Positions 1-64,000 of a stretch of DNA of 64,000 nt are shown here, piece after piece; the first letter of the stretch is position 1, and the number at the start of each line of letters is the position of its first letter. Location: the NCBI RefSeq assembly GCF_011082085.1, contig NZ_CP041063.1, positions 3,892,001-3,956,000 on the forward strand. The letters run 5' to 3'. The position numbers were made by a program, and so were the translations under genes. Source of the DNA: Bacillus sp. Cs-700 (GTDB lineage Bacteria > Bacillota > Bacilli > Bacillales > Guptibacillaceae). The notes under the pieces are model-generated. The model worked only from the letters and a program-made list of their open reading frames with translations, ran no database searches and was not told the DNA's origin.

Positions 1-255
1 AACGAAGAGAGTGATACATTTCTAGATAATTCTTACACTGGTAAATCTAGTGCGGTTAATCCTGCTAATTATGCTTATTATAATGTATCTTATTTTGATA
101 GAATAAGAGGTCATCTACCAGTTCCGTCTTCACTTAAGCATCATTCGGTGTTTGAAAACCAGACGGGTAAATTAGAAATGAAATGTGAAGAGTTTATATA
201 TGAATGGTGGTGGCAAAAGAAGCATAATCGCATTTATTTTTATGGGACGGTGTGA
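1..255 (+). pseudogene. 3' fragment of an unrecognised gene
   Basis: This frame is open from the left edge of the window to a TGA at 253-255, so the 5' part is missing. The 84 visible residues are rich in aromatics and end in a run of three tryptophans followed by QKKHNRIYFYGTV. No family was recognised. The TGA overlaps the next ATG (TGATG), which suggests translational coupling in the ancestral operon. It is the first piece of a strand-consistent block of broken frames reaching to about 2612, so I treat it as part of a decayed locus, although this segment alone could be an intact C-terminus. Confidence 0.4.
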
Positions 256-383
256 TGGATTTTTTTGCTGATTACGTAATCGAGCCTGGAAATAAATTAA
301 AAATTGAAATGGTAGAAGATGTTGTTAAGATTCACCTAATGGGTTTTGACGAGCGATATCTACTGACAGGAGAGGCATCTTGA
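255..383 (+). CDS. small hypothetical protein (42 aa)
   Basis: The ATG at 255 overlaps the preceding stop, and the frame closes with TGA at 381-383. The product begins MDFFADYVIE and has no signal peptide or membrane segment. It is acidic and shows no motif I recognise. It may be a genuine small gene or the start of a longer gene cut by a frameshift, because the next frame (from about 379) opens directly behind it without a start codon. A GGAGAGG sequence at 369-375 looks like a ribosome binding site for that next gene. Confidence 0.35.
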   Translation: MDFFADYVIEPGNKLKIEMVEDVVKIHLMGFDERYLLTGEAS

Positions 384-711
384 TATAGGTAAATTAGTTG
401 AACAGGCACATGAAATAAATAAGTCAATTTTTAGTTTAATGTGTGAAATTCTTGCTATCTATCCATCGGGTCTTCATTGGACTGTCCTACAGGATGAGAT
501 AGGGAATTATAGAACGACGACAAAAAATACTATATACGGTCTTTTAAGTAATAATGATTGTTTTTGAAAAAGTAGAAGTAAAAAAGGATACTGGGTTTTA
601 AACGTAAAGAAACTATCTAATTCTATACAGAGGAGCATGAGAACCTTTTATCGAAAATCAGATGAAGAATTAAGTGCTGAAAATGACGAAAAGACAATCC
701 TAAAAAGTTAA
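379..711 (+). pseudogene. broken gene with a winged-helix-like segment
   Basis: A frame without its own start codon encodes GKLVEQAHEINKSIFSLMCE and then a stretch that reads like a winged helix (residues YPSGLHWTVLQDEIG, then YRTTTKNTIYGLL). It stops at TGA 567-569. The same protein resumes in another frame (KKGYWVLNVKKL) up to TAA 709-711, so at least one frameshift separates the two halves. A good Shine-Dalgarno (GGAGAGG at 369-375) sits in front of TTG 380, but that frame stops at once, which suggests a further indel at the start. The DNA-binding role is an inference from the pattern only. Confidence 0.4.
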
Positions 712-780
712 ATGAATGTGAGTCAGATAAAGAAAGTAATGTTGTTGAATTTAATGATGATTTACTTATCACTCAATTTT

Positions 781-1174
781 TAACCCTGCTGAAATCTACA
801 AAATGATTAAAGAAAACTTAGTAGCTACAACTACTAAAGGTGAAAGAGCTTTTTACTAACGGTAAATTAGAGGAATTAGAAAAATTACATGGTAAAGTTA
901 TGGAAACGCTATCTATTATAGAGGAAATGATTGAAGTCGCTCAAAATTCAGGCGATGTGATCAATGAATCTACCAATTTAATTCAAGGCTATGAGAGTGA
1001 TCTTGACTATGGAGACGAGCAAAGCTTTTTTATAGAGGTTTTAAAGTACTACTAAGTTTGAACAAACGGGAAAGAAATGAAAATCAATTGTTAAATCTTA
1101 TCGTAGATAATGAGCTGAATTTCAATGATCGTACGATGAAGATGATGAAGTTGATGAAGAGTCAAGAGAAGTAA
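781..1174 (+). pseudogene. broken gene, helical/coiled-coil fragments
   Basis: Three frames carry consecutive parts of one protein: NPAEIYKMIKENLVATTTKG before 840, then a 71-residue frame from GTG 840 to 1055 (KELFTNGKLEELEKLHGKV and onward, helical and acidic), then FKVLLSLNKRERNENQLLNL to TAA 1172-1174. Each junction is a shift without loss of reading sense, so the gene is frameshifted at least twice. No family was recognised. It is probably part of the same decayed locus as the fragments on either side. Confidence 0.4.
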
Positions 1175-1236
1175 AAGGATCCTTTCTCTTTTAGTTAAAT
1201 AGAAGCTTCAATTAAAGTTAAAGGTGGTGATTTAGT

Positions 1237-1623
1237 ATGATCGACCGATCAAAACAAAGTTCAAGGAGATCCAGAACAAAATCTTACTAATAGTATTATT
1301 GATCAGATAAAAGCGATTGAGCAGTATCTATTATCCATTGAGGTTATTGACCGCTCTTCAGAACATCATCATTTAACACTTCACTATGCTTACTATAAAA
1401 ATGATAAAAAAGTTTTAATTATATCCCAGAAGGAGATCGTTTTGGAATAAAATTAATAGGCTTCGCCTGGAATATAAACCCTTTTGCAGAATTAGATTTG
1501 TCTATTGATTTTGATCTTACAAATGCAGCCTGGGAAATTACGAGATTTTCGAAATTAACTACTTTGAAAATGAAAGAAGTACTTAAGTCCTCATTTAGGC
1601 ACAAAATGAGCGCTCACATTTGA
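1237..1623 (+). pseudogene. broken gene fragment, frameshift near 1420
   Basis: The frame GDPEQNLTNSIIDQIKAIEQ runs to a stop near 1442. The sense continues in the next frame from about 1417 (IPEGDRFGIKLIGFAWNINP) to TGA 1621-1623. Removing one base near 1417-1420 would restore a continuous product of about 125 residues. The content is hydrophilic with a central beta-rich part. The family was not recognised. The next fragment (from 1620) overlaps the stop, so these may be successive genes of one operon or parts of one gene. Confidence 0.4.
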
Positions 1624-2612
1624 TGAAATGCACAAAATCTGTATTTCATGCCTACGTTCTTAAGAACCCTGAATTTTTCTCTTCCAAAGAATTTATACTT
1701 AATAAAGCAGTAGGCTATTTTTGGCAAGGTGATTTTAGCTCCTTAGAGATGGTATATAATAATTTTGAATTAATGGACAGTCAGGATTTAATAGTTTATT
1801 GAAAAAGTGGAAAGTGAATACACCTCCATGCTTGATAAGGAAAAGTTAAGCTCTTCCTTGAAGTTGAATATTGAACAGTTAAAAGAAACGCTAAGCATAT
1901 CAAGACATTTTCAACAACAACTTTGAGGGTTACATCCGTTCACTGGATTATGTTTGGACGATCAAGAATTACTAGTAACCGAGAAGCGTTTTTAAAGAAA
2001 TAGAAAATATAAGAGAGGATATTAAAATTGCCCATCTGTTTTTTAATGATTTTAAAGAACAGGTTCATTCTATTAATGAGCCTCTAGTAAGGGGGATCTC
2101 ACAACCAAGAAAAAAACTCCAATTTGATAAATGAAAACAGGAAAAATCTGTTCTTAATGACTTACTAGTAATGACCGGAACAGGTAAATCCATCAAGTTC
2201 TTAAACAAAACTTCAGTATGCAAAACGAATAAATTACTAATTAATAAGGAGAAGCTATCAAAACTTGTAAGAGCTATTCAGAAAATAGGAATATCCATAC
2301 GGAATATCATCACTTTATTAAAGTCTTAATAGAATATAGTAATGATCGTGGCTTTCTATCTGAAGAGAAATTCAAACTTATTTATCGGTCAATATGACAA
2401 TGTAGATTTATTAAAAGATTTTTGTTTACGTCATGATTTAAAAAGGTTATTTGCAAAGTCCTCCTTAGAGCGTCTTTTTGATCAAATATTGTTCAGCCTT
2501 TCAGAAAGAGGGATGATAAGGGTAACAGCTGAAACAGATGTTTAAAAAAGGAATAAAAAAAGTTCAATGGAATTATAATCTGAAAATATACAATGAAGTG
2601 GTGTCTCTATAG
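1620..2612 (+). pseudogene. multiply frameshifted end of the decayed plus-strand locus
   Basis: At least six consecutive frame pieces on the plus strand give a coherent, mostly helical sequence. They are MMKCTKSVFHAYVLKNPEFF (1620-1802), VESEYTSMLDKEKLSSSLKL (to 1926), IENIREDIKIAHLFFNDFKE (around 2000), a stretch with VMTGTGKSIKFLNKTSVC near 2170, the 67-residue frame from 2342, and KKGIKKVQWNYNLKIYNEVV to TAG 2610-2612. The TGTGKS string resembles a P-loop but lies in a disrupted context, so I give it little weight. The locus is clearly non-functional as sequenced. Confidence 0.5.
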
Positions 2613-2707
2613 AAATTCCTAGTAAAAAATGAAGATTAATTCTAAGTAATTTCATTATAGTAATTTGGATTTCTAATAATCTTAATATTTAATGACTAGA
2701 AAACCTG

Positions 2708-2743
2708 AAGGCCCCTTTTTTTCAACAGATGCCAGGGGGCCTT
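2708..2743. terminator. GC-rich hairpin after the decayed locus
   Basis: AAGGCCCC (2708-2715) and GGGGCCTT (2736-2743) form a perfect 8-bp stem around a 20-nt loop that itself contains a T run. There is no strong T tract after either arm, so it may be an inefficient or degraded terminator lying between the plus-strand fragments and the minus-strand HNH remnant. Confidence 0.45.
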
Positions 2744-2887
2744 GATTTGGTAGTATGTTTGGTTAAAAAAGGTTGATGTTTCACAATTGAAATTTCAGAT
2801 ATGCTTATTATATAGCAAGGCTTCTTTTTGTCCATTATCGTATATAAAGATTTTTCATTTCTTCAAACGTTGCTTTTGCGCAGTGTA

Positions 2888-3678
2888 TTAAACGTGGTGA
2901 TTAGGACAAAGAATAATAATATTGTTCGGTTCATGATTTTGAGAAATAGAGAATATTCTATGTGATGCGCTCAACAACATCTGCTCCATATGTATTTTTA
3001 TGGTTAACACCACATACTGACAAGAATTATTGTATAATTTTTTAAGAGTTTTTGTCACTTTTTGATTAGCAACTCTTCTTTTTACTATCGCCTTTTTCTC
3101 TAATAAATGTGCTTTGCTATTAAGATTATTTAGTACTGACAATAAATCATCTTCCGAATAGTCCTCTTCTAATACGTTCAATCTCTATTTCATTAAAGTT
3201 AAGACAAATAGGTTTGATTTTAGGTGTTTTTCTTCACTTAAAAGGTGATTTACTCTACTAGATCAAGAAACACTATTACTAAACCGGCATGAGTTAGATT
3301 TCATCAAAGGCTTTGTTGGAAACTTTTCTGATTGCATTTTTGCCACGCAGGGTTCATACGATTCCTAACTTCATTATATCCTTTAGATTCAAAAAATCCC
3401 CCTTCAGGGTGATATATTGGAACTATGGGATTGAATCTAATTGAATTGCTAATAGTTGCTAGTAGCTATCGCTATCAGTGGAAGGACTTATTCCACTAAT
3501 GATTCCACAACCATAATAGTTATCTATTTTTCTTCTTGAGTCTATCCCCTTGATAATATATAAACGAGTCGCCTATTTTAATTTGGTTTCTGTACCTCTT
3601 AGGGTAATGATAGATTTGAAATGGAACGTCATCATAGTCTGAAGGTTTATCAATATGTTGCGAAAGAATAATAGGCAC
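2888..3678 (-). pseudogene. degraded HNH endonuclease with PUA-like N-terminal domain
   Basis: Reading leftwards from GTG 3678, behind an AGGAGA ribosome binding site, the product begins VPIILSQHIDKPSDYDDVPF and continues IKIGDSFIYYQGDRLKK. This is the N-terminus typical of Firmicute HNH endonucleases with an EVE/PUA-like domain. It stops near 3524, resumes in other frames (YYGCGIISGIS, then IYHPEGGFFESKGYNEVRNR) and ends in a 97-residue frame with SHRIFSISQNHEPNNIIILC followed by PNHHV. That last part is the second half of an HNH site, while the first CxxC half is scrambled. At least four frameshifts are needed to rebuild it. The intact enzyme was probably a modification-dependent restriction nuclease. 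Confidence 0.7.
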
Positions 3679-3771
3679 TTTTTTTATCTCCTAATCTCTA
3701 CTATAATTACTAATATTATTTTAGGGTTTTAAATTAGAAATCTGCTTTTATTATTAAATGGAGGAATAAGA

Positions 3772-4168
3772 TTGTTTAATGAACATCTTAAAATAATGAA
3801 AGATTCATATGGTTATTTATTCCAAATTGAAAATTTATTAAGAAATTTGTCAAATAAATATGACCTTTGAATTTGGTGTGAATTGGATAATCGTTGCGAA
3901 AAAAATACATAAAAATAATTTGACCCAAAAAGAGTTTCACTCTTTGAATTTCCATGAGCTAATTACATATATTGGGGTATTTGAGTGCCTTTCTTCGAAA
4001 ATTCCTAAAGAGATATTACTTAGACTTCAAGGACTAACTGATATAAGAAACAAGATCGCACACAATATTATATTAAATAATATTGAAGCAAAAAATTGCT
4101 TAATATATATGAAGAGTTATTATACACTTTATATAATAAATATTGAATCAAAGCGGACGTCCAATTAA
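3772..4168 (+). pseudogene. HEPN-domain protein split by a single-base insertion
   Basis: TTG 3772 follows a perfect GGAGGAATAAGA ribosome binding site. The frame gives MFNEHLKIMKDSYGYLFQIE and then stops at 3868-3870. The overlapping frame from 3860 continues with FEFGVNWIIVAKKIHKNNLT and reaches a HEPN-like Rx4H motif (RNKIAH) near 4050. Deleting one C at 3863/3864 fuses both parts into a protein of about 131 residues. HEPN proteins of this size are usually RNases in toxin-antitoxin or abortive infection modules. No nucleotidyltransferase partner is seen next to it. A base-calling error is possible because only one base is involved. Confidence 0.5.
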
Positions 4169-4293
4169 AGTATTTTTGGAAATATTTGTACTAACGTTTT
4201 ATTGATCAGAAAGTTAACCTGTTGAAAAAATCACCCTATAGTATATTTTAAAGCCTACTGTAGGGAGAATATGATATTATTGTTCATTATTTT

Positions 4294-5728
4294 TTAAACT
4301 AAAAGATTAGGGTCTAAGTCATTTACGAATTGAGAATATTCCTTTGAAGCTAACAGTGTTAGTGTCTTTAGCTCTTGTCATGGAAACGTATAATTTCTTT
4401 CGTTCACGAGACATAATCATCTTCATCTTCACCTGGAGAAGGAGATTTGAAAGGCAGTTTCCCTTTTTTAAGATCTACCACTATGACATGATCAAACTCT
4501 AGTCCTTTTGAAGACTGGTAAGTTATTAGTTTAACACCGGGTGAAACGAATTCTGAGTTGTCTTCTCTTATTTGATAAACAACGATCCCTTTACTATCAA
4601 AGGTCCTTTAAAGTACCAAGTTTGTAATGAGATTGTGCGATGATACCTATTGTATCTTCTGGATAGGAAGTTCTGATTGTTTTCACGTATTCGAGAATAC
4701 ATTTGCTCCTCACTTGATTTGTCAGGGCATAGACAAAGTTCAGGTATCTTTCCATCAACATTTGGCTCTTCAGCTTTATTATAATCTTCATCAGTAATAT
4801 AATACTTATCCTGCTCTTGAAAATGGTTTGCGAGTCTCACAATCTGACGAGTGGATCGAAAAGTTTGTTTTAGTAACTGACTTCGATTTCCTACTACTTT
4901 AATTCCGGCATTTTTCCATGTGAATGTTCGCCTGTAAATTTGCTGTCCTTTATCTGCTCCAATCGTCAAACTTTTTTTGGTTATTGAACTAATAGCTTTA
5001 AGTTGCATGGTATGAAGATCCTGAGCTTCATCAACTAGTATATGGTCAGGCTTATATCGATCAGGGATTTGATTCGCCTTTTCAACTAGAATTCGTGCAA
5101 GGTCATCCCCATCAATCCCTTGGTAACGGGAGTGATTAGCTAATAGCTCATTATATTTCTCTAGAACATCATAAATGGTTTCCCTGTGTTCCTTTGTCAC
5201 TCGAATATCTGTTCCTCTACCAGAGCGTTTCGTAGAATAGTATTCTTTTCTTGATGAGATACCTGCTCCTTTTATCCACTCTATTTCATCACATAAGAAT
5301 CTTACTAGAGCCTGCTCTTCGCGATTAGTGACTTTCATTTTGGGGAAATTCACATTCTCATTTTTTTTATTTACTATATTTTTAGCAAAACGAATAACTT
5401 TTTCTCTTTGTTCTCCCATTATTAATCGAGTATGAGGGTGATTTGTATGTTCAATTAGCTCTTGTCCCCATTGATGAAAGGTTTTTGCATCTGGTGGTGT
5501 TGTAGTTGTTTTTGCAGCAATTTGTCTAACATAATTCGTAAGTGCTCGACTAAAAGTTAAAATGACTAACGAATCATGTGGTAGTGTTTCTTTTATGTGT
5601 TGAGCTCTTGCCATGAGTATTGTAGATTTTCCACTACCTGGAATTCCTTGAATAAGGAGATCGCCTTCAGGTTTAAAAATAACGCATCTTTCTTGCTTAT
5701 TTGTTAATTTAATAGTTTGCTTGGACAT
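4294..5728 (-). pseudogene. UvrD-family helicase, C-terminal part frameshifted
   Basis: ATG 5728 has an AAGGAG ribosome binding site and starts 12 bases after the stop of the upstream helicase, so the two form an operon. The N-terminal 350 residues are intact: Walker A (GIPGSGKST, residues 28-36), Walker B (ILVDEAQDLH) and the UvrD motif III-like GADKGQQIYR. After about residue 355 the frame derails. The missing helicase motifs are present in other frames down to 4294: KGLEFDHVIVVD (motif V) and RERKKLYVSMTRAK (motif VI), ending DLDPNLLV. At least four indels are needed. A truncated 386-residue protein could still be made but would lack motifs V and VI, so it is very probably inactive. Confidence 0.75.
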
Positions 5729-5740
5729 AAAATATTCTCC

Positions 5741-7573
5741 TTAAAAAAGATCCATTAATTTTTTTAGTTCTTCTTGTTGTTTTTTTTCTTCCTCGTGTAA
5801 TTGTCTCGTTGTTTCATCAATAATAGATTTATCGTTTGCATTGAATCCATCATTCTTTTCTTCGAGTGTTGAACTATGATAAGTAATATGAGTAGTATTT
5901 GTTGTTAAACATTTATCTAAGAAACCCTCAAATTCAATCCCTCTTTGACCAATAACATATAATTGATTTTCTGCCCTCGTCAATCCAACATAGAATAACC
6001 TCTTTTCTTCATCAATATCTGGATGACTACTATGTGGAAATTCTCGGTCCCCTAAATACAAAATAAAAACAATTGGGAACTCTTGCCCTTTTGCTTGATG
6101 AACTGTTTTGATAGATAAACAGTCTGCATCCTCTGTTTGAGTATAGTTCTCTTCTTCAAGCTCAACTAAGTAGTCACTCAAGTCATCAGTATCATAAGCT
6201 CCCTGATCTAGGGCTTGTTTTACGAAATCAATCAGTTCTTTATCTGCATTATTAAATTGAAGTTTAGGAATCACTTCGGACAATGGTTCATCTTCATAGA
6301 GCTCTCTTAATTTCAATCCCTTTTCCAACAGAGATTCAACCTTACCTTTATTTTGTTTTTGTTGGCTATATGGAATGTTGTACTTTTCTAATTGTTCAAT
6401 TATAGCGTCAGCCTGTGGTGAAAACTCTGAGTTTTTACGGTATAGAATACAGATATCAGATAAGGATATATCTGTACTTTTAGTTAGGTCAATTATTTTT
6501 TTAGCTGTGTACTCCGAAGCTAGCTTGATGGAATGTGTTTCTATAATTTCTGGAAGAATACCAGCATGATGTCTAACAGGGGATATTCCGGTATCATTCA
6601 TAAAATGATTTGCAATCTCAATTATTTCTCTAGTAGATCTATAGTTGGTAGTTAGGAAAATTTCTTCTGTACTAAAAGGTGATTTCTGTTGGCTAAATCT
6701 AAGAAAGCGGTCTAGATTTTCACTATTTGAACCATTAAAGGTGTAGATTGTTTGATTTTTGTCTCCAACTACAGTTACTGAATGATCACTATTGTTTAAT
6801 AAAAGCAATAGTTTCTCTTGTGCTAATGAGGTATCCTGGTACTCATCAACAAATATATATTCATAGCTTTCACTTATACGTTGATATGTCAGTTTCTTTA
6901 AGGATAATAGTCTATTAGCTTCAGTAATTAGCCCCTGAAAATCTGTAACGTTTTTAATTTTCTCCAACTTAATAATGCGTTTCCAAAACTTGATTAAGTC
7001 AGTAGAGGTAATCACTACTCTTCCATGGTCATATGTTTTAATATGGTAAGAACTATTTGATGGTATTTCATTCCAATTTTCTATAGGAGCTGTTTCTAAA
7101 TGATTCCCCTGACGTATAAGTATATAGGCCTTTGAAAGTACGTTGTTCACTAGAATTCGATCAGCATATTCAGGGCATAAGTCTTTAATTAATGAAGGGT
7201 CTAAATTAATGAATTCTTCAACAGCAATTCGCTGGAAGTCATTACGGAATTTAGATTCATTAAAGTGGATCCCATGTTTAATGATACGATGAGCTAAACT
7301 ATGAAATGTCAAAATAGTAGGTCTTCCACCGTAACCAAGTATTCCAGTGAACTCTTCCAATTTATTTATAAGTTGTTCTTTAGCCGACCGGGAAAATGAT
7401 ATTCCTAGAATTTTATCGGTATCAATTCCTAATTCTGCTTGAACATAAAGTATTTTAGCTGCTAATGTTGTTGTCTTTCCAGTTCCAGGTCCAGCAACAA
7501 TTTGAGTAAATCTAGAATTGGATGTAACCGCTTGCGTTTGTTCCGGATTTAGAAATTCAAGAATTTTATTCAT
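5741..7573 (-). CDS. UvrD/Rep-type superfamily 1 DNA helicase
   Basis: This 610-residue protein has the complete UvrD motif set: Walker A AGPGTGKTT near residue 28, Walker B IFVDEYQDTS near 243, GDKNQTIYTFNGS, TTNYRSTREI, IKTVHQAKGQEFPIV and RLFYVGLTRAEN near 527. ATG 7573 has an AAAGGAT ribosome binding site. It is shorter than housekeeping PcrA (about 730 residues) and is paired with a second UvrD-like gene 12 bases downstream, now broken. The pair is transcribed away from drmA, and a shared inverted repeat lies between the start codons, so it is probably part of the defence island. Paired UvrD-like genes next to DISARM are not part of the classical system. The role could be anti-phage or repair. 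Confidence 0.85.
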   Translation of the reverse strand: MNKILEFLNPEQTQAVTSNSRFTQIVAGPGTGKTTTLAAKILYVQAELGIDTDKILGISFSRSAKEQLINKLEEFTGILGYGGRPTILTFHSLAHRIIKHGIHFNESKFRNDFQRIAVEEFINLDPSLIKDLCPEYADRILVNNVLSKAYILIRQGNHLETAPIENWNEIPSNSSYHIKTYDHGRVVITSTDLIKFWKRIIKLEKIKNVTDFQGLITEANRLLSLKKLTYQRISESYEYIFVDEYQDTSLAQEKLLLLLNNSDHSVTVVGDKNQTIYTFNGSNSENLDRFLRFSQQKSPFSTEEIFLTTNYRSTREIIEIANHFMNDTGISPVRHHAGILPEIIETHSIKLASEYTAKKIIDLTKSTDISLSDICILYRKNSEFSPQADAIIEQLEKYNIPYSQQKQNKGKVESLLEKGLKLRELYEDEPLSEVIPKLQFNNADKELIDFVKQALDQGAYDTDDLSDYLVELEEENYTQTEDADCLSIKTVHQAKGQEFPIVFILYLGDREFPHSSHPDIDEEKRLFYVGLTRAENQLYVIGQRGIEFEGFLDKCLTTNTTHITYHSSTLEEKNDGFNANDKSIIDETTRQLHEEEKKQQEELKKLMDLF

Positions 7574-7612
7574 AATAATCCTTTCTATTCGAGTGAACTA
7601 TGGGTTGCCTAT

Positions 7613-7660
7613 ATTTTACCAGAATAATAGCTGTTTGTGGATACAATCATCTGGTAAAAT
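7613..7660. promoter_or_regulatory. divergent promoter region with 11-bp inverted repeat
   Basis: ATTTTACCAGA (7613-7623) and TCTGGTAAAAT (7650-7660) are perfect reverse complements separated by 26 bases. They lie in the 124-bp gap between the divergent helicase and drmA starts, and a further GGTAAA follows at 7664-7669. A TAAAAT at 7655-7660 could serve as the drmA -10 box. The two half-sites are centred 37 bases apart. This layout suits a dimeric or looping regulator that controls both transcripts. No regulator gene was recognised nearby. Confidence 0.5.
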
Positions 7661-7697
7661 GTTGGTAAACATAAAACCTTAAAGGGAGGGCTTTATT

Positions 7698-10600
7698 ATG
7701 GGGAAACAGAATGAAGTAAGAGAAAAGTTGTTAGATCGACTTCGTTACGAATTAATTGGTCCAGGGGAAGAATACGAAACAATAAGTAACGCACCATTAC
7801 AGAAGTATCTTGCAGGTATATTGTGGCCAATGAAATCAAGTGTAGCCTCTGATCAAGATGAAAACGAAGTGATACATGGCCGGGATACATCAAAGGAAGC
7901 TATTGAAACTATTGCTCCCCTGGCAAAAGCAATGAACCCTTCTGCAATAGGTGTTTCATTTCTAGTTGATAATAACCATCCTCAAATTTCTGTAAATGTA
8001 GAGCTAGGCATGTATGAAGAAGGTGCAGATAGTAATTGGAATAGGAAACCATTTGAATTAAAAAATTTTCCTATAGACTTAGCAAAAGATATTGGTGAAA
8101 AGAGAGTTGCTAGGATTCCTCTTAAGGATGTAACAGAAGATAACAAGCAAAGAGAAAATATTCAAATTGAATGGTTAGTAAGGGCTTATAAAAATAGTTA
8201 TGCAGTAAGTATGTTTTTGGTTAACCGTTATATACAGGAAACAGACCAACATAAAATTGATCATCTATGTGTGTTTCAACCAAAACTGACTATTAATAGT
8301 AAAGAAGTTAATTCATTTATGGTCAGGAATGCTTTTGCTGCTAATGAAAAAGGATTTCAAGACCAGGATACAAAATCCAATGAGTTATTATATAGAAACG
8401 AAGGAGTTTATGCAGTAGGGCACAATATTGCTGTGAAATGGGAAAAGATTGATGAGGAAGTATCAAAGGCAGGGTTTCTTGAGACTGAGATTATCCCAGC
8501 TCATGAGATTCCAATGGTTATTCCACCAGACTGGACAAAGGGCGGTACACTTGATATGAATAAGCTCGGGGCTATGACTGTCCCTAGTGAAATAAAAAAA
8601 GCTCTAAGCCCACTTCTAAATGAGTATGGAAAATGGATTAAAGAAAGACGAAAAGAAATTGATGTGGTCATAGAAGCCAGACATAAAGATACAGCAGATT
8701 TACATATGCAAAATTGTGAAAATTCGTTAAAAAGAATGTGGGAAGGTCTGGAGTTGATAGTAAAAAATCAAAATGTATTTGATTCATTTATATTTGCTAA
8801 TCTAGTCATGGCAAACCAGAGAGCTCATACGGAAGCTATTGAAAAAGGAAAGGCTCTTAGTCATGTAAAGTCAGAATGGCGTCCATTCCAGATTGCATTC
8901 TTCTTGCAAAATATAAAAGGAGTTATAGATCCTACTTCAAATGATAGGGAAGTTGCTGATTTATTATGGTTCCCCACAGGAGGAGGTAAAACAGAAGCTT
9001 ATCTTGGATTAGCGGCTTTTACTCTAGGTTATCGAAGATTAAGTATTGTTAAGAACTTTCGAACCGATGTCGGTGTTTCGGTAATCATGCGCTATACACT
9101 TAGGCTTCTTACTATTCAACAATTCCAGCGAGCTACTGCGATGATATGCGCATGTGAGGAAATAAGAAAAAGCGCTCCTGAAAAATGGGGGAGTACCATA
9201 TTTAGGATTGGGTTATGGGTAGGGCAAAATAGTGTACCTAATAAGTATGATGATGCAAAAAATGCGCTAAAAGTTAAAGAAGATTCCATATTAAGAAGCA
9301 CCAATTCATATAATTATCAATCCAAAGGAACACCTATCCAATTAGTTTCATGTCCATGGTGTGGAAGCAAACTTGTCGACGATAAGAATAACCCAAAAGT
9401 TTTCCTTACTACATATAAACGAAAGGACAAGCAGAGAAGAGTACTCATTCAATGTCCTAATAAAGAGTGTTCATTTCATAAATCTAACTCCAGTGGAGAG
9501 GGTCTACCTGTATTAGTTACGGATGAAGAAATTTACAGGCTTTTACCTGACATGGTTATTGGAACAGTAGATAAGTTTGCTCGCATGCCTTGGGAGCCGA
9601 AAATTCAAAATTTATTTGGTAAAGTAAAAGGCGAGATTGATAATTGGGGGTTTGTTTCTCATGGAGGTTCCCAAGAAGAACAAAAAAACATCAGGAATGT
9701 TACAGGTAATTTAGAAATTAATAATCGAACGCCTGTTCATCCACCTAATTTAATTATTCAAGATGAATTACATTTGATATCTGGGCCATTAGGTACCATG
9801 GTTGGTTTGTACGAGACTGCAGTTGACTACCTTACTTCTGTTGACATAGATGGAGAAAACATTGGTCCTAAAGTTATTGCTTCCACAGCTACTATTAAAA
9901 ATGCTGATAAGCAAATTAATGGGTTATACACTAGAGATACACAAATCTTCCCAAGTCCAGGTCTTTCGCATACTGATTCATTTTTTGCTAAACAAAGACC
10001 AATAGAAGAAATGCCTGGAAGAATGTATGTTGGGGTGTTTGCACCAGGTAGAAGTATGAAAACTTCGCAATTAAGAATATATGCAAATCTTTTATCAAGT
10101 GTCACTGCAATGGAAGAAGTATATGTTTCTGATAGTCTTGATCCATATCAAACTTTAGTGGGTTACTTTAATAGTATTAGGGAACTTGGAGGAGCCGTCA
10201 GGTTAATAGAAGATGATGTTCCAGCGAGGATGAACACGCTCCAAAAGCAATTTGGAGAAGAAAAAAAGTATAAATTTATTCGAAGAGAGTTAGATCGAGA
10301 TGTCCCTGAGTTAACGAGTCGTATAGATTCTGGAAAGATACCAGAATTACTTGATAGATTATCACAGCCTTTTTCTAAGAACGGAGATTTAGCGCCTGTA
10401 GATGTATTATTAGCCAGTAACATGATTTCTGTCGGAGTAGATGTTCCAAGATTGGGATTAATGGTGGTTAACGGACAACCCAAAACGACAGCAGAATTTA
10501 TTCAATCCACAAGCCGTGTGGGGCGAAGATACCCAGGTTTAATAATCACAGCCTACAACTGGGCCCGCCCTAGAGATATCTCGCATTATGAGGAGTTCTA

Positions 10601-11039
10601 TGCATACCATGCTGCTTTGTATAGATATGTTGAACCAATCAGTGTTACACCATTTGCTTCCAGAGCTCGTGACCGTGGACTTGCAGCTGTTTTAGTATCA
10701 ATGCTTCGACTTGGGTACTCCGAATTAACTAATAATTCAGGTGCAAACAACATTGGAAAAGTAAATGCTTTATCTGAAGATATTATCAAAGTATTTCTGG
10801 ACAGAGCTAATAAAATGGATATTAGGATTGAGGAGGTTGAACATCACTTGAACCAACTCATGGATAACTGGGAAGAAGATTCAAGTAAAAGTAAATTAAT
10901 TTATCATAAGTACAAAATAGAGAATGAATCTAACCTTCTATATCAAATAGGTGAACCTGAAACAAAAGGCACTTACAAGACACCAAACTCTATGAGAGAT
11001 GTAGAGCCAGCTGCAGGAATTTACATTAGAAAGGATTGA
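7698..11039 (+). CDS. DISARM helicase DrmA
   Basis: This 1113-residue superfamily 2 helicase-like protein matches DrmA in length, domain order and position. The Walker A sequence FPTGGGKTEAY lies near residue 425, a DExH-type motif II (IQDELHLISGPLG) near 687, a motif III STATIK near 728, and a motif VI-like QSTSRVGRR near 935. Cysteine pairs (CPWCG near 551 and a second set near 585) probably form a zinc ribbon inside the helicase core. An AGGGAGG ribosome binding site precedes ATG 7698. In DISARM, DrmA works with DrmB to recognise and block incoming phage DNA while the methyltransferase marks host DNA. The stop is 7 bases before drmB. Confidence 0.9.
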   Translation: MGKQNEVREKLLDRLRYELIGPGEEYETISNAPLQKYLAGILWPMKSSVASDQDENEVIHGRDTSKEAIETIAPLAKAMNPSAIGVSFLVDNNHPQISVNVELGMYEEGADSNWNRKPFELKNFPIDLAKDIGEKRVARIPLKDVTEDNKQRENIQIEWLVRAYKNSYAVSMFLVNRYIQETDQHKIDHLCVFQPKLTINSKEVNSFMVRNAFAANEKGFQDQDTKSNELLYRNEGVYAVGHNIAVKWEKIDEEVSKAGFLETEIIPAHEIPMVIPPDWTKGGTLDMNKLGAMTVPSEIKKALSPLLNEYGKWIKERRKEIDVVIEARHKDTADLHMQNCENSLKRMWEGLELIVKNQNVFDSFIFANLVMANQRAHTEAIEKGKALSHVKSEWRPFQIAFFLQNIKGVIDPTSNDREVADLLWFPTGGGKTEAYLGLAAFTLGYRRLSIVKNFRTDVGVSVIMRYTLRLLTIQQFQRATAMICACEEIRKSAPEKWGSTIFRIGLWVGQNSVPNKYDDAKNALKVKEDSILRSTNSYNYQSKGTPIQLVSCPWCGSKLVDDKNNPKVFLTTYKRKDKQRRVLIQCPNKECSFHKSNSSGEGLPVLVTDEEIYRLLPDMVIGTVDKFARMPWEPKIQNLFGKVKGEIDNWGFVSHGGSQEEQKNIRNVTGNLEINNRTPVHPPNLIIQDELHLISGPLGTMVGLYETAVDYLTSVDIDGENIGPKVIASTATIKNADKQINGLYTRDTQIFPSPGLSHTDSFFAKQRPIEEMPGRMYVGVFAPGRSMKTSQLRIYANLLSSVTAMEEVYVSDSLDPYQTLVGYFNSIRELGGAVRLIEDDVPARMNTLQKQFGEEKKYKFIRRELDRDVPELTSRIDSGKIPELLDRLSQPFSKNGDLAPVDVLLASNMISVGVDVPRLGLMVVNGQPKTTAEFIQSTSRVGRRYPGLIITAYNWARPRDISHYEEFYAYHAALYRYVEPISVTPFASRARDRGLAAVLVSMLRLGYSELTNNSGANNIGKVNALSEDIIKVFLDRANKMDIRIEEVEHHLNQLMDNWEEDSSKSKLIYHKYKIENESNLLYQIGEPETKGTYKTPNSMRDVEPAAGIYIRKD

Positions 11040-11046
11040 TTATTCC

Positions 11047-12843
11047 ATGAGCAAAAAAATTGGCGAACTTAGACCCAGTCAATTTATTACCACATTCGGT
11101 CCAGGTTCAATAGTAGACCTTCCAGACTATTCAGTAATAATTGCAGGAATTGATAAATGGGATAGTTTTGATGTTTCAAAATCTAACTCTATTGATGAGC
11201 CGAGATTAAAAAGAAAAATTAATATTAACCAGATCAAATCAATACCTACAAATAAGAATAGAGAATTCGGTACTATACCCGCCTACCGTTTCCCTGAATA
11301 TCATGTGTGCCCTCATTGTAGAAAGCTTGGAAAGTATAGTGGAAGAGAATTTATTGAAGAAGATGGTGTTCTCTACTGTAAGAATCCCGATAATCAAAAT
11401 GGCGCATGCCCAAAAGTGAAAACACATCCAGTTCGTTTTATTACTACATGTAAAAAAGGACATATTAATGATTTTCCTTGGGGGATGTACGTTCACCAAA
11501 AAGGTGAATACGATCCGAAAAAATGCAAGTTGTATTTAAAAGACGAAGGGAAAACTGGCTCATTAAAGGATCTTGTAGTTTTTTGCGCTTTATGTGATAA
11601 ACAACGTTCAATGAGTGAAGCATTTATGAACAATAAAATTCTAGGTAGTTGCAGTGGAAGACGACCATGGTTACGTGACTATGAAGAATGTAGTAATGAA
11701 AAAGAAATATTATTAAGAGGAGCTTCAAATATTTACTTTTCTTCGGTTGAAAGCTCTATCGTCATCCCAAATCCAGTAAACGAAGATTTAGAAGAATTTG
11801 TTAAGAATAATATAGATTTTACTGATGAAGATTTGATCAATAATCGTGAAGAATTTAATATTGTTAAAAAAAGGGATCCGGATATAAAAAGGATCGGCCT
11901 AGAAAAGGTATGGAACATCATACAAAAGTTAAAAAAGGGGAAAAGCGACTCCAACGTAGACTTAAAAACCCCTGAATATAATGCATTATTAACGGAACAT
12001 CATAACTACGAAGGCATCGATTTTGAATTAGAAGTGGAAGGCGTACCAAATAGATATAGTGATTTTCTTTCTAATTTAGTACGGGTAAAAAGGCTAAAAG
12101 AGGTAATCGTATTAAAAGGCTTTACTAGAGTACAACCTTTACCCGATCTTACTTCCAGACTATCAAATGAATCGGATGATAATCAGGAAGTTTCCGATTC
12201 AGATCAAGTTCAATTAGCTCCATTGAGTACTGAGAGACTTGGCTGGCTACCAGGGGTAGAGACTTATGGGGAGGGAATTTTCCTTACAATAAATAATGAA
12301 AAATTAATTAAGTGGGAGAGCGATAATGAAGATTATGGTAAAGGGATGGAAAGGGCACATAAAAAAATCTTTAAGGATAGAAAACTTCCAGATGAGGCTA
12401 TACCTCAATTCCCTGGACTGAGGTATGTATTACTTCACACGCTTTCACATGCATTAATAAGAGAATTAACAATGCACTCAGGATATTCTTCTTCATCCTT
12501 AAAAGAACGAATTTATTCTGATTCAGAGAACGGTATGGCTGGCATTCTAATATACACTTCTACTGTTGACTCAGAGGGGAGTCTTGGTGGACTGGTTGAG
12601 CTCGGAAAGAAAGAAAAGTTCGAATCTATTCTAGCTCGGTCCTTATCATCTGCGAACTATTGTTCAGGTGATCCTCAGTGTGCTGAAAATGATGCTGATA
12701 AATTAATAGATATAAATGGAGCTGCATGTCATAGTTGTATGCTTGTAGCAGAAACATCCTGTGAAAAGTCTAATCGGTATCTTGATCGTTCTTTATTAGT
12801 TAAAACTGTAGCCAATCAGAATAGGGAATTTTTTAATGTCTAA
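11047..12843 (+). CDS. DISARM protein DrmB (DUF1998)
   Basis: This 598-residue protein begins with ELRPSQFITTFGPGSIVDLP, the signature N-terminus of DrmB. It ends in a DUF1998 domain (LLHTLSHALIRELTMHSGYS near residue 461; CHSCMLVAETSCEK near 561). Several CxxC-type clusters (CPHC near 88, CKKGH near 135, CALC near 180) suggest structural zinc. DrmB forms a complex with DrmA in characterised systems. The gene overlaps drmC by 8 bases, so it is translationally coupled. The upstream Shine-Dalgarno (AAGGA) is weak, consistent with coupling to drmA as well. Confidence 0.9.
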   Translation: MSKKIGELRPSQFITTFGPGSIVDLPDYSVIIAGIDKWDSFDVSKSNSIDEPRLKRKININQIKSIPTNKNREFGTIPAYRFPEYHVCPHCRKLGKYSGREFIEEDGVLYCKNPDNQNGACPKVKTHPVRFITTCKKGHINDFPWGMYVHQKGEYDPKKCKLYLKDEGKTGSLKDLVVFCALCDKQRSMSEAFMNNKILGSCSGRRPWLRDYEECSNEKEILLRGASNIYFSSVESSIVIPNPVNEDLEEFVKNNIDFTDEDLINNREEFNIVKKRDPDIKRIGLEKVWNIIQKLKKGKSDSNVDLKTPEYNALLTEHHNYEGIDFELEVEGVPNRYSDFLSNLVRVKRLKEVIVLKGFTRVQPLPDLTSRLSNESDDNQEVSDSDQVQLAPLSTERLGWLPGVETYGEGIFLTINNEKLIKWESDNEDYGKGMERAHKKIFKDRKLPDEAIPQFPGLRYVLLHTLSHALIRELTMHSGYSSSSLKERIYSDSENGMAGILIYTSTVDSEGSLGGLVELGKKEKFESILARSLSSANYCSGDPQCAENDADKLIDINGAACHSCMLVAETSCEKSNRYLDRSLLVKTVANQNREFFNV

Positions 12844-13621
12844 TAAGTTACAGGATAAAATTGTTCATTTTGTATCAATATGTGTTTCTACAAATAGTGA
12901 TCATTTTGTTGAGAGGTTCATTAATTTTATTGGTAAGACAGAAATATCGAGTGATCATTCAAACTGGCAAAATAAAATGAAATTACCATTTGACCTAGAA
13001 TATTTTACTTTTGAAATTCAGAAAGAGGCTGATTCATTAAAAGTTTCTTCTTATGAATTACAGCGTTACTTAGAAATCGCTTATAAAATGGCTAGGTATC
13101 AGATAGAATTACAACCCAGAATTTCTCCGGTATGGACAGGACCATCTTTTAGTAATGGAATTATAAACCTCAATACTTATAACACTGTCTTGCATTTGAT
13201 AGAATCAGCAAAGGAAGAAGTATTTATCGTTGGTTATAATTTTTCCTTTAAAGATGAATCAATTCGAAAATTGCTAAGAAGTATTGAAAATGCTGTGGAG
13301 AGAAACTGTAGAGTTAATATTCTCGTGAATGATATGGAGAAAAATTTTGAGGAGATTATGACTCATTGGAAGAAAGAACAGTATCAATTAAATTTGTATC
13401 ATTGGAAAGGTTCAGAAGGAGAAGACTTTACCAGCCTTCATGCCAAACTTGTAATTATTGATCAACAAAAATTATTGCTCACGTCTGCAAATTTTTCATA
13501 TCATGGTTTTCACAAGAATATCGAAACCGGAGTAGTTATTGAGAATCATGGAATTTCAAGAGATATATGGAAGCAATATCATTTGTTAATGAAAGATAAT
13601 CAAATGAAAAAGGCCTATTAA
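12836..13621 (+). CDS. DISARM phospholipase D-like protein DrmC
   Basis: This 261-residue protein carries a single HKD motif in its C-terminal half (HAKLVIID, His near residue 202), followed by TSANFSYHG. This is the PLD-superfamily arrangement found in DrmC. One HKD motif per chain means that the active nuclease or phosphodiesterase would be a dimer. The first 90 residues are helical and unassigned. The start overlaps the end of drmB by 8 bases. DrmC was reported as dispensable for some class 2 protection, so its exact contribution is uncertain. Confidence 0.85.
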   Translation: MSNKLQDKIVHFVSICVSTNSDHFVERFINFIGKTEISSDHSNWQNKMKLPFDLEYFTFEIQKEADSLKVSSYELQRYLEIAYKMARYQIELQPRISPVWTGPSFSNGIINLNTYNTVLHLIESAKEEVFIVGYNFSFKDESIRKLLRSIENAVERNCRVNILVNDMEKNFEEIMTHWKKEQYQLNLYHWKGSEGEDFTSLHAKLVIIDQQKLLLTSANFSYHGFHKNIETGVVIENHGISRDIWKQYHLLMKDNQMKKAY

Positions 13622-13717
13622 ATTAAACCAATTTCTAGCTGGAAAATGTAGTATCAATATTAGGACATGCGTATTAAGACTAATTGATATTCAAGCTGTA
13701 ATTGTTCTATACTATTG

Positions 13718-13746
13718 GAGATAGGTAGAGTCCTATCTCTTTTTTG
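13718..13746 (+). terminator. rho-independent terminator after drmC
   Basis: GAGATAGG (13718-13725) pairs with CCTATCTC (13732-13739) and is followed directly by a run of T residues. It ends the drmABC transcript, so the methyltransferase gene downstream needs its own promoter. Confidence 0.85.
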
Positions 13747-13798
13747 TGTAAACATCTTTCATGAACTATCTTCCACCATTAGAATTATGGTGAGGATT

Positions 13799-13840
13799 TT
13801 GAACATATTACACTAATTTTTGATATAATTGATTCAATTA
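13799..13840 (+). promoter_or_regulatory. drmMII promoter with overlapping palindrome
   Basis: A -10 TATAAT is at 13824-13829. The best -35 candidate is TTGAAC at 13799-13804, with a long 19-base spacer. A perfect 15-bp palindrome, TAATTGATTCAATTA (13826-13840), overlaps the -10 box and the probable transcription start. This is the classic position of a repressor operator. The methyltransferase itself or an unlinked regulator could bind it. Separate control of the methylase would let the host protect its DNA before the restriction arm acts. Confidence 0.5.
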
Positions 13841-13866
13841 GTAGTTAGTAAAGGGAAGTAATAAAC

Positions 13867-15312
13867 ATGGATAATTTAAAAGTTTTAGACTTATTTGCAG
13901 GTGGCGGTGGTTTTTCTACGGGTTTTCTTGCTGCGAAACATTCAAACATAAAATTTGAATTAGCAGGTGCTCTAGAGATTGATCCAGATGCCTGTCTTAC
14001 TCTAATTAGTCATCATGGTGAAGATAAAGTCATTGATGGTGACATAACAGATCCAATAATAAAAGAGGAAGTTATTAAACGGTGTTCAAAGGTAGATGTT
14101 ATCATCGGTGGTCCACCCTGTCAGACGTTTTCACTTGCAGGTCCTGCACGTTCGGGAAAAAAAGAAATGAGAGAAAAATTACGCGAAGATCCTCGCAATA
14201 TGCTGTACAGTCATTTTTTTGATCTTGTAGGTAAAATAAAACCTTCATTCGTAGTGTTTGAAAACGTAGAAGGAATGGCTTCAAAAAAGGCTGAATCCGA
14301 TATATCAGATAAACAACGAGCGGTAATTGATTTAGTTTGTGAAGATCTAAAAGAGCTTGGTTACAAAACTGAGCTAACCCCCACAATAGAAACAGGGCTT
14401 GCTGCAGAGTATCAGGTATTAAACTCAGCAGATTATGGAGTACCCCAGTACCGACGTAGAATTATCATTATTGCCAATAAAATAGACATACCAAATCCAA
14501 TACCTAAAAAAACACATGGTGAAGGCTGTCAACCTCATTTAACAGTAAAAGATGCTATAGGAGGTTTACCTGTTCGATTACCGAAAATTAATCCACATGG
14601 AATGCCTTCTCTGAAAAATATGGATGTTATTATTGCAAACTATAAAAAGTCTATTGACCTTTTTAGAAAAGCAATTGAAAAAAGTATCGATGATGATCCA
14701 GTATATGCAGAATTTTCACCCTGGTTTAAAAAAGAATGTCGCAGGCTCAGTAAGGTACAAGAAAACCATTTTCAATTGCTGAAAGAATTTTTTGTGACTT
14801 ATAATATGAGACTTGAGGAAGTTGAAAGGAACTATCCACCACTTTCTTCAGGTACCAACCATACGTCCAGGATGCATAATTTTAGAGACATTATTATTTT
14901 CATTCTAACTAAGCCAGGTAGTAATTCAGCAAAATTTATTAACGAAAAAAGAAAAGAAGACTACAGTAGGTTACTAAGTGATCTTTATCCCTATTCGCGT
15001 GATAAACATAAAGACACATATGTGAAGCATAGCTGGAATAAGCCCTCCTATACCATTCTTGCACATATGGAGAAAGATGGGCTGAAATTTATACATCCTG
15101 AACAACCGAGGACGTATACACCATATGAAGCTTCTCTACTGCAATCATTTCCAAAAGATTTCACATTTAGTGGTGGAAGAAATGCTCAGTATCGTCAAAT
15201 CGGCAATGCTGTTCCACCTATGATGGCAAAAGCAATAGGTGAAGCCATTTTGGAAGCTATACATGAAAATAAAGTTGATGTTCTAACAAATAAACCGTAT
15301 GAAAGAGTTTAA
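13867..15312 (+). CDS. DISARM C5-cytosine DNA methyltransferase DrmMII
   Basis: This 481-residue protein has the C5-methyltransferase motif series in order: motif I LDLFAGGGGFSTGF near residue 7, motif IV GGPPCQTFS with the catalytic Cys near 85, motif VI FENVEGM near 133, motif VIII VPQYRRRII near 192, a long target-recognition region of about 230-410, and motif X QIGNAVPPMMAKAIG near 444. In class 2 DISARM this enzyme methylates host DNA as the self mark. Its sequence target cannot be read here. It has a separate promoter and is followed by a mismatch glycosylase after 36 bases. Confidence 0.9.
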   Translation: MDNLKVLDLFAGGGGFSTGFLAAKHSNIKFELAGALEIDPDACLTLISHHGEDKVIDGDITDPIIKEEVIKRCSKVDVIIGGPPCQTFSLAGPARSGKKEMREKLREDPRNMLYSHFFDLVGKIKPSFVVFENVEGMASKKAESDISDKQRAVIDLVCEDLKELGYKTELTPTIETGLAAEYQVLNSADYGVPQYRRRIIIIANKIDIPNPIPKKTHGEGCQPHLTVKDAIGGLPVRLPKINPHGMPSLKNMDVIIANYKKSIDLFRKAIEKSIDDDPVYAEFSPWFKKECRRLSKVQENHFQLLKEFFVTYNMRLEEVERNYPPLSSGTNHTSRMHNFRDIIIFILTKPGSNSAKFINEKRKEDYSRLLSDLYPYSRDKHKDTYVKHSWNKPSYTILAHMEKDGLKFIHPEQPRTYTPYEASLLQSFPKDFTFSGGRNAQYRQIGNAVPPMMAKAIGEAILEAIHENKVDVLTNKPYERV

Positions 15313-15327
15313 TCTTCATACGGTTTA
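15291..15327. terminator. hairpin spanning the drmMII stop codon
   Basis: TAAACCGTATGAA (15291-15303) and TTCATACGGTTTA (15315-15327) form a perfect 13-bp stem with an 11-nt loop containing the TAA stop. There is no T tract, so it is a weak terminator, an mRNA-stabilising hairpin or an attenuator between drmMII and the glycosylase. Confidence 0.45.
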
Positions 15328-15348
15328 TTGATTAAGGTGCGATAAAAG

Positions 15349-15999
15349 ATGAAATTTGAGATAACTAGTAAAAAGGTGAATACAATACAGCTTGAAATTA
15401 CTCGATGGGGTGAAATTCACTTTTCGAAATTCCCCTGGCGTGATACTGACAATCTCTGGCATGCCTTAGTAGCTGAGATTATGCTTCAACGTACAAATGC
15501 TCATCAAGTTATACCGGCCTACCTTAAATTTATCGAAAATTATGAATCCCCTTACAGCTATTTGTCTGATCAATCAAGCAATGTATTTGAAAATTTAGGA
15601 TTAAGATGGAGAGAAAAAGTGCTGAAAAACTTAGCTATCGAACTTACTAATCTCGGTTTTATTCCTGAAGAAAAACAAGAATTATTAAACTTGCCTGGAG
15701 TTGGAGATTATATTGCAGCAGCCTATCGTTCTTTACATTTAAATAATCCTGACACCATCATTGATAGTAATGTAGTGAGGTTATATGGGAGACTTTTTGG
15801 ATTTAAAACTACTCCTGAAACTAGAAGGAAACAATTGTTTAAAGAACTGGCAGAAAGGATGACTCCGGATAGCGATCATCGTCTTTATAACTACGGAATG
15901 ATTGATTTAACTAGAGAGATTTGTAAATACAAACCAGATTGTAAAGTTTGCCCCCTGCAGTCTGAGTGTAAGTATTATAAAACACAAATGACTAATTGA
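15349..15999 (+). CDS. MIG/MutY-like HhH-GPD DNA glycosylase
   Basis: This 216-residue helix-hairpin-helix glycosylase has AEIMLQRTNAHQV (Glu43) in the MutY/MIG position, the hairpin LPGVGDY with Tyr121 where endonuclease III has its lysine, and the catalytic Asp139 in IIDSNVVRL. Cys192, Cys198, Cys201 and Cys207 form the iron-sulphur site. The first spacing is C-x5-C rather than the usual C-x6-C. It lacks the C-terminal MutT-like domain of housekeeping MutY (about 360 residues). In Methanothermobacter the related MIG thymine glycosylase is encoded beside a cytosine methylase and repairs T:G produced by 5-methylcytosine deamination. Its place right after drmMII suggests the same job. Confidence 0.75.
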   Translation: MKFEITSKKVNTIQLEITRWGEIHFSKFPWRDTDNLWHALVAEIMLQRTNAHQVIPAYLKFIENYESPYSYLSDQSSNVFENLGLRWREKVLKNLAIELTNLGFIPEEKQELLNLPGVGDYIAAAYRSLHLNNPDTIIDSNVVRLYGRLFGFKTTPETRRKQLFKELAERMTPDSDHRLYNYGMIDLTREICKYKPDCKVCPLQSECKYYKTQMTN

Positions 16000-16012
16000 T
16001 CGGAGGATCTAT

Positions 16013-16336
16013 ATGCCTACTTACAACAAACTAGTAAGAGACCGCATTCCGGAAATTATTCGTTTAAACGGCAACAAGTTCAATACTAGAATTCTAGATG
16101 AAGATGAGTACAAGGAAGAACTGCAGCTAAAACTAAAAGAAGAACTCCAAGAGTATTTTGAAGCAATGGAAGATAGTCACGCGGTTGAAGAGCTGGCTGA
16201 TATGCTGGAGCTGATCTATTCGTTAGTGGAGGTGCATCATTCTTCTTTTGATGAACTGGAAGAAGTACGTAGAGAGAAAAGAGAAGTGCGCGGGGGATTT
16301 GATGAACGGGTTTACTTGATTGATGTAGAAGATTAA
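16013..16336 (+). CDS. MazG-like nucleotide pyrophosphohydrolase
   Basis: This 107-residue all-helical protein begins TYNKLVRDRIPEIIR, the hallmark of the small MazG-like / phosphoribosyl-ATP pyrophosphohydrolase family. It has the acidic EELxE...EELADxxE metal-binding helices (KEELQEYFEAM and EELADMLELIY). Members hydrolyse nucleoside triphosphates or non-canonical nucleotides to the monophosphate. GGAGG precedes ATG 16013, 13 bases after the glycosylase, so it may share its transcript. A house-cleaning role beside a repair enzyme is plausible, and HisE function is unlikely without his genes. Confidence 0.75.
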   Translation: MPTYNKLVRDRIPEIIRLNGNKFNTRILDEDEYKEELQLKLKEELQEYFEAMEDSHAVEELADMLELIYSLVEVHHSSFDELEEVRREKREVRGGFDERVYLIDVED

Positions 16337-16347
16337 ACAAAGTAAAC

Positions 16348-16383
16348 AAAACGAGCACTCTTCAGTGGAGTGCTCGTTTCTTT
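16348..16383. terminator. bidirectional terminator between convergent genes
   Basis: AAACGAGCACTC pairs with GAGTGCTCGTTT around a 7-nt loop, with T-rich or A-rich flanks on both sides. It separates the plus-strand pyrophosphohydrolase from the minus-strand nuclease-like gene. Confidence 0.8.
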
Positions 16384-17293
16384 AGCTAATATCATAGCTC
16401 ATATGAATGTATCGTTTCGCTTTCTCAAAATCTTCATCGTTGTAAATGGTTAGTTCCAGATCACCGGTGCCGTAGTGACCGATGTTGCGAACATCTCTAC
16501 TAAACTGATCTTCTAATGTGATTGTATCTGGATCAATTTTCAGATAGAGCACGATCTTGCCGTTCTGGGGATGTACTTCCAAACATACGAAATTTTTGAT
16601 TCGCTTAAATGCTATGTAATATTTCAATGTCTTCATCTGAACGTCATCGCCTAAGGCCATCATATAAGACTTAATCGCTTCAAACCGATCTTGTAGCTCA
16701 GTTGTGGATTGTCCGAGATAATCACTGACGGTTTTGTATGCGATTTGCTTGGTACTGTTTGATGAGGTTGATAGCTCGATAGTTTGAGCTGTTGTTGCAT
16801 TAACAAGGTCCAACAAGATAAAGCCGTCATGATAGTGCTTGTATTGATAGAGCTCTATGTTTCGATTAATTTGTTGAACGGCATGTTCATCGTATTTCGT
16901 GAAGCCGCCTGCAATACAAAGAAGACGTGGACTACTCCAATCAATGGCATCAGCTAATGTACTACCATACCTCCGCATGACCATTAATTCAAACTCCGCT
17001 TTGTGATCAAGCAACCAGTCCAAATAAAACAACCCCTGGTTAATGACATTCTCATTAATTGCTCGTTTGTATTCAATAATAACTGGCGCGTTGTTTTCAT
17101 CGATACCCAATGTGTCAATTCTGCCAGCATGCTTTTTCCCCGTTGTATACTCGGAGGCAAGAAAACGTACACCTAAGAACGTTTCTAAATGTTGCTCCAT
17201 AATTTCTTGTAAAGATTTTTCTACTGAAACCGACTGCCCTTCTAGTTCAGTAACGGATTCAGTACCCAACTTAAATAATTTAATGTCTCCCAA
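16382..17293 (-). CDS. PD-(D/E)XK nuclease-like protein with DUF5655-type C-terminus
   Basis: I place the start at TTG 17293, directly after a GGAGGTG ribosome binding site, giving 303 residues beginning MGDIKLFKLG. An upstream ATG (17332) adds 13 residues that look non-native. The core GRIDTLGID followed by VIIEYKR is the D...ExK pattern of restriction-type nucleases. The C-terminal 100 residues (YYIAFKRIKNFVCLEVHP, then YLKIDPDT) match DUF5655-type domains. Proteins of this kind are seen in many Bacteria as predicted endonucleases, often near restriction genes. The biological substrate is unknown. Confidence 0.7.
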   Translation of the reverse strand: MGDIKLFKLGTESVTELEGQSVSVEKSLQEIMEQHLETFLGVRFLASEYTTGKKHAGRIDTLGIDENNAPVIIEYKRAINENVINQGLFYLDWLLDHKAEFELMVMRRYGSTLADAIDWSSPRLLCIAGGFTKYDEHAVQQINRNIELYQYKHYHDGFILLDLVNATTAQTIELSTSSNSTKQIAYKTVSDYLGQSTTELQDRFEAIKSYMMALGDDVQMKTLKYYIAFKRIKNFVCLEVHPQNGKIVLYLKIDPDTITLEDQFSRDVRNIGHYGTGDLELTIYNDEDFEKAKRYIHMSYDIS

Positions 17294-17443
17294 CGCTTTC
17301 ACCTCCAGCGTTATTATAGCATTCCATGTCATCCAGAACTTCCCATGATCCTATGTTTATCTTAACTTATCAATGAAAGATGATATAATTTTAGTAATGG
17401 TAGATTCATCCATAATCATCTTACACAACTAGGAGTTTTTCCA

Positions 17444-18322
17444 ATGAACGAACATACTTTAAAAGAAACAATAAAAACACTAAGCATCTGGAAAAAAGGC
17501 AATCAGCGTGCCCCGCATAAACCCCTTTTATTGCTTTATACACTTGCCAGGTTGCAAAGCGATAAGTCACAGTTCATTCCATATAAAGAAGTGAAAGAAA
17601 AATTAACGAGTCTCTTAATTGAGTTTGGCCCTAAGCGAAAGTCCTATCATCCTGAAGAGCCATTTGTAAGGTTAAAGCATGATGGGATATGGAAGTTGCG
17701 AACAACTTTGGAGCTCGATACTCGAAATCCTAATAATCGATTATTATTAGATCATCATGTAAGTGGTGGATTTACTGATGAAGTCTATCATTTGTTAAAA
17801 GATAACCATCAGCTTTTATGTGAGATAGCAGATATACTACTTCGGAATCACTTTCCAGAAACGTTGCATGAGGATATTCTAGCTCATGTTGGACTGGATC
17901 TAGAGTATAAAGGCAAGCGTTCCAGAGATCCTTACTTCCGAGAAAGAATCCTTAAAGCCTATGAATATAGCTGTGCGATTTGTGGGTTTAATGTTCGACT
18001 TGGAGACAAGCTTGTTGGCGTGGAAGCAGCGCATATTAAATGGCATCAGGCTGGAGGCCCGGATGTTGAAAACAATGGTTTTGCGCTATGTTCCATGCAT
18101 CATAAACTGTTTGATCGAGGGGTCTTTACGTTGTCAGAGGAGAATACGTTTCTAGTAGCTGAGCAGGCACACGGGACAAGCGGTTTTCAAGAGTGGCTGC
18201 TACAATTTCATGGAAAGGATATCCGTCGTCCGATTCATCCTGATTACTTGCCAGAGGATCGTTTTTTGAACTGGCATGTGAGAGAAGTATTTAAGGGGCC
18301 AGAACGGTACTATACAATTTAA
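17444..18322 (+). CDS. SBD-HNH modification-dependent restriction endonuclease
   Basis: This 292-residue protein has an N-terminal sulphur-binding-domain signature (RAPHKPLLLLYTLARLQ) and a C-terminal HNH nuclease: CAICG near residue 176, AAHIKWHQAGG near 197, and NNGFALCSMHHKLFDRG. It matches the phosphorothioated-DNA-binding restriction endonucleases (ScoMcrA-like, type IV). These cut DNA carrying phosphorothioate links, and some also act on 5-methylcytosine. AGGAG precedes ATG 17444. No dnd genes are in the window, so the enzyme would act against modified incoming DNA. Its coexistence with DrmMII requires that host methylated sites escape it. Confidence 0.8.
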   Translation: MNEHTLKETIKTLSIWKKGNQRAPHKPLLLLYTLARLQSDKSQFIPYKEVKEKLTSLLIEFGPKRKSYHPEEPFVRLKHDGIWKLRTTLELDTRNPNNRLLLDHHVSGGFTDEVYHLLKDNHQLLCEIADILLRNHFPETLHEDILAHVGLDLEYKGKRSRDPYFRERILKAYEYSCAICGFNVRLGDKLVGVEAAHIKWHQAGGPDVENNGFALCSMHHKLFDRGVFTLSEENTFLVAEQAHGTSGFQEWLLQFHGKDIRRPIHPDYLPEDRFLNWHVREVFKGPERYYTI

Positions 18323-18457
18323 TGTGAGATACTCCATATTTTTAATAGAATCTTTTGAAGTTCATTCTATAACTAGTAAGAAAATACTAGATATGTATTG
18401 AATACTTTTCCCTTTTACCCCATAATTTAACTAACGATGGGGAAGGGAAGCGGGGAT

Positions 18458-20038
18458 ATGACAACGAAAGATGGGATTTTAAAGATCCTGGACAACGAGC
18501 TTACGACTTTTATCAGTCACATAGAAAATAATGAACTTGAATTGAATAAAAAAATTGATCATTTAAAGAAACGAATTAAGTTTCTGGAAGCAGATAATGT
18601 TCAATTGCGAACTCAACGAGATAACGTTGAGAAAACAAATGGATTCAATTATTATTTCGATCGTTTAAGTGAAGGGATAACGTACCAACTTCTGGATAGG
18701 TTATGCTTATCTTCTTCTATTCATGATGCCAAATTGTTGTTACATATCGCCAATAAGCTATGGGTTGATAATGATTATGAAAGGTTAAGTTACTTGTTGG
18801 AAGTGTTGGGGCATAATCAAATTGCAATAGGTCACAACGATCAGGAATTAACAGGACAATTTCTTCAACTTAGTGAAAATATTCTTTTGGGAGACCAAAC
18901 TTCCAGTGAGCCAGAAGCAGATAAATTACTCGTCTTCCTTTTAGAACTGATTTCTCAACTTTTTGGTACTCCTATGCAAAATGAGATTCTTCCATTCTTA
19001 TTAACCAATGAATCAACGATTTTTGATAACGTTCTATTCACAAATGATCCAGCTATCATTATCAAATATCTACGAGTACTAAATGCATTTGAACTTTATG
19101 ATGAGTTGAAAGCTGCTTTAATTCATTTATTGGATGTAGAATGGTCATTTATCGAAAATTCCTTAACGAATGAGGATATGATTTTCTTGCTGTGGTATTG
19201 CTATTTAGTTGATTTTGATGAAGATTTAATAGAAATAGGATCGATGAATATACAACAACTCGATTCCACTAATGATGACGTTGCATTGTACTTTTATATG
19301 AATAATGAAAAGCGCTATATAAAAGATATCGTCGATCTGAAGTTTCTTCAATTTAATAAAGGGACGATATTAAACAGTAATGAGAAAAAACAGGTTTTAC
19401 AAAAGGTAAGAAGTTCGATTGAGTCAAGCATTGTCATTCAGAAAAAAGCTCATGTCTCCTACGAACCTGTCTTTCTTTTGCAGGATAATTGGAGAGAGGA
19501 CTTTTTGGAAAAAAAAGAGTTAAGAAAAGAATTTATCTCCTTGCCTCTTTATCAAGATAAAAATAGTAACCTGGTAAATGATTTTGCTGAAATGGATGTA
19601 CTTATCGATAAGTGGAATAAGGAAATCTACATAACGGAAAATCAACTAAAGCATATCGTTAATGCATACGGGTTGTATCCTAAGGTGAAAAAGAATCATT
19701 TGATCAATTTTGTTTGGCCTTCTAAAGAAGTAAAAGAAAGCAAACAAGAGACAGACAAAGAAGAAAAGACTTTAAATGAAAAAAGTGCCTTGATGCTAAT
19801 GGGGTATAAAGTGAGTGGAAACCTGACGCGTGTGAAGCGATGGGATATTCTCCAAAAAGCTGTACCGAAGTTAGGATTAAAGCGCGTTGCTTACACCATT
19901 TCCTATAACGTGAAACTACGTAAAGGACAGAAGAATGGTGAGGAGAAGTTCGTCAATGCTATCACTGAGTGGGAGCATGACTTAAATAAGTTAAAAGCCA
20001 CTTATTATAAGAAGGACTTTAAATGGCCAATTACATAA
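18458..20038 (+). CDS. unknown 526-residue protein with N-terminal coiled coil
   Basis: I choose ATG 18458 (MTTKDGILKILDN) because a G-rich ribosome binding site lies just upstream. An in-frame ATG at 18437 would add MGKGSGD. Residues of about 20-60 form a coiled coil (ELELNKKIDHLKKRIKFLEA). A long helical middle follows, and the last 85 residues form a distinct basic domain (LMLMGYKVSGNLTRVKRWDI, then ILQKAVPKLGLKRVAY). No enzymatic motif, membrane segment or known family was recognised. The stop is 15 bases before the next gene, so the two form a unit in the defence island. Confidence 0.75.
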   Translation: MTTKDGILKILDNELTTFISHIENNELELNKKIDHLKKRIKFLEADNVQLRTQRDNVEKTNGFNYYFDRLSEGITYQLLDRLCLSSSIHDAKLLLHIANKLWVDNDYERLSYLLEVLGHNQIAIGHNDQELTGQFLQLSENILLGDQTSSEPEADKLLVFLLELISQLFGTPMQNEILPFLLTNESTIFDNVLFTNDPAIIIKYLRVLNAFELYDELKAALIHLLDVEWSFIENSLTNEDMIFLLWYCYLVDFDEDLIEIGSMNIQQLDSTNDDVALYFYMNNEKRYIKDIVDLKFLQFNKGTILNSNEKKQVLQKVRSSIESSIVIQKKAHVSYEPVFLLQDNWREDFLEKKELRKEFISLPLYQDKNSNLVNDFAEMDVLIDKWNKEIYITENQLKHIVNAYGLYPKVKKNHLINFVWPSKEVKESKQETDKEEKTLNEKSALMLMGYKVSGNLTRVKRWDILQKAVPKLGLKRVAYTISYNVKLRKGQKNGEEKFVNAITEWEHDLNKLKATYYKKDFKWPIT

Positions 20039-20053
20039 AAGGGAGATTGAATT

Positions 20054-20467
20054 ATGTTACATACTAGAATGAAATTAGTAAACGAACCCGCTTTAGAAGA
20101 GCTATTAATGGATATTGTCAGAACCGCATATGATCAGATTAAAAACTTATCGATGTTGTTGTCAGTTGAACATGAGATGGATGTTCTTATTGCAACAGAA
20201 GGACATGAAACGTTCAATGATGTGATTAAAGAAAACTTCATTCTTGATGAATTTGAAGATATTGAAGATCAAAAAGGTTATCAACAACTCATCGAGGATT
20301 TGCAAGTTGAGTTTATCGACATACATAAAAGATCTGGACTCTTTGATTATTTTCCTGCGGGAGAGTATGAGGTGAGTGGAGAAAAGCGCTATCAAGCAGA
20401 TGCAAAGCTTGCGCCAGTGGGAAGATTTCATGCACCGTTTGAGGATGCTGTGATGGTGGTTCATTAA
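20054..20467 (+). CDS. unknown acidic 137-residue protein
   Basis: A GGGAG ribosome binding site precedes ATG 20054. The protein is acidic and helical at the N-terminus (EPALEELLMDIVRTAYDQIK) and ends with ARxxPVGRFHAPFEDAVMVV-like sequence containing KLAPVGRFHAPFED. There is no signal peptide. It follows the 526-residue gene closely and is presumably its partner, for example an antitoxin or regulatory subunit. That is inference from the arrangement only. Confidence 0.6.
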   Translation: MLHTRMKLVNEPALEELLMDIVRTAYDQIKNLSMLLSVEHEMDVLIATEGHETFNDVIKENFILDEFEDIEDQKGYQQLIEDLQVEFIDIHKRSGLFDYFPAGEYEVSGEKRYQADAKLAPVGRFHAPFEDAVMVVH

Positions 20468-20537
20468 TATAAGTGTTAAAGGAGCTTGGTTTTTGACACT
20501 GCTTACATCATAAAGTAAACTATTACCAACTAAATAA

Positions 20538-20640
20538 GCTTATCACGAGTGAACGAGAGTACGGGCTCTTTGACTTCACAGCAACCTGCCAGGAGGTAAG
20601 GTGCTCCAACCTACAAAGCATGGCTTTGAATGATAACGCA
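20538..20640 (+). ncRNA. SAM-I (S-box) riboswitch aptamer
   Basis: The P1 helix is TTATCA (20540-20545) with TGATAA (20631-20636). Between them lie the S-box landmarks in order: GTGAA ... GAGAG ... GGCTC ... TTTGAC ... TTCAC (P2 with its kink-turn region), AGCAACC, AGGT, GGTGCTCCAACCT and AGC. These match the consensus core of the SAM-I class. Binding of S-adenosylmethionine should favour the downstream terminator at 20651-20695 and switch the following gene off when SAM is abundant. Confidence 0.85.
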
Positions 20641-20650
20641 CGGAAAGCGG

Positions 20651-20695
20651 AGGCTCTTTGTTGCATTCATTATTTGCGATGAAGGGCCTTTTTTG
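20651..20695 (+). terminator. riboswitch-controlled terminator
   Basis: AGGCTCTT...TTGCA pairs with TGCGA...AAGGGCCT (with G:U and T:G wobbles) and is followed by TTTTTT. It starts 11 bases after P1 of the SAM riboswitch, the normal place for the expression platform. Confidence 0.8.
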
Positions 20696-20741
20696 TTCAA
20701 TTGTTGAATACCTTGTTTATAAGAATAAGGGGGATGAGTTT

Positions 20742-21068
20742 GTGAACGTAAATCGATTTGCACGAAGCATCATGGCGAAAAGTTATGATGGGGAAAGTTT
20801 TTTATTACATGTGGCAGAAGTCATTGAACGTCAGCTGAAGGAGTGGGATGAGGCGTATGAAGTCATCGTAATGAAGCTGATTGACTATGAGGTCACTGTT
20901 AAAAAGGAAAACCGCTCTTATGAACTGTTGCTTACGGAGGATGCATTGCTTTCGCTAAAACGGAAATCCCCTTATGCGCTGGATCGATATTTGTGGCTGG
21001 AATTCGAGAAGCAGGGCCTTCAGATTGTGAGAGGAAATGGGGATTATATTGAAAGTGTGATGTGTTGA
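20742..21068 (+). CDS. unknown 108-residue protein downstream of SAM riboswitch
   Basis: GTG 20742 follows AAGGGGG at a good distance. An earlier in-frame ATG (20658) lies inside the riboswitch terminator and is rejected. The soluble mixed alpha/beta product has VNVNRFARSIMAKSYDGESF at the N-terminus, EVIVMKLIDYEVTVKKENRS in the middle and LDRYLWLEFEKQGLQIVRGN near the end. No family, metal site or membrane segment was recognised. Every characterised S-box target handles methionine, cysteine or SAM metabolism or transport, so either this is a new member of that regulon or the original target was replaced. Confidence 0.6.
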   Translation: MNVNRFARSIMAKSYDGESFLLHVAEVIERQLKEWDEAYEVIVMKLIDYEVTVKKENRSYELLLTEDALLSLKRKSPYALDRYLWLEFEKQGLQIVRGNGDYIESVMC

Positions 21069-21793
21069 TAAGAGTTAAGAAACCCGTTTGATTCAGGGAT
21101 ATCCACTGTCTGTTCCCAGCTTTTAAGTAAAGAAAGGCTGATATATCCAGGCGAGGCATACCAGGGTCAAACAATAAATAAAAAACTTTGCAAAATCGAT
21201 TTGATTATTTGTATTCATACCATGATAGATGCAAATTTGCATGCTACTATTCATTAGTTTGTACCAAAATAGTGAAAAGTATTTTTGAAAACAAACAGTA
21301 GGAATCCAGGGTTTGAAATCAAAATTGGAAGCATAGACCTATTGAAGAGGTATTTGGTAAATGATGAGAATGAAGCAAAATGAACAATGAAATTCCCCAA
21401 ATTAGGAGACGAAAACCGTAGGATTTAGCGTATGATGACGGATGTTCCTAGCGTGTCAGCAATAAATTCCACTCCTTTCAGAAAAGGAGACTTTTCCAAT
21501 TTATTATTATACTGCAAAATAAGGAAATAAGGATTCTGGGATCACTAGTGAGGTCGAGAGTAGTTAAAAAGTACTGGTTTTCAGAAAATTCATTTTCTAA
21601 AGAAAGGAAAATAAGTTTTTTCATATAACGAACGAGACGTAGAAGGGATTCTAACGTCTCGTTTTTTTGTTTCAATTTTAACTAAAAAAAGGTGATTTTT
21701 TTATCACTTTCAAGCAGTTTCAGTGATTCGAATTTTGTATAGAGTGTTTATCTGTTCAGTTTTGCAAAAATGATGAGTACAAAAACTGCACAT
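21069..21793. other. long intergenic region, mostly empty
   Basis: About 725 bases without a convincing gene. A minus-strand frame at 21478-21675 has no ribosome binding site and overlaps a terminator. The only clear elements are that terminator (21632-21668) and a short duplicated string, GCAAAATAAGGAA, seen near 21513 and again near 21873 just before the PTS region. The duplication suggests that an older copy of the PTS leader lies here. Confidence 0.5.
21632..21668 (+). terminator. rho-independent terminator
   Basis: ACGAGACGT (21632-21640) and ACGTCTCGT (21654-21662) make a perfect 9-bp stem followed by a T run. No gene immediately upstream uses it, so it is probably the end of a lost transcript or of a small RNA. 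Confidence 0.75.
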
Positions 21794-21831
21794 TGAAAAC
21801 CCTTTCATTTAGCGTTTTCACACTCTATACT
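21794..21831 (+). promoter_or_regulatory. cre-like site overlapping PTS promoter
   Basis: TGAAAACCCTTTCA (21794-21807) fits the CcpA cre consensus with one mismatch in the central CG. It overlaps the -35 region (about 21803-21808) of a promoter whose -10 is TATACT (21826-21831), with a 17-base spacer. Repression by CcpA in the presence of glucose would be expected for the ascorbate-type PTS downstream. Confidence 0.55.
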
Positions 21832-21840
21832 TAGCACTAT

Positions 21841-21854
21841 CAAATCATGATTTG
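21841..21854. promoter_or_regulatory. 14-bp palindrome in the PTS leader
   Basis: CAAATCATGATTTG is a perfect palindrome placed about 10 bases after the -10 box, where an operator for a specific regulator would sit. The adjacent regulator gene is broken, so the site may be orphaned. Confidence 0.4.
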
Positions 21855-21898
21855 TTTCATCCGTATCATTTTGCAAAATAAGGAAGTTGGAGATCTCC

Positions 21899-22017
21899 AT
21901 GTCACTTGATGAAAGAAGCCTATTCTTTATAACGAAACTTGAGTTTGAAACCCGGGTTCATTACGGTCGAGAATGTGATTGAGCAGCGCGGTTATACTAA
22001 AGCGAACGTTCGATGAA
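21899..22017 (+). pseudogene. remnant of a BglG/MtlR-type PTS activator
   Basis: ATG 21899 opens MSLDERSLFFITKL, like the N-terminal helix of BglG-family or PRD activators. The frame then breaks. The next frame continues FITVENVIEQRGYTK, which has the sense of the helix-turn-helix segment, before running into RTFDEWPVF ahead of the EIIA gene. The PRD domains that should follow are absent. A large internal deletion plus a frameshift therefore removed the activator, leaving about 40 codons fused in position to the PTS genes. Confidence 0.5.
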
Positions 22018-22092
22018 TGGCCTGTCTTCTGTCCATCACCATGGCCCGAAACATCATCATCTAGCTTATCAATAGAAAGGTTTGAACGGCTT

Positions 22093-22542
22093 ATGTTAAA
22101 AGACTTAATTCATGAAGAAACCATTCAATTTGCTTCACACGCAACAGATTGGAAAGAGGCGATTAAAACAGCGGCCAAACCGCTCCTTACTAACGAACAG
22201 ATCACGACGGCTTACGTCGATGCGATGATCAGGAGTGTTGAAGAGTTAGGGCCATATGTTGTCATCGCTCCAGGAATCGCCATCCCCCACGCTCGACCTG
22301 AAGCAGGCGTGAATAAGGTTGGCATGAGCTTACTTCGGTTAGATGAAGCCGTTCCTTTTTCAGAGAAAGAAAAGCACCAGGTGAAATTATTAATCGTGCT
22401 TGCTGCAGTCGATCAAGAAACGCATCTAGAAGCCCTTGCACAGCTCTCAGAACTCCTATCAGAGGAAGAGAATCTAGCCACAATTTATGGTGCAACGGAT
22501 AAAGAAGAAATTATTGACCTTGTTACAAAATACTCAAATTAA
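22093..22542 (+). CDS. PTS EIIA component, fructose/mannitol-type (Ula/Sga family)
   Basis: I start at ATG 22093 (MLKDLIHEETIQF), the usual N-terminus, rather than at the upstream frame opening at 21979, whose extra residues are regulator remnants. The 149-residue protein has the phosphoacceptor histidine in GIAIPHARPE and ends in a standard EIIA helix. It accepts phosphate from HPr and passes it to the EIIB encoded 15 bases downstream. The order EIIA-EIIB-EIIC is that of ascorbate-type systems. Confidence 0.85.
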   Translation: MLKDLIHEETIQFASHATDWKEAIKTAAKPLLTNEQITTAYVDAMIRSVEELGPYVVIAPGIAIPHARPEAGVNKVGMSLLRLDEAVPFSEKEKHQVKLLIVLAAVDQETHLEALAQLSELLSEEENLATIYGATDKEEIIDLVTKYSN

Positions 22543-22557
22543 AAGGAGAGAATGAAA

Positions 22558-22833
22558 ATGAAAAAAATTCTTGTAGTATGTGGAAACGGATTAGGAAGCA
22601 GCTTTATGGTAGAAATGAATGTGAAAAGTATTCTTAAGGAACTTGGCATTGAGGCAGAGGTCGATCATACAGATCTTACAACTAGTAAATCTGAAAATGC
22701 GGATTACTACTTAGGCTCTACAGAGATCGTTGAAAATCTTGAAGATGGAAAGCGAAATGTTATTAAACTCAACAATTTGATGGATAAAAACGAGTTAAGA
22801 ACGGCGCTTGAAACAAATCTGAAAGGAGAATAA
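22558..22833 (+). CDS. PTS EIIB component, ascorbate-type
   Basis: The second ATG (22558) has better spacing from AAGGAG than 22552. The 91-residue protein begins KKILVVCGNGLGSS, with the phosphocysteine in a CGNGLGSS P-loop that is typical of UlaB/SgcB. It sits between EIIA and EIIC with gaps of 15 and 4 bases and would phosphorylate the sugar during transport through EIIC. Confidence 0.85.
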   Translation: MKKILVVCGNGLGSSFMVEMNVKSILKELGIEAEVDHTDLTTSKSENADYYLGSTEIVENLEDGKRNVIKLNNLMDKNELRTALETNLKGE

Positions 22834-22837
22834 AACG

Positions 22838-24217
22838 ATGGTCGATTTAATCATGAAAGATATTTTAGGGACACCGGCGATCCTTGTAGGGCTATTTGCC
22901 CTTGTCGGTCTTCTTCTTCAAAAGAAGGACGTTGCCAATGTCATTTCAGGTACATTAAAAACGATCATGGGGTTTGTGATTCTGGGGGCAGGGGCTGGCG
23001 TGCTTGTCGGCTCCCTAGATAATTTCAGTAGTATGTTCGATCATGCTTTTGAAATTCAAGGAATCATCCCCAATAACGAAGCGATCGTTGCGTTAGCACA
23101 GGAAGCATTCGGTGCAGAAACGGCAATGATCATGCTTTTCGGAATGGTAGCGAACATTGTTCTCGCGCGTATTACCCCTTTTAAGTATATCTTCTTAACA
23201 GGTCATCATACGATGTTCATGGCTTGTCTGATTGCCGTTATTCTTTCAACTGGCGGCTTTAGCGGCGCAACAATGATCATTACCGGTTCGGTTATTCTCG
23301 GGTCTCTAATGGTTCTCTTACCTGCGTTATTGCAGCCTTTTACAAGAAAAATTATAGGCAGCGACGATTTTGCAATTGGCCACTTTGGCTCTTTCGGTTA
23401 TTTAATCGCAGCAGCTGTTGGGAAAGCGGTAGGAAAGAATTCTAAGTCGACAGAGGAAATTAAAGTTCCGAAAACCCTTAACTTCCTTCGTGACACATCT
23501 GTCTCTGTCTCGCTTACGATGGCGCTTTTATTCTTCGTCGTGGCCCTATTTACAGGACCATCATTCATCGAATCCGAGCTAAGCGGCGGAACGAACTTCC
23601 TTGTATTCTCCTTTATGCAAGCGCTAACGTTCGCAGCTGGTGTCTACATCATTTTAGCCGGTGTAAGAATGCTTTTATCTGAAATTGTTCCTGCTTTTAA
23701 AGGTATTGCAGATAAAGTTATCCCGAATGCGATCCCAGCACTTGATGTTCCGGCTGTTTTTCCATTCGCCAACAACGCAGTTATTATTGGTTTCTTCTTT
23801 AGCTTTATTGCTGGACTTCTCAGTATGTTCCTTCTCCCGCTCTTAGGGCTGAAAGTGATTGTGCCTGGTCTCGTGCCTCACTTCTTCACAGGTGCAGCTG
23901 CAGGTGTATTCGGAAATGCAGCTGGCGGTCGAAGAGGAGCCGTATTTGGCTCAATGGCAAACGGCGTGATTATTAGCTTCTTGCCAGCTCTTCTTCTACC
24001 AGTCCTTGGCACACTCGGATTTGAAGGGACCACGTTTGGAGATGCTGACTTTGGTGTAGTTGGTATCGTTCTTGGAAACATGATTGCTCTTCTTTCTTCG
24101 AAAACAGTATTCCTTGTTGTCCTCGGGGTTGTGTTAGTCGCTATTTTTGCAGGGGCTTCTCTGTTTAAGCGTTCTAAAAATCACAACGATGTAGATGATA
24201 AGCCTGAAGCTTCGTAA
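22838..24217 (+). CDS. PTS EIIC component, ascorbate-type permease
   Basis: This 459-residue protein has about 11 hydrophobic segments and clear UlaA/SgaT features: VNDILGTPAILVGL-like start (DILGTPAILVGLFALVGL), FLTGHHTMFMACL, and a glycine-rich FFTGAAAGVFGNAAGG loop. UlaA imports L-ascorbate with phosphorylation. The other ula catabolic genes (ulaD, ulaE, ulaF and the lactonase ulaG) are not present, and transketolase follows instead, so the substrate may be another pentose-like sugar acid or polyol. Confidence 0.85.
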   Translation: MVDLIMKDILGTPAILVGLFALVGLLLQKKDVANVISGTLKTIMGFVILGAGAGVLVGSLDNFSSMFDHAFEIQGIIPNNEAIVALAQEAFGAETAMIMLFGMVANIVLARITPFKYIFLTGHHTMFMACLIAVILSTGGFSGATMIITGSVILGSLMVLLPALLQPFTRKIIGSDDFAIGHFGSFGYLIAAAVGKAVGKNSKSTEEIKVPKTLNFLRDTSVSVSLTMALLFFVVALFTGPSFIESELSGGTNFLVFSFMQALTFAAGVYIILAGVRMLLSEIVPAFKGIADKVIPNAIPALDVPAVFPFANNAVIIGFFFSFIAGLLSMFLLPLLGLKVIVPGLVPHFFTGAAAGVFGNAAGGRRGAVFGSMANGVIISFLPALLLPVLGTLGFEGTTFGDADFGVVGIVLGNMIALLSSKTVFLVVLGVVLVAIFAGASLFKRSKNHNDVDDKPEAS

Positions 24218-24302
24218 TTGCAGAAGCATCTAATGGCGATGAAGAGATTGGAACTAGAAACATTAAGTAGGATTAACGCTATGTTAGTTATCAAGTTAAA
24301 GT

Positions 24303-24408
24303 GGGTGCTCAATAAGAAGGTGAAATGGCCAGAGAAGAATACGTGAGGGATGGAAGCTTACGTAGTCATTCCACTGCCCTTTACGCCGGACTTTTGAGCA
24401 CCCTTTTC
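24303..24408 (+). terminator. long-loop terminator after the PTS operon
   Basis: GGGTGCTCAA (24303-24312) pairs perfectly with TTGAGCACCC (24394-24403) and is followed by TTTTC. The 81-nt interior also has pairing potential (GGATGG with GTCATTCC). This makes it larger than an ordinary terminator and possibly a folded regulatory leader for transketolase. Confidence 0.5.
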
Positions 24409-24452
24409 ATGAAAAAGCTGTCTATTAAACTAATAAATAAAGGAGTAACATC

Positions 24453-26474
24453 ATGAATCATTTAGATTTAGATCAACTTGCCATTAATACCATTCGTACG
24501 TTATCGATCGATGCCATCGAAAAGGCAAACTCAGGACATCCTGGTTTACCAATGGGAGCAGCTCCTATGGCATACAAACTATGGACAACTCATATGAATC
24601 ATAATCCAACGAACCCAACATGGTTTAATAGAGACCGATTTGTTTTATCAGCTGGGCATGGATCGATGTTGCTGTACAGCTTGTTACACTTATCCGGTTA
24701 CGATCTATCGATGGAAGAGATTAAGAATTTCCGTCAATGGGGGAGTAAGACACCAGGTCACCCTGAATTTGGACATACCCCAGGAGTGGAAGCAACGACT
24801 GGTCCTTTAGGGCAAGGAATTGCCATGGCGGTTGGGATGGCCATGGCTGAACGCCATTTAGCGGCAACCTATAATAAAGAAAACTATGAACTAATTAATC
24901 ACTTTACGTATAGCATTTGTGGAGATGGCGATATCATGGAAGGAGTTTCTGGCGAAGCGGCTTCATTAGCAGCACACCTGAAATTAGGTCGACTTGTCGT
25001 GTTATATGATTCGAACGACATCTCACTTGATGGAGACTTAGATCAGTCCTTTTCTGAAAATGTAGAAGGTCGTTTTCAAGCGTACGGATGGCAAGTCATT
25101 CGCGTAGAAGACGGAAATGATTTAGTGGAAATAAACAAAGCGATCGAAGAAGCGAAGCAAGAACGCGATCGTCCGACACTCATTGAAGTGAAAACGACGA
25201 TTGGTTATGGATCGCCAAACCGTGCAGGCACATCTAGTGTGCACGGTGCACCATTAGGAGAAGAGGAGATCAAACTGACGAAAGAAGCTTACAAGTGGAC
25301 GTTTGAGGAAGACTTCTATGTTCCTGAAGAAGTATATCGCCATTTCCGTTCCCTTGTAGTGGAAACAGGCCAAAAGAAAGAAGAAGAGTGGAATCACTTA
25401 TACGCAGCTTACAAAGAGGCGTATCCAGAGCTAGCGGAGAAATTGGACTGCGCCATCAAAGGTGAACTGCCTGATGGGTGGAAAGATCAATTACCATCGT
25501 ATGAGGTTGGGACAAGTCTCGCATCTCGGGTGTCCTCCGGTGAGGCATTGAACGCTATCGCAAAAGCAGTACCGCAATTTTTTGGCGGATCGGCTGATTT
25601 AGCTGGTTCAAACAAAACAGCGATAAAAGATTCAGGTGATTTCTCTGCAACCAATTACGCGGGACGTAACATTTGGTTTGGGGTACGGGAGTTTGCGATG
25701 GGAGCCGCTTTAAATGGGATGACGCTTCATGGTGGACTTAAGGTGTTCGGTGGGACATTCTTTGTATTCTCAGACTACCTTCGCCCAGCGATTCGGTTAG
25801 CGGCTCTAATGAACTTGCCAGTGACGTATGTCTTCACGCATGATAGTGTCGCGGTAGGAGAAGACGGCCCAACACACCAGCCCATTGAACAACTGGCTTC
25901 ATTACGAACTTTACCAAACATTAGCGTGATTCGTCCGGCGGATGGGAATGAAACTGTTGCTGCTTGGAAAATCGCCATGGAATCAACTGAAACGCCAACG
26001 GCGCTAATCTTGTCTCGCCAAAATCTCCCTACAATCGCTGGCACGAAGGAGCTTGCGGATGAGGGTGTCAGAAAAGGGGCCTATGTGGTTTCAACACCTG
26101 ATACGGCAACTTCACCGCAGGCACTGTTGCTGGCATCGGGGTCAGAAGTGCCGTTAGCTTTAGAAGCGCAGCGTGAGTTGGCCAAGGAAAACGTCTCTGT
26201 TTCTGTCATTAGTTTTCCATCATGGGATCGCTTTGAAGCTCAATCAAAAGAATACCAAGAATCAGTGCTTCCTTCCGATGTGAAGGCGCGATTAGCGATC
26301 GAAATGGGATCCCCTCTAGGCTGGGAGCGTTATGTCAAAGAGCATGGAGACGTGTTAACCATTAATCGCTTCGGTGCTTCTGGTCCAGAAGCGAACGTGT
26401 TGAAAGAATACGGTTTTACAGTCGAGAATGTGGTGGCAAAAGTAAGAGAATTAATGAAGTCTCTAAACGTCTAA
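24453..26474 (+). CDS. tkt: transketolase
   Basis: This 673-residue enzyme is of the usual full length. The thiamine diphosphate motif [20 protein letters not shown] is intact, as are the N-terminal [20 protein letters not shown] and the pyrimidine-domain [17 protein letters not shown]. It transfers two-carbon units between ketose and aldose phosphates in the pentose phosphate pathway. AAGGAG precedes ATG 24453. Its location behind a Ula-type PTS suggests a dedicated copy that feeds pentose phosphates from the imported sugar into central metabolism. A housekeeping tkt probably exists elsewhere. Confidence 0.95.
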
Positions 26475-26573
26475 AAAGAAAAAAGCTGATAAGTAAACTA
26501 TTAATTTGCTGCGCGTTGGGAACAGTAACTAATCGAAAATAGTAGTCATAAAAAACGGTGGGTGCACCATTCT

Positions 26574-26608
26574 ACAGCCTATGGTCTTAGCATAAGACTG
26601 TAGGCTGT
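26574..26608. terminator. imperfect hairpin downstream of transketolase
   Basis: ACAGCCT (26574-26580) pairs with AGGCTGT (26602-26608), and inside it GTCTTA pairs with TAAGAC around GCA. There is no T tract, so it is a weak terminator or an extragenic hairpin. Confidence 0.5.
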
Positions 26609-26657
26609 TGATCATTTAATAGTCAACTGAAAAAAGTAAAATAATGGAGGTGGGAAG

Positions 26658-27500
26658 ATGATGTATCAAACCATTATATTAGATATGGATGGGACTTTAC
26701 TTAATGAGGTTAATCGTGTCAGTGATAGAGTGATCAATTACTTAAAAGAGCTTCGGAAAAGCGGGAAATACGTTTTTATTGCAACTGGAAGAACATTAAA
26801 TGAAGTAACAGAGGTCCTCCCGGATGATTTAGAAGTAGATGGGATGGTTACAGCTAATGGGATGTCCGTTTTCATTCATCAGGAAAAGCTTGTTGAACAT
26901 GCGCTTCCTCCCTTCCTCGTTCGAGAACTCGTTGAAAAAGCAAGCGATAGGGCCATTTATTATGAAGTCCATTCAAATGTAGGAACTAGATTCACTTTAA
27001 AGCAGGATAGAGGAGATATGTTCTATCATACAAAGGACCCTAAACCTGATACCATTGAAGAGAATGAATGGTTTTCAAGGAAATTGGCTGTAAAAGAGAA
27101 GATCGATTGGCGCGATCACTTAAATCCAGAAAAAATATCGAAAATCTATTTTTTTAGTAAAAATATGAAGCTTATTGAAGAGTGGAAAAGTGAATTAGAT
27201 CTTGTAAAGAAAAAAGTAGCGTTTACTAGCACTTCTTCAACTGAGCATAACGTAGAAGTTATGGTGGCGAATGTTTCAAAAGCAACTGGGATACAAAATT
27301 TACTAGATCATTTTGCGTTGTCCCAAGACGAAGTCATGGCAGTAGGAGATGGAGAAAATGATCTTCCTATGTTTAAGCTAGCGTCTTATTCTGTTGCCAT
27401 GAAAAATGCCTCAGATGTGGTTAAAAAACAAGTAGATGACGTAACCGATTATTCGTATAAAGAAGATGGTTTGTATCACTTTTTGAAGAAAACTTTTTAA
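26658..27500 (+). CDS. Cof-type HAD-IIB phosphatase
   Basis: This 280-residue protein has HAD motif I (IILDMDGTLL, Asp nucleophile near residue 9), motif II (FIATGRT), and motifs III/IV (VMAVGDGENDLPMFKLA near residue 230) around a C2-type cap. HAD-IIB enzymes dephosphorylate sugar phosphates or other small phosphometabolites. GGAGGT precedes ATG 26658. No partner gene defines the substrate, but its position beside a PTS and transketolase makes a sugar phosphate plausible. Confidence 0.85.
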   Translation: MMYQTIILDMDGTLLNEVNRVSDRVINYLKELRKSGKYVFIATGRTLNEVTEVLPDDLEVDGMVTANGMSVFIHQEKLVEHALPPFLVRELVEKASDRAIYYEVHSNVGTRFTLKQDRGDMFYHTKDPKPDTIEENEWFSRKLAVKEKIDWRDHLNPEKISKIYFFSKNMKLIEEWKSELDLVKKKVAFTSTSSTEHNVEVMVANVSKATGIQNLLDHFALSQDEVMAVGDGENDLPMFKLASYSVAMKNASDVVKKQVDDVTDYSYKEDGLYHFLKKTF

Positions 27501-27544
27501 AAAACTAAAACACATTAAATGGAGTCACTGTTTGGCCAATTGGC

Positions 27545-27599
27545 AAAGTGCCTGTCTTTAAGCTTATTCATGATACTAAGCTAAGAGACAGGTGCTTTT
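27545..27599 (+). terminator. terminator with GTGCCTGTC arms
   Basis: AAGTGCCTGTCTT..TAAGCTTA (27546 onward) pairs with TAAGCTAAGAGACAGGTGCTT and is followed by TTTTC. The arm sequence GTGCCTGTC recurs elsewhere in the window (46806-46818), so it may derive from a dispersed extragenic repeat. Confidence 0.75.
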
Positions 27600-27707
27600 C
27601 ATAAGGATAAATCGATGTCTTTCCATTATTTATTTCTGAATTTTCTATTTACTATATGCTTTAAAGCAGTATATCATATAAGGAAACTATGGATAGGGGT
27701 GTTTTAG

Positions 27708-28169
27708 TTGGTTCAAAGCAAACAGCTAGTCAAGCTTTCGACAATAGGTAAGTGGGAAAGTGGTGTGAAAAGCACATTACGTGTGAAAGATTTTTCCCCA
27801 TTTATTATGGATGAACCCGAAGAATTAGGAGGTTACGATCACGGTCCAAGTCCGATGGAATTCGTGCTTGCGGCGCTTAGTGGTTGTACGTCGGTGATGA
27901 TTTCTATGATCGCTCAAGAAAAGAATTTTGCCTTCTCTGGGGTTGAATTTGAAAACGTGGGTGTTCTTGATTTACAAGGATTAATGGGAGTAGAAGGCGT
28001 TTCCCCCCATTTTCAAAAGGTTCGGTTTGATGTGACGTTGGATACCGATGAGAATCAAGAGCGGATCCAGGAATTAAAGGAGACAGTCGAGAAAAGATGT
28101 CCAGTATTTAACTTGTTAAAGGATGCTGGTGTTGAAGTGGTAGCAAACTGGATGGGAAAGGAAAAATGA
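27708..28169 (+). CDS. OsmC/Ohr-family protein
   Basis: TTG 27708 follows AGGGGTG. The 153-residue product has the OsmC fold signature: DHGPSPMEFVLAALSGCTSV with the first redox Cys, and VEKRCPVFNLLKDAGVEV with the second. OsmC-like enzymes reduce organic hydroperoxides through this cysteine pair. The gene appears monocistronic and is separated from the next by a perfect extragenic hairpin. Confidence 0.85.
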   Translation: MVQSKQLVKLSTIGKWESGVKSTLRVKDFSPFIMDEPEELGGYDHGPSPMEFVLAALSGCTSVMISMIAQEKNFAFSGVEFENVGVLDLQGLMGVEGVSPHFQKVRFDVTLDTDENQERIQELKETVEKRCPVFNLLKDAGVEVVANWMGKEK

Positions 28170-28177
28170 AGTGGAAA

Positions 28178-28203
28178 GGGGGTCAGGTACATACCTGACC
28201 CCC
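28178..28203. repeat. perfect extragenic hairpin, GGGGTCAGGTA type
   Basis: GGGGGTCAGGTA (28178-28189) and TACCTGACCCCC (28192-28203) are 12-bp perfect arms with a 2-nt spacer. A related, slightly imperfect copy is at 46828-46858. It is not followed by a T tract and looks like a REP-type dispersed element. Confidence 0.65.
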
Positions 28204-28237
28204 TGGACAAGTAAAAGTAAAAAGAGGAGTGTGCCCA

Positions 28238-28834
28238 ATGGACTTAACCCCTTCTGACCTAAAATCGAAAGATATCTACAAACTACTAACCGGTTCCGTT
28301 GTTCCACGGCCGATCGCCTGGGTATCAACCGTATCTGAAGAAGGCGTGCTTAACTTAGCACCATTCAGTTTCTTTACTGTTGCTTCCACGAAACCAGCGA
28401 TTCTCGCAATCTCCATCGGGCAAGGAGCAGGTGATCGACAGGGTGCGGAAAAGGATACGCTCGCAAATATCCGATCGCAAAAAGAATTTGTAATCAATGT
28501 GGTGTCGAGCTCGCTTGGAAACGAAATGCAAAAAAGTGCGGAAAGCGTTCCAGCTGAAGTAGATGAATTTCAATATGCTGGCTTAACACCGATCGATAGT
28601 ATGACTGTAAAGCCAAAGCGAGTGAAAGAGGCATCGATTCATATGGAATGCAAGCTCCATCAAATCATTCCGCTTGGTTCGAATGCCCTTGTTTTAGGGG
28701 AAATGACGCACTATCACATTCAGGATGATGTGTATCTAGGAAACTATAAAGTTGATCTCGAAAAGCTTTCTCCTCTTGGTAGGCTTGCTGGGAACTATAG
28801 TGAGAGTAAGGAGTTTTTTACGTTGCCAAGGTGA
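28238..28834 (+). CDS. flavin reductase-like FMN-binding protein
   Basis: The start ATG 28238 (MDLTPSDLKS) has GAGGAG at suitable spacing. A GTG at 28229 sits too close to it. The 198-residue protein shows GSVVPRPIAWVSTVSEEGVL and LAPFSFFTVASTKPAILAIS, the conserved core of the flavin reductase / DUF447-like family that binds FMN in a split barrel. Such proteins supply reduced flavin to oxygenases or act as flavoredoxins. No partner oxygenase is adjacent. Confidence 0.85.
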   Translation: MDLTPSDLKSKDIYKLLTGSVVPRPIAWVSTVSEEGVLNLAPFSFFTVASTKPAILAISIGQGAGDRQGAEKDTLANIRSQKEFVINVVSSSLGNEMQKSAESVPAEVDEFQYAGLTPIDSMTVKPKRVKEASIHMECKLHQIIPLGSNALVLGEMTHYHIQDDVYLGNYKVDLEKLSPLGRLAGNYSESKEFFTLPR

Positions 28835-28847
28835 GATGATTACCTAT

Positions 28848-28888
28848 CAAAAAGCAGCTTAGGATGGCGATGGGCCACTAAGCTGCTT
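28848..28888 (-). terminator. terminator for the gajA-gajB transcript
   Basis: CTAAGCTGCTT (28878-28888) and AAGCAGCTTAG (28852-28862) form an 11-bp stem. On the minus strand the stem is followed by TTTTTG, immediately after the gajB stop. Confidence 0.8.
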
Positions 28889-28894
28889 ATGCTG

Positions 28895-30703
28895 TTATTC
28901 TTTTAAAGAACTATTAAATTCATATAACTCTCTCCAAAAAACTGATGGTTGCTTCGGGTGAGTACGTTCACCAAACCTAGTATTGGAAGTTATACTTTTT
29001 GACATCAGTAAATAACAAACACGTTTTGCTCTAGATATACATACAAAAAATAAGCGGCGCTGCTCATTAAGTTTTTCAGCATCATTTACAGTCCTATAGT
29101 CAGGGAAATTACCTTCCTCCATTCCTAGCATAATAACTACTTCAAACTCAAGACCCTTGGAGCTATGACGAGTTGAGAGTGTTACCTGGTTTTGGGGGAC
29201 TCCAACTTCAGCAAATTTTTCGATGTCATTATTGAAAAACAATTTACTATTGGATAGGAAGTTTTGCACAATTTCAAATTCGTTCTTATAACGATCTGAG
29301 TGATTTATTAATTTTAGCAATTCTAAACTCGTGAAAATGGAATTAAGCCATTCATTTAAACTCCTATTGGTTTGAATTCTATATCTCAATAGATTAAATA
29401 ACAATTTCTTCTCAGCCATTTTAATTTCTTCTGTTAATGTAATACCTGAGCTTGTTAGAATTTTAAGCCAAAAATCAGCTAATTCTGTAAACGATAAAGC
29501 CGATTGATCCATTTTCCAGCGTGCGCAATCCCTCAACCACAAAAGTATTTTACTTTTCATAATATCATGTTTTGCAACACAAAAAGGAATATCCATGTTT
29601 TCCATTTTCCTACTTAAAGATTTGATATCTTCTCCAGATTTCATTAATACGCATATTTCTTGGAAGGGGATTCCACTCTCTATGCATTCAGGGATTATAT
29701 TATTAATAACATAATCAAACTGATCGCTTAAATTATTGTCACAACTAACAAAATGAAATTCTGCTCTCTCACCTAGTCTTGTACCTGCTCTATATTCCCG
29801 ATCATCTATATTTAGAGCAACACTAGAAGCATCTACGATATCTTGGTTACTACGATAATTCGTCTTTAACTGGATAGAAGAGAAGCCTCGATTTTCAAAT
29901 AACTCAAGTAGGTAATTTGGTATTGCACCCTGAAATGAATATATTGATTGATCTGGATCTCCCACAGCAAAGATCTTTATTTTAGTAGTTGAATAAAGAG
30001 TTAGAACCATTTCATGAAGTGGCTTACCTAAGTCTTGGTACTCATCGATTAATATCCATGGAAATTTAGATTCTAAGCACTTTCTAACATACTCATAATT
30101 TTTTATTAGATTTGTAGCACATTTAACAACTTCTATAAAATCAACCTTACCTAACTCTTTCAACCTTAGTTCGTATTCTCTGGCTACTTGAAGTGCAAGA
30201 TCATAAGATTGCATTTCAACTGAACTATTTACTCCAATAGATTGATTTCTTTCCTTATCCATATTAACCAAGTTTACTTGTTGAGGACTAATTCCAAGGT
30301 CATCTCTGACCTTGGAAAACAATGCTTGTTTTTCATTTGAAGAAATGATGTCTAAAGGTAGTGATATTCCTTCCTCATAAATCGATGAAAAAGGAATAAT
30401 GACCTCAGAGATACAAAACGAATGAACAGTATCAAGGATGACATTTTCTCTTTTCTGAAATCCATAATCTTTTAACCTAGTTTTAAACTCTTTTGCAGCC
30501 TCATTACTGTAAGTTATACAAGCTAAACCTCTTGGTGCTTTTATTTTCTCAGTTAACAATTGCATGATTTTTAAGGTGAGAACAGTTGTCTTACCACTTC
30601 CTGGCCCCGCTTTTACAACTGTACTTGTATTACTATTAAAAGCTGCAAATTGATCAGGATCGTTTTTTATTTGTTCTAATTTTTCGTTGAATATACTCAT
30701 CAT
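28895..30703 (-). CDS. gajB: Gabija GajB-type UvrD-like helicase
   Basis: This 602-residue superfamily 1 helicase has Walker A KAGPGSGKTT (residues 31-40), Walker B ILIDEYQDLGK near 218, VGDPDQSIYSFQGA, KTNYRSNQDIV, LSTRHSSKGLEFEVV and RRLFFVCISRAKRV. Its start overlaps the gajA stop by 4 bases (ATGA-type), so the two proteins are made together. In Gabija the helicase-like GajB senses DNA ends and activates the GajA nuclease. Related pairs are described as class 2 OLD systems. Confidence 0.85.
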   Translation of the reverse strand: MMSIFNEKLEQIKNDPDQFAAFNSNTSTVVKAGPGSGKTTVLTLKIMQLLTEKIKAPRGLACITYSNEAAKEFKTRLKDYGFQKRENVILDTVHSFCISEVIIPFSSIYEEGISLPLDIISSNEKQALFSKVRDDLGISPQQVNLVNMDKERNQSIGVNSSVEMQSYDLALQVAREYELRLKELGKVDFIEVVKCATNLIKNYEYVRKCLESKFPWILIDEYQDLGKPLHEMVLTLYSTTKIKIFAVGDPDQSIYSFQGAIPNYLLELFENRGFSSIQLKTNYRSNQDIVDASSVALNIDDREYRAGTRLGERAEFHFVSCDNNLSDQFDYVINNIIPECIESGIPFQEICVLMKSGEDIKSLSRKMENMDIPFCVAKHDIMKSKILLWLRDCARWKMDQSALSFTELADFWLKILTSSGITLTEEIKMAEKKLLFNLLRYRIQTNRSLNEWLNSIFTSLELLKLINHSDRYKNEFEIVQNFLSNSKLFFNNDIEKFAEVGVPQNQVTLSTRHSSKGLEFEVVIMLGMEEGNFPDYRTVNDAEKLNEQRRLFFVCISRAKRVCYLLMSKSITSNTRFGERTHPKQPSVFWRELYEFNSSLKE

Positions 30704-32688
30704 GTATTGTCCGCCTTTTCATAAATTGCTATTATTGCATCTTTAATATAATTTGGAATGTTTTCGATCTGACATTCAGCGGACAAACTTTGAGCAAAAC
30801 GACCTTTTCCAATTTTTGAATGATTGCTTTCAACCTTTTTCAAACAAGCTGCATAGTCGCTTTCTTTTAATGACTTTTGAAAATTGGATTGTTGTGCTAA
30901 GCCTCCGTGAGTTAATTCATTAAAAATACGACTAAAGACTAATTTGTCCTCTAGTTTCTCTGATGCATTCATCATGTCAATTTCTAACGTGTGAAGACCA
31001 ATAAAAAAGCCGTACTTTGCAAAAATCTCATCTTGTGATGAAAGCTCAACCTCTATCTCCTCTTTATTTACTTTATTTAACCCAAGTAATAAGTTGCCTA
31101 TTCTTTCATTTCCATCATACCCAATGATTTCATGATCCCTGTGCCACATTTCTCCAAAGACTTTATTGTTTTTATCATCTAAATAATAATAATCTCCATC
31201 TGTGATCACTACATATGGTATACCTAATGCGTCTAGAAATTTAACGTAAGGTTTAAAATTTGTAGAATTAATGTTACAACATATAATTCCTTTGTTATCC
31301 AATGGATATTCTAATAGTTCTGCAAAACTTGGAATTAAATATTCTTCAGCAATACCCTCAACAAGTATTATTCCTTTTCCGAAATATATTTCACCTTTTT
31401 TTACATCTATATATCGTTCTAGGTCGTTCTTATCTCTGTTGTTTAATTTAAGTGAAGCAGTAGTTTTTACTTTTGTTCCATTTTGTGAATTACGCAAATG
31501 AACAATAGAATTAATAGGCGATACTGATGTGATGTAAGGAGAATGAGTCGTCATTAAAACAGATGTGTTTTTCTTCATCACATCTTTATAGATTACTCGT
31601 TGTAATCCAGGGTGTAAGTGGGATTCAGGTTCTTCAATTGCTAATATTGTAAAACCTTCACTAGTAGAGAAAAAGTTGTCCATAAAATCGTAAAGACTTT
31701 GATGATCTACTTTTGATATCTCATCAGTTAAAATGTAGTTGTTATTTTCATTTCTAAAATAACAATATTTTAGAATCTCGCTTCCATCTTCGGAAAGAAG
31801 TTGTTCATATATATCACTTTTTAAGATAGAAGGTATTGTTTTGTCTTCTAAAGATAATAAAATTAATGAAATATAAAGAATATTATTAAGACCTAAACTA
31901 GTATCACTTGTAGGTCTTTTACCATCGCCAATCATCAATTTCAGAGTGTTTAAAATTTTATTAGGGTCGAAGTTCATAGTATCTAATGAGACAGTTGAAT
32001 CGACTTGGCTTCCAATTATCTTAGAGAACCTGTTATTAATATTGTTAGTTAGATCAATTAGTTCATCGGTAGATAAGACTTCATCGCTAGTTTTTTTTAA
32101 CTTATCAGCTATGTTTTGCAACTCCTCTTTTCTAATATCATATCCTTTTAATAGCTGATTTACGGGTGATTTCCTAGTGTTTTTCATCTCTGATTCTACA
32201 TCTCTTATAGCATTAATGACTCTTAAGTTTAAATATTTGCGATGATAATGGGAGAAAGGTGTTTCAGTTTTATCTCCTTGGTATATTCTAAACATATAAT
32301 TATATGATCCATCAGGATTTTTTGAAGAATAATATTGATATGTAAGTCGTAATGTAGGCGGAGAATCACTAATGGTAGCATCAGATAAGGTAGCCATTAA
32401 CATCCTGTTATGATCATATCCTCTAATTTCAATCGATATTTCTATTTCCTCTCCATTTTCTAATGGGTTATTAAGCCCATCATAAAAATCCGATTCTAGC
32501 AAATATCTATCATCATCGGATAATTTAGGGTCCAATATTAATTGTATGGCTCTAAGAAAATTTGTTTTTCCAACATTATTTTCTCCTATAATTACTTGTT
32601 TATGATCCAATTCAACATCTATATTTTTGAAGTTTCTAAAGTTTTTAATTTTAACTCTTGAAATATATGGTGCATGAGGTGCATTCAT
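30700..32688 (-). CDS. gajA: Gabija GajA / class 2 OLD-family ATPase-nuclease
   Basis: This 662-residue protein has an ABC-type ATPase N-terminus: Walker A GENNVGKTN at residues 35-43, signature SLGLNNILYISLILL, Walker B LAIEEPESHLHPGLQR near 352 and the H-loop MTTHSPYITS. A Toprim nuclease domain follows (LVEGIAEEYLIPSF near 445, VVITDGDYYYLDD near 493). It is longer than the 578-residue Bacillus cereus GajA, mainly because of an insertion in the ATPase half. AAGGGATGG precedes ATG 32688. With GajB it forms a nucleotide-sensing nicking complex that acts on phage DNA. Confidence 0.85.
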   Translation of the reverse strand: MNAPHAPYISRVKIKNFRNFKNIDVELDHKQVIIGENNVGKTNFLRAIQLILDPKLSDDDRYLLESDFYDGLNNPLENGEEIEISIEIRGYDHNRMLMATLSDATISDSPPTLRLTYQYYSSKNPDGSYNYMFRIYQGDKTETPFSHYHRKYLNLRVINAIRDVESEMKNTRKSPVNQLLKGYDIRKEELQNIADKLKKTSDEVLSTDELIDLTNNINNRFSKIIGSQVDSTVSLDTMNFDPNKILNTLKLMIGDGKRPTSDTSLGLNNILYISLILLSLEDKTIPSILKSDIYEQLLSEDGSEILKYCYFRNENNNYILTDEISKVDHQSLYDFMDNFFSTSEGFTILAIEEPESHLHPGLQRVIYKDVMKKNTSVLMTTHSPYITSVSPINSIVHLRNSQNGTKVKTTASLKLNNRDKNDLERYIDVKKGEIYFGKGIILVEGIAEEYLIPSFAELLEYPLDNKGIICCNINSTNFKPYVKFLDALGIPYVVITDGDYYYLDDKNNKVFGEMWHRDHEIIGYDGNERIGNLLLGLNKVNKEEIEVELSSQDEIFAKYGFFIGLHTLEIDMMNASEKLEDKLVFSRIFNELTHGGLAQQSNFQKSLKESDYAACLKKVESNHSKIGKGRFAQSLSAECQIENIPNYIKDAIIAIYEKADNT

Positions 32689-32876
32689 GAAAAACCATCC
32701 CTTTCTTCCTAATAATTACAGCTGTTAAATCTATTTCAAAGCTAACCATAAATGCTATGCTAGTCAAGAAATTTCGGAGTGGAGTTGGCATCATTAAATA
32801 TTTTGTTTGATAAGGTTTAACTAGAGAAGACATCTGAATAGATTCCTAGCCCCAGCAAATAAAAAAAGCACATAGA

Positions 32877-32928
32877 TTTCACAAAAATAGTCCTTTTCTC
32901 TTGTGAGAAAAGGACTATTTTTGTGAAA
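32877..32928. repeat. perfect 24-bp inverted repeat
   Basis: Two 24-base arms (32877-32900 and 32905-32928) are exact reverse complements around a TTGT loop. The element lies in the 467-bp gene-free stretch between gajA and the type VII island. Its T-rich right arm ends in TTTTTGTG, so it may act as a terminator in both directions. The rest of this gap (32689-32876 and 32929-33155) holds nothing else I can support. Confidence 0.8.
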
Positions 32929-33155
32929 TGAGTCGAAAGACATAGAAAAGAAGGGAAAGAGAGGGTATTCTAAGTTTAGAAATTAATGGAAGTTCATTGA
33001 CAGCAGTACTTAGAAAACCTACTTATCTCCTGAAATTATCAAAGCACAAGGAATAGTAGTATAGACAAATTACTAGTAAACGATAGTGAAGAGCGGCTAT
33101 CGTATCAATGGGGGTTATTCCGTTAAAGTAGCCTTGAAAGTGGGGAAGTCCAATT

Positions 33156-33851
33156 ATGAACAATGAATTGAAGACGAAGTTAAAAGAGTTAGGGATGAAA
33201 AAAAACCAACAGCTTTTTGGAGAGACGCCGTTCGCATCAGAGATTCATGAGTTTGCGAATTTGTTTTTGGAAGACGCGTCTATTTTCACCCATTTGCATG
33301 ATGCCTATAGACATCAACTCGATTCCTTGGAGGTAACGAGTCAGGGTGTTGATATTTTTTATCGTAAGGAACAAGAGCTTCATACGATTTCTTTTTTAGA
33401 TAAGAGGTTTTCGTTAGACGACGCTTCGTATGTTTCCTTTTTAACATATTCTATTGATCTCATGCGTGAGGTTTTGCCGCTAGGTACTGTGGTTGAATTG
33501 GATCCACGGTATTTTAACCCGGGTGAGTCTGCTTCCGAACCGATTAAAGTGGTGATTACTGGTCGGTTTATTTTTCCTGAAAATTATCGTTCCTATTTTC
33601 CTTACGCTGGTGTCGTGTATCCATTTGGCGAATTGAGCGAGAGGAACACGATCCATTTTACGTATCCATTGATTCAGAAGGTTGTCCATATGGGTTATCA
33701 AGATGAGATGGAAGAGTCATATGACTATCTCATGAAAGAAGAATTGATTCTGGAAAAAGGGATCACGTCGATTGAGTTTTCGGACGAGGACATGAGGAGA
33801 ATTCAGAATCTAAGTAGTCGAGGGCAGGTGAGCGATCATGCAACTGTATGA
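33156..33851 (+). CDS. DUF4176 protein of a type VII secretion toxin locus
   Basis: This 231-residue soluble protein has its C-terminal half matching DUF4176: PLGTVVELD, VVITGRFIFPEN and YPFGELSE. DUF4176 genes regularly precede LXG toxins and their small helical partners in Bacillus, Listeria and related genomes, and are thought to assist delivery. GGGGAAG precedes ATG 33156. The end overlaps the next gene by 14 bases, which marks the start of the toxin operon. Confidence 0.7.
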   Translation: MNNELKTKLKELGMKKNQQLFGETPFASEIHEFANLFLEDASIFTHLHDAYRHQLDSLEVTSQGVDIFYRKEQELHTISFLDKRFSLDDASYVSFLTYSIDLMREVLPLGTVVELDPRYFNPGESASEPIKVVITGRFIFPENYRSYFPYAGVVYPFGELSERNTIHFTYPLIQKVVHMGYQDEMEESYDYLMKEELILEKGITSIEFSDEDMRRIQNLSSRGQVSDHATV

Positions 33852-34062
33852 TTATGACTTTTGCCACAATCTGCTGTACGCAGGATGGGATGGTGGCATT
33901 ATTAATAATTTGAATGATGCCCGGCACGAGATTCTACAAAACTTTGATCAAATGGATTTTGAAAATGCTTCTGCCTACGAGGAGATGAGGGAGATCGTCG
34001 AAGGCATGGTCGCTGAAATTGATCAGCTTTTGTCTAAAATTCAATCCGTTCAATTTAAATAG
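33838..34062 (+). CDS. small helical type VII accessory protein (74 aa)
   Basis: The ATG at 33838 overlaps the DUF4176 gene by 14 bases. The acidic, helical product (MQLYDYDFCHNLLYAGWDGG, then EIVEGMVAEIDQLLSKIQSV) has a WxG-like turn (GWDGG near residue 16). Small helical partners encoded just before LXG toxins bind the LXG domain and target it to the secretion machine. The exact family was not identified. Confidence 0.6.
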   Translation: MQLYDYDFCHNLLYAGWDGGIINNLNDARHEILQNFDQMDFENASAYEEMREIVEGMVAEIDQLLSKIQSVQFK

Positions 34063-34077
34063 AAGGAGGTTACACTG

Positions 34078-34386
34078 TTGTCGAGTCAAAAGATTGAATT
34101 GAATCTATCTGAGCTGCGATCCGCATTGAATTCGTTGGATTCAAGCATCTCAGAATTTAAAAGTTACACAAAGAATTTCCATGACTCCACGAGAGACGAG
34201 TTAAAAAGCTTTAATTCCGATTTCATAGAAGAGGTCGATGCGTTACTAGATAACATGCATAATGATAGTCAAACGCAGTTGTTGAACAATCTGGATGCGA
34301 TTTATCAAGCAGGGGACATGCTGTTAGAAAAGATGAAGGAAACGGATGAAAAGATCGGCACGACCATCAGGAGCAACACGGAATGA
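34078..34386 (+). CDS. YwqI/YxiC-like (DUF5344-type) LXG partner protein
   Basis: TTG 34078 follows a strong AAGGAGG. The 102-residue protein is all helical (KIELNLSELRSALNSLDSSI, then LLNNLDAIYQAGDMLLEKMK), like the YwqI/YxiC family that precedes Bacillus LXG toxins. It presumably forms a long helical hairpin that pairs with the LXG domain for export. The stop overlaps the toxin start by 4 bases (ATGA). Confidence 0.6.
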   Translation: MSSQKIELNLSELRSALNSLDSSISEFKSYTKNFHDSTRDELKSFNSDFIEEVDALLDNMHNDSQTQLLNNLDAIYQAGDMLLEKMKETDEKIGTTIRSNTE

Positions 34387-36386
34387 AGCGGGATCTTAAG
34401 ATCAATTATGGTATACTGGATGGCATCATAGAACAGCTACATAAGTATAAACATGCCCTCGATACGATGGAGTCGTCCCTAGCTAAAATCAATGAATACG
34501 TGAAGCCGAACCAGGGGGAAAGCATTGATGCCTGGGTGTTCACGATCGAAGAATCAGAGGATTATATCCGTGCTTATCATGAACAAATCCAGGATCTTCT
34601 AACCTTATTTGAATCCTATGTGTCTGATACAAATGCCTACATCACTCCATTAGCAAGACAATCGATGATGCAGGTGGATCGAAATGATATTTGGATCAAT
34701 CTGCAACAAATTGAACGTGGCATATCAGGAAATGTTGGAAAAGCATCGCGCGTCGCAAGCCGGGTTCCCTACAACACCTTCTCGTTCTTTGATGATCCAA
34801 CCGATAGTGAAATCGAAAAAAGCCGAAGCAATGAAGCGAACCTGAATCAAATTCGTCGTGAAATTAATCGGTCAGAAAGCGTCCTCCAGCAAAAAATGGA
34901 TGACCTCTGGGGCATTTACAATACGAAGGTAAAGCCGTTTGAGAATACGGATGATGACTATTATGGGAAAGCTCAAAAACTGAAAATGTCCTACACGGGT
35001 CTGTTTGAAGGCGTTTGGGACGGTGTTGAAGACCTTTCCTCTGACATTTATGGCTTTGGAAAAGGACTCGTTCTCGGTTTATATGAAATCGGAAAAGGAC
35101 TGGTAACGGTAGCTGGTGACGCCGGGATCGTCTACACGTCCAATCAACTTCCAGATTCCATTGAACCCGACTTTTTAAAGGAAGCAGCGGATAAACGAGT
35201 CGAAGGCTATAGAGCCGCTGCCATGCAGGCGATCAAAGATCCAATGGGCGTGGCTGAAGCGATTACACAATCTTTCTCCGATACTTATGAAGACGAAGGA
35301 GTCGCCTATGTCGCAGGAAATGTCTCCACAGCCTTTATCCCGTATGTCGGCATGGCAGGTAAATCAGCCAGCCTCGCGAAAGTCGCTGGAAAGATCCCGA
35401 ACTCAAACTTAAGCAAGGTCGCTGGAAGCAGTAAAGTAGACGTCGCATCCATCGTGAAAAAGCATAACGCCTTTGAAGGAATAAAGCGCGGCATGGGTGA
35501 ATTTGTCCAAGACGTTAAAGGCGGCATGCAGATTGCGGGGAATCCGAATAGGGTGGCTGTTGGGGCGAATGGATCTGTACCGAGTAATGTCCTAAACTCT
35601 ACCGTTATACGAAGAGAAATGGATGATACGATTAGTAGGATTGTAGGGAGTAAAGATTCAGGTATAACATTCAAGAGTCCTGGAGAATATTTTGACCATA
35701 TCAATGACATTGGTAAACGAAATGACTTAACAAATGAAGAGAAGTTAGCGAAGATTCATGAAGCGTATGATAGATTAGAAGTAAAAGGCGATGTGACGGT
35801 CGTCTCTGATACGAAGTATTTGGAACCTGACGGATTTGGTAAGAATGGTCGAATGTTGATGGATTGGCCAGAGAACATGGGATTTGAAGAAGGATCAATT
35901 CAGACGATTACTAGAAATAACCCTTTACCCGAAAGATGGGATCGAATTGGTGGAAAAGGTGGAGTGAATTTTACTACTTTACCTGATATTGGTGGTCCAT
36001 TCACGTACAATCAACGTGCCATACCTTATTTAGAAAATCCTGAAGCAAGGCATGTAGGAAATTTTGATAATGAATCCTATTTTGATGCCATAGATGCAAT
36101 AAGAACTGATAATCTTGAAGATCTGAATCGTATTGTCGTAGCTAATGGGAAAAAGCCATTTTCAGAGGTTGATTTTGACTTGTTAACTTCAGTCTATAAA
36201 GAATACCAAGATGATCTAAAGGAAGTACTTGGGAAGGTTGACACCACTTATGGATTGAGAGGAACTGCTGCTCCATGGAGGAGTCGTTTTACAGGAGAGG
36301 AATTAATGGACGGTGGAGCCGAACAAATTGTAACACCACTGAGTGGTGAAATTCTAGAAAAAATCGGAGTTATACCTGAATACTAG
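34383..36386 (+). CDS. LXG polymorphic toxin with TNT-like NAD glycohydrolase domain
   Basis: This is a 667-residue toxin. Residues 1-190 are the helical LXG-type secretion domain (INYGILDGIIEQLHKYKHAL). Residues of about 220-360 are a linker with hydrophobic helices (FGKGLVLGLYEIGKGLVTVA). The last 170 residues resemble the TNT domain: DWPENMGFEEGS, LPERWDRIGGKGGVNF, FTYNQRAIPYLENPEARHVG, and APWRSRFTGEEL ending EKIGVIPEY. TNT toxins hydrolyse NAD+ and kill rival cells or the producer if no immunity protein is present. Immunity candidates follow directly. Confidence 0.8.
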   Translation: MKRDLKINYGILDGIIEQLHKYKHALDTMESSLAKINEYVKPNQGESIDAWVFTIEESEDYIRAYHEQIQDLLTLFESYVSDTNAYITPLARQSMMQVDRNDIWINLQQIERGISGNVGKASRVASRVPYNTFSFFDDPTDSEIEKSRSNEANLNQIRREINRSESVLQQKMDDLWGIYNTKVKPFENTDDDYYGKAQKLKMSYTGLFEGVWDGVEDLSSDIYGFGKGLVLGLYEIGKGLVTVAGDAGIVYTSNQLPDSIEPDFLKEAADKRVEGYRAAAMQAIKDPMGVAEAITQSFSDTYEDEGVAYVAGNVSTAFIPYVGMAGKSASLAKVAGKIPNSNLSKVAGSSKVDVASIVKKHNAFEGIKRGMGEFVQDVKGGMQIAGNPNRVAVGANGSVPSNVLNSTVIRREMDDTISRIVGSKDSGITFKSPGEYFDHINDIGKRNDLTNEEKLAKIHEAYDRLEVKGDVTVVSDTKYLEPDGFGKNGRMLMDWPENMGFEEGSIQTITRNNPLPERWDRIGGKGGVNFTTLPDIGGPFTYNQRAIPYLENPEARHVGNFDNESYFDAIDAIRTDNLEDLNRIVVANGKKPFSEVDFDLLTSVYKEYQDDLKEVLGKVDTTYGLRGTAAPWRSRFTGEELMDGGAEQIVTPLSGEILEKIGVIPEY

Positions 36387-36400
36387 GAGGAGTACAATTT

Positions 36401-36655
36401 ATGACGAAACAAGAATTCTTAAAAAGATATAATGATGAAAACCTAACTATTGGTGCAGAGTATATGATGGTACTTGATAGTATTACAGATGAACCACTTG
36501 TAGTGGGGTGTGCATACGATCAAGGAGTGTGGAAAATTTATCAAACAAAAGAGCGAGGAGGCCACTATGTAATTAAAGAAAAAGATACTGAAGATGAGGC
36601 ATTTAATTATTTTTATGAGCTAGTGTTAACTTTAAATGATTGGCGTAAAAATTAA
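36401..36655 (+). CDS. putative cognate immunity protein (Imm59-like)
   Basis: The gene starts 14 bases after the toxin stop, with an AGGAGG ribosome binding site. The 84-residue protein reads MTKQEFLKRYNDENLTIGAE, then QGVWKIYQTKERGGHYVIKE. The pattern recalls Imm59-type immunity proteins, but the family name is tentative. Two more copies of the same gene lie downstream (36755 and 38778), both damaged. Being first after the toxin, this intact copy is the best candidate to neutralise the TNT domain. Confidence 0.6.
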   Translation: MTKQEFLKRYNDENLTIGAEYMMVLDSITDEPLVVGCAYDQGVWKIYQTKERGGHYVIKEKDTEDEAFNYFYELVLTLNDWRKN

Positions 36656-36681
36656 AATCAATGCACAATGATAAGCAACTA

Positions 36682-36708
36682 TCGGTCGGCTAAATGCCGA
36701 CTTTTTTC
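36682..36708 (+). terminator. terminator after toxin-immunity pair
   Basis: GTCGGC (36685-36690) and GCCGAC (36696-36701) flank TAAAT, followed by TTTTTTC. The flanking AGCAACTAT string recurs at the terminator near 37694, so the two were probably duplicated together with an immunity gene. Confidence 0.8.
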
Positions 36709-36754
36709 TTTTTCGAACTAGCAGTTTAGCTGAAGAAGGGTGTATATGAGGAGT

Positions 36755-36943
36755 ATGACAAACAAGAATTTTAAAAAGATATAGGGAGGAAAAATTAACT
36801 ATTGGTGCGGAGTATATGATGATTCAGGAAAGCTTATCAAAATAGAGGGCGAGGTGGTCATTACGTCATTAAAGAAAAAGGTACTGAGGATGAGGGATTT
36901 GATTATTTTTATCAAGTAGTGTTAAGTCAACATAAAAGATATA
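36755..36943 (+). pseudogene. second, decayed copy of the Imm59-like gene
   Basis: ATG 36755 opens a copy of the immunity gene that goes out of frame within ten codons. Pieces equivalent to EEKLTIGAEYMM and RGGHYVIKEKGTEDEGFDYF are readable, but the central third of the gene is deleted. It is non-functional. Confidence 0.65.
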
Positions 36944-37112
36944 GTGATTCAAATCCAATTATTGTTTTTACAAGAGATGGGATCCTTCTCAAAAAAAGAT
37001 TCGTAGGAACATTAAATATCCTTCTATTTGTGAGCCAGAATCTGCAGAACCGTTCCAGCGATTCCTAAAAAAAATTCGGGAGGTTGAAGTAGTTGGAACA
37101 AAGATTGAATGA
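36944..37112 (+). pseudogene. C-terminal fragment of an unknown gene
   Basis: An open frame without a start codon reads YKRWDPSQKKIRRNIKYPSI and EPFQRFLKKIREVEVVGTKI, ending at TGA 37110-37112 and overlapping the next gene by 20 bases. It looks like the tail of another immunity-type gene joined here by recombination. The family was not recognised. Confidence 0.45.
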
Positions 37113-37578
37113 TTTATATAGAAAGATAGCGGAGACCGTTAATGAAATGATTCCAGAACAGTGGGAGAGATTTTACTATTATGCTCAAATTTCAGAAGAT
37201 GGTGGGGGTACATACTTCTTCTATCAGCCCTCAACCAATCCAAGTTTGAATATATATAGCCTTGAAATTCCTTTTAAATATCAAATAGACGAAAAATCTT
37301 TCAAATTAGATAAAAGAAAGTTATTTTCCTTATCAGAAGAAATGAGAGAAGTCTTTAAAAGCGAGGAACAAGAACCTTGGTACTCTTTCACTCTAAAATT
37401 AGAAAGTACCGGTAAATTAAATGTTCATTTTGACTATACAAATTGGTTTGATACAGAATATAGTTTCAGTGACCAGATGATTATTTGGAAAAATAAATAC
37501 TTAGGTGAAGTACCGGATGAAAATAATAAAGCTTTAATTGATAAGTATTATTCTGAATTTCCAAATGACCCTATTTAA
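37093..37578 (+). CDS. YezG-family immunity protein, copy 1
   Basis: TTG 37093 lies within the preceding fragment. The 161-residue protein matches the YezG (DUF600) family: LNDLYRKIAETVNEMIPEQW at the N-terminus, YYYAQISEDGGGTYFFY, and EPWYSFTLKLESTGKLNVHF with the typical FDYTNW. YezG neutralises the Bacillus subtilis LXG toxin YeeF. The cognate toxin of this copy is not obvious, because the nearby toxin ends in a TNT-like rather than a DNase domain. It is probably an orphan immunity gene. Confidence 0.8.
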   Translation: MEQRLNDLYRKIAETVNEMIPEQWERFYYYAQISEDGGGTYFFYQPSTNPSLNIYSLEIPFKYQIDEKSFKLDKRKLFSLSEEMREVFKSEEQEPWYSFTLKLESTGKLNVHFDYTNWFDTEYSFSDQMIIWKNKYLGEVPDENNKALIDKYYSEFPNDPI

Positions 37579-37605
37579 TATTAAGTTTATAGGAATAGTA
37601 AATCA

Positions 37606-37643
37606 AAAAGCGCTTGATTGTATTAAAGATCAAGTGCTTTTTT
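37606..37643 (+). terminator. rho-independent terminator
   Basis: AAGCGCTTGAT pairs with ATCAAGTGCTT (one G:U) and is followed by a T run. It ends the first YezG transcript. Confidence 0.8.
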
Positions 37644-37693
37644 GAATGGTACGTAGGGAACAGGTTTAATGTCTCTATTAACTAGCAACTATT

Positions 37694-37720
37694 CGCCGAC
37701 TCTATGTCGGCATTATTTTT
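37694..37720 (+). terminator. second GCCGAC/GTCGGC hairpin
   Basis: GCCGAC (37695-37700) and GTCGGC (37706-37711) flank TCTAT, followed by ATTATTTTT. The upstream AGCAACTATTC matches the string before the 36682 terminator. Confidence 0.65.
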
Positions 37721-37801
37721 CTCATAACCAATTACTACTAGATCAAAAATCAGTTTTATATCCGATGAAAAAAGCAATTTATCAGGAGGAGGCTGAATTA
37801 G

Positions 37802-38332
37802 ATGAGTTTTGAAACCAAATTAAACGATCTCTATAAAGAAATGGCACAACAGCTTAATGATTTGATCCCTACTGATTGGAATCATTTGTGTTTGAATAGT
37901 GAAGTGAAGAATGGGGAAGGAGGCGTTTTTTTCTTTTTTAGACCTAAAGGAGAGGGGAAATACGTTTTTTCGCACTATATTCCAAAAATATACAATTTAG
38001 ATAAAAGGATTTATAATAAAGAAATACATAAACTCTTTCAACTTACGGTAGACCTCCAAAAAGTTTTTACTGATTACGACCAAGACCCCTGGTTTTCAGT
38101 GACCTTATTATTAAGTGATACAGGTGAATTAAAGGTGAATTTTCATTATACAAACTGGCATGAAAGTGAATTTGGTCCAACAGCTAGAATAAAGTACTTT
38201 GTATATAACTATGTCGATCAAAATAAAGAACAATTAGATTTAATAGAGAGAATGAAGGAATTTGAAGAGCAGTCTAAACAAGCTACAGTAAAGGCATTTC
38301 GTCCCACTAGGAAACGTGGTTCCAATCTTTAA
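37802..38332 (+). CDS. YezG-family immunity protein, copy 2
   Basis: This 176-residue paralogue of the 37093 gene shares LNDLYKEMAQQLNDLIPTDW, GGVFFFFRPKGEG, DPWFSVTLLLSDTGELKVNF and HYTNWH. It carries an extra basic tail of about 20 residues (EEQSKQATVKAFRPTRKRGS) that the others lack. AGGAGG precedes ATG 37802. The Imm22 gene starts 17 bases after its stop, so they share a transcript. Confidence 0.8.
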   Translation: MSFETKLNDLYKEMAQQLNDLIPTDWNHLCLNSEVKNGEGGVFFFFRPKGEGKYVFSHYIPKIYNLDKRIYNKEIHKLFQLTVDLQKVFTDYDQDPWFSVTLLLSDTGELKVNFHYTNWHESEFGPTARIKYFVYNYVDQNKEQLDLIERMKEFEEQSKQATVKAFRPTRKRGSNL

Positions 38333-38349
38333 GAAGTGAGGATAACATA

Positions 38350-38730
38350 ATGGAAAAACAAGGATGGGTTTCAATTTGGTTAGGGAATATAAAGAATGAG
38401 GACTTGATCGATGAGTATGTGGATTTAACCTATGATGAAGATGGCGATTCTATCCCTTCACCATTCTTTATTGATTTTAATATAGATATAGATGAAACAG
38501 ATGAGGATACGATCGAAAAGGCTATCTATAAAAGCAGTCATAAGGATCTTTGCTTCTTATTGGAAGGATGTTCGTATGATGATATGATCATACCAAAAAT
38601 CAAGAAAAGGGTAAATCTATTGAAATCATATAATGCCATTATTCTAATTTATAATTTCTACTATAACAATGAGATTCGGTCAGCAGATGCTTTTGATTTT
38701 ATAGCTGCTATTAGTTATGAGGAATTTTAA
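38350..38730 (+). CDS. Imm22-family immunity protein
   Basis: This 126-residue protein begins MEKQGWVSIWLGNIKNEDLI, the recognisable start of the Imm22 family. The body is acidic and cytoplasmic (FFIDFNIDIDETDEDTIEKA). Imm22 proteins protect against nuclease-type polymorphic toxins. No matching toxin is present, so this is probably an orphan gene retained for defence against neighbours. Confidence 0.7.
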   Translation: MEKQGWVSIWLGNIKNEDLIDEYVDLTYDEDGDSIPSPFFIDFNIDIDETDEDTIEKAIYKSSHKDLCFLLEGCSYDDMIIPKIKKRVNLLKSYNAIILIYNFYYNNEIRSADAFDFIAAISYEEF

Positions 38731-38777
38731 ATAGGGGAGCTGATATGAGCACCTGAATAATAAAAGAGAATTAATCA

Positions 38778-39036
38778 TGGAAAACAAGAGTTCATATAAA
38801 GATACAATGCTGAAAACCTAACCAATGGTGATGAATATCTGATGGTATTAGACGAAATAACAGATGGACCGTTGGTGTTAGGTTGTGTGTTCAGTCAAGG
38901 AGTGTGGAAAGTATATAGAACTGGAGAACGAGGAGGTCACTATGAAATAAAAGAATTTAACAGTGAAGATGCTACATTTGATTTTCTGTACGGCAGAGTG
39001 CTCTATCAGCATAATATTGAGAATAACCTTTACTAG
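38778..39036 (+). pseudogene. third copy of the Imm59-like gene, 5' end damaged
   Basis: Compared with the intact copy at 36401, this copy has one A missing after the ATG (38778) and a TAA where the KRYN lysine codon should be. From ATG 38842 a clean frame of 64 residues remains (MVLDEITDGPLVLGCVFSQG, then WKVYRTGERGGHYEIKEF). The short form lacks the first 20 residues, and there is no obvious ribosome binding site for it, so activity is doubtful. Confidence 0.6.
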
Positions 39037-39141
39037 GTGATCTTAAGGGAGAAAAAATTTGTTGATGAGCGGGTTAAAGAAATAAAAATAAAACCTATAG
39101 GTGAATATGAATTTGTAAATGCTTGTTAGGGGGACGTATAG

Positions 39142-39588
39142 TTGGTTCATATATTTGGTTCACATGACAATCTTTCGCTAGAACAAATATCAAAATTTGA
39201 AAACGAAAAAAATGTTAAACTCCCTGATCACTATGTGCATTTTTTACGAAATTGGAATGGTGGAAAAGTAAAGCCTAATTTATTCAAGATATTTGATAAG
39301 CAAGGTCCAAGTGTAGTGAATGTCTTTTATGGTATTGGCGATATGTATGATAATTTAGCAGATTTTATAGAAATAATGGATGAAAGATTACCTGTAGGAT
39401 TTATTCCAATAGGAGATGATCCTTCAGGGAATGTTATTTGTTTAGGTACAAAGGAACCTTATTACGACAAGATTTACTTTTGGGATCATGAACAAGAGCC
39501 AGAAGAACCTAATGATATGAGGAATATGTATTTTTTAGCAAACGATATTACTGAATTTCTAGATGGTTTATATAGAGACACTGAATAA
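39142..39588 (+). CDS. SMI1/KNR4 (SUKH) family immunity protein
   Basis: TTG 39142 follows TTAGGGGGA. The 148-residue protein has the SUKH core: NEKNVKLPDHYVHFLRNWNG, FIPIGDDPSGNVICLGT and YFWDHEQEPEEPND. SUKH proteins are the most frequent immunity proteins against nuclease toxins in bacteria. Its partner toxin is not in the window. Confidence 0.8.
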   Translation: MVHIFGSHDNLSLEQISKFENEKNVKLPDHYVHFLRNWNGGKVKPNLFKIFDKQGPSVVNVFYGIGDMYDNLADFIEIMDERLPVGFIPIGDDPSGNVICLGTKEPYYDKIYFWDHEQEPEEPNDMRNMYFLANDITEFLDGLYRDTE

Positions 39589-39647
39589 AAAATCAGGTAT
39601 GGATTGATGGAATAATTGAAAGAAGAGAAAGAAAATCGATAGAAAGG

Positions 39648-40139
39648 GTGAGTAAGCAAGTTATGAATTATGGTATTCATCATATTTTAGTTGAAGAAAT
39701 CATTCTTTTCTCTAAAAACGCTGAAATACAAAGCAAAACAGATATTTCTAATAAGATCACGGTTATTCATGATTTGAAAAAAGCAGAGTATTTAGCGTAT
39801 GAAGAGGTTTATGGTGAAGATGAGTACAATTGGAAAGATATTAGAGAGTTAGAAATGAGCAAAGTATGGGAGAAATATTATACATATCAAGAAAGTGAAA
39901 GACCAAGCGGATTGGAGCAGATTTTGCCTATTATTTCACAAAACGTTAGGGAACAAGAAATGAATAAACATTTTTTTCACGATGTTGTGGCTGATCTTCA
40001 TAATTGTGCTGTTAACAGAGCTATAAACGGAAAGGCTAGTTCCTTCATGAATGATTTGTTTGAGGTGTATCAAATCGGAGCATTTCCATGTGGTTGGGAA
40101 GGACATTATCCAGAAGGAAAAATTGTAGCCTATGTATGA
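39648..40139 (+). CDS. unnamed immunity-associated cytoplasmic protein
   Basis: This 163-residue protein ends VADLHNCAVNRAINGKASSF and FEVYQIGAFPCGWEGHYPEG. That C-terminal signature occurs in a widespread family of small cytoplasmic proteins encoded next to SMI1 genes. The start at GTG 39648 has an AAAGGGTGAG ribosome binding site. No biochemical function is known to me. Position and family company argue for an immunity role. Confidence 0.6.
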   Translation: MSKQVMNYGIHHILVEEIILFSKNAEIQSKTDISNKITVIHDLKKAEYLAYEEVYGEDEYNWKDIRELEMSKVWEKYYTYQESERPSGLEQILPIISQNVREQEMNKHFFHDVVADLHNCAVNRAINGKASSFMNDLFEVYQIGAFPCGWEGHYPEGKIVAYV

Positions 40140-40245
40140 AAGGGATCAGGAATCTAACATCGTGTGCTGGGATCCAATTCATGAAGAGGTTAGAGAAGAA
40201 AAGTTTGATAACTTTTATACCTATCTCGACTTGCTGAAATGCTAG
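40132..40245 (+). pseudogene. fragment resembling an SMI1/KNR4 C-terminus
   Basis: An open frame of 37 codons overlaps the previous stop and contains NIVCWDPIHEEVREEKFDNF. This resembles the VCWDPxxEEV and EFL end of SUKH proteins. The region up to 40413 holds only further unconnected scraps (for example VETRKVLADIEIWLDEDLEN). Confidence 0.4.
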
Positions 40246-40413
40246 ATTAATGCAGAAGACATTATTATCCCACACTCATTTACTGAAACGATAAAAATGA
40301 GTTATCTATAGTGGAAACGAGGAAGGTCTTAGCTGACATCGAAATTTGGTTAGATGAAGATTTAGAAAATAGCTAGGAGAAACAATCAGTTACTAGTTAA
40401 AGGAGTTCTAATA

Positions 40414-40959
40414 TTGAATCCATCCTTAGACGATTTTATCGTACATAAGAAAGTGAATGAAAAAGAGATTCTGAAATATCAGGAGAAACTACCTGAAGAA
40501 TTAATTGACGTATGGAAAACATACGGATTTGGAACTTTTGCAAATGCCTTTATAAAAGTTATTCATCCGGATGAGTATTTTACTGTTTTAGAAAACAGTT
40601 ATCTAAGGTATGAACAGGCAATTCCTATCTTTGCGACAGCAATGGGGGATTTGATCGTGTGGGAAAAAGGACAGTATGTTAATTTAATTAATTATAGAAA
40701 AGGAATTGTTCATGTGGTGTCATCTGGTTTTGAGTTTTTTCTAGAAGACCTAAAAGATGAGAGCTTTATGACTGATGAATTAATGTGGCACCCCTATTTG
40801 GAAGCGGTTAATAAATATAATCCACCTGGCTATGAGGAGTGTTTTGGGTATACGCCACTATTAGGTATGGGCGGAGCAGAAAAAGTTAAAAACCTGAAAA
40901 AAGTAAAAGTGGCAGAACATATTCGATTTATTACCTCGGTTATGGGTCCAATACGATAA
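40414..40959 (+). CDS. GAD-like / DUF1851 (Tdi1-type) immunity protein
   Basis: TTG 40414 follows AAAGGAG. The 181-residue protein has a GAD-like N-terminus (EKLPEELIDVWKTYGFGTFA) and a DUF1851 C-terminus (NPPGYEECFGYTPLLGMGG). Tdi1 of this type protects Agrobacterium against a DNase effector. A signature DLIVWEKGQYVNLINYRKG lies between. The gene is apparently transcribed alone. Confidence 0.75.
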   Translation: MNPSLDDFIVHKKVNEKEILKYQEKLPEELIDVWKTYGFGTFANAFIKVIHPDEYFTVLENSYLRYEQAIPIFATAMGDLIVWEKGQYVNLINYRKGIVHVVSSGFEFFLEDLKDESFMTDELMWHPYLEAVNKYNPPGYEECFGYTPLLGMGGAEKVKNLKKVKVAEHIRFITSVMGPIR

Positions 40960-41149
40960 AGCAATGTGTATGTGGTTTGAAAAATGAGCGTTAAGAGATT
41001 CGTTATTTGAAACTGGTGAAACTGGAACGGATAGGTATAGCAAGATAGGTAAAGAAAGTAAGGGGTACTGAAGTAGACATGTTCTCAAACATAAGTTACA
41101 TGTCTAATATAGAAAGCATCTATAGCAATGAAAACTGGAGTGGTGTCAT

Positions 41150-41806
41150 GTGAAGAGTATCCTCAAGTGCTTTCTTCTTATCATGCTTTTCTTAATGGGA
41201 GCGTGCAACATGGAAGAAGTAGAAACAACTACGGATCCTGAGAAAGTTTCTGAAGAAAGTTTACCTCGTACAAGAGCCATGCAAGATGAATTTACGAGAA
41301 GTTTCTTGCAATCTACTGAGGAGGTCGAGGAAGGGTATTATCGGTTCAGATCGGGTACAAATCGATTTGAAATGAATCTTTCTACAGCTGGAAAAATTGG
41401 TGAGAAAAGTTACGCTGTGGATAAAGGGTTTGAACAGGTGGCGATCGGTATTGAACAGTCTTCTTATGCGATCGGTATTACGATTGAATATATCAGCCAC
41501 TTAAAGAAAGATAATCTAGAAACAAACCTTTCTCTCTTTGGAAGCATTGCGGAAGAACTTGATTTTGATAGAATGCAGCAAGGTGGTAGCGATCGGTTTT
41601 ACAGTAAATTTAGGAGAGACGAAAATGATGTTTTTTTAGCTTATGTGCAAAACACTAAAGACTCTGGGGGCATCCTTATTTCTTATTATATTGACTGTTT
41701 AGAAACGGATCATTCGTGCGGGACGAAAAGTCAGGAAGATGAGTTTTTCAAATGGTTAAAGAGTTTTCAATTTAAGGAAAAAGGTATGGGAGAGGAAGAT
41801 CAGTGA
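41150..41806 (+). CDS. putative lipoprotein
   Basis: GTG 41150 opens a 218-residue protein with a signal peptide and lipobox (FLLIMLFLMGAC, Cys near residue 19). The mature part is acidic and mixed alpha/beta, with two cysteines near the end (DCLETDHSCG). It would be attached to the outer face of the membrane. No family was recognised. Its position between immunity genes suggests protection against a toxin acting outside the cell or in the membrane, but this is inference. Confidence 0.65.
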   Translation: MKSILKCFLLIMLFLMGACNMEEVETTTDPEKVSEESLPRTRAMQDEFTRSFLQSTEEVEEGYYRFRSGTNRFEMNLSTAGKIGEKSYAVDKGFEQVAIGIEQSSYAIGITIEYISHLKKDNLETNLSLFGSIAEELDFDRMQQGGSDRFYSKFRRDENDVFLAYVQNTKDSGGILISYYIDCLETDHSCGTKSQEDEFFKWLKSFQFKEKGMGEEDQ

Positions 41807-41848
41807 TGATTTGAAAGAAAGTATGATGACAATGATGGGGGAGATGAA

Positions 41849-42337
41849 GTGAACAACGAAAAGATAGTAGGGCAAATTGAAAAAATAAGTAACCAATTAC
41901 ATCTCATTATTCCCGAACCCTGGGATAGAATTTTGTTGTATTCGGAAGTAACCGAGTGGAGTAACCGTACTTTTTTTTATTATTTTCCTCATCTAAACGA
42001 ATCACCTATCTATAGTTTAGATCTTGAGAATATGGCGATTTGTGATGAAGATGAAGTAAATCGGCAGTTGCATCAACTATATGAGGATCTACGACAGTTA
42101 TGGAATGAATTTAAGAATCAAAAACAACAACCGTGGACAAATCTCACATTACAATTAATATCAAATGGAAAATTTAACATCGAGTATGATTATGAAGACT
42201 TGTCAAATGAAGATAGCTACAAACAACAAGTTATTTGGGAATATGAAAAATTAGGTAAGGTGCCAAACGAGAATCGTGAGCGAGATTCTACTATTATGAA
42301 AGAATATACAAAAGCATCTAACAGTAACGACATGTAA
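41849..42337 (+). CDS. YezG-family immunity protein, copy 3
   Basis: GTG 41849 follows GGGGGAGATGA. The 162-residue protein is a diverged third member of the YezG family, with QIEKISNQLHLIIPEPWDRI, RTFFYYFPHLNESPIYSLDL, QPWTNLTLQLISNGKFNIEY and YDYEDL. It ends GKVPNENRERDS, matching the tail of copy 1 (GEVPDENNK). An SMI1 gene follows after 12 bases. Confidence 0.75.
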   Translation: MNNEKIVGQIEKISNQLHLIIPEPWDRILLYSEVTEWSNRTFFYYFPHLNESPIYSLDLENMAICDEDEVNRQLHQLYEDLRQLWNEFKNQKQQPWTNLTLQLISNGKFNIEYDYEDLSNEDSYKQQVIWEYEKLGKVPNENRERDSTIMKEYTKASNSNDM

Positions 42338-42349
42338 GGGGACAATCTA

Positions 42350-42799
42350 ATGAATGGAGAGGAACTAGAGCGGTTTATCCATAGATACATGGAAGCTGAC
42401 GATTTTACTGGAGGTGTAGATGAAAGACAGATCACTTATGTGCAAGATAAGCTAGATAGAAAACTTCCTAAAAGCTATCAGTGGTTCCTCAAAAATTATG
42501 GTTCCGGTGGGGTGTTTGGGGTAGATATTGTTGGAATAGCGAAGAATAATATTGCCTCAGTTATAAGAGAAACGAAGCGTTATCAGACATTAGGAATGGG
42601 TAAGAATCTAGTTGTGGTGGAAGATCAAGATGAATATGCCTATTGTTTAGATACGAGTATCATGGAGAATGGCGAGTGCCCAGTCATCGCTTGGAATCGC
42701 AGTGGTGGTCTTGATGACTATTATACGGCAAGTAACTTTTATGAATTTTTATCTGAAAGGCTCATGCAAGCAAAAGAAGCCTGGGACGAACCGTTTTAA
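42350..42799 (+). CDS. SMI1/KNR4 (SUKH) family immunity protein, second copy
   Basis: This 149-residue protein shows the SUKH pattern (YVQDKLDRKLPKSYQWFLKN, then YGSGGVFGVDIVGI) and VVVEDQDEYAYCLDT. It is only distantly similar to the 39142 protein. It is co-transcribed with the third YezG copy and is probably an immunity protein for an absent toxin. Confidence 0.8.
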   Translation: MNGEELERFIHRYMEADDFTGGVDERQITYVQDKLDRKLPKSYQWFLKNYGSGGVFGVDIVGIAKNNIASVIRETKRYQTLGMGKNLVVVEDQDEYAYCLDTSIMENGECPVIAWNRSGGLDDYYTASNFYEFLSERLMQAKEAWDEPF

Positions 42800-42832
42800 T
42801 TTGATGAAGTGATGCTGGGAGGTTAATAGGCA

Positions 42833-43312
42833 ATGAGCCCCTTTCACGATAACTTGTTTGGAGTACTCGTGTATAAGAAGCATTTTTGGAGAGGCCATAC
42901 CGTGATAAGAATGTTTGGACTTGAAAAAGAAATTTTATTAACTGTAGATGGTCAAGAAGATGCTGAATTCTCTAAAACACAGCAAGAAGCTTTTTCTTAC
43001 TTTCTTTCAGATATGGATAGGATTATGGCTCATGTAGAAAAGGAAATTCACCATTACTATATTATGACTGTTGTAGAAAGTAGAGAAATATATGGTGAAG
43101 CTGGCGAGGATCAGTTACCCCTGTTTCATTCGATCAAAGACTTAACAAAAATAGTGAATCCTACTGAATTAATTGTGAGAGGAGTAGGGGAGCATGGGAA
43201 GAGAAGATTAGGATTGCTGTGTGAGGCAGAGTGGGATATCGAAAATGGCGTAGGAGTAAAAATAGAGAATGAAGTGGTTAAAGAAGTAGATTATCAAGAT
43301 ATCGTTCTTTAA
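42833..43312 (+). CDS. DUF6985/DUF2004-like protein
   Basis: This 159-residue protein ends LGLLCEAEWDIENGVGVKIE followed by VDYQDIVL. This is the typical C-terminal signature of the DUF2004/DUF6985 group often placed among immunity genes. The N-terminus (DNLFGVLVYKKHFWRG) is beta-rich. TGGGAGG precedes ATG 42833. The function is unproven. Confidence 0.6.
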   Translation: MSPFHDNLFGVLVYKKHFWRGHTVIRMFGLEKEILLTVDGQEDAEFSKTQQEAFSYFLSDMDRIMAHVEKEIHHYYIMTVVESREIYGEAGEDQLPLFHSIKDLTKIVNPTELIVRGVGEHGKRRLGLLCEAEWDIENGVGVKIENEVVKEVDYQDIVL

Positions 43313-43452
43313 AAGATAAGGAAAACAACGAGGTGACTTGCTGGTTTATAAAAAAGTGAAACCTCACAAAAGACGATGAAGTAAAAAGAGTGATTGAAGA
43401 GGTGGAAACTTGTGAAACAAGTTCTATAAATATATGAAGGAGAGCAGCTCTC

Positions 43453-43902
43453 GTGGATAAATCAGAAGTAAGTTTATTGAAACATTTTCTTTATGATGCT
43501 GAAAAGGATCAAGCGAAGCAATACCTCACAAAGACGGCAGATTCTTTATTCCTTCATTATTTTGCGATGAACTATAATTGGGATAAAGGTTTCGATCTGC
43601 CAAGCGTCATACTGGAAAATAAGGCATGCGACTTTGGAACAGGGTTATTCATGTTTCACTCTTCAGACGGCATTCGTCTTCTTATTAGTCCGGAAGAGAT
43701 TTCTCAATCTTCTCTAGAAGAGTGGAAAGTGTTTGTAAACAAGGTTACGAGAAAGCTTAATGATGAATGCTTCGTTTTAAAGAATATTTCTTATGAACCA
43801 GACATCACAAAAGTGCAGCGGTATAAGCTGAAGAAGCGTAAAATACCTGACGTTTTTATTGATCCATCACCAGGCGAGAGAGTCGAGGTTCCAAAGATTT
43901 AA
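43453..43902 (+). CDS. DUF4274 protein
   Basis: GTG 43453 follows GGAGAGC. The 149-residue protein has LFLHYFAMNYNWDKGFDLPS and NKACDFGTGLFMFHSSDGIR, the core of DUF4274, a family seen in polymorphic-toxin immunity loci. It ends in a basic KKRKIPDVF segment. The 140 bases in front hold only a short scrap (VYKKVKPHKRR) of a lost gene. Confidence 0.65.
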   Translation: MDKSEVSLLKHFLYDAEKDQAKQYLTKTADSLFLHYFAMNYNWDKGFDLPSVILENKACDFGTGLFMFHSSDGIRLLISPEEISQSSLEEWKVFVNKVTRKLNDECFVLKNISYEPDITKVQRYKLKKRKIPDVFIDPSPGERVEVPKI

Positions 43903-44068
43903 GGTGTTAGTTGTGATTCAATTGAAACGATGTGATAGATAAAGTGAATGGGAAGTATCAAATATGTTGGAACAGAGAAAGCCCGGTTGAAGAAAAGCAA
44001 TCAGTGCCTAAAGAAATTTCATAAACGATGAGCATTGTTCAATATGGTATACATAATCAGAACACAAG

Positions 44069-44280
44069 AATCGAGATTTTCCTAAGTACCTTTTGCTTAT
44101 TAATGGTAGTGGACTCGGAGAACAATACCTTTTGGAGTTAAATAACTAAACTGGAGAACCCCAAGTGGTTTCTTTTGATGCGAGTGTAGAAAGAGAGAAT
44201 CAAATTTAGGTGCTAATTGCAATCGGTTTCATAGATTTTCTACTTGATTTAGTAAATACCTTAATCATGTTGTTTAAAGG
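44069..44280 (+). pseudogene. SMI1/KNR4 C-terminal remnant
   Basis: A single frame, interrupted by two stops (TAA and TAG), reads NRDFPKYLLLINGSGLGEQY, then TGEPQVVSFDASVERENQI, then FIDFLLDLVNT. This is the order of a SUKH protein's second half. The first half is missing. It occupies most of the 390-bp gap between DUF4274 and the serine hydrolase. Nothing else was seen there. Confidence 0.55.
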
Positions 44281-44292
44281 AAGGAGAATACA

Positions 44293-45381
44293 ATGAAACT
44301 ACTATTATTTATTATTGTCGGGATTCTAATTCTCGTAATTGTCACCCCGATCCTCATGCTGTACGTAGTAAAAAAGAAAAACGCATCCAAAACTAAGGAA
44401 GACCTCCTTACCTATATCGAACATCATCCAGACGCATGCTCATTGACCTTATTAGAAAATGAAAGAGTACTTCTCACTTTTAATGAAGAAAAAGAAATGC
44501 CGCTCGCAAGTACAGTTAAGTTCATTTACCTTCTAACCTTTCTTGACGGGGTGAGGGAGAAAAAGGTGAATCTTGATGAGAAGGTTCAGGTTGACGACCT
44601 TGACGTCCTTTACTTTAAAAATACAGATGGTGGTGCACATCCAAGGTGGAAGAAGGAACATGATATAGGAGAAGAAGTTACCCTTTTTCAAATTGCACAG
44701 GGAATGATGCAGTTTAGTTCAAATGCATGTACAGACTTTCTCTTTCACAAACTAGGTTCTCATAAAATCAATCAATCTCTCACGAAATACCAGCTGAACC
44801 CTCATTCTCCCATTTACGCGATTAGTTCTGCCATGCTGATTCCTGCCTATTTAAAGGTTGAGAAGGGCTGGAAGAAGAAACAAATTGCACAGGAAATAAA
44901 AGAGATGGATCAGATTGAATTCGAGAGCTTGGCTAATACGCTGTTACATGACGTATTAGACGGAAGTGCTGAAAAATATCTTAATGAATTAGCGACCATC
45001 AACGACATGACGATTCAGCGCGTATTGATGGATAAATTGCCTTCTTCGACAACTGAACAATACGCGAACCTCTTGATTAGGATTGGTGAATCAGATGATC
45101 TATCGGACGATGACAAGGATTTAATGGATCGTATCCTAGGTGGAGCGAGTGAGATCGGAAAGCGCAGATGGTTCAAGGGTGGATCAACGGCATATACCCT
45201 CACCTCAGCGTTGTACAATAAGGACGATAATGGATCGATCTCTCTTTCTGTATTTGTTCAGGATGAAAAGCGATATGAATTGCTATGGATTCGGAATGTT
45301 TTTCATGATATTTTGAAGGCGATCGTGGAAGACACTGAGTTTAGGCAGAAAACGATTGATCGATTAGAGGGTATAAAATAA
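44293..45381 (+). CDS. membrane-anchored beta-lactamase-fold serine hydrolase
   Basis: This 362-residue protein has one N-terminal transmembrane helix (LLLFIIVGILILVIVTPILM) and an extracellular class A beta-lactamase-like domain. The SxxK motif is in MPLASTVKF, SxN in QFSSNACTD, and the KTG equivalent is KGGSTA. It could be a penicillin-interacting enzyme, an esterase or a lactamase. The loop spacing does not match a classical lactamase closely. GGAAGGAG precedes ATG 44293. It does not look like an immunity protein. Confidence 0.75.
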   Translation: MKLLLFIIVGILILVIVTPILMLYVVKKKNASKTKEDLLTYIEHHPDACSLTLLENERVLLTFNEEKEMPLASTVKFIYLLTFLDGVREKKVNLDEKVQVDDLDVLYFKNTDGGAHPRWKKEHDIGEEVTLFQIAQGMMQFSSNACTDFLFHKLGSHKINQSLTKYQLNPHSPIYAISSAMLIPAYLKVEKGWKKKQIAQEIKEMDQIEFESLANTLLHDVLDGSAEKYLNELATINDMTIQRVLMDKLPSSTTEQYANLLIRIGESDDLSDDDKDLMDRILGGASEIGKRRWFKGGSTAYTLTSALYNKDDNGSISLSVFVQDEKRYELLWIRNVFHDILKAIVEDTEFRQKTIDRLEGIK

Positions 45382-45860
45382 GTGGAGGGAAGAACTCCTA
45401 AACGTTTATGATAGCTGATACTGTGGTACGTACATCATGAAAAAAAGCTGCGATATGATCGCAGATCGCATTAGGGATAGGTTAAGACCACCCTCCCTTT
45501 ACAAATTAACAGAAAGCCGTGGGTTGTTCCCTCGGCTTTTTTTCATATCGTTCAAATGTCACGCTTTTTATTAAGCTTGTAAAATTTGTAGGGAACATCT
45601 ACTTAAAAATGAGAGATTGCCCAATAGCTCATATGAACCAACTTTGATTTTATGTCTTGGAACTATAGAACATTGTTTGAAAGGTGTGCTAGATTTAAGG
45701 CGCACTTTACGAAAGGAACAAAGAACCAGCGATACATAAAAGAGAGCACCTGGCTTTGTTGTGTCTTAATTCTCTTGTTTGCCTTAAAGACGATGACTAT
45801 CTCCTTCGCCTGAACGGAGGTGTTAGTACATAAATAATCAAAAAAGTAGGGGGCATTCCT
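45382..45860. other. intergenic region with one terminator
   Basis: A stretch of 479 bases without a supported gene. A CTGCGAT/ATCGCAG hairpin lies near 45448, and the terminator described separately at 45513-45543 ends the serine hydrolase transcript. The last 60 bases lead into the ribosome binding site (TAGGGGG) of the secreted nuclease. No promoter stands out. Confidence 0.5.
45513..45543 (+). terminator. rho-independent terminator
   Basis: AAGCCG.GGG pairs with CCC.CGGCTT around TTGTT, followed by seven T residues. Confidence 0.85.
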
Positions 45861-46493
45861 GTGTTTAAGAAATCGATTTTAGTAGTTTTTACGTTGGTTC
45901 TGTTGTTTAGTGGCTATCAATTTGGTCTCCCGTCCGCTCTCGCGATCCCTCCTGGAACACCTTCAAAGTCTGCTTCTCAATCTCAATTGGATTCCCTGAC
46001 TGTACAGTCTGAAGGCTCCATGTCCGGATACTCCCGCGATAAATTCCCACACTGGATCGGACAGGGGAATGGCTGTGACACGCGTCAGTTGGTACTACAG
46101 CGGGATGCTGATTATTACAGCGGTGACTGTCCTGTAACGTCTGGTAAATGGTATAGCTACTTTGATGGCGTGCAGGTGTATGATCCTTCTGATCTCGATA
46201 TCGATCACATGATTCCCTTAGCAGAGGCATGGCGGTCAGGAGCAAGTAGTTGGAGCACAGAAAAGCGAGAGGATTTCGCGAATGACCTTGATGGTCCGCA
46301 TCTTATTGCAGTAACGGCAAGCAGCAACCGCTCCAAGGGTGACCAGGACCCGTCTACCTGGAAGCCAACCCGTTACAGTGCTCACTGCGGTTATGCGAAG
46401 TGGTGGATCAATACGAAGTATGACTATGACCTAAGCCTTCAGTCTTCAGAGAAATCAGCTCTTCAAAGTATGCTGAATACGTGTAGTTATTAA
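45861..46493 (+). CDS. secreted HNH nuclease (GmrSD/DUF1524-type fold)
   Basis: GTG 45861 opens a 210-residue protein with a clear Sec signal peptide (SILVVFTLVLLFSGYQFG, cleavage near ALA). The mature domain has LDIDHMIPLAEAWRSG, LIAVTASSNRSKGDQDPSTW and a C-terminal cysteine pair. This matches the extracellular HNH family related to the DUF1524 nuclease fold (compare Streptomyces secreted nucleases). The His-Asn-Lys set fits a metal-dependent DNase. It could scavenge DNA or attack competitors. No immunity gene is required for an exported enzyme. Confidence 0.8.
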   Translation: MFKKSILVVFTLVLLFSGYQFGLPSALAIPPGTPSKSASQSQLDSLTVQSEGSMSGYSRDKFPHWIGQGNGCDTRQLVLQRDADYYSGDCPVTSGKWYSYFDGVQVYDPSDLDIDHMIPLAEAWRSGASSWSTEKREDFANDLDGPHLIAVTASSNRSKGDQDPSTWKPTRYSAHCGYAKWWINTKYDYDLSLQSSEKSALQSMLNTCSY

Positions 46494-46552
46494 GTCTGTG
46501 GTAGTTGATCATATAATAGATTCGTTATGGCTTGTTGAGGAGGTGCACTTAA

Positions 46553-46795
46553 ATGGATCAGAAGTCGTCAATTTTCACGGCAACTCATGGTGTAATGACT
46601 GAAGAAGTAGGTGTGATTAGCGGGGAGCTTGAACTGGTTACTTCCTGTGATGAGGAAGGCGATCTAACGCTGCGCATCACCTATGTAGGAGCAGAGGAGT
46701 GGTACACGCTCCCTGGGAAAGAATATCGCTTACACGATGTCCGTGACCATGAAGTCGTTCACCGTTTGCTTGTAGCAGTGCTTGAACGCTCTTAA
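46553..46795 (+). CDS. hypothetical 80-residue protein
   Basis: GAGGAGG precedes ATG 46553. The acidic protein has no cysteine cluster or membrane segment. It reads ELELVTSCDEEGDLTLRITY and LPGKEYRLHDVRDHEVVHRL, a beta-rich small domain. No family was recognised. The strong ribosome binding site and biased codon use support a real gene. Confidence 0.6.
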   Translation: MDQKSSIFTATHGVMTEEVGVISGELELVTSCDEEGDLTLRITYVGAEEWYTLPGKEYRLHDVRDHEVVHRLLVAVLERS

Positions 46796-46803
46796 AATTC
46801 GAC

Positions 46804-46858
46804 AAGTGACAGGCACCATAATAGGGAAGGAGGGGGCAGGCACGTACCTGACCCCTCC
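46804..46858. repeat. extragenic repeat: GTGACAGGCACC plus GGGGCAGG hairpin
   Basis: AAGTGACAGGCACC (46805-46818) and an imperfect hairpin of GGAGGGGGCAGG with CCTGACCCCTCC (46828-46858) lie end to end between convergent genes. Both parts resemble elements near 27545 and 28178. They probably belong to a dispersed family of extragenic palindromes. Confidence 0.6.
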
Positions 46859-46861
46859 TCT

Positions 46862-48424
46862 TCAACCATGCATCCCCCCAACCAACCAACTCTTAGCCCG
46901 ATGAAAACCGATAGGCACTTGAATAATCGTCGTTTTCTGTGCATCCTCCAGTTCGTAAATCTCATCACATCCAATGATATCAAATCCAAGCAGGGGATGG
47001 CCGTTCATGCCAAGTGCGCTCGCTGTTAACAAGATTCCCTGAAGCAACATACCCGCTTCCATGTGTTGAATGCGATATCCTCTATAGCCAAGTTCATTTT
47101 TGTGATGTGTACGATCTCCGACGATATGGATACAGATCGGAACTTGATGTAGATTGACGTTATGAAGGGACATCCCAGCCTGGAGGCTAAAACGATAGTC
47201 ACCTTCTTTAATAAGGAGAAGGGAATGCGAAGCAGCGTCATACCGATAGGCCCCATTCGGAATGCCATCAATCTGATAAAAGCATCCATAAATGGAGACC
47301 CGTGACATTTGGTTTTCTTCTTTATTTAAATCGTTAGCGTATTGGTAGGATTCAGTGCTTTCCTTCAAAAGGGAAGCGAGCTGAACCTGATCGATTTTTT
47401 GTGCGTTAAAATCCATTTCTGGTGAATACCGATTCCGGAAAGTATGAGTAAAATCTTTGGTTATCTCTTTTGGTTCAGGTAATGCGATCTTTGTCTTGTT
47501 TTCGAATTTTTCTTCGCTTCCTTTTAGACTTCGGAACTGCTCGGTAGATTCAAGTATCGTGGCGTGATGAAGCTGTGAGATTTCAGGAAACGGTAAGACG
47601 TTTTGCGAACGTTCATAATGCGTCGTTGTGATGTTGGGTATTTCTTTCACTAATTCTGTTGCTGAGCATTCTCCAGGCGTTTCAACATGTGCGATCTTTT
47701 GCTCTGAAATTGGTATAACCGCATAGGTGCTTTCCTCCTGACCATTCAATCCAAGCAGGTGATTGATGGGATGATCTAGGAACTGAAAATGAACGGTTGG
47801 TGAATAGGAGAACCGTTTACTCACCTCCAACAGCTGTCCCATCAGCGCGCCAGCATCCAACCCTTGAAGGCGATAGGAAAAGTTGTGGTATTTAAAGAAG
47901 TTTTTCCAAAACATTGTGGTGATGATGACAGCCCCAAAACAAGTGGAAAGGGAGGAGCTGTTTCCTAGTGCACTGGTTAAGTAAGAATCAAAATTGCCCT
48001 TTCTGAGCATGAGAAGGCGATGGTGAGCAACATCGTAATTGTAGATTCCGTGTGGTAAGTCTTCTAGTTTCAGATAAACATAGAGTTCACTCGGATATAA
48101 GCCGCCACCCGAAGGCGGGAAGCGGCGGAATCCTTGCATCGTTTCAGCTGATTCTTCGTCAGAGGAAGACGGAAAAGCTGTTTGGTTAAACTGCGACAGC
48201 CCATACACATACCAGAGAAAATGACCGATTTTGTTTAGGTCAGGTGTTGGGCGAGGGGGCTGATCTTGTATTGTAAGTGGAATATCGTAAGGAAGTCGAT
48301 ACTCCGGCAAATGACGATAAACTTTATATGGGAGGGGAGCGTCGTCCCAATTCACTTCCCAATTCGGTGGCGTGACAAGGTCATTTTGAAAATGAAGCTG
48401 GTGTAAAAAAAGGTCGAGATTCAT
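46862..48424 (-). CDS. SagB-type TOMM dehydrogenase
   Basis: I start at ATG 48424 (MNLDLFLHQLHFQN), directly behind AAGGAGG, giving 520 residues. A longer frame begins inside the upstream gene and is rejected. Two nitroreductase-like halves are visible: RRFPPSGGGLYPSELYVYL near residue 95, and IQHMEAGMLLQGILLTASAL near the C-terminus. The FMN-dependent enzyme oxidises azolines formed by the cyclodehydratase to thiazoles or oxazoles. It is the last gene of the three-gene maturation operon, 19 bases after the YcaO gene. Confidence 0.85.
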   Translation of the reverse strand: MNLDLFLHQLHFQNDLVTPPNWEVNWDDAPLPYKVYRHLPEYRLPYDIPLTIQDQPPRPTPDLNKIGHFLWYVYGLSQFNQTAFPSSSDEESAETMQGFRRFPPSGGGLYPSELYVYLKLEDLPHGIYNYDVAHHRLLMLRKGNFDSYLTSALGNSSSLSTCFGAVIITTMFWKNFFKYHNFSYRLQGLDAGALMGQLLEVSKRFSYSPTVHFQFLDHPINHLLGLNGQEESTYAVIPISEQKIAHVETPGECSATELVKEIPNITTTHYERSQNVLPFPEISQLHHATILESTEQFRSLKGSEEKFENKTKIALPEPKEITKDFTHTFRNRYSPEMDFNAQKIDQVQLASLLKESTESYQYANDLNKEENQMSRVSIYGCFYQIDGIPNGAYRYDAASHSLLLIKEGDYRFSLQAGMSLHNVNLHQVPICIHIVGDRTHHKNELGYRGYRIQHMEAGMLLQGILLTASALGMNGHPLLGFDIIGCDEIYELEDAQKTTIIQVPIGFHRAKSWLVGGMHG

Positions 48425-48443
48425 TGCGTACCTCCTTGCCACG

Positions 48444-50357
48444 TTAAGGAAATGGATGCGGATAAGGATTGAGCTCCTCAACCGTTAAGTCTCGATCAAC
48501 AAACCCGAGTTCTTTTGGAACCTTTAATACTCTGCTTAATCCCGTGACGCGTCTAAGGTGATGGCCAAATGTCATCGGTAGCATGCCTGGAATGATTACT
48601 TTTGCGCAGTGGAGTCCGTTCCGTTTTATTTCTGGTGTTGTTTGGTCCACTACGATTACGTCTAAGTTTAATTGATGGAACGTTTGTAATAGGTTATTCA
48701 GATCCTCTGTAAGATCGTCATGATGCTTCGCTGGTTGAAACGCTTCTTGGAATGTTTGCATAGGTCGGTTTTGATTTAGTAAGAAGTGAAGACGTTCTTC
48801 TGCTTCAGGAAGTCCGTAAAGCATGCCGTGATCATCCATTTTCTTAACAAGCGAAGAGTCATGGTACATGGCTAGAAATTCGTCCTTCTTCTTCTTGAAT
48901 TCTTTATTTAACGGCGTGATCATACCCACACTTTCAAAGATCGCGCTTTTCACAGCGCGAACGGGATCAAGATGGGCACCTGCTGCACACATCAGATTTA
49001 AGCGATCAGTATCAGAGGTGCCGTTCTTCGTAATCGTTAAAATACACGGGATGTCGTGCTCCATGGTGGCATTGTATAAATAAAGGTCATAGCCCGTTAT
49101 CTCCTTCATCCGGTCGATCATCAAGTGGAGCTCTTCGTCGTTTGATGAGTAAGGATCAATTTGCGGAAGCTGGAGCTGGGCGTACCAGGTAATTAGAAAA
49201 GAGTCGCGTTCAAGCACTTCCATCATGCCGTAGAAAATGGCTTCTTCAAGACTTCCTCCGATCGCACAGCCGTTTGATGTTTCAAACACAAACCCATCCC
49301 CGCAGCCCATGCTGTAATACGCGAGACGCTCAGGTACGAGAATCGGTTCCTTTTTAAGAAGGGAATAGCCCCACACCCAATTCATTTTTCGATCAGGATG
49401 AAAAGGGGTGAACGGATAGCCCTCCTCCGCGTACTGTTCCTCTGAATGAACACCGAGCTGAAGCGGGTTCAAGGCGCGGTCCAGGTTACGATAGGAATCG
49501 TGAACAACGGTTCTTTTTCCTTTCGGATCAATTCCGCATGAGCGTTCTAATCCTTCCAATATCGCAGTCATTTGACTGATCGCATACGAGTTTGTTCTGC
49601 CTGCTGAGCCTTCATTTCCATTGAAGAGAGGGAGGTTTACGATTGCATCAGCATATGTTGTTTCAAAATCGATCATCATACGATTTAACAAGCCAGTACG
49701 AGGGTCAAGATAATCTCTGGAGAGTACGTTGCGTAAGTCGTTCATCGACCGGGTACGGTAGCCGCTAACTTTTAGACTTGGTTTTAACGTCATCACCGCG
49801 TCCGTGTCTGCTGGTAGAGAACTGCAAACGGAACAGTAGGCGTCTGGCAAGATTCGATGGCGAGAGCTTTCAAGTGAAGCCAAGTTAAGTAGTTCGATAG
49901 CCCCTTCCAATTGAGCTGAGCCTAGCACTTCATTTTTGATTAGCTGAGCCATTTGGAGAAGACCGGTTTGTGAGATCCATTGATCCTCAATCGCGTTATC
50001 CCTTTGGGTTAACACCTGCTGAATTTTCCATAGATCTTCGCGATCCGTTGCGGCCATCATCTTTCTTGTATCTGCACACTGTGAACAGCCTGCCATACTA
50101 GGGCGAACGAGTGGACCGATCACCCCTTCGCCAAAAGATAAGAAGGCCCGTAGCCAATTGATGCCAAGCTCTCGTGCTACTTCTTCCGCTTGTTTGTGCA
50201 TGGATGGATTCCAGCAGTCATGAATGACGAGTAATAGCGTTGTCTCCTCGGGTATCCCTGCAAGATCTGGAAGAAGCGTGAGGTGATGGGAAGCGAGTTG
50301 TTCCACTACGCAATTTCGCAGCAAGCCATTTCCGACTAAGGTAATGCTAGTGCTCAC
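48444..50357 (-). CDS. YcaO cyclodehydratase with fused leader-binding region (SagD-like)
   Basis: GTG 50357 follows GGGGGAGA and overlaps the upstream stop by 4 bases. Residues 1-200 resemble the ocin-ThiF/E1-like partner (ITLVGNGLLRNCVVEQLASH), with zinc-type pairs GCSQC and CSVC. Residues of about 220-637 are the YcaO domain (GCAIGGSLEEAIFYGMMEVL, AAGAHLDPVRAVKSAIFES), ending in the proline-rich tail NPYPHPFP that is needed for catalysis in this family. It converts Cys, Ser or Thr of the precursor into azolines using ATP. Confidence 0.85.
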   Translation of the reverse strand: MSTSITLVGNGLLRNCVVEQLASHHLTLLPDLAGIPEETTLLLVIHDCWNPSMHKQAEEVARELGINWLRAFLSFGEGVIGPLVRPSMAGCSQCADTRKMMAATDREDLWKIQQVLTQRDNAIEDQWISQTGLLQMAQLIKNEVLGSAQLEGAIELLNLASLESSRHRILPDAYCSVCSSLPADTDAVMTLKPSLKVSGYRTRSMNDLRNVLSRDYLDPRTGLLNRMMIDFETTYADAIVNLPLFNGNEGSAGRTNSYAISQMTAILEGLERSCGIDPKGKRTVVHDSYRNLDRALNPLQLGVHSEEQYAEEGYPFTPFHPDRKMNWVWGYSLLKKEPILVPERLAYYSMGCGDGFVFETSNGCAIGGSLEEAIFYGMMEVLERDSFLITWYAQLQLPQIDPYSSNDEELHLMIDRMKEITGYDLYLYNATMEHDIPCILTITKNGTSDTDRLNLMCAAGAHLDPVRAVKSAIFESVGMITPLNKEFKKKKDEFLAMYHDSSLVKKMDDHGMLYGLPEAEERLHFLLNQNRPMQTFQEAFQPAKHHDDLTEDLNNLLQTFHQLNLDVIVVDQTTPEIKRNGLHCAKVIIPGMLPMTFGHHLRRVTGLSRVLKVPKELGFVDRDLTVEELNPYPHPFP

Positions 50358-52246
50358 GTCGTCTCCCCCTCTCGTAACAGCACGCCATAGATGTCTATTG
50401 CTCCATCTTTTTCAAACGTTTCAAGATTTATTTTTACAATGGAAATTTCCTTGTTTTGTTGTTCGAAACGGTTTATGACAGAACGGAGAACGGTCGCCTG
50501 ATCGTTTGCATCATAAGCGGGGATATCAATGGATTGGATCGATTTATCTTCAACCGGAATCGTTGAAAAAGAGAGAGCTGCCGAAATGGAATGGTTTTGA
50601 GCTTCTTTCACGGCCTGAAGGAGCGCACTTCGTAAAGCGAGTACGAGAGTAAATCCGACGCTTCCGTACCAGCGGTTATCTTCTGCTTTTCTCCATACGA
50701 CAGGAAGGCCGTTCGTCTCTTTTCCTAAGGCGAGGTCCGGTACTTTGTTCATAGTTGTTAAAACTCTCAAATAGTAGCGACAGGTATTGTCTTCAACATG
50801 TTGAGGTGCAAATCTACAAATGCTTTCCATGCACTGATCGGCTTTTTGATTCCATTCCTCTTCTAACGCCGTTTGCAGTGCCCGAGTGACAGCCTCAACA
50901 AACGTTTCTCCAGCACCTATGTGGAGATCGGTTTCTGAGTACATAGCCTTTTCGAAAGAAGAGGGAAGTGATGAGATTATTTCTTCTTTTAATGGCAGAA
51001 CGTATTCCTCAATACCAGTCAACCCGGCATCCAACCTTGCTTCTTCGTGTGTTAAAGCTGCACTTATTAGGCTAGAGAATCCAGCTGATTTAATGTTAAC
51101 CGTCTGAATCTCACATTGAGCTAAAGGTAATTGACTCAGCTCGCCTTCTTCCCACTTGTGAAAAATGCCTAACTCGCTGGTTAGCTGACTGAAATAGTAA
51201 AGGAGTTTGTTCGGATCTTTTTTCTTCTCTTCACTAAATTCGTTGGAGACCTTTTCGACTTCAATCTTTCCTGAGACGAGTGGATGAGGGCGATAGGGAT
51301 GCCATTTGCCTTCAAGGGTTTCAAGATTAAGTAGAAACGCCTGATTGGTCGAAAGTACAGGGATGCCTGTGCTTTTTTTAAACCATTCAAATACGACCAT
51401 ATTTGCGAGCATCGCCCCAGCAGGTGCTGAAAAGGAGCCGGTGTTTTGCGGTTCATGTAAACTTCCCCACGCAGATTCCCAACAGCCGCTATCCGGAGTA
51501 ACAAGAGGGCCGGCCATCCCAACTCCTTTTGTGCAGATGGCGGGGAGAAACGGCTTTTTCCTTTCTTTACAGGCATGAAGGAGACTGCGTAGCTCCTGCA
51601 CATTTTCTTCGGAAGACACATATAAAATTCCGTCGAATGGTTCGATCTGCCTTTCCCAAGCGATCGGCCCTCTTTTTACTAAAACTTCAATCGAGACTTC
51701 AGGATCTGATTTTCTTGCAGCTGTTTCTAATTGTTTGATTCGTTGTGGGTTCGTCTTTTCATCTGTTAGTAGCGTCTGGAAACGAGGCAAACCAGATGTA
51801 AGTAATGATGATACCAGCCCAATTAACATCGATCCTTCTCCAACAACGAGAACGTTCTTCTGACGGTATTGCTGAAACCGATACGCACCGGAATCAGAAA
51901 AGCTTTCGATGTATTCAATCTGTGAAGCGTATTTCTCCACAACATGTGATGGTAATTCGTGGGGAAGATCTTGACTTACGTCACGCAGAAACCCATTCGT
52001 ATAGAGGGTATTTGTAATCTCGTAAACTCGATCACGATAAGGCTTTGTAAGCCCCTCTGTGAGGGTTTCTAGTGAATATTCGCCATTATACATCGGAATC
52101 AGTTTTTCGATCCATTGATGGATCGTGCTCCCTTCCATTCGAAAGGAACCTGCATTGTTTCTAAAATAGACGCTTCCACTCGGCTCCGGCATGAAGAAAG
52201 TACCTTTCTTTAGCTTTAATCGCATGGAAGGCTGAACATTCGTCAT
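50354..52246 (-). CDS. ThiF-like thiazole-containing bacteriocin maturation protein
   Basis: I start at ATG 52246 (MTNVQPSMRLKLKKGTFF) behind AGGAGGTG, giving 630 residues. An upstream frame start at 52279 is rejected. A winged-helix-like N-terminus (residues 1-95) precedes a degenerate ThiF/E1 fold (VLVVGEGSMLIGLVSSLLTS). The C-terminus has a YcaO-like or docking segment. It matches the Bacillus family named putative thiazole-containing bacteriocin maturation protein and probably presents the leader peptide to the YcaO enzyme. It is first in the operon. Confidence 0.8.
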   Translation of the reverse strand: MTNVQPSMRLKLKKGTFFMPEPSGSVYFRNNAGSFRMEGSTIHQWIEKLIPMYNGEYSLETLTEGLTKPYRDRVYEITNTLYTNGFLRDVSQDLPHELPSHVVEKYASQIEYIESFSDSGAYRFQQYRQKNVLVVGEGSMLIGLVSSLLTSGLPRFQTLLTDEKTNPQRIKQLETAARKSDPEVSIEVLVKRGPIAWERQIEPFDGILYVSSEENVQELRSLLHACKERKKPFLPAICTKGVGMAGPLVTPDSGCWESAWGSLHEPQNTGSFSAPAGAMLANMVVFEWFKKSTGIPVLSTNQAFLLNLETLEGKWHPYRPHPLVSGKIEVEKVSNEFSEEKKKDPNKLLYYFSQLTSELGIFHKWEEGELSQLPLAQCEIQTVNIKSAGFSSLISAALTHEEARLDAGLTGIEEYVLPLKEEIISSLPSSFEKAMYSETDLHIGAGETFVEAVTRALQTALEEEWNQKADQCMESICRFAPQHVEDNTCRYYLRVLTTMNKVPDLALGKETNGLPVVWRKAEDNRWYGSVGFTLVLALRSALLQAVKEAQNHSISAALSFSTIPVEDKSIQSIDIPAYDANDQATVLRSVINRFEQQNKEISIVKINLETFEKDGAIDIYGVLLREGETT

Positions 52247-52404
52247 AAGACACCTCCTGACCCATAGTTCTGACTTCATACTATGAGTCTATGTTTGCAG
52301 ATTTGTCTCTTATGTGTGGACATGATGGTTAAGGGGTTTTTTGGTTGAATTCTGAAGATGCTGCCACAAGGTTGTTAAGGGAGGGCGCGCTTGATTAGGA
52401 AGTT

Positions 52405-52500
52405 TCGCGGAATTAATTAAGATTCCGCGGAAATAATTCGCGTTTTAGCGGAATAAAACTAATTTTCGCGGAATTATCCAGAAAATCGCGGAATTATTAT
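52405..52500. repeat. five tandem ~20-bp GCGGAATTA repeats
   Basis: GCGGAA occurs at 52407, 52427, 52448, 52468 and 52488, giving intervals of 20, 21, 20 and 20 bases. Each copy is followed by an A/T-rich tail (TTATT, ATAAT and the like). About two helical turns separate the units, so all lie on one face of the DNA. The array sits 160-250 bases upstream of the bacteriocin maturation operon. It could be a cooperative protein-binding array or a genomic micro-repeat. The rest of 52247-52697 holds only the terminator at 52564. Confidence 0.7.
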
Positions 52501-52563
52501 GATTTCCTCCACTAAATAGGAGGGATATGCATGGGAATACTTGAGCGAAACCAATCATCTTGT

Positions 52564-52602
52564 GAAAGAGCGCTTATCTTTTATAGATAAACGCTCTTTT
52601 TT
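52564..52602 (+). terminator. terminator, both strands possible
   Basis: AAAGAGCG.TTATCT pairs with AGATAA.CGCTCTTT around TTTAT, followed by TTTTTT. No gene directly upstream uses it on the plus strand. Confidence 0.75.
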
Positions 52603-52697
52603 ACCCCCAACATATACAAAACACACCTAAACTATCCATTTTGAAATAGGATCGGTACACTTTAATCTATATTAAAAGTAAGGGAGATTTTCATACT

Positions 52698-52865
52698 GTG
52701 CCTCGTATCCAATCAACTGAATTCTTTTGTAAAAGCTGTTATCGGAATTTCATCCTAGGCCAGCACGTTGCTTATCTCAGCGAAAAGCATTATACCGTTT
52801 GTGAATCTTGTTCTAGTCATGAAAATCACATTGAATGGCGAATAGTTGAAGATTTTTTTGATTAA
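52698..52865 (+). CDS. small zinc-ribbon protein (55 aa)
   Basis: GTG 52698 follows AGGGAG at a somewhat long spacing. The product has two CxxC pairs (FFCKSCYRN and TVCESCSSH) 31 residues apart, forming a zinc ribbon, and an acidic tail (WRIVEDFFD). It overlaps the convergent MarR gene by 4 bases at the stops. It is too short for ordinary gene finders to rank highly. The function is unknown. Confidence 0.5.
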   Translation: MPRIQSTEFFCKSCYRNFILGQHVAYLSEKHYTVCESCSSHENHIEWRIVEDFFD

Positions 52866-53335
52866 TCCGCTATCGATTTTTTTGACGTTTGTTCTACCCA
52901 TTTCACAAATGAATCACCATAGAAGTGCTTGTTCATATCAGATACGATGGACATGAATAGAGCACGTTTTTGAGGATCCATTTCCTTCATATAGTTCCAG
53001 AATTGATATTCGTAGGTGGAAGATGTGTGTAGAATCTTCTCGCCGTCTGGGCTGAGTGATACATAGGTAACACGTCGATCCTGGTTCTTTTTCGTTTGGA
53101 TGACTAGACCTTTTTTTGTCATACGTGTTAATACCTGAGCCACCGTTGAAATATCGAGCAGGCTCAATTCAGCTAGTTTTGAGAGAGTAATGGATTTTTC
53201 TAGATACACTATCCACAATATGTGCTGTTCTGCCTGAGTGATCCCCAAATCCTTTGCGGCCATCTGCCATTCCTTATCTAACACTTTGAATGCCGCACGC
53301 ATGTGATTCATGATGTAATGCAATTGATTTTCCAT
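52862..53335 (-). CDS. MarR-family regulator (HPr/ScoC-like)
   Basis: This 157-residue winged-helix protein reads ITQAEQHILWIVYLEKSITL, LAELSLLDISTVAQVLTRMT and the wing KNQDRRVTYVSLSPDGEKIL. The C-terminal FVKWVEQTSKKSIAD and the length recall the Hpr/ScoC subgroup that represses protease and sporulation genes. AAAGGAT precedes ATG 53335. A palindrome 75 bases upstream (53410-53426) may be its operator. Confidence 0.8.
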   Translation of the reverse strand: MENQLHYIMNHMRAAFKVLDKEWQMAAKDLGITQAEQHILWIVYLEKSITLSKLAELSLLDISTVAQVLTRMTKKGLVIQTKKNQDRRVTYVSLSPDGEKILHTSSTYEYQFWNYMKEMDPQKRALFMSIVSDMNKHFYGDSFVKWVEQTSKKSIAD

Positions 53336-53409
53336 ACATCGATCCTTTCTAACAGAGGTTTAGTCCTATTTTACTATAAAATGCACTAAGCGGGAAAGGA
53401 TCCGATAGT

Positions 53410-53426
53410 CTAGAAATGCGTTCTAG
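53410..53426. promoter_or_regulatory. CTAGAA-N5-TTCTAG palindrome
   Basis: A perfect 6-bp inverted repeat with a 5-base spacer lies upstream of the MarR gene. It is a candidate autoregulatory site, although no -10/-35 pair next to it is convincing. Confidence 0.35.
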
Positions 53427-53583
53427 CTTAAAAAGTAACCCATTGATTGGATGATTTTACTATGAATAAGGGGAACTTTAGGAGGGATAGACGAAAAAGA
53501 CGGCTCTTCTTATTTTGGTGCAATCTTCCGAGATAACGGCCAAAAATGTTGAGGAGAACACGGACGACTTAAGTAAAAGAAGA

Positions 53584-53606
53584 AAAGGCGCTATTATAGC
53601 GCCTTT
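53584..53606 (-). terminator. terminator of the VOC gene
   Basis: AAAGGCGCTA (53584-53593) and TAGCGCCTTT (53597-53606) form a perfect stem. On the minus strand it is followed by TTCTTCTTTT, 15 bases after the stop. Confidence 0.75.
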
Positions 53607-53620
53607 AGCACGGATAAATG

Positions 53621-54016
53621 CTATTTTGCATTCTCGTCTGGTTGATGAACACCAAAGATATTCCCTTCCGTATCCTTATAGTAACCCTGCCATGCCATCC
53701 CCGGTAGTGCGTATTTAGGCAATGCGACCACACCGCCCTTATCAAGGATTTTAGCTTCAATTGTATCGTAATTTTCTACCGCTATCGTACAGGCATAGCC
53801 ATTGACAGGCTGATTTGGTTCTGGAGGTGGACCTTGACGCTGCATGAGGGCACCGTTAATGCCAAGCTGATCGTCACCGCCAGTGACAACGCCAAAATAA
53901 GGCATGCCAGCGAAATCGCTCCAGTCTTCGTAAGTCCATCCAAATATTTCACCATAGAAACTTTTTGCGCGGTCCATGTTATCGACGTGAATTTCGAAAT
54001 GCACAATTCTGCCCAT
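53621..54016 (-). CDS. VOC-family (glyoxalase/bleomycin-resistance fold) protein
   Basis: This 131-residue protein has GRIVHFEIHVDNMDRAKSFY at the start and DTEGNIFGVHQPDEN at the end, with the paired beta-alpha-beta modules of the VOC fold. It is close to the CapA/YdhR-like group that lacks a proven substrate. AGGAGGG precedes ATG 54016. It is divergent from the YciI gene, 170 bases away. Confidence 0.8.
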   Translation of the reverse strand: MGRIVHFEIHVDNMDRAKSFYGEIFGWTYEDWSDFAGMPYFGVVTGGDDQLGINGALMQRQGPPPEPNQPVNGYACTIAVENYDTIEAKILDKGGVVALPKYALPGMAWQGYYKDTEGNIFGVHQPDENAK

Positions 54017-54186
54017 AATTCCCTCCTAAATAGTCGTTGTGTCTTCATTTTGTATGTTCGATAAGGCGCATAAGCAGTCCTTCTAAAATGAACGCAGATT
54101 TTTTGATGGAAGGAGGATTCTTTTCTTTTATCGAATAGGTAGAAGCGAGAATCTAAGCCGGTAATTGTCAAAGAGGAGGAGATTTG

Positions 54187-54534
54187 ATGCTGTTTATGCT
54201 GATCGTGAAGGCATCGAAGAATTCGGAAGCTGGAAATCTACCAAGTGCTGAGCTGAGGGAAGCAATGTCAACGTACAATGAAGAGTTAGTAAAAGCGGGC
54301 GTTCGGGTGATGGCAAAGGGTCTTCATCCAAGTTCGAATGGACTGCGTATTTCGTATCCAAACGGCGCTCCTGTCGTTGAAGAAGGTCCGTTTACCGAAA
54401 CGAAAGACATCACTGCCGGTTTTATTCTCATTGATGTGGAGTCAAAAGAAGAAGCGGTTAAGTGGGCGATGCGCATGCCTGACCCGCAAGGATATGGCGA
54501 GGGCCAGGTTGAACTGCGTCAAGTCTTTGAGTAG
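54187..54534 (+). CDS. YciI/DGPF-domain protein
   Basis: ATG 54187 (MLFMLIVKASKNSEAG) is best placed behind GAGGAGGAG. A TTG three bases earlier is not needed. The 115-residue protein has GAPVVEEGPFTETKDITAGF and the DGPF-type ending. In other bacteria such proteins are encoded near sigma factors or act as chlorohydrolases or dioxygenase-like enzymes. No ECF sigma gene is adjacent. Confidence 0.8.
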   Translation: MLFMLIVKASKNSEAGNLPSAELREAMSTYNEELVKAGVRVMAKGLHPSSNGLRISYPNGAPVVEEGPFTETKDITAGFILIDVESKEEAVKWAMRMPDPQGYGEGQVELRQVFE

Positions 54535-54572
54535 GTTTCATTGATGTGCAGAAGGAGGGAGCAGGGAGCACC

Positions 54573-55400
54573 ATGATTCATGAACTTGAACAAGATGAAT
54601 TCTACAAATGCAAAACGTTATTAAATGATATTGGACATCTAGAAGCAAAAGCCGTTATCGAAGGGAATAACCCTGGTCGTGTTTTTGTCGATCATCTCGA
54701 TGCCCCTAAAGCAGGGCTGATCTGGTTAGGAAATCATGACGGTTTTTTCTTTATTGGAGATGATCAAAGTGAAGTGTTTCTTCAAGAGATCAATGATTGT
54801 ATGGAAACGACAATAATTCCTGAAGCAAGGCAGCTGAACTTAACGACTTTTATTGCTATTGGAAACCATTCAAGGTGGGATAAAACAATCGAGACGCTCT
54901 TCACCGATCGTGACATGCATAAATTCAAACAACATGTGTATCGACTCGAACACCCTAAAGAGCAGCATCATCCGCCCATTAAATCCGAGTACCACGTCAT
55001 CAAAATCAGCGAAGCTCTCTTTAACGAACAGAACTATTCGATTACCAATAAACACTTCTTACAGTCTAAGTTAGCTGAATTCTGGGCTTCACCTAATGCC
55101 TTTTTTGATAAGGGAATCGGGTATGGCGTTGTCTATCAACATCAACTTGTGAGTTTGTGTTTTTCAGGATTTGTAGCTGGAAATGTTCATGGGTTAGATA
55201 TGGAAACCATGGAGGATCATCAAGGGAATAAATTAGGTCAGCTGGCAGCGTCCAGTGTGGTGAAGGAATGTGTTCATAAGGGGATGGTTCCATATTGGGA
55301 CTGTGAAGAGGCAAATCAGGCTTCGAATGCCATTGCGAGAAAGGTAGGGTTAGAGAATTTCTTTTCTTACAATGTGTATCTTTTTCCGATTGATTCCTAA
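54573..55400 (+). CDS. GNAT acetyltransferase, zwittermicin-resistance type
   Basis: I prefer ATG 54573 (MIHELEQDEFYKCKTLLNDI) behind AGGGAG. An in-frame GTG at 54546 would add nine residues. The 275-residue protein has an N-terminal extension (NPGRVFVDHLDAPKAGLIWL) and a C-terminal GNAT core (KLGQLAASSVVKECVHKGMV, then WDCEEANQASNAIARKVGLE). This matches the GNAT family that includes ZmaR-type aminopolyol resistance enzymes. The true substrate is unknown. Confidence 0.75.
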   Translation: MIHELEQDEFYKCKTLLNDIGHLEAKAVIEGNNPGRVFVDHLDAPKAGLIWLGNHDGFFFIGDDQSEVFLQEINDCMETTIIPEARQLNLTTFIAIGNHSRWDKTIETLFTDRDMHKFKQHVYRLEHPKEQHHPPIKSEYHVIKISEALFNEQNYSITNKHFLQSKLAEFWASPNAFFDKGIGYGVVYQHQLVSLCFSGFVAGNVHGLDMETMEDHQGNKLGQLAASSVVKECVHKGMVPYWDCEEANQASNAIARKVGLENFFSYNVYLFPIDS

Positions 55401-55424
55401 ATGAAAGTAAAAAGAGGTGAGTGT

Positions 55425-55889
55425 ATGGTTTCTTTACATAAAGTTCAAAAAGAAGAAGCGACGATCTTGCATAATCTCATGCAATTTTATTTTTATGAGT
55501 TTAGTAAATACTTACCAAACATGAAGGTGGGAGTTAATGGCGCCTACAAGCAAATTGAGTTAGATCATTATTGGCGCGATCAACACCAGGCATATTTTAT
55601 TAAGTTAGGTGATGAATTGATTGGTTTTGCTCTTGTAGAAATGGCCACTCTTTCAAGTCCAAACTCCATTCAGGAGTTCTTTATTATGGCTAACTATCAG
55701 GGGAATGGCTATGGAAAAGAAAGTGCGAGAAAACTGATTGCGATGTTTCCTGGGGAATGGGAGATTACTCAGATCGAAAAGAATAAGCCTGCACGTGCGT
55801 TTTGGAGAGGGTTAATTAAGGATGTAAGTGCTGATCATTTTGAGGAATATCATGAAAATGGCTTATACGTACAGAAATTTAGTATGTAG
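55425..55889 (+). CDS. GNAT acetyltransferase
   Basis: I start at ATG 55425 (MVSLHKVQKEEATIL) behind AGAGGTGAG rather than the ATG that abuts the previous stop. The 154-residue protein has the acetyl-CoA-binding segment EFFIMANYQGNGYGKESARK and KNKPARAFWRGL. It is co-oriented with the previous GNAT gene, and they may be co-transcribed. Confidence 0.8.
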   Translation: MVSLHKVQKEEATILHNLMQFYFYEFSKYLPNMKVGVNGAYKQIELDHYWRDQHQAYFIKLGDELIGFALVEMATLSSPNSIQEFFIMANYQGNGYGKESARKLIAMFPGEWEITQIEKNKPARAFWRGLIKDVSADHFEEYHENGLYVQKFSM

Positions 55890-56072
55890 ATGGATAGAAC
55901 GAGAGAGTCATCAGGTGTTTGGACTTTCAGGTGATGAATGTCATAGTTTTCGCTTCATTCAGGTGGCGACCAAGTATTATTCGCTCTGAGGTTTTTAGAG
56001 AGGATGGGGAGATTAGGAAAATGCAGAAGAAATCAAATAGTTGAGGAAGCTACTTCCTGGGGGGAGATTTAT

Positions 56073-56942
56073 TTGAGTTCAATCAGAACAATGACTAGGT
56101 CTGACATCACTAAAGTTTCCAAGCTAATCGCAGAGTTAAACAATAAGGAAGATTCGTACATTGGCTACTGTGGAACTGAAGTTGAAGAGATTGCTAACTC
56201 TTTTGTGGAAGATATAACGGATGTTCCTTATACTAAGAGTTTTGTCGTAGCTTATGAGAAAGATGAGTTGGTTGGTGTTTTAGGATTTGATGCTTCCCTA
56301 GAAAGTCAATCTGCAGAAATATGGGGGCCATTTGCGAAAGAACCTGGATGGGCCAACCAATTATGGACTGAAATGGAGAAATTACTACCTTCTGAGATAC
56401 ATCAACTCAATATGTTCACAAGTAATCACAATCGAAATCTATTAAGTTTCGCTAAGGAATTGGGATTTGCTAAACAAAGTGAGCAAACGATATTAACCGT
56501 TTCTCGTGAGGATAGGATGCAAATAAAAGCCGAACCGGTTGTGGAACTTACGGAAGAGTACTTCTCAGAGATAATACAATTACATAATGAAGCTTTTCCA
56601 GAAACCTATTATAACGGACAACAATTGATCGAGCGCCTTAGTACGAATCGAAAAGTGTTTATTATTAAAAAATCCAATCAGCTAAAAGGATACATCTATG
56701 CGGAGGCTGAACCAGCGTTTGGAGAGGCTAGCATTGAGTATATGGCCGTTAAAGACTTGGACCGAGGTAAGGGGTTTGGGAAGCAGCTAATCAATGGTGC
56801 CATTCAATGGCTATTTTCTTATGAGGATATTGCTTCCATTACGCTTTGTGTTAACGCAGCTAATGAAACAGCCATAAAATTGTATAAGAAGGTTGGTTTT
56901 GAGCACGAACATGATTTAGTATTTTTGCAGAAGAATAGGTGA
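56073..56942 (+). CDS. two-domain GNAT acetyltransferase
   Basis: TTG 56073 (MSSIRTMTRSDITKVSKLIA) has a GGGGGGAG ribosome binding site 6 bases upstream. The ATG at 56004 would add 23 basic residues without a ribosome binding site. The 289-residue protein has two GNAT-like halves: a degenerate N-terminal one, and a C-terminal one with MAVKDLDRGKGFGKQLINGA and LCVNAANETAIKLYKKVGFE. Enzymes of this double form acetylate antibiotics or peptides. The substrate is unknown. Confidence 0.8.
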   Translation: MSSIRTMTRSDITKVSKLIAELNNKEDSYIGYCGTEVEEIANSFVEDITDVPYTKSFVVAYEKDELVGVLGFDASLESQSAEIWGPFAKEPGWANQLWTEMEKLLPSEIHQLNMFTSNHNRNLLSFAKELGFAKQSEQTILTVSREDRMQIKAEPVVELTEEYFSEIIQLHNEAFPETYYNGQQLIERLSTNRKVFIIKKSNQLKGYIYAEAEPAFGEASIEYMAVKDLDRGKGFGKQLINGAIQWLFSYEDIASITLCVNAANETAIKLYKKVGFEHEHDLVFLQKNR

Positions 56943-57010
56943 TTGTTACTAGGGAACTTCTTATTATGAAGTTCTTTTTTTATATAGTGGAAATAAAATC
57001 CAGATAATTA

Positions 57011-57039
57011 TTGTATATATTGTATATAATGTATACAAT
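57011..57039 (+). promoter_or_regulatory. GntR operon promoter with embedded operator
   Basis: -35 TTGTAT (57011-57016) and -10 TACAAT (57034-57039) are spaced by 17 bases. Between and overlapping them is TTGTATATAATGTATACAA (57020-57038), a 7-bp inverted repeat with a 5-base centre. It fits a YtrA-type GntR operator. Repressor binding would block RNA polymerase directly. Confidence 0.7.
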
Positions 57040-57069
57040 AATGTTTAGATAATTGAAAGAGGTTTTTTA

Positions 57070-57447
57070 ATGAAAATTATAATTTCCAACAGTTCAAAGA
57101 CACCGATTTATCAACAGATTCACCTTCAATTAAAAGAACAAATCCTAGCAGGTGATCTGAAGTCAGGCCAGCCACTTCCATCGATGCGTCAATTGGCGAA
57201 GGATCTAAATGTTAGTCTCATAACATCTAAACGCGCTTATGAGGAACTTGAAAAAAATGGGTTCATTTATTCTATCGTTGGAAAAGGGTCATTTGTATCG
57301 GAACAAAATGAGGAAATGATGAAAGAAAGAAAAATGCAGGGGATCGAAGAGCAATTGGCGACTGCCATCAAAAATAGTAAAGACATCGGCGTCACACTAA
57401 CCGAATTAAAAGAGTTGCTGACCATTTTATATAGGGGGGAAGAATGA
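57070..57447 (+). CDS. GntR-family regulator, YtrA subfamily
   Basis: This 125-residue protein is a winged-helix domain (TPIYQQIHLQLKEQILAGDL, then MRQLAKDLNVSLITSKRAYE) plus a short two-helix tail. That is the YtrA arrangement, without a ligand-binding domain. Such repressors control the ABC exporter genes downstream and often respond to cell-wall antibiotics. The stop overlaps the ATPase start by 4 bases. Confidence 0.85.
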   Translation: MKIIISNSSKTPIYQQIHLQLKEQILAGDLKSGQPLPSMRQLAKDLNVSLITSKRAYEELEKNGFIYSIVGKGSFVSEQNEEMMKERKMQGIEEQLATAIKNSKDIGVTLTELKELLTILYRGEE

Positions 57448-58322
57448 TGCAAGATGAAAATGTTGTAGAACTCCAGCATGTCTGTAAGTCCTTTGAAGGT
57501 TTTAGCCTAAGGGATTTTTCGTTAAAGGTTAAAAAGGGATATGTGACAGGATTTATCGGTGGAAATGGTGTAGGGAAGTCTACCACAATTAAACTGATGA
57601 TGAATTTGTTACAACCTGATAGTGGATCGGTTTCTGTATTTGGATTAAATTACAAAAATCATGAAAAAGAAATTAAGCAGCGAATTGGCTTTGTATTTGA
57701 TGAAAATGTGTTCTATGAACATCTCACACTAGCTGAGATTAAAGCGATTGTGAGAAATGCATATGTGAATTGGGATGAACAGATATTCAACGAATATGTA
57801 AGTTTGTTTAACTTACCGCTAACTAAAAAAATGCAAACATTTTCAAAAGGAATGATGATTAAAGCGTCTTTAAGTATCGCATTGTCTCACCATGCGGAAT
57901 TAATTATTATGGATGAACCCACTTCAGGATTAGATCCTATTTTTCGAAGAGAACTATTAGATCTATTGCATGAACTTCTGCAAGATGGGGATAAAACAAT
58001 CTTTTTTTCCACTCATATTACATCTGATCTGGCCTCGATTGCTGATTATATAACCTTTATTCATGATGGAAAGCATATTTTCACGAAAGATTTTCATGAA
58101 ATTGAGCAGGAATATGCGATTGTAAAAGGGGGACTGGAATTACTAGATTGGGAAACAGAACAGGAATTTATAGCTGTACGAAAAATGCCTTATGGATTTG
58201 AAGCTTTAACCTCAGATAAACAACGCGCAAGGAAAATATTTGGAGAGATGGCGCTTTATGAAGCTCCATCTCTCGAAGATATCATGTATTTCACAAAGAA
58301 AGGAGAAAGATCTCTTGTTTAA
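57444..58322 (+). CDS. ABC transporter ATP-binding protein
   Basis: This 292-residue ATPase has Walker A GGNGVGKSTTIKLM, a diverged signature FSKGMMIKASLSIALS, Walker B LIIMDEPTSGLDP and the H-loop STHITSDL. It is of the exporter (YtrB/BcrA-like) type. It pairs with the membrane protein that starts 8 bases inside its 3' end. The GntR-ATPase-permease order is that of Bacillus ytr-like stress operons. Confidence 0.85.
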   Translation: MMQDENVVELQHVCKSFEGFSLRDFSLKVKKGYVTGFIGGNGVGKSTTIKLMMNLLQPDSGSVSVFGLNYKNHEKEIKQRIGFVFDENVFYEHLTLAEIKAIVRNAYVNWDEQIFNEYVSLFNLPLTKKMQTFSKGMMIKASLSIALSHHAELIIMDEPTSGLDPIFRRELLDLLHELLQDGDKTIFFSTHITSDLASIADYITFIHDGKHIFTKDFHEIEQEYAIVKGGLELLDWETEQEFIAVRKMPYGFEALTSDKQRARKIFGEMALYEAPSLEDIMYFTKKGERSLV

Positions 58323-58923
58323 CTTAATACGTAAAGATATCATCTTACTAAAAAAGACGATACTCGTATTATTGGCAATTTTATGTGTGTATTTAATCTT
58401 AGATTTTTCTATGATTTGGGTAGGAATCCTTTGTAGCATAGTGATATCAATGCAATCCTTTACCGTAGATGAAAAATCCACTATCCAACTATTGCTCAAT
58501 TCTCTCCCCTATACAAGGAAAGAGATCGTGAGTTCAAAGTATATTGTTGCCGTTCTCTTAACACTATTGATCGGTACAGTTACTTTTATTGGAAATATAA
58601 TCATCCATGGAGAAATGATTTCTTGGAAAGAACTATTGTTCATGGTTGCTGTTGTGATGTCGATTCTGTCATTCATTTTTCCTTTTTGTTATAAATTTAA
58701 AAGCAATTATCTTATGATAGCGGCAATTGGTTTATTTGCATTGTATCTACTGACAGTTACATTTTTTATCCATGATTTAAATGATCGAATGAGAGCGTTT
58801 GTTAAGTTGCTTATAACTTCCGACAATACTGTAGAATATCTTGTTATAGGGGTGTCCGTTTTCCTTTTATACATAGGTTCAGGATTTGTATCCCTCCGTA
58901 TTTATACAAAGAAATTGTTTTAA
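58315..58923 (+). CDS. ABC-2 type transporter permease
   Basis: I place the start at TTG 58315 (MFNLIRKDIILLKK) behind AAGGAG. A longer frame from 58240 lies inside the ATPase gene. The 202-residue protein has six hydrophobic segments (for example ILVLLAILCVYLILDFSMIW) and belongs to the ABC-2 permease group with soluble loops. It forms the export channel with the preceding ATPase. The substrate might be a membrane-active antibiotic. Confidence 0.75.
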   Translation: MFNLIRKDIILLKKTILVLLAILCVYLILDFSMIWVGILCSIVISMQSFTVDEKSTIQLLLNSLPYTRKEIVSSKYIVAVLLTLLIGTVTFIGNIIIHGEMISWKELLFMVAVVMSILSFIFPFCYKFKSNYLMIAAIGLFALYLLTVTFFIHDLNDRMRAFVKLLITSDNTVEYLVIGVSVFLLYIGSGFVSLRIYTKKLF

Positions 58924-58982
58924 TTACCCTTATAAAAAATTCCCATTAAGATATGAGTTCGCTTTAAATGGATTCATTATTT

Positions 58983-59022
58983 AAAGAACCTGGAAGTGCT
59001 TAGCGCTTCCAGGTTCTTTTTT
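58983..59022. terminator. strong terminator, possibly bidirectional
   Basis: AAGAACCTGGAAG (58984-58996) pairs with CTTCCAGGTTCTT (59006-59018) and continues into TTTTTT. It ends the ABC operon and may also stop the minus-strand bacteriocin precursor transcript. Confidence 0.85.
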
Positions 59023-59112
59023 CGTTGATTTATGTGATTTAGCATTAAGTGTACTTGGAATAGTTAGTCGATTTCACGATTTTGTCGTTCAGAGTTTAGG
59101 ACCTAATCTGGT

Positions 59113-59427
59113 TCAGCGACCACCGCATCTGCCGCATCCGCCACATCTTGCGGCACATCCACCACAACCTGCACATCGCGCACAACGAGCACATCCACCA
59201 CAGCCAGCACAACCGCCGCAACCTGCACAACCTCCACAGCCAGCACAGCCTACGCAGCCCGCACAGCGGAAACACCCAAAGCATACAAATCCAATTAAAC
59301 GAGTATCATTTGGATCTACATTCTGGTCTCCATTTGGATAATAATTCGCTTGCTCACAAGGAACTAACTCCTGAGCATGGTACTCTCCAACATCTAAGTG
59401 TTGAAGATCGTTTTGAAATTGATTCAT
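59113..59427 (-). CDS. heterocycloanthracin-type TOMM precursor peptide
   Basis: ATG 59427 (MNQFQNDLQHLDVGEYHAQE) lies behind GGAGGTGA. The 104-residue peptide has a leader of about 45 residues with the family motif DPNDTRLIGF, then a core from Cys49 to Cys101. In the core 18 cysteines occur in Cys-Xaa-Xaa units (CAGCGG repeats), with one four-residue step at Cys91-Cys95. Haft described this Cys-Xaa-Xaa precursor family in Bacillus as matured by SagB/YcaO/ThiF-type enzymes that may be unlinked. The matching maturation operon is 6.9 kb away on the same strand. The opposite-strand His-rich frame (59148-59519) is its shadow. Confidence 0.9.
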   Translation of the reverse strand: MNQFQNDLQHLDVGEYHAQELVPCEQANYYPNGDQNVDPNDTRLIGFVCFGCFRCAGCVGCAGCGGCAGCGGCAGCGGCARCARCAGCGGCAARCGGCGRCGGR

Positions 59428-59650
59428 TTCTGTCACCTCCATCAAACGTTCATCATGGACTGAAATCCATTTTCCTAAGCGTTTATCTTATGAAACACTT
59501 TCTTCAACACACTATGTAGATGGGCTGGGTGATGTTCCTGATGAAAGCGCGGAAAGTATGTGGACAAATTAGTAGAAACAGGGGTGATTCCGTTGAAGAG
59601 AAGCGAAGGGCTCTGTGTTGCGTTAGGTGAGGATAAAGTTTAAGGGCGTT

Positions 59651-59680
59651 AAAAAAAGCTACCCTTAACGAGTAGCTAAA
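59651..59680 (-). terminator. terminator of the 59687 VOC gene
   Basis: On the minus strand AGCTAC..GTAGCT forms a stem followed by seven T residues, starting 7 bases after the stop. Confidence 0.75.
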
Positions 59681-59686
59681 GAAATG

Positions 59687-60055
59687 TTAGTGATGTACCT
59701 GCAGTTTGTTTCCATTCGGGTCATAAAAGTGAAAAAATTGGTGTCCTTCATCTTCCTCGATCGGTTCTACTTTCACTTCTTGATCAATTAAATAGTTGTA
59801 GAGGCGATTAATGTTTGAAGTAGTCAGACCTACAGAAAATTCTGGTTCACCATTTTTGAAAAAGTGTCCTCTCGAGTGCTCGTCCGCTTCTACTAAAACG
59901 AAGAGGGGACCTTCTTCAAGCGATAAGACCGCCAAATCACCTCGATTAAATTTTAAGGTGAACTGCAAACACTCTGAGTACCAGGAAACGGACTCGCTGA
60001 GATTAACGACTGGTATTCGAATATAGTGAATACCATTAAAAAGAGAATCACTCAT
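59687..60055 (-). CDS. VOC-family protein
   Basis: I start at ATG 60055 (MSDSLFNGIHYIRIPVVNLS) behind AGGAGGAAC. A frame from 60091 is longer but lacks a ribosome binding site. The 122-residue VOC-fold protein has VSWYSECLQFTLKFNRGDLA and FHFYDPNGNKLQVHH, with metal-ligand-like His and Glu positions. It is probably a dioxygenase-like or resistance protein of unknown substrate. Confidence 0.8.
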   Translation of the reverse strand: MSDSLFNGIHYIRIPVVNLSESVSWYSECLQFTLKFNRGDLAVLSLEEGPLFVLVEADEHSRGHFFKNGEPEFSVGLTTSNINRLYNYLIDQEVKVEPIEEDEGHQFFHFYDPNGNKLQVHH

Positions 60056-60215
60056 ATTGTTCCTCCTATCGGTAGCATTTCCTACATACATTTCGTTCCA
60101 ATTTCATCATGTCCTTCAAAATGTTAGGAATATTAATAGATTTATTGATCGAATTTTGAAATAATTGGTATGGTGAAAAGCCGTTATCTCTAATAGAAAG
60201 TGCAGGCGGGTACTC

Positions 60216-60977
60216 ATGGAAAAAGAGATGAAAAGTAAAGTGGAAGAAATGATAGGGAAAATAGAGGGAATGAGTTTATTACAAGATCAGGGGTGTACCT
60301 CAGAAGTGCATCAAGTCGTCACAGAGGAAGGCAGGTATATGCTAAAAAGTTCCTATGAACGAAAATATCGAGAATGGTTAAGAAATGAAGCTGTTGTATT
60401 AGAAAAGCTAAATACGAACACAGAGATCCCCACGCCGAGCTACTATGGTTATTTTGAAGGGAAGAATAGCAGCCATCTCCTTATGTCATTTGAGAAGGGG
60501 ATAACATTAACAACTGCATTAAGAGAAGCAGAGAAGCAAGAACAACTGTCACTAATTAAGAGTTTTGGACAGTTTCTTCAACGTCTCCATGAAACGACTG
60601 TGTCTGGGTTTCATAGTAATCATTGGCTTGCTGAACAGTTAAAAAAGGCAGAAGGTTACGTAGAATCAGGCCATACTGATGGAAGTTTCGAGCTTTTGAA
60701 GAAGTTAATTTCACACCCACCTTCTAGCGTCCATCAAACGATGATACATGGGGACTGCACGACCGATAATGTGATGGTTATAAACGGAAAAGTAAGTATG
60801 TTTATTGATGTTGCGGGAATGACGATAGGCGATCCTAGGTATGATGAATCCTTAGCGATTCGAAAATGGATGAACCATCATGAATCCATAGAGGCTTTTT
60901 ACGAAGGATACCGTCGCTATAAGGTGACTAAAGAAGAGTTCGAGTATTTCAATGACGGGTTATATGAATTCTTCTAA
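60216..60977 (+). CDS. aminoglycoside phosphotransferase-family kinase
   Basis: This 253-residue protein has the APH fold: MLKSSYERKYREWLRNEAVV in the N-lobe, the catalytic loop MIHGDCTTDNVMV with Asp near residue 186, and the metal-binding FIDVAGMTIGDPRYDESLAI. It is related to enzymes that phosphorylate antibiotics, thiamine or sugars. The lack of resistance partners leaves the substrate open. Confidence 0.8.
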   Translation: MEKEMKSKVEEMIGKIEGMSLLQDQGCTSEVHQVVTEEGRYMLKSSYERKYREWLRNEAVVLEKLNTNTEIPTPSYYGYFEGKNSSHLLMSFEKGITLTTALREAEKQEQLSLIKSFGQFLQRLHETTVSGFHSNHWLAEQLKKAEGYVESGHTDGSFELLKKLISHPPSSVHQTMIHGDCTTDNVMVINGKVSMFIDVAGMTIGDPRYDESLAIRKWMNHHESIEAFYEGYRRYKVTKEEFEYFNDGLYEFF

Positions 60978-61096
60978 CCTAACTAACAATTAATTGATGA
61001 ATTAACTAAAAAAGGAACAATAGCTGCTTCCTAATCGTCATTATAATAGATAGTCAATACTGAGGAAAAAATTTCGATGTGGTGAGGAGAGTGCGT

Positions 61097-61273
61097 ATGG
61101 GAGTTTGGTATTTTTTACTCTTGTTTATTGGATTGTTTTTAGTAGGAAAAGGACTCATTGGAAGTAAACGAATTTCTTTTGTTTGTATAGGTGCACTATT
61201 GATCTTGTTCGCTCTATTTATGTTTTCACCAGGGAGTGATGAGATCATTGCTGATTTATTGAATTTGAACTGA
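61097..61273 (+). CDS. small membrane protein (58 aa)
   Basis: ATG 61097 (MGVWYFLLLFIGLFLVGKGL) follows GAGGAG. There are two transmembrane helices with a short polar loop (IGSKR) and a polar tail (SPGSDEIIADLLNLN). No family is known. The upstream GTG at 61079 gives a worse start. Confidence 0.55.
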   Translation: MGVWYFLLLFIGLFLVGKGLIGSKRISFVCIGALLILFALFMFSPGSDEIIADLLNLN

Positions 61274-61328
61274 AAGGAAAATTGAGATAAAAAACCAAGG
61301 GGCGTTACGATCCAAACGAGGTGTTAGG

Positions 61329-61892
61329 TTGAAGACAAAAGAAGATATTATGAAGCTAATCGAAAACGATGAACGAATGATGGAAATCATCAAGGTTGCA
61401 AGTCAACTGAGTTTGCCAGATTGGTGGATATGCGCGGGATTTGTCCGTTCAAAAATATGGGATACACTACACGGATTTGAAAACAGTACTGACCCGCCAG
61501 ACATTGATGTCATTTATTATGATCAAGAAGATATAAGTGAAGAAACTGAAAAAGAATTAGAAGCTGAGTTGAAGAGAATCCTTCCAGATCTACCGTGGTC
61601 CGTTAAGAATGAAGCGCGCATGCACGTGGTTAATCACATAGAACCCTATACTTCTGCAGAGGATGCCATTTCCAAGTTTCCAGAAACCGCAACGGCTCTT
61701 GGTGTCAAAATTGATAAGGATAACAATCTTATTCTTACTGCTCCTTGGGGTGTCGATGATGTGATCAATTTAGAATTGAAGCCGACACCCTTTTTTAAAG
61801 AGAGTAAAGAACGAGCTGCCATTTATAGAGAGCGAGCGATAAAGAAAAATTGGAAGGGGATTTGGGAGAAGATCGAAGTGTATCAGTTATAA
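61329..61892 (+). CDS. nucleotidyltransferase-like protein (DUF925)
   Basis: TTG 61329 follows GAGGTGTTAGG. The 187-residue protein has WICAGFVRSKIWDTLHGFEN and PPDIDVIYYDQEDISEE, with the DxD-like metal site of the nucleotidyltransferase superfamily. It ends with FFKESKERAAIYRERAIKKN. It matches DUF925 proteins annotated as nucleotidyltransferases. A tRNA or antibiotic substrate is possible. Confidence 0.75.
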   Translation: MKTKEDIMKLIENDERMMEIIKVASQLSLPDWWICAGFVRSKIWDTLHGFENSTDPPDIDVIYYDQEDISEETEKELEAELKRILPDLPWSVKNEARMHVVNHIEPYTSAEDAISKFPETATALGVKIDKDNNLILTAPWGVDDVINLELKPTPFFKESKERAAIYRERAIKKNWKGIWEKIEVYQL

Positions 61893-61990
61893 AATGCTGC
61901 TTTTAGAAGGAGGTTATTTGCGATGAGGTAGTCTCTTTTTTATTAATCTCGTAGTGAATGTTTTTAAAAAATAGGGTAGGTATTTTTATG

Positions 61991-62182
61991 CTAAAGTTTT
62001 CGGTTTCTCCCTTTACGTATACTCGGAGCCACTATGAAAAATCCACATATAAAGCCTCCAATGGAAGAACCAGTTAAAACACTCCATGTAGGAAGGTCGC
62101 CACCTAATAGTAAAGCCATCAAAATCCATACAATCGGATAGATCAATATACCTAAGAATCCCCATAGAAACCGGTTTTTCAT
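61991..62182 (-). CDS. small membrane protein (63 aa)
   Basis: I start at ATG 62182 (MKNRFLWGFLGILIYPIVWI) behind AGGAG. Two hydrophobic helices (IYPIVWILMALLLGG and SIGGFICGFFIVAPS) end in a basic tail (IRKGRNRKL). No family was recognised. Confidence 0.5.
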   Translation of the reverse strand: MKNRFLWGFLGILIYPIVWILMALLLGGDLPTWSVLTGSSIGGFICGFFIVAPSIRKGRNRKL

Positions 62183-62303
62183 ATCCAACACTCCTATTTT
62201 TTCTTCTTACATACTAGTAGCCTTCTTGATAAAGGATTAAACGAAACATAGAGTTAAACGGTCCTATACAGGAATGCTTTTTAAAAAGAAAGGTGGAATT
62301 TTA

Positions 62304-62714
62304 TTGACTTACAAGGAGAACTGTCCATTTTGTAATCCTGAAAAGGACGAGAAACAAAAGATCCTATTTGAAAATGAATCTTGCTATTTCTTACAGCATG
62401 ACGATCAACAAGATGTTTTAGAAGGCTGCGGAGTGATTGTTCCCAAGAAGCATCACGCTAACGCATTTGAATTATCGAAAGAAGAGTGGAACGACACCTA
62501 TGAACTTTTACAGCATGCAAAGACATTCCTCGATCAAACGTTTTCTCCAGATGGTTATACACTTGGTTGGAATGTGGGAGAAGTCTCCAATCAATTCATT
62601 TTTCATAGTCATCTGCATGTTATACCAAGATATAATGACGAGCCTTTGGCAGGAAAGGGATTGCGTTATTGGTTAAAGCAGCCTGAAAATAAAAGGAAAA
62701 AACCACATCAGTAG
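62304..62714 (+). CDS. HIT-family hydrolase
   Basis: TTG 62304 (MTYKENCPFCNPEKDEKQ) has AAAGGTGG upstream. The 136-residue protein carries the histidine triad HSHLHVIPRY near residue 100 and an N-terminal CPFC pair for zinc. HIT enzymes hydrolyse nucleotide-phosphate bonds such as adenosine phosphoramidates or diadenosine polyphosphates. Confidence 0.85.
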   Translation: MTYKENCPFCNPEKDEKQKILFENESCYFLQHDDQQDVLEGCGVIVPKKHHANAFELSKEEWNDTYELLQHAKTFLDQTFSPDGYTLGWNVGEVSNQFIFHSHLHVIPRYNDEPLAGKGLRYWLKQPENKRKKPHQ

Positions 62715-62829
62715 TACTTTCATTGTAAGAGGTTCGTTTATTCATAAGAGGAAGGCGTGTTTCAGTTTCAAATCCTGTTGCTGGATAGTAGAAATCCTGT
62801 CGCTGTGCCAATTAAGTTTCAATTAGATG

Positions 62830-62869
62830 AAAAGAAGTGCTAGTGAAGTTTCCACTAGCACTTCTTTTT
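62830..62869. terminator. bidirectional terminator
   Basis: AAAGAAGTGCTAGTG pairs with CACTAGCACTTCTTT around AAGTTTC, with T residues after it on both strands. It serves the HIT gene and the convergent ABC gene. Confidence 0.85.
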
Positions 62870-62872
62870 GTC

Positions 62873-63571
62873 TTACATGGATTTCGCAGCATGATTCTTC
62901 AGGATCTTTCCATCACTCATCGTCACAACACGATCCGCATAAGCTAACATTTCTTCATCATGAGTCACCGTTAATGTGGTCATCCCTAGCGATTTCGTTA
63001 CATGCTGAATCAGCGCCATGGTGTCTTTTGACCTTTTTGAATCAAGGCTTGCTGTTGGCTCGTCTGCAAACAGAACTTTGGGGTTGTGGATAATGGCGCG
63101 TGCAACGGCGACCCGCTGTTTTTCTCCGCCTGATAAGGAGGAAGGGTAGGCTGTTAACCGATGCGTCATTCCCACTTTTTCTAATACGTCCGCTATCTGT
63201 TTTCGCTTATCGCGTTTGTTTATTTTCATTTCAGCCACGTCCATCATCATCGAAAGTTGTTCTTCCACTGTCAGAAAAGGAACGAGGTGGGATGACTGAA
63301 ACACAAAACCGAAGTGATGTGCTCGGATGTTTCGCACCTGTTCTGATCGCAATTCTGCTAAATTCTGATTGTTAAAAAGGACGCGACCGCTTGAGAGAGG
63401 TTGAAGACCGGCAGCGATTGTCAGCAACGTGCTTTTTCCTGAACCTGAAGCACCGATTAACGCGGTTACTTCCCCTTTTTGAAGGGATAAATCCACCCCT
63501 TTTAACACTTCTTCTTCGACTTCTCCATTTATGAACGATTTTCTTATTTGTTCTAATTGTAGTTGCCTCAT
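62873..63571 (-). CDS. MacB/LolD-type ABC ATPase
   Basis: This 232-residue ATPase has Walker A LIGASGSGKSTLL, the signature SSLSGGEKQRVAVARAI, Walker B VLFADEPTASLDS and VTHDEEMLAYADRVV. It is of the type that pairs with FtsX-like permeases to move peptides or lipids across the membrane or to energise extracellular enzymes. It starts one base after the permease stop. The ribosome binding site GGAGAGG lies inside the permease end. Confidence 0.85.
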   Translation of the reverse strand: MRQLQLEQIRKSFINGEVEEEVLKGVDLSLQKGEVTALIGASGSGKSTLLTIAAGLQPLSSGRVLFNNQNLAELRSEQVRNIRAHHFGFVFQSSHLVPFLTVEEQLSMMMDVAEMKINKRDKRKQIADVLEKVGMTHRLTAYPSSLSGGEKQRVAVARAIIHNPKVLFADEPTASLDSKRSKDTMALIQHVTKSLGMTTLTVTHDEEMLAYADRVVTMSDGKILKNHAAKSM

Positions 63572-63572
63572 G

Positions 63573-64000
63573 TTAAGCCTCTCCTTGTTGAATCGCCTGC
63601 AAAGGTTCTATTTTCCTAATTTGAAAGCCTGATAACGTCGATCCTAAGAAACCAACAATCACGAAGACGAAGGATAGTTGTATTGTTGTTGTAAGAGTTA
63701 AGTGATAAGGCATTGTATCAGGAGCAATGACTTGAAAAACTTGGCTCAGTAGTCCAGAAACGAAAAGAGCGAGTATCGTTATAAGAGCCATTTGACTCCA
63801 AATCATTTTAAACAAATCCCCCGTGCGAATCCCGAGTGCTTTAAGAATGCCATACATCCCGATTTTCTGGACATTCATCATATAAAAGAAAATCGCAAAC
63901 AGCATGCCGCTAATCACAACGAGAAACCAAACAATCATATTTAGCGTCATTTGTTCAGCTTGGTAACTTGGAATGGTAGAGAGAAATTTGTTCTTAGAAA
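63573..64000 (-). CDS. FtsX-like ABC permease, partial
   Basis: The frame is open from 63573 to the right edge of the window (an internal ATG at 63950 is not the true start), so only the C-terminal 142 residues are seen. Three hydrophobic segments are present (NMIVWFLVVISGMLFAIFFY, MALITILALFVSGLLSQVFQ, IQLSFVFVIVGFLGSTLSGF), ending IRKIEPLQAIQQGEA, the typical FtsX tail. It partners the ATPase encoded immediately downstream. Confidence 0.8.
   Translation of the reverse strand, partial: SKNKFLSTIPSYQAEQMTLNMIVWFLVVISGMLFAIFFYMMNVQKIGMYGILKALGIRTGDLFKMIWSQMALITILALFVSGLLSQVFQVIAPDTMPYHLTLTTTIQLSFVFVIVGFLGSTLSGFQIRKIEPLQAIQQGEA

Follow-up and report, generated by a model that had tools for sequence, protein, structure and literature searches.

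The locus described here raises the question of what product is made by a TOMM system whose precursor gene stands apart from its enzyme genes, and when it is made. It lies in a 64-kb stretch of DNA (the window) from a genome that belongs to Pseudalkalibacillus. The SagB-, YcaO- and ThiF-type genes reported by the first-pass annotation were recognized as a closely packed F-D-B operon on the minus strand (46862-52246), coding for a ThiF-like (F), a YcaO (D) and a SagB-type (B) protein:

50354-52246, minus strand: F protein, ocin-ThiF-like with a leader-binding RRE, 630 aa from an ATG with a good ribosome-binding site
48444-50357, minus strand: D protein, E1-like plus YcaO cyclodehydratase, 637 aa, C-terminus ...PYPHPFP
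46862-48424, minus strand: B protein, SagB-type FMN dehydrogenase with two nitroreductase-like halves, 520 aa

A longer F ORF (641 aa) starts at 52279, the GTG start of D overlaps the stop of F by 4 nt, and the TTG-start version of the B ORF, reaching up to 48481, is merely a mechanical call. All three proteins scored above the cut-offs of their families. F matched TIGR03693 with 579.4 bits (cut-off 561.9), as expected of a heterocycloanthracin (HCA)-type F protein, and its residues 28-100 (numbering of the 641-aa ORF) were matched by PbtF (PDB 8t19) with an E value of 8.4e-8. D is a fused E1-like/YcaO protein, matching TIGR03604 (403 bits, cut-off 219.25), TIGR03882 (115.1 bits, cut-off 36.9) and PF02624 (291 bits, YcaO spanning residues 252-592), as well as LynD, MusD and TruD. 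B gave 210.7 bits with TIGR03605 (cut-off 78.4); its second half matched PF00881, and the protein also matched PDB 3eo7. The genes adjoined in the order F, D, B in 44 of 44 loci, the SagB-type dehydrogenase gene being part of the operon. YcaO, the F family and TIGR03601 each had a single match in the whole 4.3-Mb genome.

A 104-residue Cys-Xaa-Xaa peptide had been noticed 6.9 kb upstream of the operon. It was found 6.87 kb from F, upstream and on the same strand, with 18 cysteines in its core:

59113-59427, minus strand: precursor gene coding for a 104-aa peptide with an F4xxxL8 motif in the leader and 18 Cys in the core
59433-59440, minus strand: precursor ribosome-binding site GGAGGTGA, read from the sequence, invariant in 10 aligned genomes of the genus
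58983-59019, no strand assigned: stem-loop in the gap where the precursor and ABC genes converge, resembling a terminator on the plus strand

The peptide has 19 cysteines in all, C24 belonging to the leader; the spacing is 3 residues and once 4. Alignment of 12 sequences revealed a leader followed by a Cys-Xaa-Xaa core varying by CXX units, and all 12 carried the F4xxxL8 motif, in agreement with the published FXXXB rule. The score with TIGR03601 (29.7-30.9 bits) was below the cut-off of 35. Three orthologues of the genus, 91-92% identical, pass this model (39.2, 48.4 and 42.3 bits, the last with neighbours in frame), and the shortfall is a missed scoring threshold rather than an absent part. 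The same peptide, 91-99% identical to that of the window, was found in the other nine F-bearing genomes of the genus, so that orthologues accompany F in 10 of 10 genomes, window included. Because of this genus-wide conservation, and because the substitutions are mostly synonymous (core dN 0.008-0.041 relative to the window's sequence), the precursor is regarded as a real gene. Substitutions were slower in the core than in the leader in the four most distant pairs of the genus, not clearly so in five near pairs. Two further comparisons, one within one genus and one in a mixed g8/g50 set, yielded core dN values of up to 0.126 and 0.212, with four of six loci taken in each, as loci on the minus strand were missed, and one g8 locus having a wrong start. 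These features support the earlier assignment to the heterocycloanthracin/sonorensin group, the precursor lying at a distance. The suggestion of a new compound holds for a genus-level variant and no further, since the Gly/Ala/Arg-rich core is common to the genus, and Paenibacillus sacheonensis has a core of similar Arg/Gly/Ala type.

Linkage was examined in 397 genomes of the order. F-family matches were present in 116; six with partial matches were left out and 110 were kept. F was scored in 110, the precursor in 110 and both in 106 genomes (Fisher p ~6e-86, the loci sharing ancestry and hence not being independent samples; a tree was built from 18 of the 44 loci). The four precursor-only genomes gave partial matches, and in the four F-only genomes an adjacent precursor-like ORF was found on inspection. 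A precursor-like ORF lies upstream of F, on the same strand, in 110 of 110 genomes with full-length F; it adjoins F in 101 and is separated in nine, eight of which are Pseudalkalibacillus. The distance is 5-10 kb, with side and strand retained, in eight genomes of the genus including this one. The word unlinked, which had been applied to the precursor, is therefore too strong. Plasmid searches returned seven distant records, and searches of Rfam and with PADLOC gave no match.

This constant company of F also bears on whether the peptide is a substrate of the enzymes at all. Cysteine-rich repetitive proteins occur in spore coats, and an unmodified coat or metal-binding protein could have a similar composition. 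Such a role is very unlikely for a peptide encoded beside F in most F-positive genomes and provided with a leader bearing a motif of the RRE-binding type.

The DNA between operon and precursor is occupied by genes that vary between genomes:

52862-58923, no strand assigned: intervening MarR, glyoxalase, YciI, GNAT and PmtR/ABC-like genes, outside the system

The ABC genes at 57444-58923 had been put forward as exporter candidates. Their position, and the resemblance of the ATPase and of the GntR regulator to PmtA and PmtR, would suit a dedicated exporter or immunity system. The best models, however, stayed below cut-off (PmtA for the ATPase), and the interval of genome G004 shares none of the window's tested genes. 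The permease was detected in 5 of 14 genomes of the genus (G010 has only a 42% homologue, on a different contig), and was not found in 5 of the 10 HCA-positive ones (G004, G005, G006, G007 and G009, all with F and precursor). These genes are very unlikely to serve the peptide in this way. Nor did BLASTP detect a recurring exporter, immunity or protease family in the 44 loci.

Upstream of both F and the precursor, a conserved element was found:

52286-52314, minus strand: conserved element before F-D-B, CATA-AGAGACAAA-N8-CATAGACT
59508-59535, minus strand: element before the precursor resembling a sigma-K promoter, AC-N17-CATAGTGTG, then TTGAAG

The 44-locus set spans 33 genera, and the two elements were present in 32 and 29 of them; each is conserved in most of the 44 loci and of the 66 hold-out genomes. 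Sigma-A promoters, tried as candidates, occurred at shuffle level (F 9/44, mean 8.6; precursor 15/44, mean 15.2).

The element before F holds a sigma-E-like core, ATA-N17-CATAGACT, with a SpoIIID-like box in between. The pattern CATA-N2/3-RGACRA-N6/9-CATA was found in 43 of 44 loci and in none of 308 other upstream regions used as controls; in the hold-out it was present in 49 of 66 genomes, and it did not appear in 100 mononucleotide shuffles. It occurs once in the window, where the looser sigma-E core occurs 11 times and is matched at the locus itself. That core, ATA-N16/18-[CA]ATA.A.T, was detected before F in 28/44, spoIIID in 12/20, controls in 6/308, the precursor in 2/44 and dpaA in 0/30 cases; [CA] was introduced after seeing spoIIID, and with C alone the count for spoIIID was 2/20 and that for F still 28/44. 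The literal core was found in 17 of 66 hold-out genomes, and in 53 only if a purine was accepted at position 6. A sigma-E matrix trained on spoIIID failed to transfer (1/44 F regions, 0/66 in the hold-out). The published sigma-E consensus (at least 12 of 15 positions, equal weights) gave no separation (F 7/44, controls 48/308, spoIIID 9/20). The fit of the F element to the sigma-E core is loose, and its assignment to sigma-E is insecure. All 110 F-positive genomes have SpoIIID, and none of the 18 genomes lacking SpoIIID has F.

The precursor element resembles the promoter of dpaA, which codes for dipicolinate synthase (SpoVFA/DpaA), a sigma-K-dependent mother-cell product, in the same genomes. 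The core AC-N16/17-CATA...T, whose last letter was freed only after inspection of the precursors and dpaA, was found before 38 of 44 precursors, 28 of 30 dpaA genes, 10 of 308 controls, 3 of 44 F genes and 2 of 20 spoIIID genes. In the hold-out it occurred in 52 of 66 genomes (shuffles: mean 3.7, maximum 8). The window has a single CATA...TGTTG, and its two strands together contain 13 copies of the looser AC/CATA core. When dpaA served to train a sigma-K matrix, scores beyond the 99th percentile of the controls were reached by 27 of 44 precursor regions and by 0 of 44 F regions. In the hold-out, 35 of 66 regions scored above the same percentile of random 420-nt windows. The precursor region of the window scored 10.7 (threshold 9.4). 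The published final A (CATANNNTA) was hardly enriched (precursor 4/44, dpaA 3/30, controls 4/308). The full consensus KCACM / GCATANNNTA, at equal weights and with at least 10 of 12 positions, was reached by 5/44 precursor, 25/30 dpaA and 14/308 control regions, and for this reason the precursor is said to work like a sigma-K gene and is not classed as a proven one. Its promoter is most likely sigma-K-dependent.

From these elements we infer, with a probability of roughly two in three, that the locus makes an HCA-type TOMM as a mother-cell product of sporulation, the enzymes appearing early (sigma-E, SpoIIID) and the precursor late (sigma-K). In the sporulating mother cell, the enzyme genes would be read early from a promoter of their own, which most likely depends on sigma-E and is tuned by SpoIIID; the precursor would follow late in the same cell from a separate promoter, most likely sigma-K-dependent. 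Judging from the protein families, F would bind the leader through its RRE and present the precursor to D, which would convert core cysteines to thiazolines in an ATP-dependent cyclisation; B would then oxidise these to thiazoles. The unmodified precursor has a calculated monoisotopic mass of 10511.26 Da, which would become 10187.07 Da with 18 thiazolines and 10150.78 Da with 18 thiazoles. Cyclodehydration of HCAs has reportedly been reconstituted in earlier work. The product would build up in the mother cell and leave by lysis or settle on the spore. Since it would be kept in the mother cell, a dedicated exporter or immunity gene would not be needed, and with independent promoters the precursor would be free to drift from the operon, as in this genome.

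The upstream elements point to a sporulation product, whether antibacterial or not, where the first annotation had a bacteriocin. An ordinary secreted stationary-phase bacteriocin of the HCA/sonorensin kind, using an unlinked general ABC exporter and a housekeeping protease, with the elements bound by another regulator, is a possible but rather doubtful alternative. It would agree with the insecure sigma-E assignment, with the failure of either full published consensus to set its element well apart from controls, and with an ABC-ATPase superfamily cluster found near the loci in nine lineages, in scattered places and on both strands; sonorensin is described as antibacterial and membrane-active in the available part of PMC4544038. 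It accords poorly with sigma-A-like sites no commoner than in shuffles, with the likeness of the precursor element to the sigma-K promoter of dpaA in these genomes, and with the lack of a recurring exporter, immunity or protease family in the 44 loci. We lean slightly towards extending the mother-cell reading to HCAs across the order, as a spore-surface component or one released by lysis rather than a secreted stationary-phase bacteriocin; this would explain both the absent linked exporters and the wandering precursors.

Biofilms of Bacillus cereus are reported to up-regulate both sporulation genes and a gene of the HCA family (PMC6962202, as far as the available part goes). The titles and beginnings of abstracts listed by searches of the open library contained no tie of HCAs to mother-cell sigma factors, and a literature search found no bacteriocin reports for Pseudalkalibacillus. 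The part of PMC9912610 at hand mentions another YcaO gene, whose HCA membership is not established there.

HCAs are a large TOMM group with 254 clusters (Cox 2015, PMC4603692), and displaced precursors were already known among them (Haft 2009, PMC2674419). Membership in the family is ordinary; what is new here is that F and the precursor have conserved upstream elements of their own. The interest lies in the timing hypothesis, in which enzymes come first and the peptide later, at two stages of spore formation. Through the two elements, the role of HCAs and the displaced precursor become simple tests on sporulating strains. If the sporulation reading is true, activity screens in growing cultures miss the right time and place.

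In thiopeptide clusters (PbtF, TclI), too, the YcaO enzyme receives a Cys-rich core from an RRE-bearing F protein, whereas no thiopeptide-type dehydratase or cycloaddition gene was found among the window genes scanned. The promoter of dpaA resembles the precursor element, but its -35 letters are TCAC instead of the precursor's AACA, and the dpaA product is not a RiPP. Sonorensin, a 'predicted' member of the HCA subfamily according to the available part of its report, is likened to the precursor by description through its Cys-Xaa-Xaa type. The B. licheniformis precursor (PMC2674419) is also of this type, but has Cys-Trp-Ser units and lies beside the enzyme genes. The HCAs of the Bacillus cereus group (PMC2674419, PMC4603692) share the F-D-B set, the fused truncated cyclodehydratase with F protein, the Cys-Xaa-Xaa precursor with indels of CXX units and its position away from the operon. 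There the core is CGG-rich, ends in WNWWII or [FY]EY and is preceded by Arg-Arg, whereas here it consists of CAG/CGG/CAR units, ends in GRCGGR and follows a single Arg; and the precursor, 1.27 Mb from the operon in B. anthracis, is 7 kb away in this genome.

The F family, i.e. relatives of the ThiF-like protein of the F-D-B operon, was searched for in 397 genomes of the order and yielded a match in 116 and a long match in 110 of them. A profile search with the Cys-Xaa-Xaa precursor also detected 110 genomes, 106 of which were shared with F. In 96 of the shared genomes the precursor gene lies 117-421 bp upstream of F, in nine it lies 3.9-10.0 kb upstream (same strand in both groups), and in G314 the profile match was apparently on a different contig from F. 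When 44 loci were read, G314 and the four genomes with F only also proved to have an adjacent precursor-like ORF. A precursor-like ORF thus accompanies F in 110 of 110 genomes (101 adjacent, nine separated).

Eight of the nine separated genomes belong to Pseudalkalibacillus, the genus of the host. In a tree of F and D (the YcaO protein) built from 18 of the 44 loci, these eight formed one side of a branch with 95/95 support, a grouping equalled by 29 of 500 label shuffles. The two genus members whose precursor adjoins F fell outside the branch, as did G064 and G019, the nearest outgroups, in which precursor and F are likewise adjacent. The simplest reading of the tree is a single separation event within the genus. 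Separation probably arose more than once, because G175, from a distant genus, also has precursor and F 3.9 kb apart (locus L116).

F was found in 10 of the 14 genomes of the genus, and all ten encode the precursor, the other nine copies being 91-99% identical to that of the window. In the remaining four genomes neither F nor the precursor was found. Judged by sequence comparison, the precursor is a real gene. Relative to the window copy, dN of the genus precursor cores was 0.008-0.041, a lower bound on change since low dN is favoured by the repeat alignment, and core dS ranged from 0.27 to a value too high for estimation. For F, D and B (SagB-type) dN was 0.025-0.195 in the same comparisons. 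The number of Cys-Xaa-Xaa units differs between the genus precursors and their letters are almost constant. In two loci of another genus, g55 (L128 and L132), the core has long CAGRCGGF repeats, unlike the usual Cys-Xaa-Xaa core.

The host genome is a single contig of 4.3 Mb. F-D-B form a compact minus-strand operon with a 4-nt F/D overlap and a 19-nt D-B gap. All three proteins scored above the curated cut-offs of models made for this type of system, and the N-terminal part of F matched PbtF, a thiopeptide protein of solved structure. The precursor appears to form a unit of its own, with a terminator-like site past the adjoining glyoxalase gene upstream of it and a stem-loop downstream. Between the MarR gene and F (52406-52487) there is a cluster of imperfect repeats with TTCCGCG, holding five of the six such sites of the 64-kb window. 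Downstream of B, at 45861-46493, is a small gene that by eye encodes a secreted nuclease-like protein; it occurs in 6 of the 14 genus genomes and, as two pieces, in G009.

The genes between precursor and F vary between genomes; of 20 window genes tested, not one is shared by the G004 interval. G004, G006 and G010 yielded no orthologue of the window's MarR gene or of its APH-like kinase gene, and at most MarR homologues of about 45-53% identity. The interval of the window also contains a regulator and ABC genes:

57070-58923, genes for a GntR regulator, an ABC ATPase and an ABC-2 permease; the best NCBIfam models for regulator and ATPase are PmtR and PmtA, below cut-off.

This PmtR/ABC set is present in 4 of the 10 heterocycloanthracin loci of the genus, and a whole-genome search did not detect its permease in 5 of the 10 positive genus genomes. 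In G011 the orthologous ATPase matches as two abutting pieces (L032:15094-15970), perhaps owing to a frameshift. For the 44 loci, 554 ORFs of at least 90 aa located up to 8.5 kb before F or up to 6.5 kb after B were clustered by BLASTP. Just three clusters reached at least five lineages. One was the precursor family, with 13 lineages, and another a shadow frame of it; the third, the ABC-ATPase superfamily, had 17 members in 9 lineages, at scattered positions and on both strands. No other recurring accessory family was found by this clustering, which joined the precursor itself in 13 lineages only, so that small, repetitive and diverged families could escape it. The general ABC cluster would leave room for an exporter and none for a conserved position.

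In the genus alignment conserved blocks directly precede F and the precursor, whether the two genes are adjacent or separated, and comparable blocks are visible across genera. The typical F element is CATA-nn-RGACAAA-n8-CATAnnAT. The combined F pattern was present in 43 of the 44 loci, in at least one member of 32 of the 33 genera of this set, and in none of the 308 control regions, which were taken from upstream of other ORFs in the same loci; in the window it occurs once (52314). Among the 66 F-positive genomes unused in its definition (hold-out) it was found in 49, and never in 100 mononucleotide shuffles. In genus g23 (0/10 in the hold-out) the GACAAA part is missing and the two CATA blocks are mostly kept. 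GGACAAA in the F element may be a SpoIIID-like box. GGACAA was present in 24/44 F regions versus 13/308 controls, the full SpoIIID consensus motif in 9/44 versus 24/308.

The typical precursor element is AGTAACAATACCCA-n8/10-CATAnTTTGTTG, and the pattern AC-N16/17-CATA...T occurs in at least one member of 29 of the 33 genera. Neobacillus vireti has both elements. In Paenibacillus sacheonensis both patterns fail; CGGACAAA and TACATA nevertheless precede its F.

The elements were compared with mother-cell promoters. The published B. subtilis consensus is TYATATTT / KCATANANTN for sigma-E and KCACM / GCATANNNTA for sigma-K (PMC3416734), and C. difficile has ATA-N16-CATATATA at spoIIID (sigma-E) and AC / CATATAAT at sigK (sigma-K) (PMC3789822). 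Positive controls were read from the same genomes: spoIIID, reportedly turned on by sigma-E (PMC517825), in 20, and dpaA/spoVFA, described as sigma-K-controlled (PMC5629000), in 30.

The sigma-E core was found before F in 28/44 loci and before spoIIID in 12/20 genomes, versus 6/308 controls, 2/44 precursors and 0/30 dpaA. Its [CA] position was admitted after inspection of spoIIID; with C alone spoIIID fell to 2/20 and F stayed at 28/44. In the hold-out the core was found in 17/66 literally and in 53/66 with a purine at position 6 (shuffle means 1.1 and 1.7). A matrix trained on spoIIID did not transfer to F (1/44; hold-out 0/66), and the published consensus with equal weights (at least 12/15) did not set F apart (7/44 versus 48/308 controls; spoIIID 9/20). 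The sigma-K core preceded 38/44 precursors and 28/30 dpaA, versus 10/308 controls, 3/44 F and 2/20 spoIIID; its last letter was freed after inspection of precursors and dpaA, and with the published A the counts were 4/44, 3/30 and 4/308 controls. In the hold-out it was found in 52/66 (shuffle mean 3.7, maximum 8). CATA...TGTTG preceded 29/44 precursors and 13/30 dpaA, 1/44 F, 1/20 spoIIID and 0/308 controls, and occurs once in the window (59516). A matrix trained on dpaA alone, with windows chosen by the AC/CATA core, did transfer: 27/44 precursors exceeded the controls' 99th percentile (F 0/44, spoIIID 0/20), and 35/66 hold-out precursor regions exceeded that of random windows. The published sigma-K consensus with equal weights (at least 10/12) set dpaA apart (25/30; controls 14/308) and the precursor barely (5/44); the precursor -35 is AACA, whereas that of dpaA is TCAC. 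Matches to the loose cores are more numerous in the window, 11 for sigma-E and 13 for sigma-K, on both strands. Because of these pattern, matrix and consensus results and the -35 difference, conservation of both upstream elements is the firm part of the promoter evidence, sigma-K is likely for the precursor, and sigma-E is plausible for the operon. In the window a second CATAGTATGAAG directly after the F element (52274-52285) might permit the operon to be transcribed late as well.

SpoIIID was found in 379 of the 397 genomes, including 110/110 F-positive ones, and F in none of the 18 genomes without it. This co-distribution lends weak support to a sporulation reading, as the 18 represent 8 genera and two of these genomes are incomplete. 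In such a mother-cell programme the enzymes would be made first and the substrate later, inside a cell destined to lyse, so that neither a dedicated exporter nor self-immunity would be required. The peptide might coat the spore or be released together with it. If this reading is true, separate promoters for the two parts would readily explain why a precursor can lie far from its operon, the puzzle raised by Haft. The peptide may have an antibacterial role; such activity has been reported for sonorensin (PMC4544038). In B. cereus biofilms a heterocycloanthracin-family gene and sporulation genes are both reported to be up-regulated (PMC6962202), which would fit the sporulation reading and does not prove it.

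The family, its chemistry and the distant precursor were already known (PMC2674419; PMC4603692; PMC10634744). As far as the open literature, mostly titles and abstracts, shows, what is new is the linkage across the order, the pair of conserved elements and the interpretation as a sporulation product.
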